This document shows positions 1-64,000 of a stretch of DNA of 64,000 nt, in pieces (the first letter of the stretch is position 1; every line of letters begins with the position of its first letter). Location: contig NZ_CP121464.1 in assembly GCF_029690045.1 (NCBI RefSeq), positions 3,410,001-3,474,000 of the forward strand, read 5' to 3'. Source of the stretch: Janthinobacterium rivuli. GTDB lineage: Bacteria > Pseudomonadota > Gammaproteobacteria > Burkholderiales > Burkholderiaceae_D. The notes below the pieces were generated by a model that saw only the letters and a list, made by a program, of their open reading frames with translations, was not told where the DNA came from and did no database searches. A program made the position numbers and the translations under genes.

Positions 1-151
1 TGTAAAACAGAAAACACAAAAATGCCCAGCAAGGCCCACTTCATACACAACCTCGTTTTTTAAGAATGGGGCAATTATAACCAGTTAATGCCATCGCCAC
101 CCCGGGCCACGGTGAAGGAAAGATGAAGCGGCACGCGCGGACGCTCTGTCC

Positions 152-157
152 TACAAT
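152..157 (+). promoter_or_regulatory. Candidate -10 element of the thioesterase gene
   Basis: TACAAT lies 31 bases before the ATG at 189 and would place the transcription start near 164. That rules out the in-frame ATG at 123 as a start on this transcript. No convincing -35 hexamer is visible. Confidence 0.45.
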
Positions 158-188
158 GGCCTTTTCTACACACTTATCCGAGGCAACA

Positions 189-623
189 ATGGAAATCTGG
201 CACGCACCGCTCGACCTGGCCATCCTCAACGCCGCCAGCGAGGGCACGGCCATGCGCCACCTGGGCATCGTATTCACGGCTTTCGGCCCCGACTGGATCG
301 AGGCGACCATGCCCGTCGACCACCGCACCATGCAGCCTTTTAAACTGCTGCATGGCGGCGCTTCCGTGCTGCTGGCCGAAACCCTGGGCAGCATGGCCGC
401 GAATGCCTGCCTCGATTCCAGCCGGCACGTGAGCGTGGGCCAGGAAATCAACGCCAACCATTTGCGCGGGGTGCGCGGTGGCCTGGTGACGGGGCGCGCC
501 ACGCCGATCCACCGGGGCCGCACGAGCCAGGTCTGGGAAATCCGCATCACTGGCGACGACGGCAAACTGTGCTGCATCTCGCGCATCACCATGGCCGTCA
601 TCGACGCCCCAGAGCAGAGTTGA
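189..623 (+). CDS. Hotdog-fold thioesterase, PaaI/YdiI-like
   Basis: A 144-residue protein of the single-domain hotdog acyl-CoA thioesterase family, which hydrolyses aryl- or acyl-CoA thioesters in the cytoplasm. The family hallmarks are an HGG loop in the stretch LLHGGASVLLAETLGS (an HGG followed by the helix carrying the catalytic acid) and the later strand with G-R-A-T-P-I-H-R-G-R. The length fits YdiI/PaaI proteins. An in-frame ATG exists at 123, but a TACAAT box at 152-157 makes 189 the better start, and a weak GAGG lies just before it. It stands alone, with the next gene 267 bases downstream. The substrate cannot be read from the sequence; menaquinone-type or phenylacetate-type CoA esters are family precedents. 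Confidence 0.8.
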   Translation: MEIWHAPLDLAILNAASEGTAMRHLGIVFTAFGPDWIEATMPVDHRTMQPFKLLHGGASVLLAETLGSMAANACLDSSRHVSVGQEINANHLRGVRGGLVTGRATPIHRGRTSQVWEIRITGDDGKLCCISRITMAVIDAPEQS

Positions 624-632
624 TTGTCTTTT

Positions 633-646
633 TTGATATGCGTCAA
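633..646 (+). promoter_or_regulatory. FNR/CRP-family binding site candidate upstream of the chemotaxis gene
   Basis: The sequence TTGAT-ATGC-GTCAA matches the FNR/Anr consensus TTGAT-N4-ATCAA with one difference. Its centre lies about 64 bases before the start predicted from a TATAAT at 692-697, close to a class I activator position. It suggests oxygen-responsive or related control of the chemotaxis receptor; binding is inferred only from sequence. Confidence 0.45.
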
Positions 647-691
647 GGCACTAAAAGTGGACACGTGGAATCATCCATAACGCTGTTCGCT

Positions 692-697
692 TATAAT
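692..697 (+). promoter_or_regulatory. Candidate -10 element of the chemotaxis receptor gene
   Basis: A perfect TATAAT lies about 195 bases before the ATG at 890. No good -35 is seen at the 17-base spacing, which fits an activator-dependent promoter working with the TTGAT-N4-GTCAA box at 633. Transcription would begin near 704. Confidence 0.5.
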
Positions 698-703
698 TCA
701 GTG

Positions 704-889
704 TGCTGTTGTATGGCGTAGGGATAAGTCCCGCACGCCTGCATTGCCCGAAATTAGAAGCTGACTGCCCAAAAAACGCCAGTTAGAGACCCATCCTGCG
801 CCATGCGGGAAAGGCAAGACGACGGCGAGCAGATCGCTGGTTTCCAAGTAACCAGCAACAATCAACTTTATTACAGGGCAATAACAACA
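704..889 (+). promoter_or_regulatory. Long structured 5' leader of the chemotaxis receptor mRNA
   Basis: About 186 bases lie between the predicted start and the ATG. Visible helices are TCCCGCA (729-735) with TGCGGGA (804-810), CTGACTG (761-767) with CAGTTAG (780-786), and GCTGGTT (836-842) with AACCAGC (850-856). TTGCC (744-748) could pair with GGCAA (813-817) across the first helix as a pseudoknot. GGGA (721-724) competes for TCCC (729-732). It does not match the c-di-GMP-I consensus as I know it. It may be a cis-regulatory RNA of unknown type, or only an unusually folded leader. Confidence 0.35.
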
Positions 890-2470
890 ATGATGTCATT
901 CAATCGTTTGACGATAGGCGCACGCCTGAGCGCAGGCTTCGGGCTGCTGGTGCTACTGATGCTGGTACTGGCCGCCTTCGCGCTGCTGCGCATCGGCGCC
1001 ATCTCCGGCGCCATGGACGCGCAAGAAAAAGTCCAACTGGAAAAACTCGAACCGCTGTACGTGGCGCGCGAAGCGCTCGACCAGACGGGCCTGGCCGCCC
1101 GCAACGCGTATATCTTCCATGACCAGGCCGCCGCCGAAAAAGAGCTGGCCATCCTCGACAGCCAGAAAGCGCTGTACCTGGAAGCGCTGGCGCGCCTGGC
1201 GCCGCAGTTCGCCGGCGATGCGCAATTCGAGAAAGTCAGCACGGGCCTGAAGACCATGGCGCAGGAATTGCAGCGTCCGCGCCAGTTCCGCGCCACGGGG
1301 CAGATGGAACAGTACGGCACTTTCCTGGTCGAAGAGTGCAGCCCGCTGCGGCGCCAGATCGTCGCCGACATCGACACGGTGCTGAAATCCGTGCAGCGCG
1401 AATCGGAGCAGGCCAGCGTGGCCGCGCGCGCCATCTACGGCCAGTCGCTGCGCTGGATCGGCGTGCTGGCCGCGCTCAGCGTGCTCATTTGCATAGCCGT
1501 GGCTACCGTCATCACGCGCGGCCTGCTGCGCCAGCTGGGCGGTGAGCCGGCGTATGCGGCCGCGATTGCGGGGCGCATCGCGCTCGGTGAACTGGCCATC
1601 GACGTGCACACGCGCCACGGCGACGACAGCAGTTTATTGTTTGCGATCAAGACCATGCGCGACAACCTGGCCGCCATCGTCGGCAAGGTGCGCCACGGTA
1701 CGGAAAGTATCGCCACGGCATCGACCGAGATCGCCTCGGGCAACCGCGATTTGTCGCAGCGCACGGAGCAGCAGGCCGGCTCACTCGAAGAGGTGGCGTC
1801 ATCGATGGAAGAACTGATTTCCACCGTGCGCCAGAATGCGGACAACGCCCAGCAGGCGAACCACCTGGCGCGCGAAGCGTCCAAGGTCTCGGAGCAGGGC
1901 GGCAAGGCGGTGGCCGAAGTGGTGCACACCATGGGCCTGATCAATGCTTCATCGAACAAGATCGTCGACATCATCGGCGTGATCGACAGCATTGCCTTCC
2001 AGACGAATATCCTGGCCTTGAACGCGGCCGTGGAAGCGGCGCGCGCCGGTGAACAGGGACGCGGTTTTGCCGTCGTCGCCACGGAAGTGCGCAACCTGGC
2101 GCAACGCTCAAGCGCCGCCGCGCGCGAAATCAAGCTGCTGATCGACGATTCCGTCAGCAAGGTGGGCACGGGAACCTTGCTCGTCGAGCAAGCTGGCGTC
2201 ACCATGCACGACGTGGTGGCCGGCATCGGCAGGGTAACGGGCATCATGGCCGAGATCAGCCACGCCACGCAGGAGCAGGGCGCCGGCATCGAGCAAGTCA
2301 ACCGCGCCATCGTCGACATGGATCGCGTGACCCAGCAGAATGCGGCCCTGGTCGAGCAGGCGGCCGCCGCCGCGCACGAATTGCAGCAGCAGGCGGCGCA
2401 GCTGGAACAGGAAGTGGGCATTTTCAAACTCGCCAAGCCGGCCAACGGACCGCTGCGCCTCGCCGCTTGA
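890..2470 (+). CDS. Methyl-accepting chemotaxis protein
   Basis: A 526-residue transmembrane chemoreceptor that signals to the CheA/CheW array. Membrane segment 1 is near residues 15-35. A helical periplasmic sensor of about 150 residues follows (four-helix-bundle type by its pattern), then membrane segment 2 near 190-215, a HAMP-like region, and a cytoplasmic methylation/signalling coiled coil. The signalling hairpin is clear: it contains [20 protein letters not shown] followed by G-R-G-F-A-V-V-A. The C-terminus ends LRLAA without an NWETF-type CheR/CheB tether. In-frame upstream codons back to 803 are discarded because they fall in the structured leader and lack receptor-like sequence; two adjacent ATGs at 890 and 893 are possible starts. 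The ligand is unknown. Confidence 0.93.
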
Positions 2471-2552
2471 GGCGGATGGCACTTTAGCGCGGCGTGCGCC
2501 ACCAGGCATATTCCGCGCTACAATGAGCGCTGGATCACCGCCAGGACTTCTC

Positions 2553-3089
2553 ATGCAAGTGCGCAGCAGCCATGATCTATCCAGCCCGGAAGACGACAAA
2601 CCGGCGCCGCCCGTGCTGCAGCTGGCCCTTGCCGGTCTCGGCTGGGGTCTGCTCACGTGCATGCTGTGCTTTGCCATCCTGTTTATCACCAAATGGCTGT
2701 TGCCGCCCGAATACTGGGGCGCGCACACGGGTTTGTCCAAGTTCAAGCGCGAAATGTCGCTGCCGCTGCTGGTGTTCTGGGTCGTCATCTATTCCCCCAT
2801 CCTGGAAACCTTCCTCGGCCAGCTGCTGCCGCTGGAAATCCTCCGGCGCCTGGGCGCCAGCCGGCAACTGAGCGTTTTTATCGGCGCCATCCTGTGGGCC
2901 GTCGTGCATTTCATCAGCGGCGGCTTGCTGCACGCCATCGTCGCGCTGGGGTCGGGCGCCATGTTCAGCTTTGTCTACCTGCGCTACCGCGGCCCCAGCG
3001 TGGCCGTTGCCTACGCGACAACGGCGTTCGCGCGCGCCTGCAACAATATCGCCATCCTCGTTGCCGTGTTTTACGGCCTGGACGCCTAA
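2553..3089 (+). CDS. CPBP (CAAX protease-like) intramembrane protein, degenerate
   Basis: A 178-residue polytopic membrane protein with about five hydrophobic segments. The order of conserved spots resembles the CPBP/Abi family of intramembrane glutamic proteases: an acidic-containing helix (I-L-E-T-F-L-G-Q), then W-A-V-V-H-F matching the FxxxH helix, then a late N-N. The usual EExxxR is only partly kept (ET then Q), so activity is doubtful. A TACAAT at 2519-2524 overlaps the in-frame ATG at 2523, so that codon is probably promoter. The ATG at 2553 has AGGA six bases ahead and is chosen. It converges with the MFS gene across a hairpin repeat. Confidence 0.6.
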   Translation: MQVRSSHDLSSPEDDKPAPPVLQLALAGLGWGLLTCMLCFAILFITKWLLPPEYWGAHTGLSKFKREMSLPLLVFWVVIYSPILETFLGQLLPLEILRRLGASRQLSVFIGAILWAVVHFISGGLLHAIVALGSGAMFSFVYLRYRGPSVAVAYATTAFARACNNIAILVAVFYGLDA

Positions 3090-3116
3090 AGCACCGTCCA
3101 AAACCTACTGCGCGTC

Positions 3117-3180
3117 GGTATAGGCGGCCTGCGATGCTCACCGTACTCTAGTACGGTTGCGCTTCTCGACCACCTCTACC
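3117..3180. repeat. Palindromic intergenic element between two convergent genes
   Basis: The inner hairpin ACCGTACT (3140-3147) / AGTACGGT (3150-3157) is perfect. It is enclosed by an imperfect 13-base arm pair, GGTATAGGCGGCC (3117-3129) with GACCACCTCTACC (3168-3180). The element lies exactly between the 3' ends of two convergent genes, where it could act as a bidirectional terminator. The layout is that of a dispersed extragenic palindromic repeat, but no second copy was found in this window. Confidence 0.5.
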
Positions 3181-3189
3181 TTCCGCTCG

Positions 3190-4689
3190 CTACGGTTTTG
3201 TCAGGCGCTTTTCTTTCTTCCTGAGCAGATACGGCACCAGCGCCGCCAGCGCCACGGCCAGCAGCGCCAGGCCGAGCAGCAGCTGGCGGAAGGCGGCGTC
3301 ATAGCTGGCGCGCAGCAGCGCTTCCTGGCCGCCCAGCAGCTGTGTCGCCTGCTCGATATCGCCGAGCGCGGCGCGGCTGGCGGCGGCCAGCACAGGTAGC
3401 TCGGCTGGTAGTTGCTGCGCCAGGCCCGCGCCGATCAGGCCGGCCAACAAGGAACCCGCCAGCGCCAGCGCCACCCCGTCGGCGCTGACGCGCACGGTAT
3501 TGAAGATGCCCGTCGCCATGCCGGCCCGCTCCGTTTCCACCACGCTCAGGGCCATGCCATCCATCAAGCCCCACGGCAAGCCGATGCCCACGCCGATCAG
3601 CAGCAGGGGGCCTGCCAGCGCCGCGGTGCCGCCATGGCCCAGCACCTGCGCCAGCCAGGCCAGGCCCGCCGCGGCCAGCAGCAGGCCCGCCGCGCACAGG
3701 GCGCCCGTCTCGACCCAGCGCGACAGCAGCGCCGCCAGCATGGGCACGAGCAGCAGCGGCGCTGCCAGGGCGATCATCAAACGGCCCGCCGCCAGTGCGG
3801 ACATGTTGTCGATGCCGATGAAGCGCCCCGGCAGCATGACGATCAGCACGATGAACAGGAAGGCGGGCGAGGCGGCCAGCACTTGCACGGCGACAAAGCG
3901 GCGCTGGCGGAACAGCGACAAATCCAGCATGGGCCGCGCCGTCCTGCGCTCGATGGCGCCAAAGGCAAGGAACAGCAGCACGGATGCGGCGACGGACAGC
4001 AGCACGGCGCCGTGGCGCCAGCCGTGTTCGGGCGCCAGCAGCATGCCCAGGGTCAGCAGGCCCAGCGCGGCGCTGAAGCTGATGGCGCCAGGCCAGTCCA
4101 GCCGGCCCTGGCCGCGCGCCGGATCGGCCGGCACGCTGACCCATACCAGCAGCATGCCGATGGCGCCCAGCACGGCCGTGGCGTAAAAGATGGCGGGCCA
4201 GCGGGCCAGCGCCAGCATGGCGCCGGCCGCCAGCGGACCGAAGGCCAGGCCCAGGCCGAACGTCGTGCCCAGCACGCTCATCACGCGGCTGCGCGCCGCG
4301 CCGTGGAACAATGGCGCCAGCGACGACATGGCGGCGGCGAACGCGGCCGCGCCGCCCAGGCCCTGCACGAAGCGCAGCACGGCGATCCATGCCACCGATG
4401 GCGCGTGGGCGATGGCCAGGGTCGCCACGCAAAACAGCGCCAGGCCCGCCAGCCAGACGCGGCGCCGTCCCAGCACATCCGTCAGGCTGCCGGCCACCAT
4501 CATGGCGCTGCCATAGCTGAGGATATACGCATTGATGACCCAGTTCAGGGCGGCGGCGCTGCCGTGCAATTCGGCGCCGAGGGCGGGCAGGGCCACGGCC
4601 GGGCCCGTGAAGCACAGGGGAATCAGCAAGCCCGTCAGGCAAGCGGCCAGCACTTGCAGGGGGAGTGAAAGACGTGAGGAAGAGGGCAT
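3190..4689 (-). CDS. MFS drug/proton antiporter, DHA2 (EmrB/QacA) family
   Basis: A 499-residue polytopic protein with the length and roughly 14 hydrophobic segments expected of DHA2 exporters. Motif A is seen as G-S-L-T-D-V-L-G-R-R-R near residue 70. Motif C-like glycine- and proline-rich sequence (G-L-A-F-G-P-L-A-A-G) lies in helix 5. Such proteins expel toxic organic compounds using the proton gradient. The start at 4689 gives a normal N-terminus ahead of membrane segment 1; the frame stays open further upstream, but that stretch has no family character. The gene is divergent from a LysR regulator 109 bases away, the usual layout of a regulator controlling its neighbouring exporter. Confidence 0.88.
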   Translation of the reverse strand: MPSSSRLSLPLQVLAACLTGLLIPLCFTGPAVALPALGAELHGSAAALNWVINAYILSYGSAMMVAGSLTDVLGRRRVWLAGLALFCVATLAIAHAPSVAWIAVLRFVQGLGGAAAFAAAMSSLAPLFHGAARSRVMSVLGTTFGLGLAFGPLAAGAMLALARWPAIFYATAVLGAIGMLLVWVSVPADPARGQGRLDWPGAISFSAALGLLTLGMLLAPEHGWRHGAVLLSVAASVLLFLAFGAIERRTARPMLDLSLFRQRRFVAVQVLAASPAFLFIVLIVMLPGRFIGIDNMSALAAGRLMIALAAPLLLVPMLAALLSRWVETGALCAAGLLLAAAGLAWLAQVLGHGGTAALAGPLLLIGVGIGLPWGLMDGMALSVVETERAGMATGIFNTVRVSADGVALALAGSLLAGLIGAGLAQQLPAELPVLAAASRAALGDIEQATQLLGGQEALLRASYDAAFRQLLLGLALLAVALAALVPYLLRKKEKRLTKP

Positions 4690-4771
4690 GGGTGTCGGAT
4701 ATGAAAGAAAGAGGGGCGAGTATGGCGCGCCCGTCATTGAAGAAAAATGGGCTAAACTGATCAACATATCG

Positions 4772-4783
4772 GACATAAATGTC
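4772..4783. promoter_or_regulatory. Candidate LysR operator in the divergent promoter
   Basis: GACAT-AA-ATGTC is a perfect inverted repeat 16 bases before the LysR gene, in the 109-base gap to the exporter. LysR regulators usually bind such dyads near their own start. Binding is not shown. Confidence 0.4.
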
Positions 4784-4798
4784 GTGAATGGAGCGTAA

Positions 4799-5692
4799 AT
4801 GGATAGCTTGGGTGGCATCGCCATGTTCGTGCAGGTGGCCGACAGCGGCAGTTTTTCGGCCACGGGCCGGTTGCTGGGCCTGTCATCGTCGGCCGTCGGC
4901 AAGAGCGTGGCGCGCATGGAGGCGCGGCTCGGTGCGCGCCTGTTCCAGCGCAGCACGCGGCACCTGGCGCTGACGGCGGAAGGGGAAAAATTCCTGCAGC
5001 GCTGCAAGCGCATCCTGGCCGAGGTGGAAGCGGCCGAGCGCGAATTGGGTGAATCGGGCGGCGCGCCCAGCGGCCGCCTGCGCATCAGCCTGCCACGTTA
5101 CAGCGGCCTGTTCGAGCCGGCCATCGGCGCGTTCATGCAAGCCTATCCCGCCATCGAACTCGACCTTGATTTCTCCGACGCCATGGTCAACATCGTCAGC
5201 GACGGCTTTGATGCGGTCGTGCGCACGGGCGAGCTGGCCGACTCAAGCTTGATGCGGCGCAAACTCTGTACGTTCCGTCGCCTGCTGCTGGCGTCGCCCG
5301 CCTATCTGGCGCGCCACGGACGGCCCGCCGATGGCGCCGCGCTGCTGCGGCACGCGCGCCTCGACTACCGCTTTCCCGCCACGGGCCGCCTGGAGCAATG
5401 GCCGCTGATGGACGAGACTGTCCAGCCGGCGCCCGGCATGGTCTGCAACAGCGTGGAAATGCGCGTCTACCTGGCCGTGCAGGGGCAGGGCATCGCCTAC
5501 CTGCCCGCGTTTGCCGTGCAGCGTGAGCTGGCGGCGGGGCAACTGGTCTCGCTGCTGGACGAGCATACGCAGGCGCGCACGGCATTCTGGCTGCTGTGGC
5601 CAGCCAGCCGCCACCTGCCGCCGCGCTTGCGCGTGTTCATCGATTTCCTGGTGCAGCAGTTGCAGGATCAGACTTTTGGCGCCTTGCCATGA
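4799..5692 (+). CDS. LysR-family transcriptional regulator
   Basis: A 297-residue protein of standard LysR length. Residues 1-60 form the winged helix-turn-helix, with the recognition region F-S-A-T-G-R-L-L-G-L-S-S-S-A-V-G-K-S-V and the typical following L-G-A-R-L-F-Q-R-S-T-R. Residues about 90-290 form the effector-binding domain. It has a GGAG just before the ATG. Its divergent position next to the MFS exporter suggests it controls that gene. Family assignment is sure; the inducer is unknown. Confidence 0.93.
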   Translation: MDSLGGIAMFVQVADSGSFSATGRLLGLSSSAVGKSVARMEARLGARLFQRSTRHLALTAEGEKFLQRCKRILAEVEAAERELGESGGAPSGRLRISLPRYSGLFEPAIGAFMQAYPAIELDLDFSDAMVNIVSDGFDAVVRTGELADSSLMRRKLCTFRRLLLASPAYLARHGRPADGAALLRHARLDYRFPATGRLEQWPLMDETVQPAPGMVCNSVEMRVYLAVQGQGIAYLPAFAVQRELAAGQLVSLLDEHTQARTAFWLLWPASRHLPPRLRVFIDFLVQQLQDQTFGALP

Positions 5693-5789
5693 GGCAGGAC
5701 GCTTCCCTGGCGCCATTGCAGTTGCAGGTGGCCGGCGCTACCGTGCGCGCGGCGCCGGGCAGATAAGCGCCATCTCGCCAAACTTTGAA

Positions 5790-5806
5790 GCCAGCGTATT
5801 GCTGGC
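5790..5806 (-). terminator. Hairpin downstream of the serine hydrolase gene
   Basis: GCCAGC-GTATT-GCTGGC forms a perfect 6-bp stem 4 bases beyond the stop of the minus-strand gene. On that strand it is followed by TTCAAAGTTT, which is only weakly T-rich, so termination efficiency is uncertain. Confidence 0.4.
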
Positions 5807-5809
5807 GGC

Positions 5810-6952
5810 CTACTCCACGCTTTCCATCGATGCCACCGTGTCGAAAATATGCGCCAGCGCGCTTTCCATGGCGCTGGCAGTCGCGTCGCCGCTCTGGTTG
5901 GTGATGATGAAGACCCCCAGCTGGTATTTGGGAACGACATAAGCGTAGCTTTGCGCACGTGGCACGCCGCCATGGTGTACATAATGCGTGCCCAACTGGC
6001 TATTGCTGCCGATGTTCCAGAAGTAGCCAATGCTGAAGTCGTCCTGAAAGCGCACCAGCGGCTGGTGCGATTCGATGACCGCGGGATGGGCGCTCAATTG
6101 CAGGCGCAGGTATTTCGCCATGTCCGGCAAGGTCGACTTCAGGTTGCCGGCCGCTCCCCAGGGCAGTTGCGGCATCGGTGTTGTCACGACGGGATTGTCG
6201 CTGTGGTAGCCGGGCGCCAGCCGGCCGGTATCCGTGGCGGCGATTCTCAGTCTGGTATCGCGCATGCCCGCTTCGCGCGCGAGGAATTGCGTGAGCAGGA
6301 CTTCATAGGGCATGCCGTAGATTTTTTCGAGCGTGTGCGCAATGAGTTCGGTGCCGGCGCTGGAATAGGCATAGTCCTTGCCTAGCGGACCTGTGATGCT
6401 GACTGTGTGCAAGTCTTGCCAGAATTGCTGTTGTCCGTAGCTGGCGTAGGCCGCATTGAGCTTTGCCGGCGTGGCATGTGCAGTGAAATCCTTCAATATG
6501 GTGTTCACCTGCAATGGCAGCATGCCCGGCATGGCGCTGGTGTGCGTGATCAAATGGCGCAAGCGCACTGGCTGCCCCTGCCACTGCAGGTTCGGGTAGG
6601 CGTCCGGCAGGTACTTTTGGATGGGATCGTCGAGCGCCGCCTTCCCATCGAGCACAGCGTTCGCCAGCAGCAGGCCGGCAAAAGTCTTGCTGACCGAGCC
6701 GATTTCATACAGCGTTGTATCGTTCGGCGGATTGACTTTGCCCGTCTCCAGCTCGCCTTGATGCAGCATGAATTCCTTGCCGCGATACACGACGGCAATC
6801 GAGGTCGCGTGCAGCAATGTTGACTGCAGCAAGGTGGTCGCCGTCTGGCGCATGGCTGCGGGAATGTCATGCGCAGGAGCCGTGGCTGCCGGCTTGCAAG
6901 CTGCCAGCGCGAGTGTCATTACAGTGATGCTTGCGGCGAGTTTGGTCATCAT
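5810..6952 (-). CDS. Lipoprotein serine hydrolase, class C beta-lactamase / esterase fold
   Basis: A 380-residue protein with an N-terminal lipoprotein signal (M-T-K-L-A-A-S-I-T-V-M-T-L-A-L-A-A-C), so it is probably membrane-anchored on the periplasmic side. The SxxK nucleophile motif is S-V-S-K, the second motif appears as Y-S-S instead of the classical YxN, and the third as H-H-G-G. This fits class C-like serine hydrolases (AmpC, EstB, D-alanyl carboxypeptidase relatives). The altered second motif makes real beta-lactam resistance unlikely but not excluded. The start at 6952 is chosen because it leads directly into the lipobox signal; upstream codons are not hydrophobic. It is convergent with the LysR gene. 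Confidence 0.8.
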   Translation of the reverse strand: MMTKLAASITVMTLALAACKPAATAPAHDIPAAMRQTATTLLQSTLLHATSIAVVYRGKEFMLHQGELETGKVNPPNDTTLYEIGSVSKTFAGLLLANAVLDGKAALDDPIQKYLPDAYPNLQWQGQPVRLRHLITHTSAMPGMLPLQVNTILKDFTAHATPAKLNAAYASYGQQQFWQDLHTVSITGPLGKDYAYSSAGTELIAHTLEKIYGMPYEVLLTQFLAREAGMRDTRLRIAATDTGRLAPGYHSDNPVVTTPMPQLPWGAAGNLKSTLPDMAKYLRLQLSAHPAVIESHQPLVRFQDDFSIGYFWNIGSNSQLGTHYVHHGGVPRAQSYAYVVPKYQLGVFIITNQSGDATASAMESALAHIFDTVASMESVE

Positions 6953-7271
6953 GCGCACCATCCAGGGGGGAGGGGCATTCTCGCACAATGGATGCAGCGG
7001 CGACAGAAAAAACCTGGCAAGGTTCCTCCTCTTTCCTTCATTCAGTGTGACATTTGCATGACAAATAACAGTGGCTGTCCCGTTTGACCGTCATTAAGGC
7101 GTGCATGCGAGGCGACGCTCAACCGCGCGCCGTCCATGCGCCGAAAGTGCCGGACCGTTGAAGGTGCACGCTGAACGGCAGGTGGATGCGGCCGGGACTT
7201 TTGCCTTGCATGCCGGCTTGCGCCGACATATTCACTCTTGGTTTTGACGTTTAACGACAGGAAACTGCAAC
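6953..7271. other. Divergent intergenic region
   Basis: About 320 bases separate the serine hydrolase and the RTX gene, both reading outward. It must hold both promoters. No convincing -35/-10 pair, strong hairpin or small gene was recognised; AGGA about 10 bases before the ATG at 7272 can serve as the ribosome site. Confidence 0.5.
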
Positions 7272-10200
7272 ATGACTGAAAAATTTGCATCGCACACTTC
7301 CACTGCCGCAGATGACGGCATTTCCGCCATCGAGGCATACCTGGACAGTGCCGCCGCCGCGGCGCTGCAGCGCTTCACCGGCACGCCGGATGCCGATGTG
7401 CTCAGCGGCACCGCAGGCGCCGACTTGCTCGAAGGCCTGGCCGGCGACGATACGTATTACGTCAACGACAGCGGCGACGTGATTGTCGAGCTGGCCAATG
7501 GCGGCACCGATACCGTTTATACCAGCGTTAACTACACGGTGGCCGACAACGTTGAGAACGTGCGCCTCGCCGCCAGCGGCCTGACGGTGACGGGCAGCGC
7601 CAACACCAACAATATCTTTCATGTGAGCGTGGCCGGCGGCAATGTGCTCGACGGTGGCGGCACGGGCAACTCGGTCAATTACCTTGGCTCCAGCACAGGC
7701 GTGACGGCCACCCTGTCCGGGGCCAGTGGTCCGGTGGCGGCAGCGCCGGGCAGCGATGTGCTGGTCAATTTCGCCAGCATCGTGGGCAGCAAGTTCGACG
7801 ACGTCCTGACCGGCAATGAACTCAAGAACCTCCTGATTGGCGGCATCGGCAACGACACCTTGCGGGGCGGCAAGGGCGACGATACGCTGTTCGGCGTAGC
7901 GGGCGACGATACCTATATTTTTGCCCGCGGTGACGGCGCCGATATCATCTCCGAGGTGGTCGAGGGCGGCGGCCACAATGTCGTTTCCTTCCTGGCCGGC
8001 GTCAGCGCCGACCAGTTGTGGTTCCGCCAGGTGGGCGCGAACCTGGAAGTGAGCACCATCGGCACGAGCGACAAGATCAGCATCAACGGCTGGTTCAGCG
8101 CGGGCAGCGCGCCCCGCATCCAGGAATTCCGCACGGCCGACGGCCGCGTGCTGCTGGGCAGCGACGTGCAAAACCTGGTGCAGGCGATGGCCGCACTGCA
8201 GCCGCCACCGGCTGGCCAGCTGACTTTGCCAATCTACGCAGCCACCGTCCTGGCTCCCGTGCTGGCGCAGAACTGGCGCACGGAAGGACCGAATCAGCCC
8301 GGCAACGGCGTCTTCACTGGCACGGCGAATCCGGACATCATCAAGGGCACGGCGGGCGCCGATGTGATGGCGGGCCTGGCCGGCGACGACATTTATTACG
8401 TCAACCATGGCTACGACGTGGTGACCGAACAGCCTGGCGGCGGCCGCGACACTGTCTACACGACGGTCAGCTACACCATGGGCGCCAACATCGAAGAGGT
8501 GCACCTGGCCGCCGCGGGCGTGGGTGTGACAGGTAACGGCAGCGGCAACGTCTTTCACGTCGACGTTGCTGGCGGCAACTTGTTGTATGGCATCGGCAGC
8601 AATAATTCGGCTACTTACGCGGGTTCCAAGGCGGGCGCCACGGCGACCATCGTTCCCGTCGTCGGCGGTAGCGCGCTCTTGCCTGGCAGCGATGTGCTGG
8701 TCAATATTTCCAGCGTGACAGGCAGTGCCTATGACGACGTGCTGATCGGCAACGAACTGGCCAACACCCTGTCTGGCGGGCTCGGCAACGATACCTTGCA
8801 AGGCGGCAAGGGCGACGATGTGCTGACTGGCGGCCTGGGCGATGATACCTATGTCTTTGCGCGCGGCGACGGCGCCGACGTCATCATCGAAGCGTCCGCC
8901 GATGCCAATTACGACGCCATCGCCTTCCTGGCCGGCGTCAACATCGACCAGCTGTGGTTCCGCCAGGTGGGCGCGGACCTGGAAGTGAGCACCATCGGCA
9001 CGACGGACAAGATCACCATCCGCGCCTGGAACAAGGCTGCGCCGAACATCGAGGAATTCCGCACGGCCGCCGGCCACGTCCTGCGCGGCGCCGACGTGCA
9101 ACTGCTGGTGCAGGCGATGGCGACCCTGGCGCCGCCGCCGCTGGGCCAGCTGACCCTGCCGGCGGGCACCGCCGCCGCCCTGGCGCCCGTGCTGTCCCAG
9201 GCCTGGCACTTCAACGGCCCCACGCAGTTGACGGAGCAAACCTTTGTCGGCACGGAAAATGCCGACATCATCAAGGGCACGGCCGGCGCCGACCTGATGG
9301 AAGGCCTGGGCGGTGACGACACCTATCACGTCAACCACAGTGGCGACTTCATCGTCGAACGGGGCAATGGCGGCAGCGACACCGCGTTTACCACGGTCAA
9401 CTACACGGTGGCCGACAATGTCGAGAATGTGCGCCTCGGCGCCCCTGGCCTGACGGTGACGGGCAGCGCCTTCACCAACAACGTCTTTTTCGTCACTACC
9501 CCCGGCGGCAATGTGCTCGACGGCGGCGGTGCGGGCAACACGCTCAATTACGTCAATGCAAGCGCTGGCGCGACGGTTGCCTTCGCACCCGCAGGCACGG
9601 CCCTGGCGGCGCGTCCGGGCGTGGATGTGGCGGCCAATTTCATCGCGGTTGTCGGCAGCAAGTTCGATGACGTGTTGATCGGCAATGAACTGAAGAACAC
9701 CCTGCTGGGAGTCCTGGGCAACGATATCTTGCAAGGCGGCAAGGGCGACGACATCCTGGCTGGTGTGCTGGGCAACGACACCTATATCTTCGCCCGCGGC
9801 GACGGCGCCGACTTGATCAACGAGGCCAACGAGGCGGGCAGCCGCGATGTCGTGTCCTTCCTGGCCGGCGTCAGCGCCGAGCAGCTGTGGTTCCGCCAGG
9901 TGGGCACGGCTCTGGAAGTGAGCACCATCGGCACCAGCGACAAGATCACCGTCACCGGCTGGTACGAGAGCGCGGAGCGGCGCATCGAGGAATTCCGCAC
10001 GGCCGACGGCAAAGTCTTGCTGGGCAGCCAGGTGCAAAACCTGGTGCAGGCGATGGCTGGCCTGACGCCGCCGCCAGCCGGCCAGCTCACTCTGCCTGCC
10101 GGCACGGCCGCCATCCTGGCGCCGGTGCTGGCGCAAAACTGGCGCGCCGCTCCACAAGCGGCTGGCGCCAGCCAGGGCGGCTTCAGCGGCTGGCAAGCGG

Positions 10201-10316
10201 ATGCCGCGCAACTGGTGCAAGCGATGGCCGGCTTTGCCGTGCCGGCGGCCGCATCGGCACCGTGGTCGGCGCAAGGCGGCTCGTCCACGCAGATCCAGCT
10301 GGCGGCAGCGCATTAA
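7272..10316 (+). CDS. RTX-type calcium-binding secreted protein made of three tandem units
   Basis: A 1014-residue acidic protein built from three units beginning near residues 35, 348 and 658. Each unit carries an N-terminal RTX block (such as G-T-A-G-A-D-L-L-E-G-L-A-G-D-D), a beta-rich region, a second RTX block (G-G-x-G-N-D-T-L-x-G-G-K-G-D-D), the haemolysin-related segment around Q-L-W-F-R-Q-V-G, and a tail L-V-Q-A-M-A followed by a P-P-P / G-Q-L-T-L-P stretch. RTX nonapeptides bind calcium and fold after export. There is no signal peptide and no enzyme domain. The next three genes encode a complete type I secretion machine, so it is almost certainly its substrate. The cysteine-free, repeat-only design suggests a surface or matrix protein more than a toxin. 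Confidence 0.88.
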   Translation: MTEKFASHTSTAADDGISAIEAYLDSAAAAALQRFTGTPDADVLSGTAGADLLEGLAGDDTYYVNDSGDVIVELANGGTDTVYTSVNYTVADNVENVRLAASGLTVTGSANTNNIFHVSVAGGNVLDGGGTGNSVNYLGSSTGVTATLSGASGPVAAAPGSDVLVNFASIVGSKFDDVLTGNELKNLLIGGIGNDTLRGGKGDDTLFGVAGDDTYIFARGDGADIISEVVEGGGHNVVSFLAGVSADQLWFRQVGANLEVSTIGTSDKISINGWFSAGSAPRIQEFRTADGRVLLGSDVQNLVQAMAALQPPPAGQLTLPIYAATVLAPVLAQNWRTEGPNQPGNGVFTGTANPDIIKGTAGADVMAGLAGDDIYYVNHGYDVVTEQPGGGRDTVYTTVSYTMGANIEEVHLAAAGVGVTGNGSGNVFHVDVAGGNLLYGIGSNNSATYAGSKAGATATIVPVVGGSALLPGSDVLVNISSVTGSAYDDVLIGNELANTLSGGLGNDTLQGGKGDDVLTGGLGDDTYVFARGDGADVIIEASADANYDAIAFLAGVNIDQLWFRQVGADLEVSTIGTTDKITIRAWNKAAPNIEEFRTAAGHVLRGADVQLLVQAMATLAPPPLGQLTLPAGTAAALAPVLSQAWHFNGPTQLTEQTFVGTENADIIKGTAGADLMEGLGGDDTYHVNHSGDFIVERGNGGSDTAFTTVNYTVADNVENVRLGAPGLTVTGSAFTNNVFFVTTPGGNVLDGGGAGNTLNYVNASAGATVAFAPAGTALAARPGVDVAANFIAVVGSKFDDVLIGNELKNTLLGVLGNDILQGGKGDDILAGVLGNDTYIFARGDGADLINEANEAGSRDVVSFLAGVSAEQLWFRQVGTALEVSTIGTSDKITVTGWYESAERRIEEFRTADGKVLLGSQVQNLVQAMAGLTPPPAGQLTLPAGTAAILAPVLAQNWRAAPQAAGASQGGFSGWQADAAQLVQAMAGFAVPAAASAPWSAQGGSSTQIQLAAAH
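7374..10160 (+). repeat. Three tandem coding repeats of about 930-940 bp
   Basis: Units begin at 7374, 8313 and 9243, each opening with the F-x-G-T codons before the first RTX block. The spacing is 939 and 930 bases. Long stretches are near-identical between copies, for example the codons for W-F-R-Q-V-G and for E-V-S-T-I-G-T. A truncated fourth tail (L-V-Q-A-M-A-G-F) closes the gene. Confidence 0.85.
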
Positions 10317-10344
10317 ACCGTTGAGCAACTAGATCCACCTTCAC

Positions 10345-10381
10345 GCAGCCGGGCCGGGGTTACCAGCCACGGCCTGGCTGC
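10345..10381 (+). terminator. GC-rich hairpin between RTX substrate and exporter genes
   Basis: GCAGCC-G-GGCCG (10345-10356) pairs with CGGCC-T-GGCTGC (10370-10381): eleven Watson-Crick pairs plus a G-T, with a 13-base loop. No T-run follows. Its place between substrate and transporter genes suits a partial terminator or an mRNA 3'-end stabiliser that raises substrate expression over the machinery. Confidence 0.5.
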
Positions 10382-10406
10382 GCCATTGAATTTCTGATAT
10401 TGCCCG

Positions 10407-12586
<2,180 letters not shown>

Positions 12587-12590
<4 letters not shown>

Positions 12591-13930
12591 GCGCCGGCCA
12601 CCGCCTGGCCGCGTATGGCGAGCTGTTGCAACGCTACGCCCAGGTGCTGCGGCACAGCTGGCGTAACCGCGCCGCCTTGAGCGGCCCCGTGCTCAGCGAA
12701 GACGAGGCGGCCTTTTTGCCGGCCGCGCTGGCGCTGCAGGAGCGGCCCGTGTCGCCGTCCTTGCGCCTGACGGCCCGGGTGCTGATGCTGCTGGTTGCCT
12801 GCGTGCTGCTGTGGGCGGTCTTCGGCCAGGTCGACATCATCGTCAACGCGGCCGGCAAAATCATTCCGTCCGGCAACACCAAGACCATCGCTTCCGTCGA
12901 TGTGGCGGCCGTGCGCGCCCTGCATGTGCGCGAGGGGCAAGCCGTGCAGGCGGGCCAGCTGCTGGTGGAACTCGACAGCCGCGGCCCGGATGCCGAGCGC
13001 GACAAGGCCGCCGGCGACGCCGTGGCGGCCGCGCTGCAAATGGCCCGCTCGCGCGCGCTGATCGCCGCCGTCGACAGCTTGGCGCTGCCAAGGCTGGCGG
13101 CGCCCGACGGTGCGTCTGTCGCCCAGCGCGAGGAAGCGCAGGGCCACCTCGACGGCCAGTATGCGAGTTTCCGCGCCAGGCTCGCGCTTCTCGATGGCGA
13201 AATCGCCCGCTACGCCCAGGCGCTGCCATTGGCCGCGCAGCGCGCCGGCGACTACAAGGCGCTGCTGGCCACGCGCGACGTGGCCGAACACGCGTGGCTG
13301 GAAAAGGAACAGGCGCGCATCGACCTGGCCGGCCAGCTGGCGTCGGCCCGCAGCGAGCGCGCGGCCCTGGTGGCGCAAACGCGCAAGGATGCCTACGACG
13401 CGCTGACGGAAGGGGCCAGGGTGGTGGCGGCCAGCGACCAGGATGCGCGCCGCGCCGGCGCCCGCGGCAGCTTGCTGCGCCTGACGGCGCCCGTCGATGG
13501 CACGGTGCAGCAACTCAAGCTGCATACGGTGGGTGGCGTGGTGCCGGCCGCGCAGGCGCTGATGCAGATCGTGCCGCGCCAGGGCAGGCTGGAAATCGAC
13601 GCCGTGCTGGAAAACCGCGACGTCGGCTTCGTGCAGGAAGGGCAGATGGTCGCCATCAAGGTCGACGCCTTCGACTACACCAAGTATGGCACCGTGCCCG
13701 CCGTCGTCAGCAGCGTCTCGCGCGACGCCGTCGAGGATGAAAAAAAGGGTCCCGTGTATGCCGTCAGGATCACGCTGCAGCAGCCATCCATCGTCATCGA
13801 CGGCAGATTGGTGCCGCTGTCGGCCGGCATGGCCGTGCGCGCGGAAATCCGCACGGGGACGAGGCGGGTGATCGAATACGTGCTCTCGCCGCTGGTGCAG
13901 CACCAGAAGGAGGCGCTGCATGAACGCTAG
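12587..13930 (+). CDS. Type I secretion periplasmic adaptor (HlyD family)
   Basis: A 447-residue membrane fusion protein with a short cytoplasmic N-terminus, one membrane helix near residues 62-85, then lipoyl/beta-barrel halves flanking a helical hairpin. The lipoyl half-motif V-R-E-G-Q-A-V-Q-A-G-Q-L-L follows the helix, and the C-terminal half contains G-M-A-V-R-A-E-I. It links the ABC exporter to the outer-membrane channel. The start is a GTG that overlaps the exporter stop in GTGA, with AGGGG upstream. Confidence 0.93.
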
Positions 13931-15305
13931 ATGCCGCGCCATGGCCGCCATCGCCATCGCCGCCAGCTTGCTGCTGGCCAGTGCTGCGGCGCAGGCGCAA
14001 TCGCCGGGCGGGCTCGATGCCGCGCCATGCCCGTCCGCGTATGAGGCTGGTGTGCTGCTGACCGTGCCATTGACCTTGCCGGCGGCCGTCGACCTGGCCC
14101 TGTGCCGCAACGCGCAGGTGCACGGCGCCTGGGCCGGCATCCGGCTGCAGGCGGCCGGCCTGGGCGAGGCAAAGGCCGCCTTTTTGCCGACCCTGAATGC
14201 GGGCCTGAGCCGGGTGCACGACCGCACGGCTTATCCGGGCGCCAGCACGCCTTCCGGCAGCTTGAACAGCAATACGGGTTCGCTGAATCTGTCCTGGCGT
14301 TTGTTCGACTTTGGCGGGCGCGCGGCGGGCCAGCGTTCGGCGCAAGCCTTGCTGGACGCGGCCCTGGCCAACCGCGACGCCGTGCTGCAAAAGACGCTGG
14401 CGGCCACCGTCAGCGCGTATTTCGAGGCGCAGACGGCGCGGGCAAATGTGCGCATGCGCCAGGACTACGCGGCCCTGGCGAATGAAACGGTGCTGGCCAC
14501 GCAGCGCCGCGCCCAGCGGGGCCTCGGCTCGCTCAGCGACACCCTGCAGGCGACCAGCGCGCTGGCCAAGGCGGCCCTGGGCGCCAGCCGCGCCGATGGC
14601 GAGTTCCAGAAGGCGCGCGCCGTGCTCGTCTATACGCTGGGCTTGCCGGCGGAGGCGGGCGTGGTCCTGGACGACGATGCGGATGCCCCGGTGGCGGGCT
14701 TGAGCGAAGATTTGCACACCTGGCTGGCGCTGGCCCAGGCGCGGCACCCGGCCATCGTGGCCGCGCAGGCGCAGCTGGCGGCCGCGCGCGAACGGGTGGC
14801 CGTGACCGAGTCGGAAGGCCGTCCCAGCATCGACCTGACGGCCAATATCTACCAGAACGGCCGCCCCAACCAGGGCTTGTCCGCCGCCTCCACGCGCGAA
14901 ACCCTGGTGGGCATCGCATTGAACATTCCCCTGTTCGACGGTTTTGCGCGCCATTACAAGGTGCGCGGCGCCTTGGCGCAGGCCGGGCAAAGGGAAGCGG
15001 AAGCCGAGGAAGTGCAGCAGCAGACCCTGATGGAGCTGGTGAAAACGCATGCGGAGGCGAGCACGGCCTTGGCCAACCTGGCCGCCTCGCAAACGTGGCT
15101 GGACGCGGCGCGCGATGCCCAGGCCAGCGTGCAGCGCAAGTTCGGTCTGGGCGCGGCCGATATCCTGGAAATGCTGAACACGCAGTCGGCGCTGCTCGAG
15201 GCGCAGCAGGAGCGCATTCGTTGCCAGGCGGAATGGCGCTCGGCCCGGTTGCGCCTGCTTGCCAGCGCCGGCGTGCTGGGGCGCGAGGCTATTCCTGGAC
15301 GGTAA
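13920..15305 (+). CDS. Type I secretion outer-membrane channel (TolC family)
   Basis: A 461-residue protein with a Sec signal peptide (cleavage near A-A-A-Q-A-Q at about residue 27) and two outer membrane efflux protein repeats of coiled-coil helices and strands, the TolC layout. Typical segments are N-L-S-W-R-L-F-D-F-G-G-R in the first half and N-I-P-L-F-D-G-F in the second. It completes the tripartite secretion path. The ATG lies 11 bases inside the end of the adaptor gene, which indicates translational coupling and one operon. Confidence 0.93.
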   Translation: MNARCRAMAAIAIAASLLLASAAAQAQSPGGLDAAPCPSAYEAGVLLTVPLTLPAAVDLALCRNAQVHGAWAGIRLQAAGLGEAKAAFLPTLNAGLSRVHDRTAYPGASTPSGSLNSNTGSLNLSWRLFDFGGRAAGQRSAQALLDAALANRDAVLQKTLAATVSAYFEAQTARANVRMRQDYAALANETVLATQRRAQRGLGSLSDTLQATSALAKAALGASRADGEFQKARAVLVYTLGLPAEAGVVLDDDADAPVAGLSEDLHTWLALAQARHPAIVAAQAQLAAARERVAVTESEGRPSIDLTANIYQNGRPNQGLSAASTRETLVGIALNIPLFDGFARHYKVRGALAQAGQREAEAEEVQQQTLMELVKTHAEASTALANLAASQTWLDAARDAQASVQRKFGLGAADILEMLNTQSALLEAQQERIRCQAEWRSARLRLLASAGVLGREAIPGR

Positions 15306-15318
15306 TGCACTCAAAACA

Positions 15319-15335
15319 GGCGCGTTCCGCGCGCC
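15319..15335 (+). terminator. Hairpin after the secretion operon
   Basis: GGCGCG-TTCCG-CGCGCC forms a perfect 6-bp GC stem 14 bases after the TolC-type gene. It lacks a T-run, so it may be a weak terminator or a 3'-end stabiliser. Confidence 0.35.
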
Positions 15336-15397
15336 ATGCCGGCGCGATTGTGACTATATTAGAGACGCCAATCCACACACCGGACCAGGGAGACATC

Positions 15398-15895
15398 ATG
15401 CACAGCGTACAAAAGATTACCCCGTGTTTATGGTTCAACGGCAACGCCGAGGCGGCGGCCCGGTTTTATACGGAAATATTTCCCAATTCGAAAATCGGCC
15501 AGATCCTGCGCTACGGCGAGGAGGGCAGGGAAATCCACGGCCAGGAGCCGGGCAGCGTGTTGACGGTGGCGTTCGAACTGGACGGCCAGACGTTTACGGG
15601 GCTGAACGGCGGCCCCCTGTTCCAGTTTTCCGAAGCTATCTCGTTCCAGGTCAATTGCGAAACCCAGGACGAGGTCGATCACTATTGGAACCTGCTGTCC
15701 GAAGGTGGGCCGCCGGAAGCGCAGCAATGCAGCTGGCTCAAGGACAAGTTCGGCGTGTCCTGGCAAATCGTGCCCACCCTCATGATCAAGCTGCTGACCG
15801 ACCCTGACCCCGTCAAGGCCCAGCGCGTGATGAAAGCCATGATGGGCATGAAAAAAATCAACATTGACGAGATCAAGCGGGCGTACGCGGGTTAG
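15398..15895 (+). CDS. VOC-family protein, PhnB/3-demethylubiquinone-methyltransferase-like
   Basis: A 165-residue single-domain protein of the vicinal oxygen chelate superfamily. It opens with I-T-P-C-L-W-F-N-G-N-A-E-A-A-A-R-F-Y and contains D-x-x-W-Q-I-V-P, typical of the PhnB-like group once annotated as 3-demethylubiquinone methyltransferase. The enzymatic role of this group is not established. The ATG at 15398 is preceded by a good GGGAG; the open frame upstream overlaps the end of the TolC gene and is not used. TATATT at 15355 is a possible -10. Confidence 0.8.
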   Translation: MHSVQKITPCLWFNGNAEAAARFYTEIFPNSKIGQILRYGEEGREIHGQEPGSVLTVAFELDGQTFTGLNGGPLFQFSEAISFQVNCETQDEVDHYWNLLSEGGPPEAQQCSWLKDKFGVSWQIVPTLMIKLLTDPDPVKAQRVMKAMMGMKKINIDEIKRAYAG

Positions 15896-15954
15896 CGGGG
15901 CGGGTGGTCGCCGCACGCCAGCGGCTCGCCCTGTCCAAGAGGGCCGGCATTTGC

Positions 15955-15960
15955 TATAGT
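15955..15960 (+). promoter_or_regulatory. Candidate -10 element of purT
   Basis: TATAGT lies 35 bases before the purT ATG. No clear -35 hexamer or PurR-type operator was recognised. Confidence 0.4.
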
Positions 15961-15995
15961 CCCAGCCATCTTTCCATCCGCTTACAGACACTGCC

Positions 15996-17225
15996 ATGAC
16001 CACTAGCACCAGCAGCACCATCGCGCCCCGCACCTTCGGCACGCCCCTGTCTTCCACCGCCATCAAGGTCATGCTGCTCGGTTCCGGTGAGCTGGGCAAG
16101 GAAGTGATCATATCGCTGCAGCGCCTGGGCGTGGAAGTGATCGCCGTCGACCGCTATCCAAATGCGCCGGGCCACCCGGTGGCACACCGCTCGCACGTGA
16201 TCGACATGAGCGACGGCGTGGCGCTGGCCGCCCTGATAGCCCTGGAAAAGCCGGACTTGATCGTGCCGGAAATCGAAGCCATCGCCACCGACACCCTGGC
16301 GGCGCTGGAGGCGGCCGGGCAAATCACGTGCATCCCGAACGCGCGCGCGGCCGTGCTGACGATGAACCGCGAAGGCATCCGCACCCTGGCGGCCGAAACC
16401 CTGGGTGTGGCCACGTCGCCATACCGCTTCGCCAGCAGCCTGCAGGAGTTGCAGGCCGCTTGCGAGGAGATCGGCTTCCCATGCGTCGTGAAACCCGTGA
16501 TGTCGTCGTCGGGCAAGGGTCAGTCCAAGCTCGATAGCGCCGCTGACGTCGACGCGGCATGGGCGTACGCGGCCAGCGGCAGCCGGGTCGATACGGGCCG
16601 GGTCATCGTCGAAGGTTTCATCGACTTCGATTACGAAATCACCTTGCTGACGGTGCGTTTTGTTGCCGCTTCGGGACAGATTGAAACGCAGTTCTGCGAA
16701 CCGATCGGCCACTTGCAGGTGCATGGCGACTACGTGGAATCGTGGCAGCCGGCCCGCATGGCGCCACTGGCCTTGGAGCGGTCGCGCGACATCGCGCGCA
16801 AGGTGACGGACAACCTGGGCGGCCTGGGCCTGTTCGGCGTGGAGCTGTTCGTCAAGGACGACATGGTGTGGTTCTCGGAAGTGAGCCCCCGTCCGCACGA
16901 CACGGGCATGGTCACCATGGCCAGCCAGGTGCAGAGCGAATTCGAGCTGCACGCGAAAGCCATCCTTGGCTTGCCCGTCAACGTGGCCCTGCGTTCGCCC
17001 GGCGCCTCGGCCGTCATCTACGGCCAGCTGGAAGCGAAAGGCATCGCCTTCGAAGGCGTGGCCGACGCCTTGAGCGTGCCGGGCGCGGACTTGCGCCTGT
17101 TCGGCAAGCCTGAATCGTTCGCCCGCCGCCGCATGGGCGTGGCGCTGGCCACGGCTGACGATATCGACACAGCACGCGCGCGCGCCGTGCTGGCCGCGTC
17201 CAAGGTCAAACCGGTGGTGCGCTGA
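15996..17225 (+). CDS. purT: Formate-dependent phosphoribosylglycinamide formyltransferase
   Basis: A 409-residue ATP-grasp enzyme that makes formyl-GAR from GAR, formate and ATP in purine synthesis. The N-terminal fold begins with [13 protein letters not shown], the PurT signature, followed by the A-V-D-R-Y-x-x-A-P nucleotide loop. The ATP-grasp part contains [12 protein letters not shown] and the metal site [13 protein letters not shown]. Length and motif order match the E. coli enzyme, with a short N-terminal extension. The stop overlaps the next ATG by one base (TGATG). Confidence 0.96.
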
Positions 17226-17662
17226 TGGCAGAGGCCAGCCTGCCGCAGGCCGACGCCGGCGGCGAGGACATCAAGCGCAAGCTGCGCGGCCACATCGCGC
17301 GGCGCAACCTGGCCGGCGCCGCCAACGACTGCAAGTGGAACGAACTGCTGGCCTTCATGCGCGGACGCACCGACTGGGCGCCGTCATACCGCTACGGCTC
17401 CGTCACCGGCTATGTCTCGCGCTGGGATACGGAATGGGATTACCACCCGCCGTTCCCGTTCATGGGTGTGGAGTGGCTGGACATCAGCCTGTATTCGGAA
17501 GAACACGTGGCCATGCTGCTGCCGAAGAAAATCATCGATCACGGCGTGTGGATCGTGCCGGAACTCGAACGCATTGGCTTTGATTTCGAAGTGCGGGGTC
17601 GGGTGGCGCGCATCTGGGCTTATCTGCCCCGTTCCTATCACGATTTTCCACCCACTGACTAG
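17225..17662 (+). CDS. DUF6678-like small protein
   Basis: A 145-residue soluble protein. Its core K-W-N-E-L-L-x-F-M, G-Y-V-S-R-W-D-x-E-W-D-Y-H and V-E-W-L-D-I matches, from memory, the DUF6678 pattern of a KWNE motif, an aromatic W-D-x-E-W and an EWL strand. Function is unknown. It starts inside the stop of purT and is followed after 9 bases by the next gene, so it is probably co-transcribed with both. Confidence 0.55.
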   Translation: MAEASLPQADAGGEDIKRKLRGHIARRNLAGAANDCKWNELLAFMRGRTDWAPSYRYGSVTGYVSRWDTEWDYHPPFPFMGVEWLDISLYSEEHVAMLLPKKIIDHGVWIVPELERIGFDFEVRGRVARIWAYLPRSYHDFPPTD

Positions 17663-17671
17663 AGTAATCGC

Positions 17672-18409
17672 ATGCCTGAAAACCTTATCCCCCAAGTACC
17701 GCAACCGGACGACGCCGTCGTCGGCAAGGAAGCGGGCGCGCAGATGCTGGCCACGGCCTGCGCCGCGCGCGACGCCTTTTATGCCACCCTGGGCGCCATG
17801 GACGCCGACGTGCTGGCGCCGCTGGTCAATCCGGCCTTCATGGGAGGCCCGCGCTGGCCCTCGTTGCGCCAGGCCTGGCGGGTGATCCGCCGGCCTGACT
17901 CGATTCTCATCGCCAGCGATGGCTTGAGCGACCCGTTCGAGGATGACGACGACGTGTTCGTGCCGCGCGGCCATTTGCTGGAAGTGTGCATCGAGGCGCC
18001 GTTGTCCGCCTTCGATGGCGATCCCGTGCAGGCATCGTGGCTCTTCGACCTCGTTTACCAGGTCAGCCAGAACGTGGCCGATCACGGCTCCATCGATTTG
18101 CTGGTGCAGCGCCACGGCAGCGTGTCGATGGTGCTCGACTTGCAAGATGCACCAAACGGGCTGGAAGACGAAAACGAACAGGTGGGCGTGCTGCTGGCCC
18201 AGGGCGCAAGCACCATTCCTCCATCGTTCGACACGCCGTATGGCGAAGTGATGCTGCTCACTCTTACCGTGCTGCAGCCGGCCGAACTGGCGTACATCAG
18301 CGAAGCGGAAGACAAGGCGCAGTCGCGGCGTGACCTGGCCGCCGCGCTGGCCGCGTCGCCGACCGGGCATTGGAGCGTGGCCGCGCGGCCTAGTGTTATT
18401 TTCACTTAA
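17672..18409 (+). CDS. Suppressor-of-fused (SUFU)-like domain protein
   Basis: A 245-residue soluble acidic protein. Segments resembling the SUFU domain are S-D-G-L-S-D-P-F, L-L-E-V-C-I-E-A-P, the late L-L-T-L-T-V-L-Q-P-A-E-L-A-Y-I, and a C-terminal H-W-S-V-A-A-R-P-S-V. Bacterial SUFU domains are often immunity-type or binding proteins; no toxin gene lies next to it here. It follows the DUF6678-like gene closely and ends at the border of the AT-rich island. The family call is moderate and function is inferred only. Confidence 0.5.
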   Translation: MPENLIPQVPQPDDAVVGKEAGAQMLATACAARDAFYATLGAMDADVLAPLVNPAFMGGPRWPSLRQAWRVIRRPDSILIASDGLSDPFEDDDDVFVPRGHLLEVCIEAPLSAFDGDPVQASWLFDLVYQVSQNVADHGSIDLLVQRHGSVSMVLDLQDAPNGLEDENEQVGVLLAQGASTIPPSFDTPYGEVMLLTLTVLQPAELAYISEAEDKAQSRRDLAAALAASPTGHWSVAARPSVIFT

Positions 18410-18911
18410 AGTTGGTTTAACTGCAGAAAATAATATACATCAATGCAATACATCCGCCAGATAGGGGCGCAGGGAATTGTTTACATTCCAAGCTCACCGA
18501 AAAAAACATCATAGTCGTTTAAAATTTTAAAAAGTTTTCAAAAATGCTATTTAAAAGTGGTATAGTGATTTTTAAATTTCAAATATTTTCTCCTGAGCAT
18601 AAAATCTTTCATTTGGTAAAAATATCTTATTTGCTCTAGTGGATGTAAATATTTCCAATGATGGAGTAATGCACTGCTTTTACGTGAATAATTAAGTATT
18701 TTTAAATGTTTTCATTTTAATAATTTTAATAGCTGCATAATTAATGAGGTTTTAATGCAATGCTTATCGAATAATGTGGGTATTTTTAGATCAATTCAAT
18801 TTATTTGATATTTAAAATAATTTCCTATTTTGATGGCGCGTCGAAGTGATGGCTTCGAAATTCTTGCGCGACTTTATTTGTGATTGAAAAATACTTTCCT
18901 AGGAGGCGGTA
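18410..18911. other. AT-rich non-coding stretch ahead of the NACHT gene
   Basis: About 500 bases of strikingly AT-rich DNA, marking the left edge of a foreign island. No protein gene of normal length is seen. A 16-codon frame (ATG 18833, stop 18881) lies in a short GC-richer patch that also forms a hairpin: CGCG (18837-18840) and TCGAAG (18841-18846) pair with CTTCGA (18853-18858) and CGCG (18867-18870). The ribosome site AGGAGG at 18900 sits just downstream. The region probably holds the NACHT gene promoter. Confidence 0.5.
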
Positions 18912-21740
18912 ATGCTTGCGCAGCGCAAAGAATTACTTATAAAAAAAATTCAGGATATGTCGGAGTTGGATTTTACAAAAAAAATTCTAATGCCGCTGTT
19001 TACTTCTTTGGGATATGCAGTCAATTATAATGGCGGGGCAAGCGAACGTGGAAAAGATCTCATTTGCAAAAAAGACGGGGAATTTGGAAGTGTAGAATTA
19101 ACCGTAGTTCAAGTGAAGAAAACTCGACCTAATGCTGTCGCCTCTGATAGTAGAAGTTTATCAGAAATTATCACCCAGCTTCAGCAAGCTTCGGAAGAAA
19201 ACGTGCCATTGATATCAGGAATTTATCAAAAGCCCAATAAGGTGTATTTTATTACTCCTTTTGAAATAGATGTGCGTGCGTTAGAATCACGCTTTGCAGC
19301 ACTAGCAGCTCTCTCATTAAAAAATGTGAGAGTTCTTGATGGCCCATTAATTGTCGATTCGCTTCAAAGGCAGTTGCCACATTTGGCTGATGCTATCTGC
19401 GGTGATGAGTTTGTTATTAAGTCTGGAGCATTGGCCGGGCTATCAAATTCCGATTTGTTAAGTGCTCTAAATTATGCAAATGAAAAAGAAATATCTGACT
19501 TTTATTGTGATCTTGACTTTAGTGTGGGTAGAATAACTAGCAAGTTGTTTTTTGCCCTTAATTTTGCGCCGCGAAAAATTCAGCAAAGTATAACAGGGAT
19601 TCGCTGGGGCTCTTTATGTGAGAAATTTAGGATATTTACTAAGGCGACTGGCCGAGAATTAATTGAGCCATCAATTGCCGATGTTGAAATTAACTTTGAG
19701 AAAAAGTGGAAACTTTGGGAATCCCAGGAGAATCGAGAGTTATTGAGAAGTATTTGGGTAACTGTCGATGAAATTGAAAATCTTCTTAAGTTTATTATTG
19801 ATGAGGCCGGCGATATTGTTGAGACAGTTTTCTTATTAAGTAGTCCTAATGCTGTATTTTCAACAAAAAAAATTCGAGATCTCTCAGATGATGAATATTA
19901 TCGATTATCACAGTTACGATTGGTTCGGACTAGCCTTGAAGGGCAGCATGCAAATTGGTTTGCAAGTACGGAAATAAATTCAGAGAAAATACTGAAAATA
20001 GGCGAAATAATTACTGCAGCCGAGTTACATATTGAGGCGTTGCGTGATGATAATGTTGTTCTTAATGCAATCGCGGCAACTCGACTAACGGCACTTCTGA
20101 AAAATGTTGTACAGCTTAATGATTTATTTAATCGTCTTGAAATTGCAGCAGCTTCGAAAGTTTCAGAGCCAACCTTTGATTTTACAATAGATGGTAGCGT
20201 AGTTGCAGGTGCTCTGATTGAATATAGAAAGTGGGTAACTGAAGGAGCCGATAGTTTAGCCGTAGGTGGCGAACAGCGAGAAAAGGTCAGGTTGTATTTC
20301 TTGAGGTGTCAAGAAATTTTTGAACTTGTGGAATTGGTACTATCCGAGAAACTGTTTGCCGATGCAGCGGGTGTGGATGATACACAAAAATTTGCAATAG
20401 TAGCGGCCGGGCAGCGGATTCATTTGCCGCTAAAAGATGTTTTTGCAACGGGCATACACTGTGCTGTATACGGTGAAGCTGGTGCAGGAAAATCAACAAC
20501 TTTACACCGATATGCTAGCTCTGCGGCATCAAGTGATAAAGCCGACGAGATAACTCTTTGGATTCCATTAACACGTATCCTACACCGAGATGAATCCTAT
20601 GATAATGATGAGATTTCTGGGATAAGTAAATTGGAGCGTGCCATATCGAAGTTTTTTGGTGGCGGAGCAGCTATTCATGAAAATGAAGTAATTCCACTAA
20701 TAAAATCTAAAAAGCGTGCCGTATTTATATTTGATGGGATAGATGAGGTAATAAGGCGATCACCATGGATTATTTTGGCGATACAAGAAGTGTGCGTAAA
20801 ATATAATAATTGCCAAGTTATTGTTTCTGCTCGATCAACTGGAAGTTATCCAGAACTTAGGAATTTCTTAGGCCTTACACTCTTGCCGTTCAATGACGAA
20901 CAGGTTTCAAGCTTTGTAAATGGATGGTTCAAAGAAGATGTTGAGATGGGTTGTGATGTAGTCAAACATCTTGCAAAAGTACATAGTGTTGCTGAAATAG
21001 TTCGGAATCCTTTACTCGCAACAGTTCTGTGTGTGTTGGCAGAAAATAAAGTTCCTTTGCCGAGTGGCGAACTAGCCATGTACGAGGAAAGAATGAAGCT
21101 ATTACTCGGACACTATGATATACACAAAAAAACAAGAAGACTTCATAGTCATCATTCTTTGCTCGAGACAACTGCACGCCAAATTGCTTTTCAACTTCAT
21201 ATACAAAATATACGATCAGTTTCAGTTGAATCATTAGAGACATTTGCAATCCGTGGGCTCGATTCCGTAGTGCCAAAGATAAGTTATGAGGCAATAAGGA
21301 AAGCCGTGAATGAATTAATTGATCCATGTAACATATTGGTTCCAATGACTGATGAGGGCGCTTTTGGATTTGGACATTTACGTTATCAGGAATTTTTGAG
21401 CGCAAAAGAGCTTCATAATAATCGTAGTATCGACATACTTCCTTTGCTTACTTCCTCATGGTGGCGCCCCGTTATCGTATTGTTTTGTAGATTGGGTGGT
21501 AAAGTTGACTTTATAATTAATGAGGTTATTGGGAAGGAACATACTGTAGATAAATATAAAGATACACTACTTGCTATTATTGCAACTAGGGGAAAGAATG
21601 AGCAGCGATATCTAAAAGGTTTAATCTCGGAACATCAACGAATGGATGCATTGAATGATAATTTTCGGGATCTTTCTGATTCATCTTCTGATTTCGACGA
21701 TATTGATTCTTTAGGAATTGATTTTGATAGACGTTATTAA
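18912..21740 (+). CDS. NACHT-domain STAND NTPase with N-terminal PD-(D/E)xK nuclease-like domain
   Basis: A 942-residue protein. Residues 1-150 resemble an Mrr-type restriction endonuclease: E18 in a helix leading to I-L-M-P-L-F, then G-K-D49-L, then Q67-V-K69, the E...D...QxK pattern. A long helical middle part follows. The NACHT ATPase has Walker A G-E-A-G-A-G-K-S-T (521-529) and Walker B F-I-F-D-G-I-D-E (D608, D611, E612). The post-NACHT region contains G-F-G-H-L-R-Y-Q-E-F-L-S-A-K, typical of these proteins, with only a short acidic C-terminus and no long repeat sensor. Such proteins sense invaders and activate an effector, here presumably DNA cleavage. Codon use is strongly AT-rich compared with all neighbours. 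AGGAGG precedes the ATG. An anti-phage role is inferred. Confidence 0.85.
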   Translation: MLAQRKELLIKKIQDMSELDFTKKILMPLFTSLGYAVNYNGGASERGKDLICKKDGEFGSVELTVVQVKKTRPNAVASDSRSLSEIITQLQQASEENVPLISGIYQKPNKVYFITPFEIDVRALESRFAALAALSLKNVRVLDGPLIVDSLQRQLPHLADAICGDEFVIKSGALAGLSNSDLLSALNYANEKEISDFYCDLDFSVGRITSKLFFALNFAPRKIQQSITGIRWGSLCEKFRIFTKATGRELIEPSIADVEINFEKKWKLWESQENRELLRSIWVTVDEIENLLKFIIDEAGDIVETVFLLSSPNAVFSTKKIRDLSDDEYYRLSQLRLVRTSLEGQHANWFASTEINSEKILKIGEIITAAELHIEALRDDNVVLNAIAATRLTALLKNVVQLNDLFNRLEIAAASKVSEPTFDFTIDGSVVAGALIEYRKWVTEGADSLAVGGEQREKVRLYFLRCQEIFELVELVLSEKLFADAAGVDDTQKFAIVAAGQRIHLPLKDVFATGIHCAVYGEAGAGKSTTLHRYASSAASSDKADEITLWIPLTRILHRDESYDNDEISGISKLERAISKFFGGGAAIHENEVIPLIKSKKRAVFIFDGIDEVIRRSPWIILAIQEVCVKYNNCQVIVSARSTGSYPELRNFLGLTLLPFNDEQVSSFVNGWFKEDVEMGCDVVKHLAKVHSVAEIVRNPLLATVLCVLAENKVPLPSGELAMYEERMKLLLGHYDIHKKTRRLHSHHSLLETTARQIAFQLHIQNIRSVSVESLETFAIRGLDSVVPKISYEAIRKAVNELIDPCNILVPMTDEGAFGFGHLRYQEFLSAKELHNNRSIDILPLLTSSWWRPVIVLFCRLGGKVDFIINEVIGKEHTVDKYKDTLLAIIATRGKNEQRYLKGLISEHQRMDALNDNFRDLSDSSSDFDDIDSLGIDFDRRY

Positions 21741-21777
21741 TTTTATTGACTTAATTGAAACTAGGATTTTTAACAGT

Positions 21778-22455
21778 TTACTTTGAAGGCGGGACGGGTA
21801 TCGGTTCTGACGGTTGTGTATCTTCACTAATCGGCGCGGGTGGCGGTTCTCTCCACTTGCCCGCCGCCTTCAGCTTGTTCTTCAGCCCTGGCAGAGGAAA
21901 ACCCAGCGCATAGGCTTTTTGCGCGTGCGCGCTGGCCTTGTCGTATTCCTTCTTTTTGACATACATCAGGCCCAGGTTGTACTGGATGGTGGCCTGCTCG
22001 GGCGCCAGGCGGCTGGCTGCGTCCAGCTGTTCCAGCGCCGTCGCATCCTGGCCCGTGGACAGCAGATAGCTGCCATACACCATGCGCGCCGTCACGTCGT
22101 GCGGCGCGAAGGCGATCGCCCGTTCGAAGTAGCAGCTGACCGTGTAGCGGGCGCCGGGCGGCTGCGCGCTTTTCAGACGCAGTCCCAGCTTGGCCATCGA
22201 CGCCAGCGCCCGGTGGTGGTTCGGGAAGTGTTCGAGCGTGTAGCTGATATCGGCGCCCAGGCTGCCCGTCATGCCTTGCGTGAGCGTTTCCACGGCCCGT
22301 GAAAAATGGAATTTCTCGACCACGGTCAAACCGGAACGGTCTTCCGCGCTCGTATAGTCGCCGCCCGGCGTGTGCTTGACGTAGGGTGGACAATCGGCGG
22401 CGTCGGCGCTGGCGCAGCAGGCGGCGAGGGCGCAGGCAAACAAGCAATGCTTCAT
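21778..22455 (-). CDS. Secreted TPR-repeat protein of the exopolysaccharide locus
   Basis: A 225-residue protein with a Sec signal peptide (residues 1-19, ending A-D-A-A) and two or three TPR-like helix pairs around residues 105-190, for example A-T-I-Q-Y-N-L-G-L-M-Y-V-K-K-K-E-Y-D-K-A. It ends in a proline-rich tail. It is probably periplasmic and may scaffold polysaccharide assembly. Its start overlaps the stop of the upstream glycosyltransferase (ATGA), so it is the last gene of that minus-strand operon. Confidence 0.75.
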   Translation of the reverse strand: MKHCLFACALAACCASADAADCPPYVKHTPGGDYTSAEDRSGLTVVEKFHFSRAVETLTQGMTGSLGADISYTLEHFPNHHRALASMAKLGLRLKSAQPPGARYTVSCYFERAIAFAPHDVTARMVYGSYLLSTGQDATALEQLDAASRLAPEQATIQYNLGLMYVKKKEYDKASAHAQKAYALGFPLPGLKNKLKAAGKWREPPPAPISEDTQPSEPIPVPPSK

Positions 22456-23723
22456 GGTGGGCTCCTGTGACTGACCTGGTCCAGCAAATCGGCCAGGGCG
22501 TTGCTGCGGGCTTGCCGCGATTGCAGGGCGATGGCGGCGGGGCTGGCCAGCGGCGCGCGCCCCTGGCGCGCCAGTTCCACGAAGCGCAGCAGAGCGCGCG
22601 CGCAGTCGCTGCTGGACGCCAGCTGGCCGATGGTGTCGATGCCGCAGTGGCGCAGCTTGGCCGCGCTGTCGCCCGCCAGATCCGTCAGCGCGAGGATGGG
22701 CCGGCGGCAGCGCAGGTATTCATACAGCTTGGCCGGTATCTGCCCGTTGCAGTTGGCCGCTTGCAGCAGCAGCAGGCCGTCAGCGGCGAGCATTTCGCGC
22801 AGCGCCGCGCCGTGCGGCTGCAAGGGTGCCAGGCTGACCAGATCTTCGATGGCGTATTTTTCCAGCAGGCCCGCCAGCCACGCATCGTGGCCCGTGGCGC
22901 GTAGCACCAGCTGGAAATTGCGGGCGTGGAGCACGCCATCGCGGCGCAACCGGGCCAGCGCTTCGAACAGCGCTTGCGGATCGCGCTCGGACGGATAGAT
23001 CACGCCGCTGTGCAGCAGCAGAAAACGGCCGCGCTGACCCGTGCGTTCAGGGCAGGCTGCATAGCCGTCTTCATCGTAACCGTTCTCTATCAGCTGGAAA
23101 CGTTCGCGCGGCAGTTGAGCCAGGCGCCGTTGGTGCGCCGCGACGGCGCCCGGCGTGGTGCAGACGATGGCCGCGCTGCGCGCCGCGATGCGCTGTTCTA
23201 TCCACGCATGCATGCGGTGCAGGCGCGGCTCGGGCGGATACGGCGCCAGCGGGTCGCTGTCGTCGAGCATGGGGTCGCGCTGGTCGGCGATCCACGGCAG
23301 GCCGCTGAGTTTTTGCAAGGTCATCGCGATCAGGTGCGCCGTGGCGATCGGATACGTCGACCAGATGGCGTCGGGGCGGTACTGCCGGATCATGCGCAGG
23401 CCGGCCGGCACGGCGCTCAGCCACCAGGAACTCCAGCGGTCGGGCAGCGCCAGGCAGCGCGGATAGCGCCCGCCGATGGACAAATGGCGCGCCGCATCCA
23501 GCGCCAGGGTGCGCCGCACGGTGGCTTGCGCGACTGTCTGCGCCAGCTGGGAATCGCCCTGATGCTGATACGCGGTGGCGCTGGGACTGAGCACCAGCGG
23601 CTGCCAGCCGCAGTCGGGCAAATGGCGCGCAAAGCCCAGGGTGCGCAGGATGCCGCTGCCGCCAGCGAACGGCGGGAAATGGTAGGCGACCATCAGCACG
23701 CGTTTTGGCGAGGTTTTTACCAT
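22452..23723 (-). CDS. Glycosyltransferase family 4-like protein
   Basis: A 423-residue GT-B type glycosyltransferase. It opens with R-V-L-M-V-A-Y-H-F-P-P-F-A-G-G-S-G, the N-terminal acceptor-side motif typical of exopolysaccharide GT4 enzymes. The C-terminal half contains the short nucleotide-sugar region P-A-K-L-Y-E-Y-L-R-C in place of the classical EX7E. The start at 23723 is chosen because homology begins there; upstream codons overlap the hydrolase gene in another frame. It overlaps both neighbours, indicating one operon. Donor and acceptor sugars are unknown. Confidence 0.8.
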   Translation of the reverse strand: MVKTSPKRVLMVAYHFPPFAGGSGILRTLGFARHLPDCGWQPLVLSPSATAYQHQGDSQLAQTVAQATVRRTLALDAARHLSIGGRYPRCLALPDRWSSWWLSAVPAGLRMIRQYRPDAIWSTYPIATAHLIAMTLQKLSGLPWIADQRDPMLDDSDPLAPYPPEPRLHRMHAWIEQRIAARSAAIVCTTPGAVAAHQRRLAQLPRERFQLIENGYDEDGYAACPERTGQRGRFLLLHSGVIYPSERDPQALFEALARLRRDGVLHARNFQLVLRATGHDAWLAGLLEKYAIEDLVSLAPLQPHGAALREMLAADGLLLLQAANCNGQIPAKLYEYLRCRRPILALTDLAGDSAAKLRHCGIDTIGQLASSSDCARALLRFVELARQGRAPLASPAAIALQSRQARSNALADLLDQVSHRSPP

Positions 23724-24610
23724 GACTGCAGCCACCGCGCGCACCGCTGTTCCACTTCGCCGCGCCAGGCGGCGCTGGCGAACGTGTGGTTGGCCCCGTC
23801 GATCTGCGCCTGCGTCCACTGCGCGCGGGCGGCGACGCCGCGCCAGGCCGCATCGCCATCGAGCAGGGCTTGCCACTCGCGCGCGCCCAGGTCGTCGCCG
23901 CTGAGGATCAGCAGCACCTTGCCCTGGAATTGCGTCAGCGCCCGCAGCAGGGCCGGCGCGGGCGCGTCGTCTTCCCGCGTTGCCTGTGCTCGCGCTTGCG
24001 TGGCGGCCGCCACCTGCCGCAGCGAGGCCAGGCTGGTGCCCAGTTGCAGTCCGCCGCTGGCCAGCTTGCGCCAGAAACCGCCTTGCAGCAAGCGTGGCAG
24101 ATAATAGTGGCGCAAAGTGGCGCGCGCCAGGCCGGCGCTGCTGCGCACCCACGGGTTGAGCAGGATCAGGGCTGTGACGCGCGCGTCGCGCGGCGCATGG
24201 CAGGCGGCGGCCGTGGCGCCATCGCACAAGCCCCACAGCGCCACTTCGCGCAAGGACGGCACGGCGTCGAAGAATTGCGCCAGCGCGCCGGCGATGTCGG
24301 GACCGGCGGCGCGGTAGTCGCGCGCGCTGCCCTCGCTGTCGCCCATGCCGCGCAAGTCGAAACGCAGCACGGGCCAGCCTTGCGCGGCCAGGGCGCGGGC
24401 CAGCAAGACGAACTGGCGGTGGCTGCCGATTCGGTACTGCGGCCCGCCCGTGATGATCAATACGCCGCGCGTGCCCGGCACGTCGGGCAGGCTGAGGATG
24501 CCGGCCAGGCGCGCCTGCGCCTCGTCGTCGTCACATGTGCTGCGAAAGCGCAGGGCCAGCTCGCGCACGGCGTGCCCTGCCAGGTGCTGCTGACCGCTGT
24601 CGCGCTTCAT
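23717..24610 (-). CDS. Exosortase A-associated alpha/beta-hydrolase-like protein 1
   Basis: A 297-residue alpha/beta-hydrolase fold protein of the type linked to exosortase A loci (TIGR03100-like from memory). Fold markers are G-V-L-I-I-T-G-G, R-F-D-L-R-G-M-G-D-S-E-G and a late I-D-G-A-N-H with the expected histidine. The nucleophile elbow reads G-L-C129-D-G, so cysteine replaces serine. It may act as a thioesterase or acyltransferase on carrier-bound intermediates made by the neighbouring ligase, carrier protein and decarboxylase; that is inference. It overlaps the upstream and downstream genes. Confidence 0.8.
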   Translation of the reverse strand: MKRDSGQQHLAGHAVRELALRFRSTCDDDEAQARLAGILSLPDVPGTRGVLIITGGPQYRIGSHRQFVLLARALAAQGWPVLRFDLRGMGDSEGSARDYRAAGPDIAGALAQFFDAVPSLREVALWGLCDGATAAACHAPRDARVTALILLNPWVRSSAGLARATLRHYYLPRLLQGGFWRKLASGGLQLGTSLASLRQVAAATQARAQATREDDAPAPALLRALTQFQGKVLLILSGDDLGAREWQALLDGDAAWRGVAARAQWTQAQIDGANHTFASAAWRGEVEQRCARWLQSW

Positions 24611-25473
24611 GGCGGCGTCCCCTCGTCGTCGAGCCAGTCGCGGCACAGCGCGCGCGTGGCATCCAGCAGTTGCGGACATGCGAGCAGTTCGCCGCTTTGC
24701 CAGAACGGGCCGTCGCCGAAGCTGGCCACATGCACGGCGGCGCCGTGTTCTCGCCATTGCTGCGCCAGTGGCGGCACGGGCGCGCAAGCCTGTTCCGTCG
24801 CCTGGTAATCGAGCCAGTAGACGGGCAGCTCGGGAACGGCCGGCTGCAGCGCGGAGGCGCTGACGCCGTCGATGGCGTGCGCCAGTTCGGGTGCCAGCAG
24901 GTAGCCGGCCACTTCCACAGGCTCGCCTTTTGCCAACGTGGCGCGCGCCTGGCCGGGCGCTTCCTGCGTGCCGCCGGCCAGCATGCCGGTCGCCAGGCGC
25001 AGACGCAGGAAACGGTCGATGCTGCGCCGTCCATCGAGTTCCGGCTGCCACAGCAGCAAACGCGCCAGCGGCAGCGGCGCGCGGCTGGCGAAATCGAGGG
25101 CCAGCAGGGCGCCCAGGCGCAAGCCCCACACGCTCAGGGGGCCGTCGACCCGCTGCGCCAGCCAGGCGCAAGCCAGGTGCAGGTCGTTGTGCCAGATGTC
25201 CCAGCGCGCCTCGTTAAAATCGCCGCTGCTGTCGCCGCAGCCAAACAGGTCGATCTGCAGCACGCTGTAACCGGAGGCGGCAAAGGCGCGCGCCTGCGCG
25301 GCGGCCACGTGGCGGCTCTTATTGAGTTCTTCCGCAAATGGATGGACGTAGAGAATGCCGCCGCGCGCGGCCTGACCCGGCGGCGGCAGATGCAGCAGGC
25401 AGTAGCGCTGGCCGCCGCTGGCGGGCAGGAAGAAAGGCAGCAGCGGCAGCGCGTCGAGGGCGGCGCGGTTCAT
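24607..25473 (-). CDS. Exosortase A-associated alpha/beta-hydrolase-like protein 2
   Basis: A 288-residue alpha/beta-hydrolase fold protein (TIGR03101-like). It shows G-G-I-L-Y-V-H-P-F and Q-I-D-L-F-G-C-G-D-S-S-G near residues 73-84. The nucleophile elbow reads G-L-R119-L-G, so the catalytic serine is replaced by arginine and hydrolysis by the usual mechanism is not expected. It could be a binding partner of the active paralogue encoded just downstream. It overlaps both neighbours by 4 bases. Confidence 0.8.
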   Translation of the reverse strand: MNRAALDALPLLPFFLPASGGQRYCLLHLPPPGQAARGGILYVHPFAEELNKSRHVAAAQARAFAASGYSVLQIDLFGCGDSSGDFNEARWDIWHNDLHLACAWLAQRVDGPLSVWGLRLGALLALDFASRAPLPLARLLLWQPELDGRRSIDRFLRLRLATGMLAGGTQEAPGQARATLAKGEPVEVAGYLLAPELAHAIDGVSASALQPAVPELPVYWLDYQATEQACAPVPPLAQQWREHGAAVHVASFGDGPFWQSGELLACPQLLDATRALCRDWLDDEGTPP

Positions 25474-25715
25474 GGTCGCAGCTTTGCAAACACGAAATCG
25501 TGCAGGGTGCCCACGGTGGCGAAGTGGCGCGCGTGGATGTCGTCGTCGGCGACGATGATGCCGAAATGGTCCTCCAGCGCGGCGATCACGCCGATCACGG
25601 CCATCGAGTCGAGTTCCGGCACGCTGCCCAGCAGCGGCGTGTGGCTTTCCAGCAGGCGCCCGTTCAAGCCCAGCGTGGTGTCGAGGATGTGCTTTACTGC
25701 TTCAAGATGCGGCAT
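25470..25715 (-). CDS. Acyl carrier protein of the exopolysaccharide locus
   Basis: An 81-residue acidic helical protein with the phosphopantetheine site E-L-D-S37-M in the second-helix position, typical of acyl carrier proteins. It would carry an acyl or aminoacyl group as a thioester. Its start lies 22 bases inside the end of the GNAT gene and its end overlaps hydrolase 2, so it is tightly coupled in the operon. The AMP-dependent ligase and PLP decarboxylase encoded divergently are its probable partners. Confidence 0.85.
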   Translation of the reverse strand: MPHLEAVKHILDTTLGLNGRLLESHTPLLGSVPELDSMAVIGVIAALEDHFGIIVADDDIHARHFATVGTLHDFVFAKLRP

Positions 25716-26449
25716 GTCAGCTCCAGGGAAGGGTAGTGCGGCAGGGACGACGTATCGAAGGCCAGGCAGGGGATATCGTCGGGGCGGCGCGACAGGTGCA
25801 GATACGGCGGCAGGCTGGCGGCCATCCATTGCCAGCGCCCGCAGCGCATGAAGGTGGCGGTGCCCAGCGCATGCGTGCCCAGGCGCGCATGGGCGCCCAG
25901 CGAGGCGCGGTTGAAGCGCGAGATGCGGCTGCACGACCAGCGCACGCCCTGCGCGTACAGCACGGCGTTGGCTTCTTCCCACAGGCGGGCGAAGACGAGG
26001 CCGCCGCGCCGCTCGGGATGCACCCACACGTCCAGGTCCCACGACGATTGGTTTGAGGCCAGCGCATAGCGGGCGCGCACCTCGTCTTCCTGGCATCCGT
26101 GGCGCAGCAGCCAGATCCAGCCAGCCATGCCCGCATTGTCACGCGCCACCAGGCATTGCGCGCCTTGCCGGTAGCGTTCGCGCAGCGCGCCGGGCCGGCG
26201 CTCGGGGCCGGGCGGCAAGTCCGCCTCCGCCAGGCACGGCGTCACCTTGATCGACTGGCCGCGCCCGCGGCACAGCGAACCGGGCGCCACGGCTTGCGCC
26301 ACGAATTGATAACGATATAGCGCGCAGCGTCCGCCCGGCACCATTGCCAGCAGCCGCGCCATGGCCAGCCAGGCGCTGTCGCGCCAGCCCAGTTGATGGA
26401 GGCTGGCAGCCAGCCTTTGCAGCAGGGGAAATCGCGGGGACAGGGCCAT
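25694..26449 (-). CDS. GNAT-type acyltransferase-like protein
   Basis: A 251-residue protein whose middle and C-terminal parts look like a GCN5-related acyltransferase, with a central W-D-L-D-V-W-V-H-P-E-R-R-G-G-L-V-F strand-loop-helix resembling the acyl-CoA pyrophosphate loop. It may transfer the group held by the neighbouring carrier protein onto a sugar; that is inference. An alternative in-frame start exists at 26530, but an FNR-type box at 26553-26566 makes such an early start unlikely. It is the first gene of the minus-strand operon and is divergent from the AMP ligase gene. Confidence 0.6.
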   Translation of the reverse strand: MALSPRFPLLQRLAASLHQLGWRDSAWLAMARLLAMVPGGRCALYRYQFVAQAVAPGSLCRGRGQSIKVTPCLAEADLPPGPERRPGALRERYRQGAQCLVARDNAGMAGWIWLLRHGCQEDEVRARYALASNQSSWDLDVWVHPERRGGLVFARLWEEANAVLYAQGVRWSCSRISRFNRASLGAHARLGTHALGTATFMRCGRWQWMAASLPPYLHLSRRPDDIPCLAFDTSSLPHYPSLELTCRILKQ

Positions 26450-26552
26450 GGCGGTAACGGATGGGGCGGCTATGCAGCCAACGCTGTCCATTAGAGCGCA
26501 GCTGCCAGCGACGGTCTTGCGCCGGCTCAAGCTGTGTTGCTGAAACTGTTAA

Positions 26553-26566
26553 TTGATCAAAATCAA
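26553..26566. promoter_or_regulatory. FNR/Anr-type site in the divergent exopolysaccharide promoter
   Basis: TTGAT-CAAA-ATCAA is an exact match to the FNR consensus TTGAT-N4-ATCAA. It lies between the divergent GNAT and AMP-ligase operons. A centre 41 bases from each start would place transcription near 26601 on the plus strand and 26518 on the minus strand, both compatible with the chosen start codons. Confidence 0.55.
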
Positions 26567-26635
26567 GACCGCTGTGGCCGTTTGTCTGAATCATAGGGGG
26601 ATGCATGGCAATCATGGCAACCCGGGGATGACACG

Positions 26636-28234
26636 ATGGCGACACTGATACACGATCTGATCTTCGAAACGGCGCAGCGCACCCCCCACGCGCCGGCCCT
26701 GTCGTGGCAGGGTGCGGAGTTGAGCTATGCCGCGCTGGCGCAGTCCGTGCGCGAGGCGGCCGCTACCCTGCTGACCCTGGGCTTGCAGCGCGGCGCGCGC
26801 GTGGCCGTGTACCTGGAAAAACGCCCGGAAAACGTCAGCGCCATGTTTGGCGCGGCGGCCGCCGGCGGCGTGTTCGTGCCCGTCAATCCGCTGCTCAAGC
26901 CGGACCAGGTGGCGTATATCCTGGCCGACTGCAACGTGGACATCCTCGTCACCTCGCGCGAACGCCTGGCGCAGCTGGGCCCGGCGCTGGCCGCCTGCCC
27001 GGACTTGCGCACGGTGCTGCTGACGGGCGAAGGCGAGGCGCAATTGAGCCTGGGCAAGATACGGCTGCTGCCGTGGAACGCCGTGCCTGTCGCTGGCGCA
27101 CCCACGGCCCAGCCGCACGGGGCGATCGACATCGACATGGCCGCCATTTTATATACCTCGGGCAGCACGGGGCGGCCGAAAGGCGTGGTGCTGTCGCACC
27201 GCAACATGCTGGCGGGCGCGCTCAGCGTGTCGGGCTATTTGCGCAACACGCCGGAAGACCGCATTCTGTGCGTCCTGCCGCTCAGTTTTGATTATGGCTT
27301 GAGCCAGCTGACGACGGCGTTTGCCAGCGGCGCCTGCGCCGTGCTGATGAATTATCTGCTGCTGCGCGATATCGTCGAAGCCGTCGAGCAGGAAGCCATC
27401 ACGGGCCTGGCCGCCGTGCCGCCCCTGTGGGTACAGCTGTCGCAGCTGAGCTGGCCCCTGTCCACGCCCTTGCGCTACATCACCAATTCGGGCGGCGTGA
27501 TGCAGCGATCCACGCTCGACCGGCTGCGCCAGTCGCTGCCGCGCACGCAGGTCTACCTGATGTATGGCCTGACGGAGGCGTTCCGCTCGACGTATCTGGC
27601 GCCGGAACAGCTGGAGCGGCGCCCCGACTCCATCGGACAAGCGATTCCCAACGCGGAAGTGCTGGTGCTGCGTCCCGACGGCAGCGTGTGCGACGCCGAC
27701 GAGCCGGGCGAACTGGTGCACCGCGGCGCGCTGGTGGCGCTTGGCTACTGGAACGACGCGGCGCGCACGGCCGAGCGCTTCAAGCCGCTGCCGCCGCAGG
27801 CCAGCGGCCTGGTGCTGCCGGAGCTGGCCGTCTGGTCGGGCGACACCGTGCGCCGCGATGCGGACGGCTATCTGTATTTCGTGGGCCGCAGCGATGACAT
27901 GATCAAGACGTCGGGCTACCGGGTTAGCCCGGCCGAGATCGAGGAAGTCGCGTATGCGAGCGGGCTGGTGGGCGAGGCCGCCGCGCTGGGCTTGCCCCAC
28001 GCCGTGCTTGGCCAGGCCATCGCCTTGCTAGTCACGCCCGCCCCCGGCGTGGCATTGCAGCGCGACAGCGTGCTGGCCGCCTGCCGCGCGCGTCTGCCCA
28101 GCTATATGGTGCCGCTGTGGGTGGAGATCCGCGACGGCCTGCTGCCGCGCAATCCGAACGGCAAGATAGACCGTCCCTTGCTGGCCAGGGAACTGGCGCG
28201 CGCGTATGCGGTCCAAACAGGAGATGCGGCATGA
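26636..28234 (+). CDS. Exosortase A-associated AMP-dependent acyl-CoA/carrier-protein ligase
   Basis: A 532-residue ANL-superfamily adenylating enzyme (TIGR03098-like). Core motifs are Y-T-S-G-S-T-G-R-P-K-G (ATP loop, near residue 175), Y-G-L-T-E-A, S-G-D-T-V-R-R-D-A-D-G-Y and the C-terminal lysine region N-P-N-G-K-I-D-R. It activates a carboxylic acid as adenylate and loads it on CoA or a carrier protein. The substrate is unknown; its neighbours suggest an amino acid or short acyl group for polysaccharide decoration. Its stop overlaps the decarboxylase start (ATGA). Confidence 0.9.
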   Translation: MATLIHDLIFETAQRTPHAPALSWQGAELSYAALAQSVREAAATLLTLGLQRGARVAVYLEKRPENVSAMFGAAAAGGVFVPVNPLLKPDQVAYILADCNVDILVTSRERLAQLGPALAACPDLRTVLLTGEGEAQLSLGKIRLLPWNAVPVAGAPTAQPHGAIDIDMAAILYTSGSTGRPKGVVLSHRNMLAGALSVSGYLRNTPEDRILCVLPLSFDYGLSQLTTAFASGACAVLMNYLLLRDIVEAVEQEAITGLAAVPPLWVQLSQLSWPLSTPLRYITNSGGVMQRSTLDRLRQSLPRTQVYLMYGLTEAFRSTYLAPEQLERRPDSIGQAIPNAEVLVLRPDGSVCDADEPGELVHRGALVALGYWNDAARTAERFKPLPPQASGLVLPELAVWSGDTVRRDADGYLYFVGRSDDMIKTSGYRVSPAEIEEVAYASGLVGEAAALGLPHAVLGQAIALLVTPAPGVALQRDSVLAACRARLPSYMVPLWVEIRDGLLPRNPNGKIDRPLLARELARAYAVQTGDAA

Positions 28235-29490
28235 AGGATCTGATCCGCTCGAACAATACGGAATTGCCCTCGCACTCGGCCTTGGGCCAGCAGTTTGCCG
28301 TGGACGGTGACATGCTGCAGATTGGCGGCGTGCCTTTGCGCCAGCTGGCCCAGAGAGTGGGCAGCACGCCGTTCTACGCCTATGAACGTGCGCACATCAC
28401 GCGCCGCGTGGCCGAACTGCGCGCCGCCTTGCCGGCCGGCGTGCACCTGCATTACGCCATGAAGGCCAACCCCATGCCGGCCGTGGTGCAGTGGCTGGCG
28501 GGGCTGGTCGATGGCATCGACGTGGCCTCGGGCGGCGAACTGGCGACCGCGCTCGATACGCCGATGGCGCCGCAGCGTATCAGTTTTGCGGGGCCGGGCA
28601 AGCGCGATGGGGAGCTGGCGCGGGCCGTGGCCGCTGGCGTCTTGATCAACGTGGAGTCCGGCGCCCAGCTGGAAAAGGTGGCGCTGACCAGTGAACGGCT
28701 GGGCCTGGCGGCCAGGGTGGCCGTGCGCGTGAATCCTGATTTCGCCTTGCGCCGCACGGGCATGCGCATGGGGGGCGGCGCGCAGCCATTCGGCGTCGAT
28801 GCGGCCCTCGTGCCGGCGCTGCTGGGCCGCATCGGCCAGCTGGGCCTGGATTTTCACGGCTTTCATCTGTATGCGGGTTCGCAAAGCCTGTCGGCGGCAG
28901 CCCTGGCCGAAGCGCAGGCGCTGAGCGTGCAACTGGCCCTGCAACTGGCCGACAGCGCGCCATCGCCCTTGCGCACCCTGAATATCGGCGGCGGCTTCGG
29001 CGTGCCGTATTTTCCCGGCGATCAGGCGCTCGACCTGGCGCCCGTGGCGGACGGCTTGCAGCGGCAACTCGCCATCCTGGCCCAGGCGGCACCGGGCGTG
29101 CGCCTGAACCTGGAGCTGGGCCGCTATCTGGTGGCCGAGGCGGGTGTGTATGTGTGCAAGGTGATCGAGCGCAAGGTGTCGCATGGGCAGGTATTTCTCG
29201 TCACGGATGGCGGCTTGCACCACCATTTGGCGGCCTCGGGCAATTTTGGCCAGCTGATCCGCAAGAATTACCCGGTCGCCATCGGCAACCGGCTGCAGGG
29301 AGCGCCGCGCGAAGTGGCGTCCGTCGTAGGGCCGCTGTGCACGCCGCTGGACTTGCTGGCCGACCAGATGGAGATGGCGCGCGCCGAGGAGGGCGATCTG
29401 GTGGTCGTGTTTCAGTCGGGCGCGTATGGCTTGACGGCCAGCCCGACGGCCTTTCTCGGCCATCCGCTGCCGGCCGAGGTGCTCGTATGA
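28231..29490 (+). CDS. Exosortase A-associated PLP-dependent decarboxylase (fold type III)
   Basis: A 419-residue enzyme of the diaminopimelate/ornithine decarboxylase fold III group (TIGR03099-like). The PLP lysine is K78 in H-Y-A-M-K-A-N. The phosphate-binding loop is G-G-G-F-G, and the C-terminal active-site region is G-P-L-C-T-P-L-D, with Cys and Asp placed as in DAP decarboxylases. Relatives such as BtrK decarboxylate an amino acid bound to a carrier protein, which suits the adjacent ligase and carrier protein. A GGAG precedes the ATG. It overlaps both neighbours by 4 bases. Confidence 0.88.
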   Translation: MKDLIRSNNTELPSHSALGQQFAVDGDMLQIGGVPLRQLAQRVGSTPFYAYERAHITRRVAELRAALPAGVHLHYAMKANPMPAVVQWLAGLVDGIDVASGGELATALDTPMAPQRISFAGPGKRDGELARAVAAGVLINVESGAQLEKVALTSERLGLAARVAVRVNPDFALRRTGMRMGGGAQPFGVDAALVPALLGRIGQLGLDFHGFHLYAGSQSLSAAALAEAQALSVQLALQLADSAPSPLRTLNIGGGFGVPYFPGDQALDLAPVADGLQRQLAILAQAAPGVRLNLELGRYLVAEAGVYVCKVIERKVSHGQVFLVTDGGLHHHLAASGNFGQLIRKNYPVAIGNRLQGAPREVASVVGPLCTPLDLLADQMEMARAEEGDLVVVFQSGAYGLTASPTAFLGHPLPAEVLV

Positions 29491-31430
29491 GCGGCCTGTG
29501 CGGTTGGCTGGCGGCGCTTGGCGGCGTGGGTACCGTCGGCACGGCTTCCGATGGCGTAGCGTCGAGCGCGCTGGCAAGCATGGCCGCGCCCTTGTCGCGT
29601 TTCGATAGCGCACCGCTGGCCGCCAGCGTGAGCGAAGTGGGCGGCGTGGCCGTGGCCGCCATCGGCGGCAGCCGCCATGTATATCAGCAAGATGGCTTGC
29701 AAGTGGCCATTTGGGGCCGGCCCGAGCTTGACGGCTCGGCCGACGACGTGGCGTCCCGCCTCGCGTCCCTGTGGCTGAGCCGGGGCGTGGCCGCCTGCGC
29801 CAGCCTGTCCGGGCCTTTCTGTCTGGCCATCCTCGACGCCTTTTCCGGCTCGGCCCTGCTGGCCGTGGACCGCGCCGGCATCCATCCGCTCAGCTATGCG
29901 AGCAATGCGCAGGGCTTGTTCTTTGCCTCCTCGCATGACGCCTTGCTGGCCCATCCGTCCGTGCGGGGCGCGCTCGATCCGCAAGCGCTGTATCACTATT
30001 TATTCTTCCACATGGTGCCTGGCCCGGCCACGGCTTATCTTGGCCAGCAGCGCCTGCTGCCCGGCGAATACCTGCATGTGCGCGGCGGCAAGCAATGCAA
30101 GGGCAGCTACTGGCAACTGGCTTTCCACGAGCCGGCAGCAGGGCGCGCGCGGCCCAGCTTTGCCAGCAACAAGCAGGAATTCCTGCGCCTGCTGCGCCAG
30201 GCCGTGGAAAGCAGCCTGGGCGCGGATGGGGCGGACACGGGCGCATTTCTCAGCGGCGGCACGGACAGTTCCACCCTGGCCGCCATCATCGGCCAGGTGA
30301 CTGGCCGGCCCGCGCGCACGTATTCCATCGGTTTTGATGCTCCCGGCTATGACGAAATGGCGTATGCGCGCCTGGCCGCCAGCCACGCGGGCAGCATCCA
30401 CCACGAACGCTACGTGACGCCGTCCGACGTGCTGGCCGCCATCCCCGCCATGGCGGCCATCTTCGACCAGCCTTTCGGCAATGCCTCGGCCATTCCCGCT
30501 TACTATTGCGCGCAGATGGCGCGCGAGGATGGCGTGACGCGGCTCTTGGGTGGCGATGGCGGCGACGAATTGTTTGGCGGCAATGAGCGCTATGCGCACC
30601 AGGCTTTGCTGTCGCAGTACGAGCGCTTGCCCGTCATGTTGCGCCAGGCCATCATCGAGCCGCTGCTGTTCCGCCAGCAAAGGGGCAAACCGTGGCGGCT
30701 GGCCGACAAGGCGCGCCGCTACATCGAGCAAGCGAGCCTGCCGCTGCCGGCCCGGCTCGACAGCTACAACCTGCTGCTGCGCCACGGCCACCGCACGGTG
30801 CTGGAAGCGGGCTTCATCGACACCATCGACCTGGGCATGGCGCCCGGCTGCGTGAATGGCGCGTATTGGGAGCGCCAAGGCCAGGGCTTGAGCCAGATCA
30901 ATGAACTGCTGGCCCTGGACATGCGTTTTACCCTGGCCGACAACGACCTGTTCAAGGTGCGCAAGGCGTGCGAGCTGGCCGGCGTGGAAGCGGCGTTTCC
31001 CTTCCTGCACGATGCGATGGTGGCGTTTGCCGCCCGCCTGGCGCCGCGCGACAAGCTCGACGGCATGCGCCTGCGGCCTTTCTTCAAGCGGGCGCTGGCC
31101 GAGATCTTGCCGCCGGCCATCGTGCGCAAGAAAAAGCACGGCTTCGGCCTGCCTTTTGGCCAGTGGCTGCACAGCCATCCTCCGCTGCGCGAATTCGCGT
31201 TTGACAACCTGACCCAGCTGCGCGGGCGCGGCATCGTGCGGCCCGCCTTCATCGACGATCTGCAAGGGCGCTTGCTGGCGGAACACCCGGCTTATCACGG
31301 CACCATGGTGTGGCTGCTGCTGATGCTGGAACAATGGCTCAGCCAGCATCCGGGCGCGCTGGGTGCGCTTGCCGGCGGTTTTGCCGCATGCGCCACAGAA
31401 ACGCCAGCCGTCCTCGATCCCACGGCGTAA
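29487..31430 (+). CDS. Asparagine-synthase-like protein with a degenerate glutaminase domain
   Basis: A 647-residue protein with an N-terminal Ntn-like half and a C-terminal ATP-PPi synthetase half. The synthetase half is intact: S-G-G-T-D-S at 256-261 and the later G-G-D-G-G-D-E-L-F-G. The N-terminus reads M-S-G-L-C-G-W, so no cysteine follows the initiator Met, and the R-H-R-G-P-D and N-G-E-I-Y-N glutamine-site motifs are missing. It probably activates a carboxylate and joins it to an amine or ammonia without using glutamine. It is the last gene of the ligase-decarboxylase operon and its end overlaps the convergent deacetylase gene by 92 bases. Confidence 0.82.
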   Translation: MSGLCGWLAALGGVGTVGTASDGVASSALASMAAPLSRFDSAPLAASVSEVGGVAVAAIGGSRHVYQQDGLQVAIWGRPELDGSADDVASRLASLWLSRGVAACASLSGPFCLAILDAFSGSALLAVDRAGIHPLSYASNAQGLFFASSHDALLAHPSVRGALDPQALYHYLFFHMVPGPATAYLGQQRLLPGEYLHVRGGKQCKGSYWQLAFHEPAAGRARPSFASNKQEFLRLLRQAVESSLGADGADTGAFLSGGTDSSTLAAIIGQVTGRPARTYSIGFDAPGYDEMAYARLAASHAGSIHHERYVTPSDVLAAIPAMAAIFDQPFGNASAIPAYYCAQMAREDGVTRLLGGDGGDELFGGNERYAHQALLSQYERLPVMLRQAIIEPLLFRQQRGKPWRLADKARRYIEQASLPLPARLDSYNLLLRHGHRTVLEAGFIDTIDLGMAPGCVNGAYWERQGQGLSQINELLALDMRFTLADNDLFKVRKACELAGVEAAFPFLHDAMVAFAARLAPRDKLDGMRLRPFFKRALAEILPPAIVRKKKHGFGLPFGQWLHSHPPLREFAFDNLTQLRGRGIVRPAFIDDLQGRLLAEHPAYHGTMVWLLLMLEQWLSQHPGALGALAGGFAACATETPAVLDPTA

Positions 31431-32274
31431 AGCGGGGCAGCTGCAGCAAATCGAGCTCCGCGCCGGGACGCGCCACGCCCCAGTCCGTCGCCACGGCCGC
31501 CTTGAAACCGAGGCTCTTGACCATCGCCACGTGCGGCGCGCCATAATCGCGCCCGGCCTTGCCGTTCGGATAAGCAAACAGGGTCGCGGGCGCCTGGATC
31601 AACGCTTCCAGCTGGCGCTTGCCGTCGGCAATGTTTTGCCGCGCGGCGTGGTCCGGCAAGGTGGATAAAATTGGATGGCTGTCCGTGTGCGCGCCCAGCT
31701 CCATGCCGGCCGCCTGCAACTGGCGCAGCTGCGCCGTGCTCAGCATGGCTGGCGGGCCTGCCGCCACGCTTGCCTGGCGGCGGATGTACATGGCCAGCTG
31801 CTGGCGTCGCGCGAACGGCAGGTATTTGAGCTGGCCCAGCAGGGTGGCGATGGCCGCTTGCCGCTGCGCCAGGCTGGCGACGGGGAACGCTCCCAACTCA
31901 TGCTCGCGCAAGTCCAGCATAGGTCCTGCCGCCTGGCGCACGGCCTCGATCACCGTGTCGTTCCACATCTGTCCCCCGTCCAGGTAGCCCGTGGCGATGA
32001 AAAACGTGGCGTGCAAGCCATGGCGCCGCAGCAGCGGCAGGGCGATTTGCGCATTGTCCGCATAGCCGTCGTCAAACGTGATGCAGGCGGCGCGCTGCGG
32101 CAGGCTGCCATCTTGCAGGCGCTGCACGGCCTCTCCGAGCGGCAGCGGCGTATAGAAACGTTTGATAAGGCGCAACTGGCGCTCGAACAGCACGGCATCG
32201 ACTTCGCCGGGAAACAGCGGGTCGGGCCGCGCCAGCACGCGGTGGTAAATCAGGATGGACAAGGTGGCCGTCAT
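31339..32274 (-). CDS. Polysaccharide deacetylase (NodB homology, CE4)
   Basis: A 311-residue carbohydrate esterase family 4 protein. Motif 1 is T-F-D-D-G-Y with the catalytic and metal-binding aspartates, motif 2 is H-T-D-S-H with metal histidines, and a later F-A-Y-P-N-G matches the family. No signal peptide is evident, so it may act in the cytoplasm on precursors or be exported otherwise. It would remove acetyl groups from N-acetyl sugars of the polysaccharide. It overlaps the upstream polymerase-type gene by 4 bases. Confidence 0.88.
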   Translation of the reverse strand: MTATLSILIYHRVLARPDPLFPGEVDAVLFERQLRLIKRFYTPLPLGEAVQRLQDGSLPQRAACITFDDGYADNAQIALPLLRRHGLHATFFIATGYLDGGQMWNDTVIEAVRQAAGPMLDLREHELGAFPVASLAQRQAAIATLLGQLKYLPFARRQQLAMYIRRQASVAAGPPAMLSTAQLRQLQAAGMELGAHTDSHPILSTLPDHAARQNIADGKRQLEALIQAPATLFAYPNGKAGRDYGAPHVAMVKSLGFKAAVATDWGVARPGAELDLLQLPRFTPWDRGRLAFLWRMRQNRRQAHPARPDAG

Positions 32275-33563
32275 GGCTGCTCCGCGATGGCTGTTCCGGG
32301 TTTGGCCCGGCGGATCGTGGGCGTGGGGGCCGTGGCTTGCTGCTCGACGACGATGCGCGTGGCGATCAGCGCGGCCATCAGGTAATACGGCATGTCGAAG
32401 TACAGCAGGCTGAGGAAGGCGCCGCCCACGGCAAAGCCGATCAGGCTGGCCTGGCTCATGGTGGCCAGGCCCAGCGCCCAGCGCAATTCAGGCTTGCCCC
32501 GCGTGCGGCGGATGATGGCGGCGGCAGTGCGCCAGGTGGCGATGCCCAGCGCCAGGTAAATCAGCAAGCCGACAAAGCCGTGTTCGCCCAGCGCCTGGAA
32601 ATAAATGCTGTGGGCCGCGTGCACATCCATGGGATTGGGCGCGTAGCGGGCAAAGATGGAGGCGTCGGACACGTCGAAGCCGCCGCCGGGAAAACGGTCG
32701 CGCGCCAGGTTCCAGGCCATGCGCCAGGCATTCAGGCGGCCCATGGCGGAAACATCGTCCCGGTAGGTATTGATGGTGTCCATGCGTTCGGCCCAGCGTT
32801 CGGGCATGAAGGCCAGCAGCAGCGGCGCGACCGCGCCGAGCAGCGCGCCCAGCACCAGCTTGCGGTCGCTTTTCAGCCACATGAACAGGCCCATGGCGGC
32901 AATGGCCAGCAGCCCGCCGCGCGAATATGAGCCCAGCGCAGCCAGGGCCGACAGCAACATGGCCGCGGACAAGCCATGGCGTACCCAGCGCTTGTCCGTG
33001 TTTTGCTGCAAATAATACATGAGGGGGATGGTGATGATCAGGGCCAGGGCCAGGGAATTGTTATCGCCAATAAAGGTTTCTTCCGGCCCCCAGACCCGCT
33101 CCGTGCCGCCGCTGCGGATAGTAAAAATGCCGCCTTTCACGCCGTAATAGCCGATCGACCCGACCAGCACCCAGACGAGGCGCACAATGTCGCGCCGCGT
33201 GCGTATCACCATCATGATGACAAAGCTCATCAGCATGATCTTCATGACCTTGTTCCACTGCACCCACGACGCCGCCGGCAGCAGGGCGAACGGGGCCGTG
33301 ACATTCATCCACACGACAAACAACAGCAGCAGCACGCTGACGGGCGTGAGCGGCAAGCTTTTCGGCTCGCGCGTCATGAGCAGGCTGAGCAGGGTGGCGA
33401 CGGCGATGATGAAGGCGAACGGCATGTGGGTGGCAAAGCCCCAGCCCTGCGTGTGCGGATTCATCACGCTGACCCAGACCCACATCAGGCCGCCGATGGC
33501 CGGCGACTTCAGGATGAAGGGCAGCGAACCGAGGATGATGATGGTAATCAGTATGTCGCGCAT
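32271..33563 (-). CDS. Exosortase A-associated O-antigen ligase/Wzy-type membrane protein
   Basis: A 430-residue polytopic protein with about 10-12 hydrophobic segments and a large periplasmic loop containing H-A-A-H-S-I-Y-F-Q-A-L-G-E-H-G, the O-antigen ligase-type signature (TIGR03097-like). Such proteins polymerise or transfer lipid-linked glycans on the periplasmic side. The start at 33563 places membrane segment 1 directly at the N-terminus and has an AGGAG upstream; the in-frame codon at 33617 is considered less likely. It is first in a two-gene minus operon with the deacetylase. Confidence 0.85.
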   Translation of the reverse strand: MRDILITIIILGSLPFILKSPAIGGLMWVWVSVMNPHTQGWGFATHMPFAFIIAVATLLSLLMTREPKSLPLTPVSVLLLLFVVWMNVTAPFALLPAASWVQWNKVMKIMLMSFVIMMVIRTRRDIVRLVWVLVGSIGYYGVKGGIFTIRSGGTERVWGPEETFIGDNNSLALALIITIPLMYYLQQNTDKRWVRHGLSAAMLLSALAALGSYSRGGLLAIAAMGLFMWLKSDRKLVLGALLGAVAPLLLAFMPERWAERMDTINTYRDDVSAMGRLNAWRMAWNLARDRFPGGGFDVSDASIFARYAPNPMDVHAAHSIYFQALGEHGFVGLLIYLALGIATWRTAAAIIRRTRGKPELRWALGLATMSQASLIGFAVGGAFLSLLYFDMPYYLMAALIATRIVVEQQATAPTPTIRRAKPGTAIAEQP

Positions 33564-33694
33564 GAAGGGGGACGCTCCTGGTTGTGTCCGGGCTGGCAAG
33601 GTATTGATGCCTGTCAACGGGCTGGCGGGCAGGCTCAGTACACTGGATCAATACTGCTTGATGCATAGTTTTGTCATGGTAAGACCAAGGAGGC

Positions 33695-35785
33695 ATGTCC
33701 TTGTTGACCGTTCTCATGGCGACCTACAATGGCGCCGGCACCTTGCCCCAGGTATTGCGCGCCTACATGGGGCTGCGTTCGCCCGTGGGCGGCTGGCGCC
33801 TGATCATCGCCGACAATGGCAGCACGGATGCCACGGCCCAGGTGATCGCCGCCTTCCGCGGCCGTTTGCCCTTGCGTTCCGTCTATGTGGCGCGACGGGG
33901 CCGCAGTCCCGCCTTGAACGGGGCCGTCGAACACGCCTTGCGCCTGGGCGGCGATGGCGCCGAGCTGTTCGTGTTTGGCGACGACGACGCCATGCCCGCA
34001 CCGGACTGGCTGTGCCGCTTGCAGGACAGCGCACGTGATCACCCCGGCTACGCCCTGTTCGGCGGCGCCATCGTGCCCGCCTGGCGCCAGCGACCGGAAG
34101 ACTGGCTGCTGCGCCTGACGCCCGTTGGCTTGACGTGGGGCATCACCAGCCCAGACCTGCGCGACGCGCCAATCTATCCGGGTCTGGTCTGGGGCGCCAA
34201 CATGGCGATACGCCGCCGCATCTTCGAGGCGGGCGCCCGCTATGACGAAAGCATCGGCCCGCAGGGGGCCAATTACGCCATGGGCAGCGAAACCCGGCTT
34301 AACCTGGAAATGCATGCGGCCGGCAATCCATCCTGGTTCTGTCCGCAGGCGAAAGTGGCGCACATCATCCGCGCGCCGCAAGTGCAGCGCGCCTGGATAC
34401 TGCGCCGCGCCATGCTGTTTGGCCGGGGCCAATGCCGGCTGGCCACCTTTGCACCGAGCGTGGAGTTGCTGGGCGTGCCACGCTGGATGCTGGGCAGATA
34501 CGTGCGCGATACCCTCGGCGCCGTGCGGGCCTGGCTGCGGCGCGACCACGCCGACCTGTTCCTGCGCCAGTGGGAACGGGCGTGGCTGCGCGGTTTCTTC
34601 CATGAAACGTGGCGGGGCCGGCGCAAACGCTTGCCGCGCATCGTCATCAGCAGTTATTCAGGCGAGCTGGGCGGCATGGAGCTGCGTATGGCGCAAGAGG
34701 CGAAAATGCTGGGCGCGAGCGGCTATGACAGCGTGCTTGCCCTGCGGCGCTTTCCCGGTTTTACGCAGTGGGTACAGGGCCTGCGGGCGCAGCGCTTGCA
34801 GGTGCAAGTGTATGAACCGCCATTGTTTCTCGAGCACTGGGCCTGGCGCCGCTGGAATTGGTTGCGCGCCAGGGTCATGGGCGCCTGGCGGTTGCGGCGG
34901 CTGCGGCCCGATCTGGTTCACGTGGCCTTTTGCTGGACCAGTTATGGCGCTTCCATCCTGTGGCTGGCCCGGCAATGCCGGCTGCCGGCCGTGATCAGCG
35001 TGCACAATGCGTTTCCCCTGGAAGCCTTCAGCGACTGGCAGCGGCCCCGGCTGCAGGAAGCGTTTCGCAGCGTCAAGGGAGTGTATGCCGTGTCGCCATC
35101 GGCCATGCGGCATTTTCTTGACCTGTATCGCGGCATGCTGAACCCGGAAACGCGGCTAGCCGTGATCCCGAACGGCGTCGATACGGACACGTTTATCGTC
35201 TCGCCCGAACGGAGAGTATTGGCGCGGCGACAACTCGGGCTGCCGCCGGACGCGCTGGTGCTCGGTTGCGTGGCCCGGCTGTCGGCGCAAAAGCGCCCGC
35301 AAGCGCTGCTCGCCCTGTTCGCCAGGCTGGCTGCGCAGTTTCCAAACTTATATCTGGTGCTCGTGGGCACGGGGCCGCTGGAAGCCATGCTGCGGCTGCA
35401 GGCACAGCAATCGGGCTTGCAGGAGCGCATCGTGTTTGCCGGTTTCCAGCAGCGCGTCGAGTTGCTGATGCCGGCCTTCGATCTGCATGTGTTGCTGAGT
35501 AAAAATGAAGGTTTCGGCATCGCCACCATCGAAGCCATGGCTTGCGGCGTACCGGCCGTGGGGACGGACGTGCCGGGCACCCATGATATCCTGCACGACA
35601 GCGAAGGCGGCTTGCTGCTGCCGCTGGGAGATGAGCAGGCCGCCTGCGCGGCCGTGGCGCAACTCTTGATGGATGCGCCCCGGCGCGCCCGCATGGGACG
35701 GCTGGCCCGCGAAGAGACCGTGCAGCGCTATTCTATGCCGCGCCTGGAACGCCAGCTGCGCGCATTTTACGCCGGCCTCGTGTAG
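33695..35785 (+). CDS. Fused GT2-GT4 bifunctional glycosyltransferase
   Basis: A 696-residue protein joining two glycosyltransferases. Residues 1-300 are a GT-A family 2 enzyme: T-V-L-M-A-T-Y-N-G, A-D-N-G-S-T-D and the D-D-D metal motif near residue 92. From about residue 314 a GT-B family 4 enzyme starts (S-S-Y-S-G-E-L-G-G-M-E-L), with the C-terminal N-E-G-F-G-I-A-T-I-E-A-M-A donor motif of the EX7E type. Both halves keep their key motifs, so two successive sugar additions are likely. AAGGAGG ends one base before this ATG, which is too close; TTG codons at 33701 or 33704, or the ATG at 33716, may be the true start. Confidence 0.85.
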   Translation: MSLLTVLMATYNGAGTLPQVLRAYMGLRSPVGGWRLIIADNGSTDATAQVIAAFRGRLPLRSVYVARRGRSPALNGAVEHALRLGGDGAELFVFGDDDAMPAPDWLCRLQDSARDHPGYALFGGAIVPAWRQRPEDWLLRLTPVGLTWGITSPDLRDAPIYPGLVWGANMAIRRRIFEAGARYDESIGPQGANYAMGSETRLNLEMHAAGNPSWFCPQAKVAHIIRAPQVQRAWILRRAMLFGRGQCRLATFAPSVELLGVPRWMLGRYVRDTLGAVRAWLRRDHADLFLRQWERAWLRGFFHETWRGRRKRLPRIVISSYSGELGGMELRMAQEAKMLGASGYDSVLALRRFPGFTQWVQGLRAQRLQVQVYEPPLFLEHWAWRRWNWLRARVMGAWRLRRLRPDLVHVAFCWTSYGASILWLARQCRLPAVISVHNAFPLEAFSDWQRPRLQEAFRSVKGVYAVSPSAMRHFLDLYRGMLNPETRLAVIPNGVDTDTFIVSPERRVLARRQLGLPPDALVLGCVARLSAQKRPQALLALFARLAAQFPNLYLVLVGTGPLEAMLRLQAQQSGLQERIVFAGFQQRVELLMPAFDLHVLLSKNEGFGIATIEAMACGVPAVGTDVPGTHDILHDSEGGLLLPLGDEQAACAAVAQLLMDAPRRARMGRLAREETVQRYSMPRLERQLRAFYAGLV

Positions 35786-35800
35786 GCGCGGGCGGCCCGC

Positions 35801-37291
35801 ATGAGTGCCACCCGCCATTCGTTTTTCTTTTCCTTCGCCGAAAAATACACGGTGCTGCTGCTGGGCATTGTCGCCACCATGGTGCTGTCGCGCCTGCTGA
35901 CGCCGGCCGAGGTGGGCGTGTATTCGCTGGGTGCCGTGCTGGTGGCCCTGGCGCAAGTGGTGCGCGATTTTGGCGTGGGGCAATATCTGATTCAGGAAAA
36001 GCAGCTCGATACAGTGAAATTGCGGGCCGCGCTGGCCACCAGCCTGCTTGTCGCCTGGCTGCTGGCGGGCCTGGTGCTGCTGGCCAGCGGGCCGCTCGCG
36101 CAATTCTATGGCGAACCCCGGCTGACCCTCGTGCTGCGCTTGTTGTCCATCAATTTCCTGCTGATCCCGTTCAGCGCCTTGACGTTGCCGATGCTGCGCC
36201 GGCAATTGCGCTTTCGCGCCATCTATGCCATCAACGCGGCCAATAGCGTGGTCAACCTGCTGGTGGCCGTGCTGCTGGCGCTGCAGGGCTACAGTTACAT
36301 GAGCATGGTGTGGGCGGCGCTGGCCGGTTCCTGCGCCTCGCTGCTGGTGAGCCTGCTGGTCCGGCCCAAGGAGCTGCCGTGGCTGCCGGGACGGCGCGGC
36401 ATGGGCGATATCGCCCGCTTTGGCGCGTATGCGACGGGGGGCGGCCTCGTCGACGAGGCGGGCGTGGCGGCGCCGGACCTCATCATCGGCAAGCTGATCG
36501 GCATTGAAAGCCTGGCCCTGTTCGGCAAGGCGCAAAGCGTGCTCAATATCTTCAACCAGGCCATCACCAGCGCGATTTCTCCCGTCGTGTTTCCCCTGTT
36601 CGCGGCGCGTGCGCGCGAAGGTGGAGGACAGGGGGGACAGGGCGGACAGGGCGGGGCGGAACTCGTGTATTTGCGCACCATCAGCTACATGACGGCGCTG
36701 GCCTGGCCGTTTTTTCTCTTTCTCGCCTGCATGGCTTTGCCCCTGGTCAAGGTGTTGTATGGCACGCAATGGCTAGCCTGTGTGCCCTTGATACGCATCA
36801 TGTGCCTGTCTTCGGCCGTGTATAGCATGTTCAGCATGGCCCGCTACCTGTTCGTGGCGACGGGCCAGCTGCACGCGCAAGTGCGGCTCGATGCCTGCGC
36901 CGGCGTCATCAAGGTGGCGCTGCTGCTGGCCGCGGCGCCGTTCGGCCTGGTGGTGGTAGCTTGGGCCGTGGTGCTCAGCAACGTGCTGCGCAGCTGGCTG
37001 AACTACGGCTGCCTGCGGCGCTTGAGCGCGCTGGACTGGCGCATCCTGGCGCGGGCCTTGCGCAAGAGCCTGCTGCTTTGCGGTGTCAGCGCCGTCGCGC
37101 CCATCGCTTCGCTGCTGTGGCTGCCAACGGAAACCCCGGCGCTGCTGGCGCTGACGGGCACGGCGCTGGCCACCTTGCTGTGCTGGCTGGCCGGTCTGTT
37201 CCTCTTGGAACATGAGCTGGCCGGTGAGTTTTTGTTGTTGCAACGCAAGCTGGCGGGACGCTGGCTGGCAGTCAAATCCACGAAAGGGTGA
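35801..37291 (+). CDS. Wzx-type lipopolysaccharide/oligosaccharide flippase
   Basis: A 496-residue polytopic protein of the MOP exporter superfamily with about 12-14 membrane segments. The N-terminus R-L-L-T-P-A-E-V-G-V-Y-S-L-G is typical of Wzx/RfbX flippases. It would move the lipid-linked repeat unit from the cytoplasmic to the periplasmic face. A glycine-glutamine stretch (three G-G-Q units near residues 275-283) lies in a loop and is encoded by a 9-bp tandem repeat. The ATG is 15 bases after the fused glycosyltransferase gene. Confidence 0.88.
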   Translation: MSATRHSFFFSFAEKYTVLLLGIVATMVLSRLLTPAEVGVYSLGAVLVALAQVVRDFGVGQYLIQEKQLDTVKLRAALATSLLVAWLLAGLVLLASGPLAQFYGEPRLTLVLRLLSINFLLIPFSALTLPMLRRQLRFRAIYAINAANSVVNLLVAVLLALQGYSYMSMVWAALAGSCASLLVSLLVRPKELPWLPGRRGMGDIARFGAYATGGGLVDEAGVAAPDLIIGKLIGIESLALFGKAQSVLNIFNQAITSAISPVVFPLFAARAREGGGQGGQGGQGGAELVYLRTISYMTALAWPFFLFLACMALPLVKVLYGTQWLACVPLIRIMCLSSAVYSMFSMARYLFVATGQLHAQVRLDACAGVIKVALLLAAAPFGLVVVAWAVVLSNVLRSWLNYGCLRRLSALDWRILARALRKSLLLCGVSAVAPIASLLWLPTETPALLALTGTALATLLCWLAGLFLLEHELAGEFLLLQRKLAGRWLAVKSTKG

Positions 37292-37293
37292 CC

Positions 37294-38367
37294 ATGCGTG
37301 TCGGTATCTTGTCCTACCCGATGCTGTTCCAGCGCGACGGCGGCTTGCAGATCCAGGTACGCGAAACCATTGCCGCGTTGAACCGGCTACCCGTGCAGCC
37401 GGCGCGGCCCCTGGAAGTGCAGCTGGTCGACGCCAACCATGAGCGGCTGGCCGATTTCGACGTGCTGCACGTATTTTCGGCGAGCAACGGGACTTACCGC
37501 ATCATGGAAATGGCCAGCGAGCAAGGCGTGCCCGTGGTGCTGTCGCCGCTGCTGTCGCCGGGCTGGGGCCGGGCCAGCGCCTGGCGCGCACGGCTGGCCG
37601 ACCGGCTGGCGGGGCGCCTGACGGAGTGGATGGTGCAAACGAGCTATGCGCAAACCCGGCGCGCCTTGCAGCTGGCCGACGTGGTGATCGCCCTGGGCGA
37701 GGCCGAGCGCGACGCCATTGCGCAAGGTTTCGGCATGCCGGCCGACGCCATTCGCGTCTTGCCAAATGGAATCAACCCGCATTTCTTCACGGCCAATGGC
37801 GATCTGTTCCTGCGCGAAACGGGCATCGCCGGACCGTTCGTGCTGATGGTGGGCAGCATTTCGCCCTACAAGAACCAGCTGGGGCTGGCGCAGGCGCTGG
37901 CGGGTGCCGGCTTGCCCCTGGTGCTGATCGGCGCCGCGCCGCGCGAGCAGCAAGCGTATCTGCAACTGTTGCTGGACTTGCCGCACGTCAGCTGGCTGGG
38001 CGCGCTCGACCACGCCGATCCGCTGCTGGCCAGCGCCTACCATGCGGCGGCCGTGGCGGCTTTGCCCAGCCAGGGCGAGGTGTTTCCCTTGAGCGTGCTC
38101 GAAGCGCTGGCGGCCGGCACGCCCGTCGTCATGACGGCGCAAAGCGCGCTGGACTTGCCCGATTCCGCCTTCGCGCTGCGCAAGGTGCGCTGGGACGACG
38201 GCCCCGCGCAGCGCCAGGCCATCCTCGAACTGCTGGCGCTGCCCCCCGAACGCGCTCGCGTGCAAGCGCTGGTGGAGCGCTTTACGTGGGAGCGGGTGGC
38301 GGCCCAGATCGCCGATTGTTACTACCAGGCCCAGTCCTTGCCTGCCAGGAGGCAGCATGCTGTTTAA
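37294..38367 (+). CDS. Glycosyltransferase family 4 protein
   Basis: A 357-residue GT-B enzyme. It shows P-N-G-I-N before the C-terminal domain, M-V-G-S-I-S-P-Y-K-N-Q as the domain start, and E-V-F-P-L-S-V-L-E-A-L-A-A-G-T-P as the donor-sugar EX7E-type motif. A GTG in frame at 37288 overlaps the flippase stop, but the ATG at 37294 with GAAAGGG upstream is preferred. Its 3' end overlaps the MBOAT gene by 11 bases. Sugar specificity is unknown. Confidence 0.87.
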   Translation: MRVGILSYPMLFQRDGGLQIQVRETIAALNRLPVQPARPLEVQLVDANHERLADFDVLHVFSASNGTYRIMEMASEQGVPVVLSPLLSPGWGRASAWRARLADRLAGRLTEWMVQTSYAQTRRALQLADVVIALGEAERDAIAQGFGMPADAIRVLPNGINPHFFTANGDLFLRETGIAGPFVLMVGSISPYKNQLGLAQALAGAGLPLVLIGAAPREQQAYLQLLLDLPHVSWLGALDHADPLLASAYHAAAVAALPSQGEVFPLSVLEALAAGTPVVMTAQSALDLPDSAFALRKVRWDDGPAQRQAILELLALPPERARVQALVERFTWERVAAQIADCYYQAQSLPARRQHAV

Positions 38368-39904
38368 TTCCTTCGCCTTCCTGTTCGGCTATCTGCCCAT
38401 CGTGCTGGCCGGCTATTTTCTGCTGGACCGCTGGGCGTCTGCCGGGGGCGCCAAGGCCAGCTGGCGCCTGGCACCGGCCGCCTGGCTGGCGCTCGCCTCG
38501 TTATTCTTCTATGCCTGGTGGGACGTGCGCTACCTGCCGCTGTTGCTGGCCTCGATCTGCGTCAACTACGGCGCCGGGCGCCTGATCGGCTCCTGCGCGG
38601 GCGCGGCCCGCAAGCGTGCGCTGGTCGCGGCCCTGGCCTTGAACCTGGGGCTGCTCGCCTACTACAAATATGCGAATTTCTTTATCGACAGCGTCAATGC
38701 CGTGGCCGCCAGCAGCGGAGGTCTGCCGTGGGCTGGCCTCGACATCATCCTGCCGATCGGCATCTCTTTCTTTACCTTCACGCAGATCGCCTTCCTCGTC
38801 GATTGCTACCGGGGCGAGGTGCGCGAGTACCGTTTCATCCACTATGTGCTGTTCGTCAGTTATTTCCCCCACCTGATCGCCGGACCCGTGCTGCACCACC
38901 GCGACATGATGCCGCAGTTCGCCGACCCGGCCAACGCCCATCCGCGCGCTGCCAATTTCGCCATCGGCTTGTCGATCTTTACCATAGGCCTGGCAAAAAA
39001 GGTGCTGATCGCCGACAACCTGTCGCCGCTGGCCATCCCTGTTTTTGCGGCCGGCGCGCAGCCGACCCTGATTGAAGCGTGGATCGGCGTGCTGGCCTAT
39101 ACTTTCCAGCTGTATTTCGACTTTTCCGGCTATTCCGACATGGCCATCGGCCTGTCGCGCCTGTTCGGCGTGAAATTGCCGCTGAACTTCAATTCGCCGT
39201 ACAAGGCGGCCAATATCGCGGACTTCTGGCGCCGCTGGCACATGACCTTGTCGCGTTTCCTGCGCGACTATTTATATATTCCGCTAGGCGGCAGCCGGCG
39301 CGGCGAGGCCATGCGCTACCGCAACCTGATGCTGACCATGCTGCTGGGCGGCCTGTGGCATGGCGCCGGCTGGACTTTTGTCATCTGGGGCGGCTTGCAC
39401 GGCCTGTACCTGGTGCTGCAGCAGGCGTGGCAGCGCATGTTTGGCGCGGCAACGGCGCGCTGGTGGCCGAGCTTGCTGACTTTTCTTGCCGTCATGCTGG
39501 CCTGGATCTTTTTCCGCGCGCCTGACGTGGCCACGGCTTGGGACATCACGGGCGCGCTGGTGGGCGCGAACGGCGTGAGCTTGCCGCGCGGCCTGGCCAG
39601 TCACGCGGCCAGTCTGGCGCAGTGGGGCATGCATCCGGCGTTCGACGGCATCCGCTGGATCGAACTGGTGGGTCCGGGCTTGCCCGTGCTGCTGGGCGCC
39701 ATGCTGCTGGCTTTCCGGGCGCCGAACACGCAAGAAATTTTCTTTCTCTACGAGCCTGCCATTGAAAGAATATTTCAACCGGCTGGGCGCTGGGCCTTCA
39801 GCTGGCGGCCCACGCCGCGCTGGAGCCTGGGCTTTGCCGCGCTGTTCATCGCCTGCATTTTCGGCATGAACCGGGTTACCGAATTTCTCTACTTTCAATT
39901 CTGA
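38357..39904 (+). CDS. MBOAT O-acyltransferase, AlgI-like
   Basis: A 515-residue polytopic membrane protein of the MBOAT family. It contains A-D-F-W-R-R-W-H-M-T-L-S-R-F-L-R-D-Y and G-G-L-W-H-G-A-G-W with the invariant histidine, and begins L-F-N-S-F-A-F-L-F-G-Y-L-P like AlgI. It would pass acyl groups across the inner membrane for O-acylation of the polysaccharide. The following SGNH-like gene is its natural partner, as in the alginate AlgI/AlgJ arrangement. The start overlaps the previous gene by 11 bases. Confidence 0.92.
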   Translation: MLFNSFAFLFGYLPIVLAGYFLLDRWASAGGAKASWRLAPAAWLALASLFFYAWWDVRYLPLLLASICVNYGAGRLIGSCAGAARKRALVAALALNLGLLAYYKYANFFIDSVNAVAASSGGLPWAGLDIILPIGISFFTFTQIAFLVDCYRGEVREYRFIHYVLFVSYFPHLIAGPVLHHRDMMPQFADPANAHPRAANFAIGLSIFTIGLAKKVLIADNLSPLAIPVFAAGAQPTLIEAWIGVLAYTFQLYFDFSGYSDMAIGLSRLFGVKLPLNFNSPYKAANIADFWRRWHMTLSRFLRDYLYIPLGGSRRGEAMRYRNLMLTMLLGGLWHGAGWTFVIWGGLHGLYLVLQQAWQRMFGAATARWWPSLLTFLAVMLAWIFFRAPDVATAWDITGALVGANGVSLPRGLASHAASLAQWGMHPAFDGIRWIELVGPGLPVLLGAMLLAFRAPNTQEIFFLYEPAIERIFQPAGRWAFSWRPTPRWSLGFAALFIACIFGMNRVTEFLYFQF

Positions 39905-39906
39905 CC

Positions 39907-41100
39907 ATGGATACCATTGCCCGCCGCTACCTCGCCATCTTCCTTGCCTGCGCGCTGGCCGCGCTGGCCCTGGTCTCCGCCGTCAATTACCACGTCGATC
40001 CATACTTGCTGCACCAGTGGGACAGCCCGCTGCTGCAGCGATTGCGGCCGACGACCGAAAAGCTCAGCGTGTGGGGCAAGACGTACGCCGTGGCGCGCTA
40101 CCGGCCCGCTGTCGTGTATATCGGCAATTCGCGTACGGAAATGGGTTTGCCGGCCAGTAGCATGCGTACCTTGTTCAATGGCAAGAGCGTCTTCAACAGC
40201 GCCGTCTCGGGCGCTTCGATCGGCGACGCCATCCGCCTGGCCGAACACGCGGCCCGGGTCAGCCATGTCGACACCCTCGTGTGGGGCATCGACGCGCCCT
40301 CGTTTTCCCTGGAACTGGGCTCGGCCGGCGTGGAGCCGGGCTTGACGGATGACGGCCCCGCGTTTTTCGCGCGGCGTGCCTTGCTCAACATCAAGCGCGG
40401 CCTGACGGTAGACATGACCCACGACAGCTGGCGCATCCTCAGCGGCACTTATGACGGCGTGTGCCTGTCCAGCCTGGCCCTGCACGGCCAGCGCGACGAG
40501 TCCTGCATCACCAGCCGCAACCACGGCTGGGCCGGCACGGCGCGCGCCTTCAAGCCGCGGCTGCAGGAGTTCGGCGATGGCCTGGGGCCGACGGCGCCCG
40601 CGCTGCAGGCCTTCGATGCGAGCGTCGGGAAGCTGTGCCGGGGCGGCACGCGTTTGCGCCTGTACATCAATCCCACGCACGCGCTCACGCTCGACGCCCT
40701 GTACTGGCGCGGCAAATGGGATGCCATGGAAGCATGGCAGCGCGACCTGGCGCAGATGGCCGGGCGCTACCGCAGCCAGGGGTGCGACGTGCGCGTGTAT
40801 GATTTTTCCGGCTTCAACAGCATCACCAGCGAATCGATTCCGCAAGTGACAGGGGCGCGCGAGATGCGTTATTACTGGGAAGCGTCGCACTACCGCGACA
40901 ATGTGGGCCGCTTCATCCTGGCGCGCCTGTTCGGCGGCCCGGTACCGCCGCCGGCGGACTTCGGCGCCGAGCTGACGGAAACCGGCATCGCGGCCCACCA
41001 GGCGGCCATGCGTGCCGCGCGCGAGCGCTACCACGCGCAGCACGCCGTGGAAACGGCATATCTGCGCCACGTGCTCACCTTGCCACGCGAACCCAAATAG
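39907..41100 (+). CDS. AlgJ/DltD-like SGNH-type periplasmic protein
   Basis: A 397-residue protein with one N-terminal membrane anchor (residues 8-28) and a periplasmic domain. I-G-N-S-R-T-E-M-G near residue 80 looks like the SGNH serine block, and W-E-A-S-H-Y-R-D-N near residue 325 could supply the histidine. It immediately follows the MBOAT gene (2-base gap), so it probably finishes acyl transfer to the polymer. It is the last gene of this plus-strand operon. Confidence 0.72.
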   Translation: MDTIARRYLAIFLACALAALALVSAVNYHVDPYLLHQWDSPLLQRLRPTTEKLSVWGKTYAVARYRPAVVYIGNSRTEMGLPASSMRTLFNGKSVFNSAVSGASIGDAIRLAEHAARVSHVDTLVWGIDAPSFSLELGSAGVEPGLTDDGPAFFARRALLNIKRGLTVDMTHDSWRILSGTYDGVCLSSLALHGQRDESCITSRNHGWAGTARAFKPRLQEFGDGLGPTAPALQAFDASVGKLCRGGTRLRLYINPTHALTLDALYWRGKWDAMEAWQRDLAQMAGRYRSQGCDVRVYDFSGFNSITSESIPQVTGAREMRYYWEASHYRDNVGRFILARLFGGPVPPPADFGAELTETGIAAHQAAMRAARERYHAQHAVETAYLRHVLTLPREPK

Positions 41101-41146
41101 GCGGCCAGGGAAGCCAGGCGTACACCGTGGGGCAGGGCGCTTGCGC

Positions 41147-41152
41147 TATGAT
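41147..41152 (+). promoter_or_regulatory. Candidate -10 element of the lactate dehydrogenase gene
   Basis: TATGAT preceded by GC lies 36 bases before the ATG at 41188. No clear -35 hexamer is seen. Confidence 0.35.
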
Positions 41153-41187
41153 GGTGTTTTGCCATCCAGCAAGTTCCAGGACGCCCC

Positions 41188-42192
41188 ATGAAAATCGCCT
41201 TCTTTGCCAGCCAGCCCTACGACCGCCGTTTCTTCGATGAAGCCTTGCCGTTCCAGCCGGACTCCGCCGGCATCGAACTGGTCTACCACAGCGCCTTGCT
41301 GAGCCAGGAAACCGTGGTCCTGGCGCAAGGGGCCGACGCGGTCTGCGTCTTCGTCAACGACGTGCTCGACGCGACTGTGCTCGAATCGCTGCACGGTTAC
41401 GGCGTGCGCGCCATCCTGCTGCGCTGCGCCGGCTACAACAACCTCGACCTGGAAGCGGCCCGGCGCCTGGGCCTGTTTGTCGCCCGCGTGCCCGCGTATT
41501 CGCCGGAAGCCGTGGCCGAATACACCTTGGCCCTCGTGCAGACCCTGAACCGCCACACGCACCGCGCCTACGCCCGCGTGCGCGAAGGCAATTTCTCGCT
41601 GGACGGCTTGCTGGGCGCCACCTTGCACGGAAAAACGGTTGGCATCGTCGGCACGGGCAAGATCGGCCTGGCAACGGCGCGCATCTTCAAAGGCTTTGGC
41701 TGCACGGTGCTGGGCCACGACCCGTATCCGGCGCCCGCGTTCGGGGAACTGGGCAGCATGGTGGAACTGCCGCGACTGCTGGCCGAGTCCGACATCGTCT
41801 CGCTGCATTGCCCCTTGATGGACAGCACGCGCCACATGATCAGCGAAGCAACCTTGCCGCTGATGAAGAAGGGCGCCATGCTGGTGAACACCTCGCGTGG
41901 CGGCCTGATCGACACGGGAGCTGTCATCGAGGCGCTCAAATCGCGCCAGCTCGGTTCCCTGGCCATCGACGTCTACGAGCAGGAAAGCAATTTGTTCTTC
42001 CAGGACCGTTCGTCCGACATTATCGACGACGACATCTTCCAGCGCTTGATGACCTTCCCGAACGTGCTGGTGACGGGCCACCAGGGCTTTTTCACCAGCG
42101 AAGCGCTGCGCGAGATCGCCGCCATCACGTATCACAACCTGGCGTGCTTCCGTGAAGGCAAGGCGTGTGAAAACAGCGTCTTAAGCAGCTGA
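41188..42192 (+). CDS. ldhA: D-lactate dehydrogenase / D-2-hydroxyacid dehydrogenase
   Basis: A 334-residue NAD-dependent dehydrogenase of the D-2-hydroxyacid family, close to fermentative LdhA. It shows the Rossmann loop G-T-G-K-I-G-L-A-T-A, the catalytic arginine and glutamate regions (N-T-S-R-G-G-L-I-D-T and Y-E-Q-E-S-N-L-F-F), and a histidine in T-G-H-Q-G-F-F-T. The E-Q-E-S-x-L-F-F segment is characteristic of LdhA-type enzymes. It reduces pyruvate to D-lactate in the cytoplasm. It has its own likely promoter and converges with the TfoX-like gene, overlapping it by 12 bases. Confidence 0.88.
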   Translation: MKIAFFASQPYDRRFFDEALPFQPDSAGIELVYHSALLSQETVVLAQGADAVCVFVNDVLDATVLESLHGYGVRAILLRCAGYNNLDLEAARRLGLFVARVPAYSPEAVAEYTLALVQTLNRHTHRAYARVREGNFSLDGLLGATLHGKTVGIVGTGKIGLATARIFKGFGCTVLGHDPYPAPAFGELGSMVELPRLLAESDIVSLHCPLMDSTRHMISEATLPLMKKGAMLVNTSRGGLIDTGAVIEALKSRQLGSLAIDVYEQESNLFFQDRSSDIIDDDIFQRLMTFPNVLVTGHQGFFTSEALREIAAITYHNLACFREGKACENSVLSS

Positions 42193-42543
42193 CGCCGGTT
42201 TTTTAGGCTTGGGCGGCGGCTTGGGTTTCGGCAGCGGCAAGGCGTCGGCCGTGCGCCGCGCCAGCTGGCTGAGCCAGTCGCGCTCGTCCCACAGCCCGCC
42301 ATCGATGAGGAAATACGGCTTGGCTTGCGGATAGGGCGGCGCTTCCTGCAGAGTGCCTTGCGCACTGATCCAGGCGCGTCCCGCGTCCGTTGGCTTGATG
42401 AACAGCTGGTCGTCGGCGACGATGGCGAACATCTTGCCGTCGCAATACAAACCATATTCCCCAAACATTTTCTTTGCGCTGATGCTGCCCGCGCCCGCCA
42501 TCTGGTCGAGCAAAAAATCCACCGTGCCTTGCTGTGATGCCAT
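42181..42543 (-). CDS. TfoX/Sxy N-terminal-domain protein
   Basis: A 120-residue protein matching the TfoX N-terminal domain: A-K-K-M-F-G-E-Y-G-L-Y-C-D-G-K-M-F-A near residues 23-40, then K-P-T-D and P-Y-F-L-I-D. It lacks the C-terminal TfoX domain and ends in a lysine-proline-rich tail. Stand-alone copies are common and are not proven competence regulators. GGAGG precedes the ATG at 42543. Confidence 0.85.
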   Translation of the reverse strand: MASQQGTVDFLLDQMAGAGSISAKKMFGEYGLYCDGKMFAIVADDQLFIKPTDAGRAWISAQGTLQEAPPYPQAKPYFLIDGGLWDERDWLSQLARRTADALPLPKPKPPPKPKKPASAA

Positions 42544-42564
42544 GTCGTCCTCCGTGTGAAGGAA

Positions 42565-42607
42565 TAGTGTAGCGCACTGGCAAGGAGAGGCCGGTGCGGC
42601 TACACTA
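42565..42607. promoter_or_regulatory. Symmetrical divergent promoter region
   Basis: TAGTGTAGC-GCACTGG (42565-42580) and CCGGTGC-G-GCTACACTA (42591-42607) form a long inverted repeat with one bulge and one G-T pair, around a 10-base spacer. Each arm contains TACACT reading outward, so the two arms may be the -10 elements of the divergent TfoX-like and small plus-strand genes, or an operator covering both. Confidence 0.45.
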
Positions 42608-42639
42608 CGGCCATTGATTTTTTCGCATGACTTCCCCCC

Positions 42640-42873
42640 ATGACAACCGAGCATATTATTCACCGCGGCATCCGCATTACCACCCTGGCCGCCAGCGACG
42701 CCATCGAAACCCATTGCGCACCGGGCCACACAGCCATCCGCCAGCAGGCCGACGGCTGGTGGCTGTATTTTGTCGATGAAGATGGCAAGGTCGACGGCTA
42801 CGACAGCCCGTTCGCCAGCCATGCCGAAGCGCTGTGGGCGGCCAAGGCCGCAGCCGAGTTCAGCGCACAATGA
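42640..42873 (+). CDS. Small hypothetical protein
   Basis: A 77-residue soluble acidic protein of unknown function. It contains an aromatic core G-W-W-L-Y-F-V-D-E-D-G-K-V-D-G-Y-D and a C-terminal alanine-rich helix. Its stop overlaps the ATG of the MepB-like gene (ATGA), so the two are co-translated. A TACACT at 42601 may be its -10. Confidence 0.7.
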   Translation: MTTEHIIHRGIRITTLAASDAIETHCAPGHTAIRQQADGWWLYFVDEDGKVDGYDSPFASHAEALWAAKAAAEFSAQ

Positions 42874-43331
42874 AGACCAGTCCCTGGGCTTTCCTGGGCT
42901 TGCCGCAAGCGCCCGTGCCGGAAGCGGAAAGCGCGGAATACGGCGCCTGCCGTGCCGAACTGCACGGCAAGCGCCTGGTCTTGCGCGTGGCGAAAACCAC
43001 GCCGACAAAAACCGGCCAGTTCGTCACCATCTGGAAGCGCCCCCATCCCGACGCCGACATCGCCCCGCTGGACGAAGCGGACCCTTTTGACGTCGTCATC
43101 ATCGCCGTCGGCGATGAGGTACAGCACGGCTTTTTCATTTTCCCGCGCAGCGTGCTGCTGGAACGGGGCGTGATGTCGCGCGCCGGCCAAGGCGGCAAAC
43201 GGGCGCTGCGCGTGTATCCGCCCTGGTGCGTGCCGGAATCGGTCCAGGCTTTGCGCACGCAGCGCTGGCAGAGTGCCTGTTTTGTGGCGGCGGGAGATCA
43301 ACGAAGGCTGGAACAACTGTTCGGGCAGTGA
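42870..43331 (+). CDS. MepB-family protein
   Basis: A 153-residue protein resembling the MepB family: it has E-S-A-E-Y-G-A-C near the N-terminus, F-V-T-I-W-K-R-P, and F-F-I-F-P-R-S-V-L-L-E-R-G-V in the second half, followed by R-V-Y-P-P-W. MepB was named from the staphylococcal mepRAB operon; its biochemical role is not established. It starts within the stop of the preceding small gene. Confidence 0.75.
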   Translation: MKTSPWAFLGLPQAPVPEAESAEYGACRAELHGKRLVLRVAKTTPTKTGQFVTIWKRPHPDADIAPLDEADPFDVVIIAVGDEVQHGFFIFPRSVLLERGVMSRAGQGGKRALRVYPPWCVPESVQALRTQRWQSACFVAAGDQRRLEQLFGQ

Positions 43332-43469
43332 TTGTCGGTGGTAGCACAAGTTCCGTAGTGCAGGTTCAAGCCGGTGGTGTAGTTGCAGGCGATAACTGGC
43401 TGCTGCACTTGAACCCCTCGGTTCTTTACGCTCCGGGCCCGCTGGCTCAGCTACAAGTTAGGTTGCGAT

Positions 43470-43769
43470 ATGGAGTATTCATTTTCACGCTTGATAATTG
43501 CGGCCAGTTTGGCTTGTTTAATCATGGGTGCGGCCGCTCTTCAACAGATGCGCCTTGGTCGCCCCATCGCTAAAGTAAAATACTTTCTGCTTAAATTGGC
43601 GGTGTTGGTCTGGCTGGTGAGTGGACGATTTGTCGGAACATTCTACAGTCATGGATTCGATGTGGCGTGGTACATTTTTGGTGCCGCCGTCAGTCTGGCC
43701 GGATGTATCGTTGCAGGCATTGCGGTGCTTGCCTGGGCGGTTTTCACAAGGCGCAAGCAGGACAGATAA
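43470..43769 (+). CDS. Small membrane protein, hypothetical
   Basis: A 99-residue protein with three predicted hydrophobic segments (about 7-24, 38-54 and 65-90) and a basic C-terminus R-R-K-Q-D-R. No family was recognised. There is no strong ribosome site before the ATG, so expression is uncertain. Confidence 0.4.
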   Translation: MEYSFSRLIIAASLACLIMGAAALQQMRLGRPIAKVKYFLLKLAVLVWLVSGRFVGTFYSHGFDVAWYIFGAAVSLAGCIVAGIAVLAWAVFTRRKQDR

Positions 43770-43993
43770 TAGACTGTATGAAGTGACGAATTTCGTTGCC
43801 GACCGATATTTGCTTCCCGCTGCGGATGCAATCGGTCACGCCAGCAAAGGCGGAACGCAACGCATCCGGGAATATGACCGCCCATGGCCGATATCTGACG
43901 GCCTGTCGCAATCCTGCATTGCGCCCGTACAAGGTAAGGTATCGTCAACTTTTCCTTCCTGGCATCCATCAACCACCATTGAAAGAAGCGTTC

Positions 43994-45733
43994 ATGCGAG
44001 TTCATCCCCTGGCATTCATCGTGACCCTGTTGTTCGCAAGTAGTGCCCAGGCGGACGCATTGGACGACATCATCAACGCCGAAATGACGATGCGGCAAAT
44101 CCCCGGCCTGTCGCTTGCCATCATCGAGAACGGCAAGATTGTCAGGGCGCAAGGGTACGGTGTCACGGAAAAGGGCGGCAAGACGCCGGTCAGCCCGCAC
44201 ACACTGTTCCAGGCCGGTTCGGTCAGCAAACCGGTGGCCGCGCTGGGGGCGTTGCACCTGGTCGAGCTAGGCAAGCTTGCGCTTGACGATGACGTCAACA
44301 CCAGGCTGCGCACGTGGAAGCTGCCGGACAACGCCTTGTCGGCCGAAGAGAAGGTGACCCTGCGCAGGCTGCTCAGCCACAACGCGGGACTGAACGTGCA
44401 CGGCTTTCCCGGCTATGCCAGCAATGCGCCAGTACCCAGCGTGGTCCAGGTGCTCGACGGCGAGAAGCCCGCGAATACCGCAGCCATTCGCGTTGACATC
44501 GTTCCAGGCAGCAAGGTGCGTTACTCGGGTGGCGGCTATACCGTCATGCAACAAATGGTGGCCGACGTGAGCGGCCAGGCGTTTCCCGACTACATGCGCG
44601 ACGCCGTCCTCAATCCCTTGGGCATGAACGAGAGCTCCTATTTGCAACCGCCGCCAGCCGAGCGCGCGCGCCTGAATGCCAGCGGCCACCTTGCCGACCG
44701 CAGCCTGGTCGCGGGACGCTGGCATGTGTACCCTGAAATGGCGGCGGCCGGCTTATGGACCAACGCGTCGGACCTGGCGCGCTTCGCCATCGGGGTACAG
44801 CAGTCCCTGGCTGGCACGTCCAACCCCGTCATCTCGGCAGCCTTGGCCCGGCAGATGCTGAGTCCGCAAAAAGAGAACGCGGGCCTGGGCGTCTTCCTTC
44901 ACGGCAGCGGCAGCGCGCAACGCTTCTCGCACGGTGGACGTGACGAAGGCTTCGATACCTTGCTGACGGCATTTTCCCGGACCGGCCAGGGGGCCGTGAT
45001 CATGATTAACGCAAATGACAATTCCCGCATGATGGACCGCCTGACGGCCGCCATCGGCCGCGCTTATCACTGGCCAGAAGCCGACTATGACGTGTTGCTC
45101 AGGCAACCCGCCATCAACATCGATGCCAAGGAACTCATCCGCTACACGGGCCGCTACGAGTTGGCGAACAACACGATGGGAACCTTCGATATGCAGGGTG
45201 GCCAGCTACGTAGTATTTTCGATGGCTTGCCTGACGAAGTGTTCGTGCCTGTCGGCCCACACCGCTTCCATTCGACGTCGCGCAATTGCGAACTGGCGTT
45301 CGTCGTCGATGCGCAGGCAGAGGTGACAGGCGTCGTCGTGACGACCAAAGACAAAGCCAACACGGCGCCGCGCATCGGCCCGCTGCTGCACACATTGGCA
45401 GCACGCACCGACCCCAAGCCTGCGCGCACCCGGAATGTGCAGGCCTTGCTGTCCGACATTGGGCGTGGCGGCAGCGCCCTGGCCAATTCGGATTTTGCCA
45501 CGCCCGGCATCAAGAACAATTTTGGCACACAGGCGATTGGCGAACTGGTCAATGTCAAGTCGCTGACTTTTTTGCACGAGCAAGCTGTTGCTGGCCGCGA
45601 GATCGAACGGCATGGCAGCAAGGTGGACAGCGTCCTTGCCTTCCACGTGAGCGGCATCAAGCCGGAGCGAAAATTGTTGGTTTACCTGACCGCGGACGGT
45701 TTGCTGACCGACTTCGATCTGGTGGACGACTGA
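43994..45733 (+). CDS. Secreted serine hydrolase, beta-lactamase fold with C-terminal extension
   Basis: A 579-residue protein with a Sec signal peptide (cleavage near S-S-A-Q-A at residue 20). The beta-lactamase/PBP-type catalytic domain occupies about residues 22-365: S-V-S-K, Y-S-G in place of YxN, and F-S-H-G-G. A further 200 residues form a beta-rich tail as seen in some long serine hydrolases. It may hydrolyse esters or peptides in the periplasm; resistance activity is not implied. The start follows the signal peptide, with in-frame codons back to 43796 rejected as non-hydrophobic. Confidence 0.82.
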   Translation: MRVHPLAFIVTLLFASSAQADALDDIINAEMTMRQIPGLSLAIIENGKIVRAQGYGVTEKGGKTPVSPHTLFQAGSVSKPVAALGALHLVELGKLALDDDVNTRLRTWKLPDNALSAEEKVTLRRLLSHNAGLNVHGFPGYASNAPVPSVVQVLDGEKPANTAAIRVDIVPGSKVRYSGGGYTVMQQMVADVSGQAFPDYMRDAVLNPLGMNESSYLQPPPAERARLNASGHLADRSLVAGRWHVYPEMAAAGLWTNASDLARFAIGVQQSLAGTSNPVISAALARQMLSPQKENAGLGVFLHGSGSAQRFSHGGRDEGFDTLLTAFSRTGQGAVIMINANDNSRMMDRLTAAIGRAYHWPEADYDVLLRQPAINIDAKELIRYTGRYELANNTMGTFDMQGGQLRSIFDGLPDEVFVPVGPHRFHSTSRNCELAFVVDAQAEVTGVVVTTKDKANTAPRIGPLLHTLAARTDPKPARTRNVQALLSDIGRGGSALANSDFATPGIKNNFGTQAIGELVNVKSLTFLHEQAVAGREIERHGSKVDSVLAFHVSGIKPERKLLVYLTADGLLTDFDLVDD

Positions 45734-45882
45734 ACGCCCGGCGTGGCTAGCCTTCATTCTTTTGCGCGCCTGGATCCGCATTCACTGACAGGCCAGTACT
45801 TGTCAGGTGATCAATCTTGTAGAATTTTTTGTTCATTGGAAATAATAAATCAAACCAGAATCTCCATATTGAAAGAAAAACG

Positions 45883-46950
45883 ATGCTGCCACTGACAATA
45901 TCTGCACTTTCTTTTTTGTTGATGACATCCACATTCGTGACTGCCCAAGTTGGCGATCATTCACATGCGGAAAAGGAAGATGATTATTCCGCCAAGATCG
46001 ACAACTTGGTCAAATCAACAAGTCCTAGAAGCTTTAATGGCGTCATTCTCATCACGAAGAATGGCAAGGAGAAATACGCAAAAGCCTTTGGTTATTCTGA
46101 TGTTAAAAATAAAACACGGTTAAGGCTGGAAGATAATTTCCGAATCATGTCGAATAGCAAGCAAATTACGGCTGTGTTGATTTTGAGGGAAGTTGAAAAA
46201 GGCACGATAGACTTGCAAAGTCCCGTTAGAAGATATTTGCCCGATTTGCCGCAGGCCTGGGCCGACGAGGTGACGGTGCATCAACTGCTCAACTTTTCAG
46301 CAGGAATCACGGAAATCGACAAGCCACTCAGCTTCAAGCCCGGAACGGACTTTCTGTATGGCGTTACGACTTATTCAATGCTGAGCAATATTTTTGAAAA
46401 AGTCAGCGGAAAAGTCTATGTCGATGCAGCGCATGAGCTGTTCAGAGAGCTGGGGATGGTGAATAGTTTTTGCTATGAGGAAAACAAGAATAATAACGTC
46501 ATCAATGGATATGTCAACACGAAAAATGTATTCGCACTGAAGGAACATCCTGTTCAGGGAAAAGACTGGACAGGCTTCATCCCGGCAGGAGGAATTGTTT
46601 CAAATGTGAAGGACTTAAATATCTGGGATGAGAAACTTCATAAGGGGAAGATTTTAAAAGCCGAAACCTATAAGCTGATGACGAATTATTCCATATCCAG
46701 TCAGCACGTGGCTTTCGGTGACGGAGAAATCGGTTATGGTTACGGTGTTTATGTGAGTGACAAGGATACGGTCAAGTATATAGGCCATTCCGGGAAGGGC
46801 TTGGGCTTTGCCTCGATCAAAGTCTATTTCCCTGAAAAAGATGTTGATGTCATTGTTTTGGAAAATCAGTTTAGCGAAGATAGTGGCGTTCATTACCATT
46901 TCGAAATAAAAGTAAGGGAAATAGTAATGAACAGCAGCCTTTTGAAATAG
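45883..46950 (+). CDS. Serine hydrolase of beta-lactamase fold, AT-rich and probably acquired
   Basis: A 355-residue protein with a signal peptide and the penicillin-binding-like catalytic set S-N-S-K, a Y-G-V at the second motif and H-S-G-K-G at the third. A clearly lower GC content and lysine/asparagine-rich codon use set it apart from its neighbours and suggest transfer from a low-GC bacterium. The ATG at 45883 begins a good signal sequence; an in-frame ATG at 45829 would add 18 polar residues. It follows another serine hydrolase but is not similar enough to be a recent duplicate. Confidence 0.78.
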   Translation: MLPLTISALSFLLMTSTFVTAQVGDHSHAEKEDDYSAKIDNLVKSTSPRSFNGVILITKNGKEKYAKAFGYSDVKNKTRLRLEDNFRIMSNSKQITAVLILREVEKGTIDLQSPVRRYLPDLPQAWADEVTVHQLLNFSAGITEIDKPLSFKPGTDFLYGVTTYSMLSNIFEKVSGKVYVDAAHELFRELGMVNSFCYEENKNNNVINGYVNTKNVFALKEHPVQGKDWTGFIPAGGIVSNVKDLNIWDEKLHKGKILKAETYKLMTNYSISSQHVAFGDGEIGYGYGVYVSDKDTVKYIGHSGKGLGFASIKVYFPEKDVDVIVLENQFSEDSGVHYHFEIKVREIVMNSSLLK

Positions 46951-47284
46951 CTGAACCTCCGCGCATCATCCGTTTCGCAAGGTGCTGGCTGTGTTCCTGC
47001 AATCACGCTCGGCCGAAGAGTGTTGGTGAAGGCCATACGCTAACGCGAAGCTGTCTTGGCCGTTTTGACTTCCACCATGCTGCCAGCACTGTCACACGTT
47101 ACAGCGGCGCATATGCCGGCGACAGTGGCAGGCTCGATTGCAGTGCCAATGCCAGTTCCGCGCCGTCATGCGCCAATGAGAGAATAAAAGTGGCATCGGC
47201 TTTATATTGCATGTTTTTCCTTGTTTTGCCTTGTAAGTTGGGTGCAATTAAAAATACAATACAAGAAAATTACCAAGGGGAAAT
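46951..47284. other. Intergenic region with a possible 37-codon gene
   Basis: About 330 bases without a normal gene. No terminator or insertion-sequence end was recognised. The minus strand carries one short frame from 47212 to 47099 with an AAGGA five bases before its ATG, listed separately. AAGGGG at 47275 serves the next plus-strand gene. Confidence 0.4.
47099..47212 (-). CDS. Possible 37-residue small protein
   Basis: A short frame starting M-Q-Y-K-A-D-A-T-F-I-L-S-L and ending P-A-Y-A-P-L. It is divergent from the YaaW-like gene and has AAGGA at good spacing. There is no known family and it may be chance or the remnant of a longer gene. Confidence 0.25.
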   Translation of the reverse strand: MQYKADATFILSLAHDGAELALALQSSLPLSPAYAPL

Positions 47285-48025
47285 ATGGGTATTAAATATC
47301 GCGTCGATGAAGACCTCGTATTCCTGCAGTATTGCAAGGAAGAGGATTTGCGTATTTTGGCTGGCTATCTCACGCACGACAAAGATCAGTCGGCTCGCAT
47401 GGCCAGCGAACTTCTTGCAGATGATAACTTCAAGAAGTTTGCTGGAAAGACGGACCAGTACCGGCAATGCTGGCAGTTGATTGCCGGCGAGCTTCAGCAT
47501 TTCGGCGGCGACACTATCGTCAACCTGTTTCGTGGCGATGGCGTGTTGTACAAGGAGATTTTGTCGGACGTGTGCGATAACCAGAAAGTCAAAACGGAAA
47601 AAAACAGTTCCGCCTATGCGATGGAAAACAAGCTGCTGGAGAAATTCATCGGCGATGCCTGGGAAAAGCTCGGTGCGGAACAACGCGCTTCGCTGCTGAA
47701 GGAATTTGATATCGGCTACAACTCACGCGATGGGGAAGGATTGGCCTTGCTGAAAGCGGCCTTGTTGAGTGGCATCGGTTCCCTGCAAATATCTTCGCTG
47801 ATTGCCAGATCCGCTGCAAGCATGTTCGCGGGACGGGCGCTTGGCGTCATTGCGACAGGTGGTCTGGGCAGAAGCCTGGCCATGTTTGCCGGTCCTGTCG
47901 GATTGGCCGTATCGGCCGCGCTCACCGTGCCCGCAATCAGCGGCGCCGCTTATCGGGTAACGATTCCTGCCGTCATTCAAATCGCTTATATGCGCCGAGA
48001 ATGTGAAGCACGTGAATTTTTCTAA
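47285..48025 (+). CDS. YaaW/UPF0174-family protein
   Basis: A 246-residue protein resembling E. coli YaaW. Shared features are the opening D-L-V-F-L-Q-Y-C-K-E-E-D-L, the L-T-H-D-K motif, W-Q-L-I-A-G-E-L-Q-H-F-G-G-D near residue 62, and the C-terminal G-A-A-Y-R-V-T-I-P-A-V-I-Q-I-A. Two hydrophobic glycine/alanine-rich stretches near 160-225 could insert into a membrane. The family has no established function. It is followed by a gene 10 bases downstream with a good ribosome site, so the two form an operon. Confidence 0.88.
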   Translation: MGIKYRVDEDLVFLQYCKEEDLRILAGYLTHDKDQSARMASELLADDNFKKFAGKTDQYRQCWQLIAGELQHFGGDTIVNLFRGDGVLYKEILSDVCDNQKVKTEKNSSAYAMENKLLEKFIGDAWEKLGAEQRASLLKEFDIGYNSRDGEGLALLKAALLSGIGSLQISSLIARSAASMFAGRALGVIATGGLGRSLAMFAGPVGLAVSAALTVPAISGAAYRVTIPAVIQIAYMRRECEAREFF

Positions 48026-48035
48026 GGAAGTATAA

Positions 48036-48905
48036 ATGCTGCAAGAAACAATATGGATCATCGACCAGGCAAAATTGAAGCCAGTGTTGATACAAGCGAT
48101 GGCGGAAGGCAAGGCAGCCATACATGACGGCGTGGCATACTGGGCCGAGGGCAGCGGCGGGTCTGGCATCATCCAGCATCTTCCATTCAAGGAAAGTGCG
48201 GCCAAGAGCGTGGAAGAAGCGCTGAAAATGGCGCAGGCGACGACGGTGATCGCCGCAGCCGTGTCGACCGGCATTATTCTTGCCGCGATCGTGGTGCAGA
48301 CAAAATATTTGGCAAAGAAACTGGATAAAATCCAGGCCGCTGTCGATGTCATTGCGCAAGATGTGCGGTCGCAACACATTGTATTTTACATGGGTAAGAT
48401 CAGTGAATATGTAGGACTGGTAGAGGCAGCGCGAACCTTGTTGCAGGATCGTAGCCTGGCATCGGAAATACGTGAGCTTGCCATTCCGCTGTTGACCAGC
48501 ATGGCGGCGAAACGCAATGAAATCCTGTCCTTTATCGATAATATTCTTGCCATGGCGAAGTCGTCCAAAGACGTGTCCCCAACGCATTTAACGTCGATCA
48601 CCAATTTCGCCCAATTAATGCTCGACATGATGCCCGCGGGAATTCATATCGAATATCTGCTTTGCGCGCGTATTGGCAAACTGCGGCTTGCAGAACATAT
48701 CCTGCTCGATGGTGCGGGGCGATTCAACGATGGTTTGCAAGTTTTCCGTCGGTTCATGAATGGTTTACATCAAGAAATGATACGCGGTGGTGCCGGAGCG
48801 CGCAGCGAGGTTTATCGCTCGCTTGAAGCAAATGCGAGGCAGCTTTTCCAATCCGAGCACGGGAAAATTCTGCTGTCGCTGCCTGCGGGCCGCGCTGCCA
48901 GCTAA
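48036..48905 (+). CDS. Unknown membrane-associated protein paired with the YaaW-like gene
   Basis: A 289-residue protein with no recognised family. A single strong hydrophobic segment lies near residues 68-88 (A-T-T-V-I-A-A-A-V-S-T-G-I-I-L-A-A-I-V-V), followed by K-K-L-D-K-I-Q-A-A-V-D-V-I and a long mainly helical C-terminal part that could form coiled coils. AAGGA precedes the ATG. Its tight link to the YaaW-like gene suggests the products work together, perhaps at the inner membrane. It ends exactly at the border with the convergent glycosyltransferase-ligase fusion gene. Confidence 0.7.
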   Translation: MLQETIWIIDQAKLKPVLIQAMAEGKAAIHDGVAYWAEGSGGSGIIQHLPFKESAAKSVEEALKMAQATTVIAAAVSTGIILAAIVVQTKYLAKKLDKIQAAVDVIAQDVRSQHIVFYMGKISEYVGLVEAARTLLQDRSLASEIRELAIPLLTSMAAKRNEILSFIDNILAMAKSSKDVSPTHLTSITNFAQLMLDMMPAGIHIEYLLCARIGKLRLAEHILLDGAGRFNDGLQVFRRFMNGLHQEMIRGGAGARSEVYRSLEANARQLFQSEHGKILLSLPAGRAAS

Positions 48906-51365
48906 CTACGGGCTGCCTGCCTGCGTCACTGCGCTCACCACATAGCGGTATTTCCCCGACGCCTCCGCCGCGATCTCGTCGACCTCATCGATGGCGATGT
49001 CCACCTGCGCGCCCAGCCTGGCCTGGAAGCCGGTGACGATGGCTGTGCGCGTGGCGGCGTCCAGGCGCGGCAGGCAGACCAGCAGGACTCGCGTGCGCAG
49101 CAGGCTTTCCTGGATGATTTTAAAACTGCGCACCTGCGGCAGTTCGCGCACGATGTAGACGAGGGCCAGGCCGTGCATGGCGGTGCCATCGACGGCCGTG
49201 AGGAAATCCGTGCTGCGCCCTTCGATTTTCTGCAGCAGGGGTAGTCCGCGGCCGCAGGCGCACGGCTCGGTGCCCAGCGCGCCCACGTCGCCCGTGGCGT
49301 AGCGGATGAAGGGGTAGTCTTGCGTGGCCAGGTGGGTGACGACGATGTCGCCCGTGGCCCCTGGCGGCAGCGGCTGGCCCTGGCCGTCGACGATTTCCAC
49401 GATGATGTCTTCGGCCGTGATGTGCATGCCGCCTTCCGGGCATTCGTGGGCGATGAAGCCCGCGTCGCGCCCGCCGTAGCCGTTGGCCACGGCGCAGCCG
49501 AAGGCAGCGGCGATTTGCGCGCGCTGCTCGTCGTACAGGCGTTCGGCCGTGACGAACGCCACTTTCACGCCCAGGCCGTCGAGCGGCAGGTCGCGCGCGC
49601 TGGCGTGGCTGGCGATGCGGCACAGGGCGGACGGGTAGCCGAACAGCATGCGCGGACGCCAGCTGCGCAATTGCCTGACATAACCATCGAGGCGGTCGGG
49701 CGACATGGCAAACGCGGGCAGCAAGGTCGTGCGCAGCAGCGCGTCGCGCACGCGGCGCACGCGGTCTTGCGCGTGCAGTTCGATGGGCGAGCCCCACAGC
49801 ACGGCTTCGCGGTCGCCGATGTCGACGCCCCACCAGCGCGTGGCACGCCATTTGGCGGCGATGTCGTGGCTGACCCTGCGCCTACCAAGAAAAAATTGCA
49901 GCGGTTCGCCGCTGGATCCGCCCGTGGCGAACGGGCGCAAACCCACGGCGCGCGCCGACTTGAAACTGTCGCGCGCGCTGGCGATATCAACCTTCCTCAG
50001 CAGCGGCAGGCGCGACAAGTCGGCCAGTTGCCGCACCTGTTCCGGATCGAAACCGCTGCGGGCGAACAGGGCGCGGTAATACGGCACGTGTTCGCCCGCA
50101 TGGCGCAGCAACGCGCGCAGGCGCGCTAGCTGCCATTCCTGCAGCTGCTCCGTGCTCCACCACTGCGAGCGTTCCAGCCGGCGCAGCAGGCGCGCGCTGT
50201 GGTGGCCTTTGATCCATTCATGCAGGGGAAACAGCCAGCGGGCGACGCAGCGCGTGTAGGCGCCAGGACGGGGCGCGGCGCGGATGCGGCGGTAGTGGGC
50301 GGCCAGCCTGGGCGCGATATCGGGCCAGCCAAAGGTGGCGGCGTGCGCCAGGCCCGCGTCGACCAGCGCCTGCGTGCGCGGCGGGTCGCGCAGCAGCGAC
50401 AGGATGGCCTGCGCCATGGCGGCCGGATCGCCGGGCGGCACCAGCAGCGCCGTCACGCCGTCTTGCAGCAGGGCGGGGATGCCGCCCACGTTGGTGCTGA
50501 CGACGGGCACGCCGCAGGCGAGCGCCTCGAGCACGGAATTGGGCATGTTGTCGGCCAGGCTGGGATTGAGGACGACGTCGCTGGCCTGGTACAGGGCGGG
50601 CATGGCGGCGTTGTCGACGGGGCCGGCGAAACGCACGGCGTCCAGAACGCCGAGCGACCTGGCCAGGCGCGCCAGCGCCGCGCGCTGCGGCCCGCCGCCG
50701 GCCAGCACCAGGCGCGCCGCAGGAAAAGCCTCGCGCACGATGGCGAAGGCGCGCACGGCGCTGGCATTGTCGTACAGCGCTTCCAGGTGGCGCGCCACGA
50801 GGATGCACGGGCCATCGGCCACTGGCGCGCGCGGCGCGGCGGATGTGGCGCGCGTAAAGCGCTGCAAGTCCAGCACGTTCGGCACGATATGCGCCGTATG
50901 GCCATATTGTTCGAAAACGCCGGCCAGGTAGGCCGACGGCACGACGATGGCGCTGGCGCGGCGCAGGCTGAACGCCACCAGGCGCGGCGCGCGGGCGAAA
51001 AAAACGGCCGCTTCGCCACCCCGGTAATTGAGCAGTGCCGGCTTGCCTTTCAGGCTGGCGATCCACAGCGCGGGCGCGGCCTGCAGATGCCAGGACCAGC
51101 CGGAATTGGCCATGATGTGGAACAGGTCGACGGTATTGGCCGTGCGCCACAGGCGCCACAGGTGCACGGGCAGGCGCAGCGCCGCGCGCAGGTAGCGGAT
51201 GCGCGCCAGCCATGGCGGCAGATGCGGCCCGTTGACGGCCAGCAGCTGCACATGCGCGCCATCTTCGCGCAGCTTGCGCGCCAGTTGCGCCGTCTGATTC
51301 GCCATGCCGCCGGCCGGCGGCGGCAGCGGGCCGACCAGCGCGATGCGCAGGCCCGCGAAGATCAT
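48906..51365 (-). CDS. Fused GT4 glycosyltransferase and PaaK-like adenylate-forming protein
   Basis: An 819-residue protein with two domains in one frame. Residues 1-370 are a GT-B family 4 glycosyltransferase: G-P-L-P-P-P-A-G-G-M, P-N-V-L-D near residue 165, and the A-D-N-M-P-N-S-V-L-E-A-L-A donor motif. From about residue 370 (Y-T-R-C-V-A-R-W-L-F) a phenylacetate-CoA-ligase-like domain begins, with A-T-G-G-S-S-G-E-P near 480, N-G-Y-G-G-R-D-A-G-F, and R-Y-A-T-G-D-V-G. PaaK-like proteins activate carboxylates, and in polysaccharide clusters are usually separate genes. It overlaps the upstream glycosyltransferase gene by 4 bases and ends the right-hand operon. It probably adds a sugar and its acyl decoration. 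Confidence 0.85.
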   Translation of the reverse strand: MIFAGLRIALVGPLPPPAGGMANQTAQLARKLREDGAHVQLLAVNGPHLPPWLARIRYLRAALRLPVHLWRLWRTANTVDLFHIMANSGWSWHLQAAPALWIASLKGKPALLNYRGGEAAVFFARAPRLVAFSLRRASAIVVPSAYLAGVFEQYGHTAHIVPNVLDLQRFTRATSAAPRAPVADGPCILVARHLEALYDNASAVRAFAIVREAFPAARLVLAGGGPQRAALARLARSLGVLDAVRFAGPVDNAAMPALYQASDVVLNPSLADNMPNSVLEALACGVPVVSTNVGGIPALLQDGVTALLVPPGDPAAMAQAILSLLRDPPRTQALVDAGLAHAATFGWPDIAPRLAAHYRRIRAAPRPGAYTRCVARWLFPLHEWIKGHHSARLLRRLERSQWWSTEQLQEWQLARLRALLRHAGEHVPYYRALFARSGFDPEQVRQLADLSRLPLLRKVDIASARDSFKSARAVGLRPFATGGSSGEPLQFFLGRRRVSHDIAAKWRATRWWGVDIGDREAVLWGSPIELHAQDRVRRVRDALLRTTLLPAFAMSPDRLDGYVRQLRSWRPRMLFGYPSALCRIASHASARDLPLDGLGVKVAFVTAERLYDEQRAQIAAAFGCAVANGYGGRDAGFIAHECPEGGMHITAEDIIVEIVDGQGQPLPPGATGDIVVTHLATQDYPFIRYATGDVGALGTEPCACGRGLPLLQKIEGRSTDFLTAVDGTAMHGLALVYIVRELPQVRSFKIIQESLLRTRVLLVCLPRLDAATRTAIVTGFQARLGAQVDIAIDEVDEIAAEASGKYRYVVSAVTQAGSP

Positions 51366-52600
51366 GGCGCGACTCCTGCCAGTTCCTCCGCCATGCGCGC
51401 CGTCGTCACGCGCGCATACACGGGCGCATAGCGGCCCACGCTGGCGCCCCAGCTGCGCTCCGTCTCGACGAAGGCGCGCGCCTGGCGCCGCAGCGCCGGC
51501 CAGCTGGCGGGTGCCAGCAGCAGCGACAAGATGGTCTGCGCCAGCGCCTCGGCGTCGCCGGCGCGAAACAGCATGCCCGTCTTGCCATGCTCGACCAGTT
51601 CGCGGTGGCCGCCCACGTCGGACGCCACCACGAGGCGGCCCTGCGCCATCGCCTCCAACGGTTTCAAGGGCGTTACCAGTTCCGTCAGGCGCATCGGCAG
51701 GCGCGGATACACGCAGATGTCGACCAGCTGATAATAGGCGGCCACCTGCGCATGCGGCACTCTGCCTGCGAAGACCACGGCGTGGTCTACACCCAGTTGC
51801 GCCGCCAGCGCCCACAGCGCCGCCTCTTGCGGACCGCCGCCGGCCAGCAGCAGCCGTAATGCCGGCTGCGCCGCCAGCAGGCGCGGCATGGCGCGCAGCA
51901 GCAGGGCCAGTCCCTCGTACGCATAAAACGAGCCGATGAAGCCGATGACCAGGTGTCCGTGCAAGCCCAGTTTGCGCGCCAGCCACAAGTCGTCGGGCGC
52001 CGTGACGCTGAAGGCCCCCGCATCGACGGCGTTTGGAATCACGGTGATTTTATGCGCGGGCACGCCGCGCGCGCACAGCTCGCGCCGCAAGCCGTCGCAG
52101 ATGGTGGTGACGGCATCGGCGCGGCGCAGCGCGTAGGTTTCCAGCGCGCGCGTGAGCCGGTAGCGCAGGCCGCCGGGCCGGCTGCTGCCATGGTCGGCGG
52201 CCGCGTCTTCCCAGAAGGCGCGCACTTCATACACGACGGGAATGCCCAGCGCGCGGCCCGCGTTGAGGGCGGCGATGGCGTTCAGCGCCGGCGAATGCGC
52301 ATGCAGGATGTCGGGTTTGATCCGTTGCGCCAGCCGGCGCAGGCGCACGGCCAGGCCGACGATGACGGCCACCTGCCGCAGCACGGGCAGGCGCGTCCAC
52401 CAGCGCGCACTGGGCGCCGTGCGGTAGAAATGCCAGCCGTCGACCAGCTGCTGCGCGCCGTCGGCCGGCCCCTGCTTGGCACTGGTGAGCTGCGTCGTGT
52501 GCCAGCCCATCGCGCGCTGCTGCCGCAGGATGGCCAGGGTGCGAAACGTGTAGCCGCTGTGCAGGGGCAGCGAGTGGTCGAGGATGTGCAGGATGCGCAT
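51362..52600 (-). CDS. Exosortase A-associated GT4 glycosyltransferase
   Basis: A 412-residue GT-B enzyme (TIGR04063-like). Its opening M-R-I-L-H-I-L-D-H-S-L-P-L-H-S-G-Y-T-F-R is the hallmark of this exosortase A-linked subfamily. Other motifs are S-P-A-L-N near residue 100, P-N-A-V-D before the C-terminal domain and the late R-L-T-E-L-V-T-P-L-K-P-L-E-A-M-A donor motif. It adds a sugar to the lipid-linked repeat. Gaps to its neighbours are 4 bases or less. Confidence 0.92.
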   Translation of the reverse strand: MRILHILDHSLPLHSGYTFRTLAILRQQRAMGWHTTQLTSAKQGPADGAQQLVDGWHFYRTAPSARWWTRLPVLRQVAVIVGLAVRLRRLAQRIKPDILHAHSPALNAIAALNAGRALGIPVVYEVRAFWEDAAADHGSSRPGGLRYRLTRALETYALRRADAVTTICDGLRRELCARGVPAHKITVIPNAVDAGAFSVTAPDDLWLARKLGLHGHLVIGFIGSFYAYEGLALLLRAMPRLLAAQPALRLLLAGGGPQEAALWALAAQLGVDHAVVFAGRVPHAQVAAYYQLVDICVYPRLPMRLTELVTPLKPLEAMAQGRLVVASDVGGHRELVEHGKTGMLFRAGDAEALAQTILSLLLAPASWPALRRQARAFVETERSWGASVGRYAPVYARVTTARMAEELAGVAP

Positions 52601-52604
52601 GGAT

Positions 52605-54557
52605 TTACTCCACCGCCATGGCGGGCGCGGGCGCCGGCGTTTTTTGTGCGCCCGCCGGCAGCACCTGGCGCAAAAAGGCCTCGAACATCAGCAGCGACCA
52701 TAACGGCGCGCTGTAGTCGCGCCGCCCGCTCGCATGCTGATCGAGCAGCAGGCGCACGTAGTCCATGTCGAACAGGCCGCACTGCGCCAGCGTGGGACCG
52801 AGCAGCCGCTGTTGCAGGCGCTGGCGCAGCGGGCCGCGCAGCCAGTCGGCCAGCGGCACGGAAAAGCCCATCTTCTGGCGGTACAGCAGGGTATCGGGCA
52901 GCAGCGGGCGCAGGGCTTTCTTCAGCAAATACTTGCCTACACCGCGCCGCAGCTTGAACTGCGGCGGCAGGCCCGACATCCACGCCACCAGTTCATGGTC
53001 GAGCAGGGGCGAGCGCACTTCCAGCGCATGCGCCATGCTGGCCCGGTCGACTTTCGTCAGGATATCGCCGGGCAGATAGGTTTTCAGGTCCAGGTACTGC
53101 ACTTGCGACAGGGGATCTTGCGCGGGGCTGGCCAGCGCATGGCGGCGCAGCACCTCGACGGCGCGGTAGCCTTGCAGGCTGCGCCGCAGCTCGGGGCTGA
53201 ACAGGCGCGCGCGCATGGCGTCGCCCAGCAGGCTGACGCCGTGAAAATACGCGTCCGTCGTGTCGCGCGCCAGGCCTTCGAAGGTGGTTTTGGCGCGCAG
53301 GAAGCGCGGCGCCCAGTCGGCCTTCGGGTACAGCCGCCCCAGGGTGCCGAACAGCGACTGGCGCAAGCCGGCCGGCAACAGCGGATCCATCGCCTTGCGG
53401 ACCTTTTCTTCGCGCGTGTGCAGGCGGTAGCGCCGGTAGCCGGCCAGGCTTTCATCGCCGCCATCGCCCGACAGGGCCACCGTGACCCGCTGGCGCGCCA
53501 GCTGGCAGACTCTGTACGTGGGCATGGCGGAACTGTCGGCGAACGGTTCGTCGTACAGATTGGCCAGCAGGTCGATCAGTTCGAAGTCGTCCTGCTCCAC
53601 CTGGCGCGCGTGGTGCGCCGTGCCGTAGCGGCGCGCCACCAGGTCGGCGTAGCGCGCTTCGTTCCAGGCCGGGTCGCCGAACGAGATGGAGCACGTGTTG
53701 ACGGGCGTGGCGCTGGCCCCGGCCATCAGCGCCACGACGGCGCTTGAATCGACGCCGCCGGACAGGAATGCCCCGAGCGGCACTTCGGCCACCATGCGGA
53801 TGCGCACGGCTTCGCGCAGGCGCGCCAGCAATTCGTCGGCCGCCTGCGCCTCGCTGGCGGGCGGATTCGGCGTGAACGGGATGTCCCAGTACGCTTGCGG
53901 CGCGGGCAGCGGCTGGCCGGCGCGTATCGACAGGGTATGCCCGGGCGGCAGCTTGCGCGCGTGCTGGAAAATGCTGCGCGGCTCGGGCACGTAGCCGTAG
54001 GCGAAATACTCTTCCACGGCCAGCGGGTCGAGCGCGCGCGGCATGGCCGGATGGGCGAGCAGGGCTTTGAGTTCGGAGCCGAACAGCAGGGTGCCGTCCT
54101 GCGCCTCGCCGTAATACAGGGGTTTGACGCCCAGGCGGTCGCGCGCCAGGAACAGCAGGTGGCGGCGGCGGTCCCACAGGGCGAAGGCGAACATGCCGCG
54201 CAGGCGCTGCACGCATTGCTCGCCCCACTGTTCCCAGGCGTGGACGATGACTTCCGTGTCGCTGCTGGTGCGGAATTGATGGCCGAACTGGCGCAGCTCC
54301 GCCATCAGGCTGCGATAGTTATAGATTTCGCCATTGAAGACGATGGCGATGCTGCGGTCGGCATTGAACAGCGGCTGCTGGCCGCTGGCCAGGTCGATCA
54401 CGGACAGGCGCCGGTGCGCCAGGCCGAGGCCCGGCTCGCGGTGCAAGCCGCCTTCGTCCGGCCCACGGTGGCGCAGGCTGTGGTTCATGCGCGCCAGCAG
54501 CAGCACGTCGATGTCGCGCTGGCCCTGCAAATCAAAGATGCCGCTGATGCCGCACAT
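52605..54557 (-). CDS. Exosortase A system amidotransferase, asparagine synthase family
   Basis: A 650-residue glutamine-dependent amidotransferase (TIGR03108-like). The class II glutaminase domain is complete: M-C2-G-I-S-G-I with the nucleophile cysteine, R-H-R-G-P-D, H-R-R-L-S-V-I-D and N-G-E-I-Y-N. The synthetase domain has F-L-S-G-G-V-D-S-S and S-G-D-G-G-D-E. It forms an amide on an unknown carboxylate, most likely a sugar acid or side group of the polysaccharide. It contrasts with the degenerate paralogue at 29487-31430. Confidence 0.93.
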   Translation of the reverse strand: MCGISGIFDLQGQRDIDVLLLARMNHSLRHRGPDEGGLHREPGLGLAHRRLSVIDLASGQQPLFNADRSIAIVFNGEIYNYRSLMAELRQFGHQFRTSSDTEVIVHAWEQWGEQCVQRLRGMFAFALWDRRRHLLFLARDRLGVKPLYYGEAQDGTLLFGSELKALLAHPAMPRALDPLAVEEYFAYGYVPEPRSIFQHARKLPPGHTLSIRAGQPLPAPQAYWDIPFTPNPPASEAQAADELLARLREAVRIRMVAEVPLGAFLSGGVDSSAVVALMAGASATPVNTCSISFGDPAWNEARYADLVARRYGTAHHARQVEQDDFELIDLLANLYDEPFADSSAMPTYRVCQLARQRVTVALSGDGGDESLAGYRRYRLHTREEKVRKAMDPLLPAGLRQSLFGTLGRLYPKADWAPRFLRAKTTFEGLARDTTDAYFHGVSLLGDAMRARLFSPELRRSLQGYRAVEVLRRHALASPAQDPLSQVQYLDLKTYLPGDILTKVDRASMAHALEVRSPLLDHELVAWMSGLPPQFKLRRGVGKYLLKKALRPLLPDTLLYRQKMGFSVPLADWLRGPLRQRLQQRLLGPTLAQCGLFDMDYVRLLLDQHASGRRDYSAPLWSLLMFEAFLRQVLPAGAQKTPAPAPAMAVE

Positions 54558-54567
54558 GGGTGGCCTT

Positions 54568-55770
54568 TCAGGGAGTGGTGGACAGGGGAGACGGCTGGCG
54601 CGCGCCCGTCAGGCGGTCGTATACGGCCAGGTAGGCGCCGGCCATGGCGGGCAGGCTGTGCTCGGCCAGCACCTGGCGCCGCCCGCGCGCGCCGTGGCGT
54701 GGGCCCAGTTCGGGCATGCTGTAGTAGTCGAGCATGGCGTCGGCCAGCATCTCGGGAGAGCCGGGCGGCACCAGCGTGCCGCTCCAGCCCGACTGCACCA
54801 GTTCCGCGTTGCCGCCCACCTGCGTGGCAACGATGGGCAGACCCGTCGCCATCGCTTCGAGGATGGTGTTCGAGCTGCCTTCGGCCAGCGAGGGCAGCAC
54901 GAACAGGTCCATCGCGCGCAGCAGTTGCGCCACGTCGTCGCGTGCGCCGGGCAGCCAGGCAAGGTGCGCCACGCCGGCTTGCTGCAGCAGGTCCAGGCAA
55001 GCCTGGCGGCACGGCCCGTCGCCGACGATGAGCAGGCGCAGGCGCGCGCGGGCGCCCGGCTGCGCCAGCAACAGCAAAAAGGCCTGCACCAGCGAGGCGT
55101 GATCCTTGACGGTCGCCATGCGGCCCACGCTGCCGATGACGAAGGCGCCGTTGCACAGGAAACCGGGCGGGCCCACGGCGGCCGGCGGCCCCAGGCGCGG
55201 GTGAAACTGCACGCTGTCGACGCCGTTGCCGATGTGCGACACCTGCGTGGGCGCCGCGCCGATGGCGTCCACCAGCCATAGCCCCAGGTCGGCGCTGACG
55301 GCGATGAAATGCTGCACCAGCGGCAGCATGCATTTGCGCAGCAGCCGGTATTTGCGGCGGGTGCCGTGCAAGTCGCTCATGTCGCGCCCGTGTTCGCCAT
55401 GCACGCGCAGGCGCACGCCGGCCAGGCAGGCCAGCAGCTGCGCTTCAAGGCAGCCCAGGTTGCGCGTGTGCACGAGTGCCGGCTGCAAGCGTTTCAGCAC
55501 GCGGTACAGGTGCAGATAGTGGCGCCAGTCCTTGCCTTCGCGCTTGTCCAGGCTGATGATGTCGACACCCGGGGTGGTCAGGCGCAGGCGAAACGCGGTG
55601 GCGTTCTTCATGCAGACGATGGCGTGGCGGTAGCGTTCCGGCGGCAAATGGTTGATCAGGTTGACCAGGCCGTTTTCCAGCCCGCCCACATCGAGCTGGT
55701 GGATCACGTGCACGATCAGCGGGGCCGTGCTGGCGCCCCCCGTGCCGCCGGTATCGAAGTCAAGGGCCAT
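54568..55770 (-). CDS. Exosortase A-associated sugar transferase 2 (GT4)
   Basis: A 400-residue GT4 enzyme (TIGR03088-like). Markers are V-I-H-Q-L-D-V-G-G-L-E-N-G-L-V-N-L, H-T-R-N-L-G, G-N-G-V-D, and the donor motif S-L-A-E-G-S-S-N-T-I-L-E-A-M-A-T-G. The start at 55770 lies 11 bases inside the exosortase gene; upstream codons are only the exosortase gene in another frame. It acts in the cytoplasm on the growing lipid-linked unit. Confidence 0.92.
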   Translation of the reverse strand: MALDFDTGGTGGASTAPLIVHVIHQLDVGGLENGLVNLINHLPPERYRHAIVCMKNATAFRLRLTTPGVDIISLDKREGKDWRHYLHLYRVLKRLQPALVHTRNLGCLEAQLLACLAGVRLRVHGEHGRDMSDLHGTRRKYRLLRKCMLPLVQHFIAVSADLGLWLVDAIGAAPTQVSHIGNGVDSVQFHPRLGPPAAVGPPGFLCNGAFVIGSVGRMATVKDHASLVQAFLLLLAQPGARARLRLLIVGDGPCRQACLDLLQQAGVAHLAWLPGARDDVAQLLRAMDLFVLPSLAEGSSNTILEAMATGLPIVATQVGGNAELVQSGWSGTLVPPGSPEMLADAMLDYYSMPELGPRHGARGRRQVLAEHSLPAMAGAYLAVYDRLTGARQPSPLSTTP

Positions 55771-57343
55771 GCGGCAACTCCTGCAAGCGTTGTTCGATGA
55801 CGGGCAGCGCCGCCCGCATAAAGGCTTGCAGCTGCGCGCGCGGCGGCGGCGCCAGCTCGTCGTAGGCGGCAAAGACGATGATGTCGGCGCCATCCTGGCG
55901 CCTGCCCAGCAGCTTGGCTTGCGCCAGCAGCAGTTTTACCAGCACGGGCCTGGCCGTGACGACGCCGCCCTGGCGATACACGCGCCACACCAGCAGGCGT
56001 TCGCCGCCGTGGGCCAGCACGCTTTCGCGCACCCCTATCTGGCCGCCGGACAGGTTGACGTGCCGCACGCCCTGCGCCAATGGCATCCAGCGCGCGCCGT
56101 AGGGCGAGGCCTGGTGCGTCAGCAGCTCGGCATCGCGCGCCTGGCGCGCATACCAGTGCAGTTGCAGTTGCACCGGCGCGCCGTCGCCATCCTGGCGCGC
56201 ATACGTGGCGGCAAACCGCGCGGGCGTGCCCGCATACGGCGCTTGCCAGGCAGGTGGAGCGTCGTGCAGGCGATGCCAGGCGGGCGGATCGGGCAGTGCC
56301 AGCACGACGGCGGGTAGCTTGGGAGCATCATCGCGGTGGCTGGCCAGCGCCAATACCGGCCACACGGCCGCCAGCAGCAGGCAGGCGACGCTGGCGCGCA
56401 CGACGGCGCGCGGGCTGGCCGCGGCGGCGCCCAGGCGTGCCGGCCGAGCCGGCGGCACGGCGCGCGCCGGCGGCAGTTCGCGCCAGCGCGCGGCCAGCCA
56501 GAACAGCAGCAACGCCACCAGGCCGAAGAACAGCCAGCCATAGATCAGGTGGTCGATGCCCACGGCCAGGCGCATGTCGCTCAGGTGGCCCAGCATCACG
56601 ATCAGGTAGGCGCGCACGCCATTGGCGAGGATGGGCACGAGCAGGGCGGCGGCCATGACGGCCAGGCGCCGCCGCGCGCTGTGGAAGTTGACATGGGCGT
56701 ACAGGGCGCCCAGGGCCAGCGCGGCGATCAGGTAGCGCAAGCCGCTGCACGCCTCCACCACCGACCAGTTGCCGGTGGGCAGAGAAAAATTGCTGCCATC
56801 GCGAAACACGGGCACGCCCGTCCATTGCAGCGCGGTAACGGTGAAGGCGGCCGTGAAGTCGATCAGCGGTTCCAGGAAGACTTCGCCAAACGGCACGGCG
56901 AGAAACAGATACGCGAGCGGAAAGGCCAGCAGGCGCACGGCCGGTGGGCCGAGGATGGCCAGCACGCAGGCGGGCAGCATGGCTGTGGCCGCATATTGTT
57001 CCACCACGGGCACGTTGGCGGCGTCGGCCAGCAGCCAGGCCAGGCCCAGTACGCCCAGCAGCAGCAAGCCCGGCCGGGACGGCTGGGGCGCCAGCGCGGC
57101 CAGGCGGGCGCGCTGGCGCCAGGCCAGCCAGCAACTGATGGGCACGATCAAGAAACCGTGCGCGAAGGTTTGCGAGCGGGACCATAGTTCCACCATCGAC
57201 CAGAAGGTGGCGTGGTACAGCAGCACGATGGCGGCCAGGGCCAGCAGCAGGAGCAGCAGGGCTTGCTGCTGGCCCTGGGCGTGCCCGTGCCGCCAGACGG
57301 CCGCGTCCGGCAAGCGGGCCACCGGGTCGAGTTGCACGCTCAT
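55760..57343 (-). CDS. xrtA: Exosortase A with fused C-terminal EpsI domain
   Basis: A 527-residue protein. Residues 30-285 are the exosortase with about eight membrane segments and the catalytic triad C199 (V-E-A-C-S-G-L-R-Y), R244 (N-G-V-R-A-Y) and H265 (G-I-D-H-L-I-Y-G-W). Residues about 310-520 form an EpsI-type periplasmic domain, a fusion common in this family. Exosortases cleave and sort proteins with a PEP-CTERM tail, probably attaching them to the exopolysaccharide system. It overlaps the genes on both sides. No PEP-CTERM substrate gene was found in the window. Confidence 0.96.
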   Translation of the reverse strand: MSVQLDPVARLPDAAVWRHGHAQGQQQALLLLLLALAAIVLLYHATFWSMVELWSRSQTFAHGFLIVPISCWLAWRQRARLAALAPQPSRPGLLLLGVLGLAWLLADAANVPVVEQYAATAMLPACVLAILGPPAVRLLAFPLAYLFLAVPFGEVFLEPLIDFTAAFTVTALQWTGVPVFRDGSNFSLPTGNWSVVEACSGLRYLIAALALGALYAHVNFHSARRRLAVMAAALLVPILANGVRAYLIVMLGHLSDMRLAVGIDHLIYGWLFFGLVALLLFWLAARWRELPPARAVPPARPARLGAAAASPRAVVRASVACLLLAAVWPVLALASHRDDAPKLPAVVLALPDPPAWHRLHDAPPAWQAPYAGTPARFAATYARQDGDGAPVQLQLHWYARQARDAELLTHQASPYGARWMPLAQGVRHVNLSGGQIGVRESVLAHGGERLLVWRVYRQGGVVTARPVLVKLLLAQAKLLGRRQDGADIIVFAAYDELAPPPRAQLQAFMRAALPVIEQRLQELPHGP

Positions 57344-58641
57344 GTGGATGGCTCCCGCACGGGCAGCAAAGGCGCGCTGGCGCCGCTGGCAGCCGCATCG
57401 GTATCGGCATCCGTCTCGGCAGGCAGGCCCAGCATGGCGCCCAGGCCCCGCAGATTGCGTTCCCAGTTGTAATCCTGCAAGACCAGCTGGCGCGCCGCCG
57501 CGCCCATGGCCGCGCCGCTCCCTTCGGCTGCGCCGCCCTGGGCATGGCGCAGCACGCGCGCGGCATGGTGGATGAATTCGACGTCGTCGCGCGCCAGCAG
57601 CAGTTCCAGGCCTGGCTGAGCGGCGATGCCTTCGAGTGCCTGCGGCGTGGCCAGCACGACCTTGCCCATCGCCATCGCTTCAAGTACCTTGTTTTGCACG
57701 CCGCGGGCGATGCGCAGGGGCGCCACGACCAGCGCCGCACCGGCCAGGTAGGGCCGGATGTCGGGCACCTTGCCCGTCACCACCACGCCAGCTATCCTGG
57801 CCAGCGCCGTCACGGCGGGCACGGGCGCGCTGCCGACGATATAAAACTGTAACTGGGGAAACTGGCGCCGCAAGGCGGGCCAGACGTGGCGCACGAACCA
57901 TTGCACGGCGTCGATGTTCGGCCAGTAATCCATGGCGCCCGTAAACACTAGTGCCTGCACGCCGGGCGGATAGACGGGGGGCTGGTCCGGCAGGGGCGTG
58001 AAATATGCCGTGTCGACGCCGTTATTGAAAAATCCCGTCTTGCGCCGCGCCATCGGGGCGCACTGGCGGAACAGGGCCGCTTCGGCCGGCGAGACGAAGC
58101 TGGCAGCCGTGAACTGCTGGGCGATATGGCGTTCGTACTGCAGCAGCATGTGCGCTTCGTGCCGGTACAGCTGCGACATAGGCCAGGGCTTGCTGTCGCC
58201 GTACTGGCGCCATTTGTCGGAATCGACGTCGACGAAATCGATCACGCGGTGCAGGGCGCGGCCCGCGCTGCCGTCGATGTATTGCGCCATGGGGCCGGAA
58301 AAGGCCAGCGCGTGGCGCACCTTGCCGCAGGACAGCAAGCCGTCGACCCATTGCAGCAGGCCATCATCGCGGTAGTACTGCACGCTCATGGCCTGGCGCG
58401 ACAGCAGCGCCTGCATGGCGCGCCAGCGGGCCGCGCCGCGTCGCAAGCCGATGAAGCGCGTGCTGGCGCACAGGGCGGCCACGGTTTTTGCGTGCTGCCA
58501 GTCGTCGTCATCGTCGATGAAGCAGCCCAGGTGCACGCGGAAATGCCGGCTCAGGTATTGCAGCATGTGCCACGAGCGTATCTTGTCGCCCTTGTTGGGC
58601 GGATACGGCAGGCGGTGGGCAAGGAATAGCAGTTCACGCAT
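57340..58641 (-). CDS. Exosortase A-associated sugar transferase 1 (GT4)
   Basis: A 433-residue GT4 enzyme (TIGR03087-like). The N-terminus L-F-L-A-H-R-L-P-Y-P-P-N-K-G-D-K-I-R is characteristic. Further markers are D-F-V-D-V-D-S-D-K-W near residue 140, N-N-G-V-D, and the C-terminal V-Q-N-K-V-L-E-A-M-A-M-G donor motif. It transfers a sugar in repeat-unit assembly. Its end overlaps xrtA by 4 bases; FemAB lies 15 bases upstream. Confidence 0.93.
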   Translation of the reverse strand: MRELLFLAHRLPYPPNKGDKIRSWHMLQYLSRHFRVHLGCFIDDDDDWQHAKTVAALCASTRFIGLRRGAARWRAMQALLSRQAMSVQYYRDDGLLQWVDGLLSCGKVRHALAFSGPMAQYIDGSAGRALHRVIDFVDVDSDKWRQYGDSKPWPMSQLYRHEAHMLLQYERHIAQQFTAASFVSPAEAALFRQCAPMARRKTGFFNNGVDTAYFTPLPDQPPVYPPGVQALVFTGAMDYWPNIDAVQWFVRHVWPALRRQFPQLQFYIVGSAPVPAVTALARIAGVVVTGKVPDIRPYLAGAALVVAPLRIARGVQNKVLEAMAMGKVVLATPQALEGIAAQPGLELLLARDDVEFIHHAARVLRHAQGGAAEGSGAAMGAAARQLVLQDYNWERNLRGLGAMLGLPAETDADTDAAASGASAPLLPVREPST

Positions 58642-58656
58642 GGTGGGTCCCGTCGC

Positions 58657-59739
58657 TTAGCCCAGCTGCCGCACGATGTGCGGCCCCAGCAGGTTGACCA
58701 GCGGCAGCGGCAGGCGGCGCCAGGCACGGATGAACAGCGCATATTTCGGATTCAGTGGGTTGACTTCCGGCAAGGCCTTGGCACGCACGAGCTGGTAGGC
58801 GTAGGGCAGCGGCTGCGGCGCAAAGCCCCAGTTCTTCTTGAAGTCGTATGCCCCCGTGCCCAGCTTGCTGCGGCCGAAATCGAACAGGCGGTAGCCGCGC
58901 GCGCAGGCGCGGCGCATCGCTTCCCAGTACATGAAGTCGTTGGCGCCCGTGCTGCGCGCCAGCACGCTGCCGCCGCCGTAATATGGCAATACTTCATCGC
59001 GGAAATAGAACAGCAGCACGCTCGCTTGCGCCTGCTGGCCGTGATAGACGGTGAGGATTTGGCAGGCGTCGCCAAACACCGAACGCAGCAGGGCAAAATG
59101 GCGGCGCGCGAAGACGGGCGTGCCCAGCCGGTGCACGCTGGCCGCGTAGATCGGGTAGAAACGGTTGAGGTCATAGTCGATGGCGCTGTGCAGGCCGCCC
59201 GTGATGGCCTTGCGCACGACGGCGCGCTGCTTGCGGGGAATGGCCAGCAGGTTCTGCTCGGCATCGGGCAGCAAGGACCGGCGGAAGGTGGCGTACAGGG
59301 GTTTGTGCAGCCAGGAAGGGTCTGCACTTTCTGGCACTTCGCGCCAGCGGTATTCCAGGTGCCCCACGCCGAGGCGCCGCGCCAGCGCCAGTGCCGCGCC
59401 ATCGAGGGCCAGTCGCACGGCCGCGCTGCCGCCGGCGATGCCGCCGTACACGCAAAAGGGCAGCGAGACGAGGGCGGAGCCGAACAGGCGGCTGCGCAGA
59501 TGGGCCAGCGGCAGCACACCGGCGATGCGCCCGTCCTGTTCCGCGTACAAAAAATAGCTGTCGTGCTTGAAACCTTGCTCCATGATGGTTTGCCAGCCGG
59601 CGCGGTGAAAGAAGGTCGCTTCCGGGCAGGTGTCGACAAAGGCATCCCAGCGCGCATGCTCGTGCCCCTGCAGCGACCGCACGGCGATGGCGGCGCGGGA
59701 CTGTAGCGGGTCGGGAGCAAGGCTGGCCTCGTGCATCAT
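58657..59739 (-). CDS. Exosortase A-associated FemAB-like acyl/aminoacyltransferase
   Basis: A 360-residue protein with the twin GNAT-like fold of FemAB peptidyltransferases (TIGR03019-like). Recognisable parts are the opening A-T-F-F-H-R-A-G-W, the C-terminal D-F-M-Y-W-E-A-M-R-R-A, and F-D-F-G-R-S-K-L-G-T-G-A-Y-D-F-K-K-N-W-G. FemAB enzymes add amino acids from aminoacyl-tRNA in peptidoglycan bridges; here a transfer to the exopolysaccharide or its precursor is inferred. It starts within the deacetylase stop (ATGA). Confidence 0.92.
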   Translation of the reverse strand: MMHEASLAPDPLQSRAAIAVRSLQGHEHARWDAFVDTCPEATFFHRAGWQTIMEQGFKHDSYFLYAEQDGRIAGVLPLAHLRSRLFGSALVSLPFCVYGGIAGGSAAVRLALDGAALALARRLGVGHLEYRWREVPESADPSWLHKPLYATFRRSLLPDAEQNLLAIPRKQRAVVRKAITGGLHSAIDYDLNRFYPIYAASVHRLGTPVFARRHFALLRSVFGDACQILTVYHGQQAQASVLLFYFRDEVLPYYGGGSVLARSTGANDFMYWEAMRRACARGYRLFDFGRSKLGTGAYDFKKNWGFAPQPLPYAYQLVRAKALPEVNPLNPKYALFIRAWRRLPLPLVNLLGPHIVRQLG

Positions 59740-60587
59740 GTGCTTTCCAGAAAGATACGGTCCATGCGGTCCCAGGAGAAATCGCGGGTCAGGCGCCCCA
59801 GCCGCGCTTCCATGCGCCCCAGGTTCACATAGTGGCGAAAGCGCGTTTTCGCGCTCAGGCCCGTCGGGCGCGGCTGGCCGGGATCGAGTTCCCAAGGATG
59901 AAAATAGAATATGCCAGCTTGCCCGTCGCGCGAATTGATGCGTCGCAAAAGCCAGCGCGACAGTGCATACGGCATCAATCTGAAATAACCGCCGCCGCCG
60001 GCCGGCAGGTTGCGCCCGCGCAAGCGTACTGTGCTGACGGGCAATTCCAGCATGCCGTGCGCCCCCCGTGGCCGCCAGGCGAAGCGGGGGGAATCCGGCA
60101 TGCCGTAGTGGTCGTGGCGGATCGGATAGATGCTGGAACTGTAGCGGTAGCCCGCCTCCTGCAGCACGTCGAAAGCCCACAGGTTGGCCGCGCCGATGGA
60201 AAAGCTGGGCGCCCGGTAGCCGTGCACGGCCAGCCCCGTCAATTGTTCCAGGATGGTCTTGCTGCGGCGCACATCGTCGGCGAACTGCGCGGCCGACTGG
60301 TCGCAGGCGCGCAGGTGCGCATAGCCGTGGCTGGCCACTTCGTGCCCGGCGGCCGCCACGCGGCGCAGCATGGCCGGATAGCGCTCGGCGATCCAGCCCA
60401 GGGTAAAAAAGGTGGCGTGGATGCGCCGGCTGTCGAGCAGCAGCAGGATGCGCTCAATGTTCGCCTCGACCCGGCACTCCAGGCGGGGCCAGTCGGCGCG
60501 CGCGATGTGCGGCGCGAAAGCGGACACCTGGAAGTAATCTTCCACGTCGATGGTGAGCGCGTTGCGCAGTATCAGCGGCGGCGTCAT
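59736..60587 (-). CDS. Exosortase A-associated polysaccharide deacetylase (DUF3473 type)
   Basis: A 283-residue CE4 deacetylase (TIGR03006-like). It opens with A-L-T-I-D-V-E-D-Y-F-Q-V-S-A-F, the variant motif 1 of this group, followed by A-T-F-F-T-L-G-W-I, S-H-G-Y-A-H with metal histidines, and Y-R-A-P-S-F-S-I. The C-terminal DUF3473 part contains F-Y-F-H-P-W-E-L-D. It would deacetylate hexosamine residues. It overlaps wecB and FemAB by 4 bases each. Confidence 0.93.
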   Translation of the reverse strand: MTPPLILRNALTIDVEDYFQVSAFAPHIARADWPRLECRVEANIERILLLLDSRRIHATFFTLGWIAERYPAMLRRVAAAGHEVASHGYAHLRACDQSAAQFADDVRRSKTILEQLTGLAVHGYRAPSFSIGAANLWAFDVLQEAGYRYSSSIYPIRHDHYGMPDSPRFAWRPRGAHGMLELPVSTVRLRGRNLPAGGGGYFRLMPYALSRWLLRRINSRDGQAGIFYFHPWELDPGQPRPTGLSAKTRFRHYVNLGRMEARLGRLTRDFSWDRMDRIFLEST

Positions 60588-61744
60588 GGCGGCCCCCGGC
60601 GCGCCGCCAGCCAGGGTGCGATGACGGCGGCGATGCGCGTGGCCGCGTGGCCATCCCACAGGGGCGGAAGGCGGCCCCGCTTGCCGCCCGTATCCAGGAT
60701 GCCTCGCGCCAGCGCGAGAATGGTTGCCGGCTGCGTGCCGGCCAGGGTATTCGTACCGTCGCTGACGGTGACGGGACGCTCCGTATTGGCGCGCAAGGTC
60801 AAACAAGGCACGCCGAGGGCCGTGCTTTCTTCCTGGATGCCGCCCGAATCCGTCAGCACCAGGCGCGCCTTTTGCATCAGGCCCAGCATTTCCAGGTAGC
60901 CCAGCGGCGGCAGGCGGACGATGGCATGCCGCGCCAGCAGCGGTTCCAGGCCCGACAGACGCAGGCCGGCCAGGGTGCGCGGGTGGATGGGAAACAGCAG
61001 CGGCAGTTGCTGCGACAATTCTCCCAGCGTCCCCAGCAGCGCTTCCAGCTGCGCCGGGTCGTCCACGTTCGACGGCCGGTGCAAGGTCAACAGTCCATAC
61101 GCGGGCGGACAGGCGTGGCCGTGGGCGCGCAGGGTGGCGGCGGGCGTTATCGCGCGCGGCAGTTGCTGCCGCAGGCTGTCGATCATGACGTTGCCCGTAA
61201 AATGGATGCGTTCGGGCGCGATGCCTTCGCGCAGCAGCTTGGCGCGCGCGCCTTCCTCGCTGGTCAGCAGCAGGCTGGACAACTGGTCGGTGAGCACGCG
61301 GTTGATTTCCTCGGGCATGTGCCGGTCGCCGCTGCGCAAGCCCGCCTCGACGTGGATCACGGGAATGTCACGCTTGGCCGCCACCAGCGCGCAAGCCAGC
61401 GTGGAATTGACGTCGCCCACCACCAGCACGGCATCGGGCGCCAGCGGCGGCTGCGCGTCGAGCACGGCGTCGAAGCGGCGCATGATCTCGGCCGTCTGCT
61501 GCGCATGGTTGCCGGAGCCGACATCGAGGCAGATGTCGGGCGGGCGCAGGTCCAGGTCCATAAACAGCTGGCCATTCATGGCGGTGTCGTAGTGCTGGCC
61601 CGTATGCAGCAAGGTCACGCGCACGGTGGGCGCCTGGCGGGCCAGGGCGGCCAGGATGGGCGCCATCTTCATCAGGTTGGGGCGCGCGGCCACCACGCAC
61701 AGCAGGTGCGCCGGCGCGGCGGACGCAAGAGTAGGGTCGGACAT
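60584..61744 (-). CDS. wecB: UDP-N-acetylglucosamine 2-epimerase (non-hydrolysing)
   Basis: A 386-residue epimerase converting UDP-GlcNAc to UDP-ManNAc. Family motifs are A-A-R-P-N-L-M-K-M-A-P near the start, H-T-G-Q-H-Y-D, G-D-V-N-S-T, H-V-E-A-G-L-R-S, H-R-P-S-N-V-D and T-D-S-G-G-I-Q-E-E-S. It supplies the ManNAc-type sugar for the exopolysaccharide. It sits 10 bases after the outer membrane protein gene. Confidence 0.95.
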   Translation of the reverse strand: MSDPTLASAAPAHLLCVVAARPNLMKMAPILAALARQAPTVRVTLLHTGQHYDTAMNGQLFMDLDLRPPDICLDVGSGNHAQQTAEIMRRFDAVLDAQPPLAPDAVLVVGDVNSTLACALVAAKRDIPVIHVEAGLRSGDRHMPEEINRVLTDQLSSLLLTSEEGARAKLLREGIAPERIHFTGNVMIDSLRQQLPRAITPAATLRAHGHACPPAYGLLTLHRPSNVDDPAQLEALLGTLGELSQQLPLLFPIHPRTLAGLRLSGLEPLLARHAIVRLPPLGYLEMLGLMQKARLVLTDSGGIQEESTALGVPCLTLRANTERPVTVSDGTNTLAGTQPATILALARGILDTGGKRGRLPPLWDGHAATRIAAVIAPWLAARRGPP

Positions 61745-61754
61745 TGCGGCCTCC

Positions 61755-63308
61755 TTAGAATTGCATGGTGAGCGTGGCGCTGACGCCGTTTTCGCGGTAG
61801 TCGCCGCCGCGGTTGCTGGCGTGCCGCGTGTGCCGCACGTCGATGCTGGCTGTCATGTTCTGCTGCAGGATGCGGGTGTAGCCGGCCGTCACGGTGATGT
61901 TGTTGTCGTGCCGGGGCACGCTCAGCGAGCGCACGCTGGCGTAGCCGGCATTGGCGTTCAGGCTGGTGCGCGAACTGGCTTTCCAGCTCCAGCCCAGGTT
62001 GCCGCTCATCTGGCGCGTACGGTCTTCGCTGCCGAATTCCACGCCGGGCAGCAAGCCGCTGTCGATGCCGCTGGCCGTTTGCGCCGTGCGGTCGACGGCC
62101 GTGATGCCGGCGATCATCGTGCTTTTCGCCGTGGCGCGCGCCATCGTCAGCTTCAGTTGCTTTTGCAGGAAATAGCGGTGGCTGAAGTAATTGATGGCGC
62201 CCCGTTCCGGCCCCAGGCTGTTGGCGTAGCGCAGGAAGGCATCGATGCGCAGGCGCCGGTCGCGCGCATTGGGAAAGATGCCGCGCCACAATTGATCGAG
62301 CAACTGGCCCGCGTCGCGGTCGCCCAGGCGCGAAAATTGCGTCGGCAGGGTGGTGATGTTTTCGCTGTAATTGAGTTGCCAGTTGGTATGGCGCTGCAGG
62401 AACGTGGCGTCCAGGCTGTAGGTGTTGCCAAAAAAGCGCTTGCCCGTGCTGAAGGCCACGCTGGTGCGCGGCGACGGCGTCCACACGCCGCCCAGCGACC
62501 AGAAGCGGCCGGCCGGCGCCTTGCCGCTGGCCGACACATAGCCTTCCTTTTCCGTGCCGCCGCTGGCCGTGGCCGCCCATTTGCTGCTGAACGGATAGCG
62601 CAGGCCCACGCTGCTGCGCTGCATGCGCATGGGCGCCAGCTTGCTGTCCTGCGTGCGGCGCAGGTCGTGGCTGGCGTTCCAGGTCCAGCCCTTGCCGCGC
62701 GGCTCGCCGCTGAGCAGCAATTCCATTTCATCGCTGTGCACGGACAGCAAGTCGCCGCCGCTGTCGACCGTGTTGCGCGTGTAACGCAGCTCGGTCGTGG
62801 CCAGGCCGCGGAAACGGTGGCGCAGGTAGGGGCTGATGCCGGTGGTGCGCACGGTGCTGGCGTTGTCCGTATCGGGCAGGTCGTCGATCAATTGCGGGCC
62901 GAACGGCGAGATGTTGCGCCGGCTCACGCTGGCGTCCGCATCGATGAAGAACCAGTCCTTCACCAGTTCAGCATCGGCCGAGGCGCCCAGTTCGTGGTGC
63001 TCGGTATCGGCGCGCTGGCCGGACAGGTATTTGTGCCAGCTGTAATCGAGGTGCACGCGCAGGCGCGGGCCCGTGCCGATGAGGGCGATGGCAGGTGCGA
63101 TTTCCGTGATGAAGTCCGATTGGGCCTGGCCGGACGGTGCGCGCAAGCCGTTGTCCGTATAGCTTTCGCGCAGGCGCAGCGACGGTTTCACGAGCCAGTC
63201 GATGGCACCGGCCGGCAGGGGCAGCAGCAGAGATAGCAACGGCAGCAACGGCAGCAGCGGCGACGGCGGCGGCGTTAGCGAAACCCGGCGGCTAATCGTA
63301 ATGGCCAT
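61755..63308 (-). CDS. Exosortase A-associated outer membrane beta-barrel protein
   Basis: A 517-residue protein with a signal peptide containing a low-complexity leucine/proline stretch (residues 12-34), then D-W-x-V-K-P-S-L-R-L-R-E-S-Y-T-D-N, and many alternating beta strands ending in F as expected of an outer-membrane barrel (TIGR03016-like). It is thought to take part in export across the outer membrane. The start overlaps the kinase gene by 17 bases. Confidence 0.9.
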   Translation of the reverse strand: MAITISRRVSLTPPPSPLLPLLPLLSLLLPLPAGAIDWLVKPSLRLRESYTDNGLRAPSGQAQSDFITEIAPAIALIGTGPRLRVHLDYSWHKYLSGQRADTEHHELGASADAELVKDWFFIDADASVSRRNISPFGPQLIDDLPDTDNASTVRTTGISPYLRHRFRGLATTELRYTRNTVDSGGDLLSVHSDEMELLLSGEPRGKGWTWNASHDLRRTQDSKLAPMRMQRSSVGLRYPFSSKWAATASGGTEKEGYVSASGKAPAGRFWSLGGVWTPSPRTSVAFSTGKRFFGNTYSLDATFLQRHTNWQLNYSENITTLPTQFSRLGDRDAGQLLDQLWRGIFPNARDRRLRIDAFLRYANSLGPERGAINYFSHRYFLQKQLKLTMARATAKSTMIAGITAVDRTAQTASGIDSGLLPGVEFGSEDRTRQMSGNLGWSWKASSRTSLNANAGYASVRSLSVPRHDNNITVTAGYTRILQQNMTASIDVRHTRHASNRGGDYRENGVSATLTMQF

Positions 63309-64000
63309 AGCCGTAGTAGTCGTTGCCGGGGAACGATTTGGTCTTGTTGTAGATCAAATGTATGTGTTCGCACGACTCGATCTGCCGCAGCGCTTCCTTG
63401 ACGGCGTGCTGCGTCGTCGTTTCCGCCTCGACCACCATGACGACTTGTCCCATCTGCCCGACCAGCGCATGCGCCTCGCTGGTGATCAGGAGGGGCGGCG
63501 AATCGAAGACGACGATGCGGTCGCCATAGCGGCTGGCAATTTCCGCCAGCAAGCGGCTCATGGCCCGGCTGGCCAGCAATTCCGTCGCGTGCTTGTTGCT
63601 GCGCCCGGCCGGCAGGATGCTCAGGTTGGCCACATTGGTTTTCAGGATCACGTCGGCCATGGCCAGTTGCGGGTCGAGCAGGATATCCATCAGCCCCGGC
63701 TCGGGCGGCAGGCCCAGCACTTTCAGCACGGACGGGCGCGCCACGTCCGCATCGACCAGCAGCACCGTGATATCCATTTCCATGGCGATGCTCATGGCCA
63801 GGTTGATGGCGCAATACGTCTTGCCTTCGCCCGGCATGGCGCTGGTGACGACGATCAGGTTGCCGTGGCGGATGGCCTCGCTGCCGCTGGCGCGCGCCTG
63901 ACGCAGCAGCGGGCGCTTGATGATGCGAAAATCCTCGGCCACCGCGCTGCGCCCGCCGTCGTGCGTGAGCATGCCTTGCTCGGCCAGCCGGTCCAGGTTC
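63292..64000 (-). CDS. Exosortase A-associated tyrosine autokinase, C-terminal part (runs off the window)
   Basis: A BY-kinase of polysaccharide systems (TIGR03018-like), cut by the right edge: codons N-L-D-R-L-A-E-Q-G continue in frame upstream of the ATG at 63972, so that ATG is internal. Walker A is P-G-E-G-K-T, Walker A' L-L-V-D-A-D-V-A-R-P, Walker B V-F-D-S-P-P. The tail N-D-Y-Y-G-Y-G-H-Y-D is the tyrosine cluster for autophosphorylation. It regulates polymer length together with a co-polymerase encoded further right. Confidence 0.93.
   Translation of the reverse strand, partial: NLDRLAEQGMLTHDGGRSAVAEDFRIIKRPLLRQARASGSEAIRHGNLIVVTSAMPGEGKTYCAINLAMSIAMEMDITVLLVDADVARPSVLKVLGLPPEPGLMDILLDPQLAMADVILKTNVANLSILPAGRSNKHATELLASRAMSRLLAEIASRYGDRIVVFDSPPLLITSEAHALVGQMGQVVMVVEAETTTQHAVKEALRQIESCEHIHLIYNKTKSFPGNDYYGYGHYD

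Follow-up and report, generated by a model that had tools for sequence, protein, structure and literature searches.

A single gene in the window, by which we mean the whole 64,000-nucleotide stretch of DNA analysed here, encodes a protein in which a nuclease domain and a NACHT switch are separated by a long helical block and followed by a short C-terminal end. This raises the question of what such a protein does and which of its parts would do the sensing. Our answer is that it is probably an antiphage STAND receptor, encoded by a single, horizontally mobile gene and acting by a mechanism of the bNACHT25/32 type, with a short C-terminus and a diverging middle module. The gene and the sequence that leads into it are as follows.

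18410..18911, forward strand: AT-rich region upstream of the nuclease-NACHT gene, part of the island, 29% GC (0.293)
18901..18906, forward strand: AGGAGG, a Shine-Dalgarno-like motif 5 nt ahead of the ATG, read from the sequence
18912..21740, forward strand: nuclease-NACHT STAND open reading frame (Mrr-type nuclease), 942 aa, ATG start

The nuclease-NACHT gene has a GC content of 0.385 and a GC3 of 0.284, compared to a GC content of 0.644 and 0.691 for its flanks and a GC3 of 0.801 and 0.774 for the adjoining genes. The AT-rich island proposed in the initial annotation is therefore confirmed, but it is larger than the open reading frame, spanning about 18,400-21,780 and taking in 0.5 kb upstream. 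Its base composition, which had been described as unlike that of every neighbour, does differ from that of the immediate neighbours; however, a second low-GC stretch (0.43-0.53 per kb) lies at 46-49 kb of the window. AT-richness is also seen in the two closest full-length relatives, with GC contents of 0.374 and 0.43. The upstream region had no match in an Rfam search and contains no small partner gene, its own open reading frames being just 21-48 aa long, apart from the left gene and the nuclease-NACHT gene. No obvious upstream sequence was common to the relatives in an alignment of four loci, and the 8 promoter-like sites found in 18300-21900 represent no excess over chance (10.5 expected).

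The island sits between two convergent genes, encoding a 245-aa protein on the left, for which no Pfam family was matched, and a 225-aa TPR-like protein. Of 40 genus genomes, own genome counted, 39 have the TPR-like gene. For the junction comparison 30 loci were fetched, leaving 29 once the window's own was taken out, and the left gene was also seen in 26 of these. The two flanking genes abut or overlap at their stops in 25 of the 26 comparable sister loci, with spacings from a 14-bp overlap up to 21 bp apart, the left-gene match being incomplete in two of the 25 (L035 and L055). The genome of the window has thus acquired about 3.4 kb at this junction. The one other locus (L041) carries a different insert of 1055 bp, with a 266-aa open reading frame whose EcsC match is just under the Pfam cut-off. 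In the sister genome G256 the junction is empty at the homologous site (L030) and the genome's own copy of the gene lies elsewhere. No convincing direct repeats or inverted ends were found around the window insert. The gene is horizontally acquired and mobile.

Relatives were sought in sampled, overlapping genome sets with only a few candidates scored per genome. Full-length relatives were found in G256 among 40 genus genomes, in G256 and G347 among 392 family genomes and in G900 and G1080 among 399 order genomes, the last two again among 125 genomes of the family of G900; beyond the own genome there were none among 369 class and 349 phylum genomes. The remaining tallied matches of this census covered only part of the profile. 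Scanning genome contigs with the single window protein returned no relative, and scanning them with the alignment returned two loci, namely the G347 copy (L012) and L013, from genome G760, in which a C-terminal piece is present as well. There were no relatives in phages or viral contigs; none of 50 plasmid records covers 80% of the query, and the 40 matches listed there start at a residue number of at least 475. One match, in G773 (residues 398-540, E 9.6e-4), was discarded as chance, the long open reading frames there reading as asd-, leuB- and leuD-like. The own genome has four NACHT matches, two of them over the cut-off; the second of these (L095) looks KaiC-like, a double P-loop ATPase by our reading, and is not a relative. 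The five full-length members compared below are the window protein, L002, L003, L079 (from G1080) and L080 (from G900). The parts of the window protein are as follows.

18912..19406, forward strand: PD-(D/E)xK nuclease (Mrr_cat; MspJI/AspBHI/FokI-like), residues 1-165, from the Mrr_cat score, invariant columns and predicted-structure matches over 1-164
19407..19556, forward strand: DFYCDLDF-type segment joining the nuclease to the middle module, residues 166-215, well conserved
19557..20411, forward strand: helical middle module, the most divergent main segment, residues 216-500, with predicted helices and no family match
20412..21011, forward strand: NACHT NTPase core (PF05729), residues 501-700, with Walker A at 521-529 (K527) and Walker B at 608-612
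21012..21401, forward strand: helical/winged-helix part with FGH822LRYQE, residues 701-830, aligning to the bNACHT25/32 switch histidine H506
21402..21737, forward strand: short conserved C-terminal end and acidic tail, residues 831-942, no NCH1 detected

Isolated from the rest of the protein, the N-terminal domain (residues 1-170) scores 23.4 bits against Mrr_cat (PF04471), over the gathering cut-off of 21, as do the isolated domains of L003 (27.2 bits) and L013 (34.2 bits). The isolated L002 domain gave no Mrr_cat hit, the family was not reported for the whole window protein at E <= 1, and whole L079 and L080 scored 18.2 and 20.4 bits, both below the cut-off. The residues E18, D49, Q67 and K69, named as a nuclease pattern before any alignment existed, are conserved in all six family-alignment rows covering them. 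They also account for four of the nine invariant columns (E18, F30, G34, E45, G47, D49, Q67, K69 and Q89) in an eight-row nuclease alignment, the rows of which are not wholly independent since L063 and L090 were found with profiles containing these four residues. AlphaFold2 models built from 5 and 8 sequences had mean pLDDT values of 63.8 and 76.2 and pTM values of 0.36 and 0.49, the eight-row model covering residues 1-510. Among the 50 Foldseek matches listed for this model, six fall entirely within residues 1-164, namely two FokI entries, two MspJI entries, AspBHI and AF1548, whose function is unknown. With the full-length model, seven of the 50 matches listed are confined to residues 1-192, all of them restriction endonucleases; plain Foldseek gave nothing at E <= 0.001 with either model. 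Residues 1-164 are predicted to fold like restriction endonucleases. Indeed, the N-terminal PD-(D/E)xK fold on which the initial annotation had staked its reading is predicted from Mrr_cat together with these structure matches. The joining segment (residues 166-215) is 56-76% identical among the window protein, L002 and L003.

MspJI, AspBHI and FokI are restriction enzymes that have DNA-reading domains of their own and lack a STAND NTPase; what the window protein has in common with their cleavage domains is the predicted fold of residues 1-164. As AspBHI and MspJI are modification-dependent, their presence among the structural neighbours may suggest that the nuclease domain itself senses modified or damaged DNA, as in Mrr-type type IV restriction, with the NACHT regulating or assembling it. 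We consider this highly improbable, since only a single stretch of about 140-160 residues of AspBHI or MspJI aligns, Pfam recognised no additional domain in the nuclease and middle pieces beyond a DUF3920 match at E 0.1, and all five full-length members retain the Walker motifs and the switch histidine.

The NACHT family matches residues 517-675 of the window protein (E = 3.5e-10) with 40.4 bits against a curated cut-off of 26.7, which is also passed by L002 and L003; L079 and L080 fall below it, with 19.8 and 22.4 bits. Walker A, Walker B and an FGHxRxQE motif (containing H822 in the window protein) are present in all five full-length members, K527 being conserved in 5/5 covering rows and D608 and E612 in 6/6. 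The description of the gene as encoding, on its own, a nuclease-NACHT STAND protein thus stands, with every motif that had been pointed out, nuclease residues and Walker sequences alike, at its place and conserved. The short C-terminal region without long repeats was likewise read correctly, the part after the NACHT being short and matching no Pfam repeat family. The window protein ends in 112 conserved residues that match no recognised domain, and the C-terminal part is 48-59% identical among the window protein, L002 and L003. The sensor domain NCH1 (PF22728) was not found in the window protein (E <= 1), in the C-terminal pieces of the window protein and L002 (E <= 10) or in L002, L003, L079 and L080 (E <= 0.01).

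The founding bNACHT paper is reportedly that of Kibby and colleagues. Among bNACHT proteins, clade 14 (SNaCT type) has a short C-terminal SNaCT domain and no discernible effector, whereas the window protein has its nuclease domain. According to PMC12169576, bacterial NLR-related proteins are arranged from N to C as effector-NACHT-sensor, and bNACHT25 and bNACHT32 (clade 6) have an N-terminal PD-(D/E)xK DNase and are experimentally antiphage. The paper also reports that D48A abolishes defence, that DNA is degraded upon infection with phage MS2, that bNACHT25 H506L is active without a trigger, that bNACHT25 requires host DnaJ and that coat protein was not co-precipitated with bNACHT25 (PMC12169576).

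For comparison we used P0001, a 753-aa plasmid protein of Enterobacter kobei with D48 and H506. It adjoins VapC/VapB, whose accessions (WP_057688291/290) are next to that of bNACHT32 (WP_057688292), and from these residues and neighbouring accessions it is taken as a bNACHT32-type protein. BLASTP of the window protein against P0001 gave E 5e-7 in the NACHT part and a weak 0.008 in the nuclease part. A profile-profile comparison aligned window residues 425-879 (probability 99.7, E 1.2e-26), of which the first ~75 precede the NACHT and are doubtful, and stopped at P0001 residue 563, before NCH1, which begins at residue 576. NCH1 scores 127.4 bits in P0001 and 135 bits in P0002, the second protein of a bNACHT32-type pair that lacks the middle module. 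The window protein resembles bNACHT25/32 in its N-terminal PD-(D/E)xK nuclease, its NACHT, its winged-helix histidine (H506 / H822) and a catalytic D at about residue 48 (D48 / D49), and has the motif G-x-S-E-x-G-x-D in common with P0001. As D49 and H822 correspond to D48 and H506 of bNACHT25/32, the nuclease-NACHT combination is not new. However, P0001 has V67, C68 and K69 where the window protein has Q67xK69, bNACHT25/32 carry an NCH1 at the C-terminus that was not detected here, and P0001 and P0002 have a short nuclease-NACHT link, although the link is not a published clade criterion. The window protein very probably works like bNACHT25/32; by the features tested, namely the long middle and the lack of a detected NCH1, it is not filed in their clade. 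Of the unusual effector/sensor combination that had been proposed, the effector turns out to be published (bNACHT25/32; PMC12169576), whereas the long middle and the short C-terminus without a detectable NCH1 are indeed unusual. A limited literature search found no published description of a layout of nuclease, long middle, NACHT and short tail.

From these likenesses we infer an antiphage role that would work as follows. At rest, the NACHT would hold ADP, locked via the winged-helix histidine H822, and the nuclease would be kept inactive. Nucleotide exchange and oligomerisation would then be set off by a product of the phage or by a host protein that the phage has disturbed. This would cluster the nuclease domains, so that DNA is cut with E18, D49, Q67 and K69 at the active site. 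DNA cutting would in turn stop phage replication, probably with loss of the infected cell. The helical module of about 285 residues between effector and switch may sense, or relay sensing.

The middle module is where the members of this branch differ most. It has no Pfam match at E <= 10, and residues 216-500 are only 24-28% identical among the window protein, L002 and L003, compared to 48-76% for the other main segments. Whichever two of the five full-length proteins are paired (ten pairs), it has the lowest conservation among the six main segments; the tail of 8-16 residues, compared separately, is lower than the middle in some pairs. Column permutation of the middle against three other segments gave p = 0.0005 in 9/9 tests, the minimum attainable with 2000 shuffles, a result that is only descriptive because neighbouring columns are not independent. 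A search for the module in other proteins matched 1 of 195 family genomes, the own genome; this miss says little, as G256 and G347 are themselves missing among the matches, presumably because they were not drawn.

The lengths are also informative. From the nuclease D to the P-loop K there are 478, 480, 481, 440 and 443 residues in the window protein, L002, L003, L079 and L080, respectively, compared to 178, 184 and 201 in the short-link proteins P0001, P0002 and L063, so that nuclease and NACHT are about 300 residues further apart than in bNACHT32-type proteins. After the switch histidine, the same five proteins have 120, 109, 102, 112 and 111 residues, and the three short-link proteins 247, 246 and 259. 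In the five members, the C-terminus has thus shrunk and the middle has grown. L063 (also L081), an 801-aa protein of genome G972, resembles the window protein in having Mrr_cat (4.2e-6) and NACHT (2.5e-12) in one protein and in the invariant nuclease residues; it differs in that its P-loop lysine is at residue 253, with no room for a middle module. NCH1 was not listed for its C-terminus at E <= 1, and NCH1 is thus not the sole tail type detected among the short-link proteins. A different contrast is provided by Avs4 (AVAST type 4, nuclease-STAND; solved structure 8dgf), with 1534 residues in 8dgf_B and a long C-terminal sensor part, whereas the window protein ends 120 residues after its switch histidine. 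No Avs models were among the PADLOC matches of the window protein.

These observations make it conceivable, at somewhat less than even odds, that the middle module took over sensing or relays it. About as tentative is the view that the middle serves only as a stalk, or as a scaffold for oligomerisation, holding the nuclease in position, with sensing by residues 700-942 or by a host chaperone, like DnaJ for bNACHT25. The middle is predicted to be helical and the solved folds that it matches are generic helical bundles, matches that may mean only a common arrangement. Fast divergence may also reflect relaxed constraint, and the C-terminal part, which would have to sense, is conserved among the window protein, L002 and L003. 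Between P0001 and P0002 the link is the most divergent part (20% identity), with no module there, compared to 49% for the nuclease, 37% for the NACHT, 49% for the helical/winged-helix part, 30% for the following stretch and 33% for NCH1; fast divergence beside the nuclease alone is therefore no mark of a sensor. In this pair NCH1 diverges faster than the nuclease and hardly faster than the NACHT. The dependence of bNACHT25 on DnaJ and the failure of coat protein to co-precipitate with it (PMC12169576) likewise favour the stalk view. On the other hand, no NCH1 was detected, the C-terminal stretch outside the alignment with the bNACHT32-type profile is only about 60 residues long, and the divergence is concentrated in a block of ~285 residues rather than in a 55-residue link. 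The length trade-off and the size of the block thus keep a relocated sensor alive as a reading, although a relaxed stalk would look similar. The C-terminal length trade-off strengthens the sensor reading and the fast P0001/P0002 link weakens it.

Taken furthest, a sensing middle module might make this an inverted-layout STAND receptor. Its phage-facing sensor would be the middle module rather than the C-terminus, and the trigger would act directly on the nuclease-NACHT hinge. Bacterial NLR-related receptors would then have a second topology, one carried around by mobile elements of several kinds, a Cas1-encoding, casposon-like one among them. We regard this as a rather speculative proposal, one step less probable than the sensing role itself. 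The branch offers a clean, testable case of how NLR-related receptors may change sensing, with nuclease and switch constant.

A conserved defence neighbourhood, as the initial annotation had envisaged for the homologues, is not strict; three of five relatives are located within or next to genes of mobile elements, and toxin-antitoxin-like genes accompany two of these three, whereas the open reading frames around the other two relatives, as we read them, include no such genes. In G1080 (L079), a tmRNA gene is immediately followed by a Phage_GPA replication protein, an integrase, HigB with an HTH partner (HTH_3 22.5 against a cut-off of 23) and then the nuclease-NACHT gene. Close to the 3' end of the tmRNA are 16 bp (3652-3667) that are repeated at 11207-11222 (BLAST E 4e-4), 139 bp past the nuclease-NACHT stop, which suggests an element of about 7.6 kb. 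The Hainich bin locus (L013) has PIN- and MazE-like genes, a Y1 transposase and an ORF6N gene upstream. In G256 (L058), the gene copy is 1.0 kb from a tRNA-Leu gene, a 12-bp stretch of which recurs after the gene (E 0.13), a merely suggestive match. In Massilia norwichensis (L012), the gene is beside htpG, and no mobile gene was recognised in the list of open reading frames.

Such neighbourhoods may mean that the main role of the gene is not antiphage but to protect the element that carries it from rival plasmids or elements, or to stabilise that carrier. Relatives located in an integrative element at a tmRNA gene or beside Cas1 and PolB-like genes, and toxin-antitoxin-like genes near two of the five, speak for such a role. 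We nonetheless think it unlikely, as the lists of open reading frames show no mobile-element gene adjoining the gene in the window or in its two closest full-length relatives, and the nearest tested relatives defend against phages (PMC12169576). Protection of an element and the antiphage role that we prefer can both hold.

In G900 (L080), no terminal inverted repeats were found around the stretch that contains the nuclease-NACHT gene, which begins 136 bp after a Cas1 gene (PF01867, 2.7e-36). Nearby are a 774-aa protein with PolB-type strings (DFTSQYPS, GDTDS) and a small HNH-like protein; both labels are our reading of the sequence, Pfam giving a below-cut-off exonuclease match for the former and none for the latter. 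This neighbourhood resembles that of casposons and may be called casposon-like. The term 'NACHT' is absent from the main text of PMC4046053 and of PMC9939771. PMC4046053 lists Nitrosomonas sp. AL212 among genomes with casposon-type islands. A nuclease-NACHT receptor thus appears as cargo, in one case in an element at a tmRNA gene and in another right behind Cas1 in casposon-like surroundings.

Net charge over the last 30 residues (913-942 in the window protein) was negative in all five full-length members of the nuclease-NACHT group, acidic (D/E) exceeding basic (K/R) residues by 6 in the window protein, 9 in L002, 3 in L003, 3 in L079 and 5 in L080. In genome G1080, a stretch of 7.6 kb at the tmRNA gene (L079:3652-11222) is probably an element; it carries genes for a GPA replication protein, an integrase and a HigB toxin, its last gene is that of the nuclease-NACHT protein, and a 16-bp tmRNA repeat lies at its far side. 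A casposon-like gene neighbourhood was seen in genome G900 (L080:2254-10870), where the nuclease-NACHT gene lies 136 bp downstream of Cas1; Cas1 was identified by Pfam, and the accompanying proteins were read from their sequences as PolB-like and HNH-like. Terminal inverted repeats were sought for this stretch and none was found.

At the gene junction where the window carries its island, the sister genome G295 holds a different insert of 1055 bp (L041:419-1473), whose 266-aa ORF is EcsC-like at a sub-threshold 28.2 bits against the Pfam cut-off of 30.4.

Besides the nuclease-NACHT island, the window has a second low-GC stretch:

45829-48905, which encodes a serine hydrolase with a beta-lactamase fold (PF00144, 5.6e-46), a DUF3944 protein and a protein of 289 aa that matched no Pfam family

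Elsewhere in the window, reading of the ORFs suggests a putative type I secretion set:

7272-10316 and 10407-15305, a gene for an RTX/Ca-binding-like protein with internal repeats, after which come genes for ABC exporter, membrane-fusion and outer-membrane proteins
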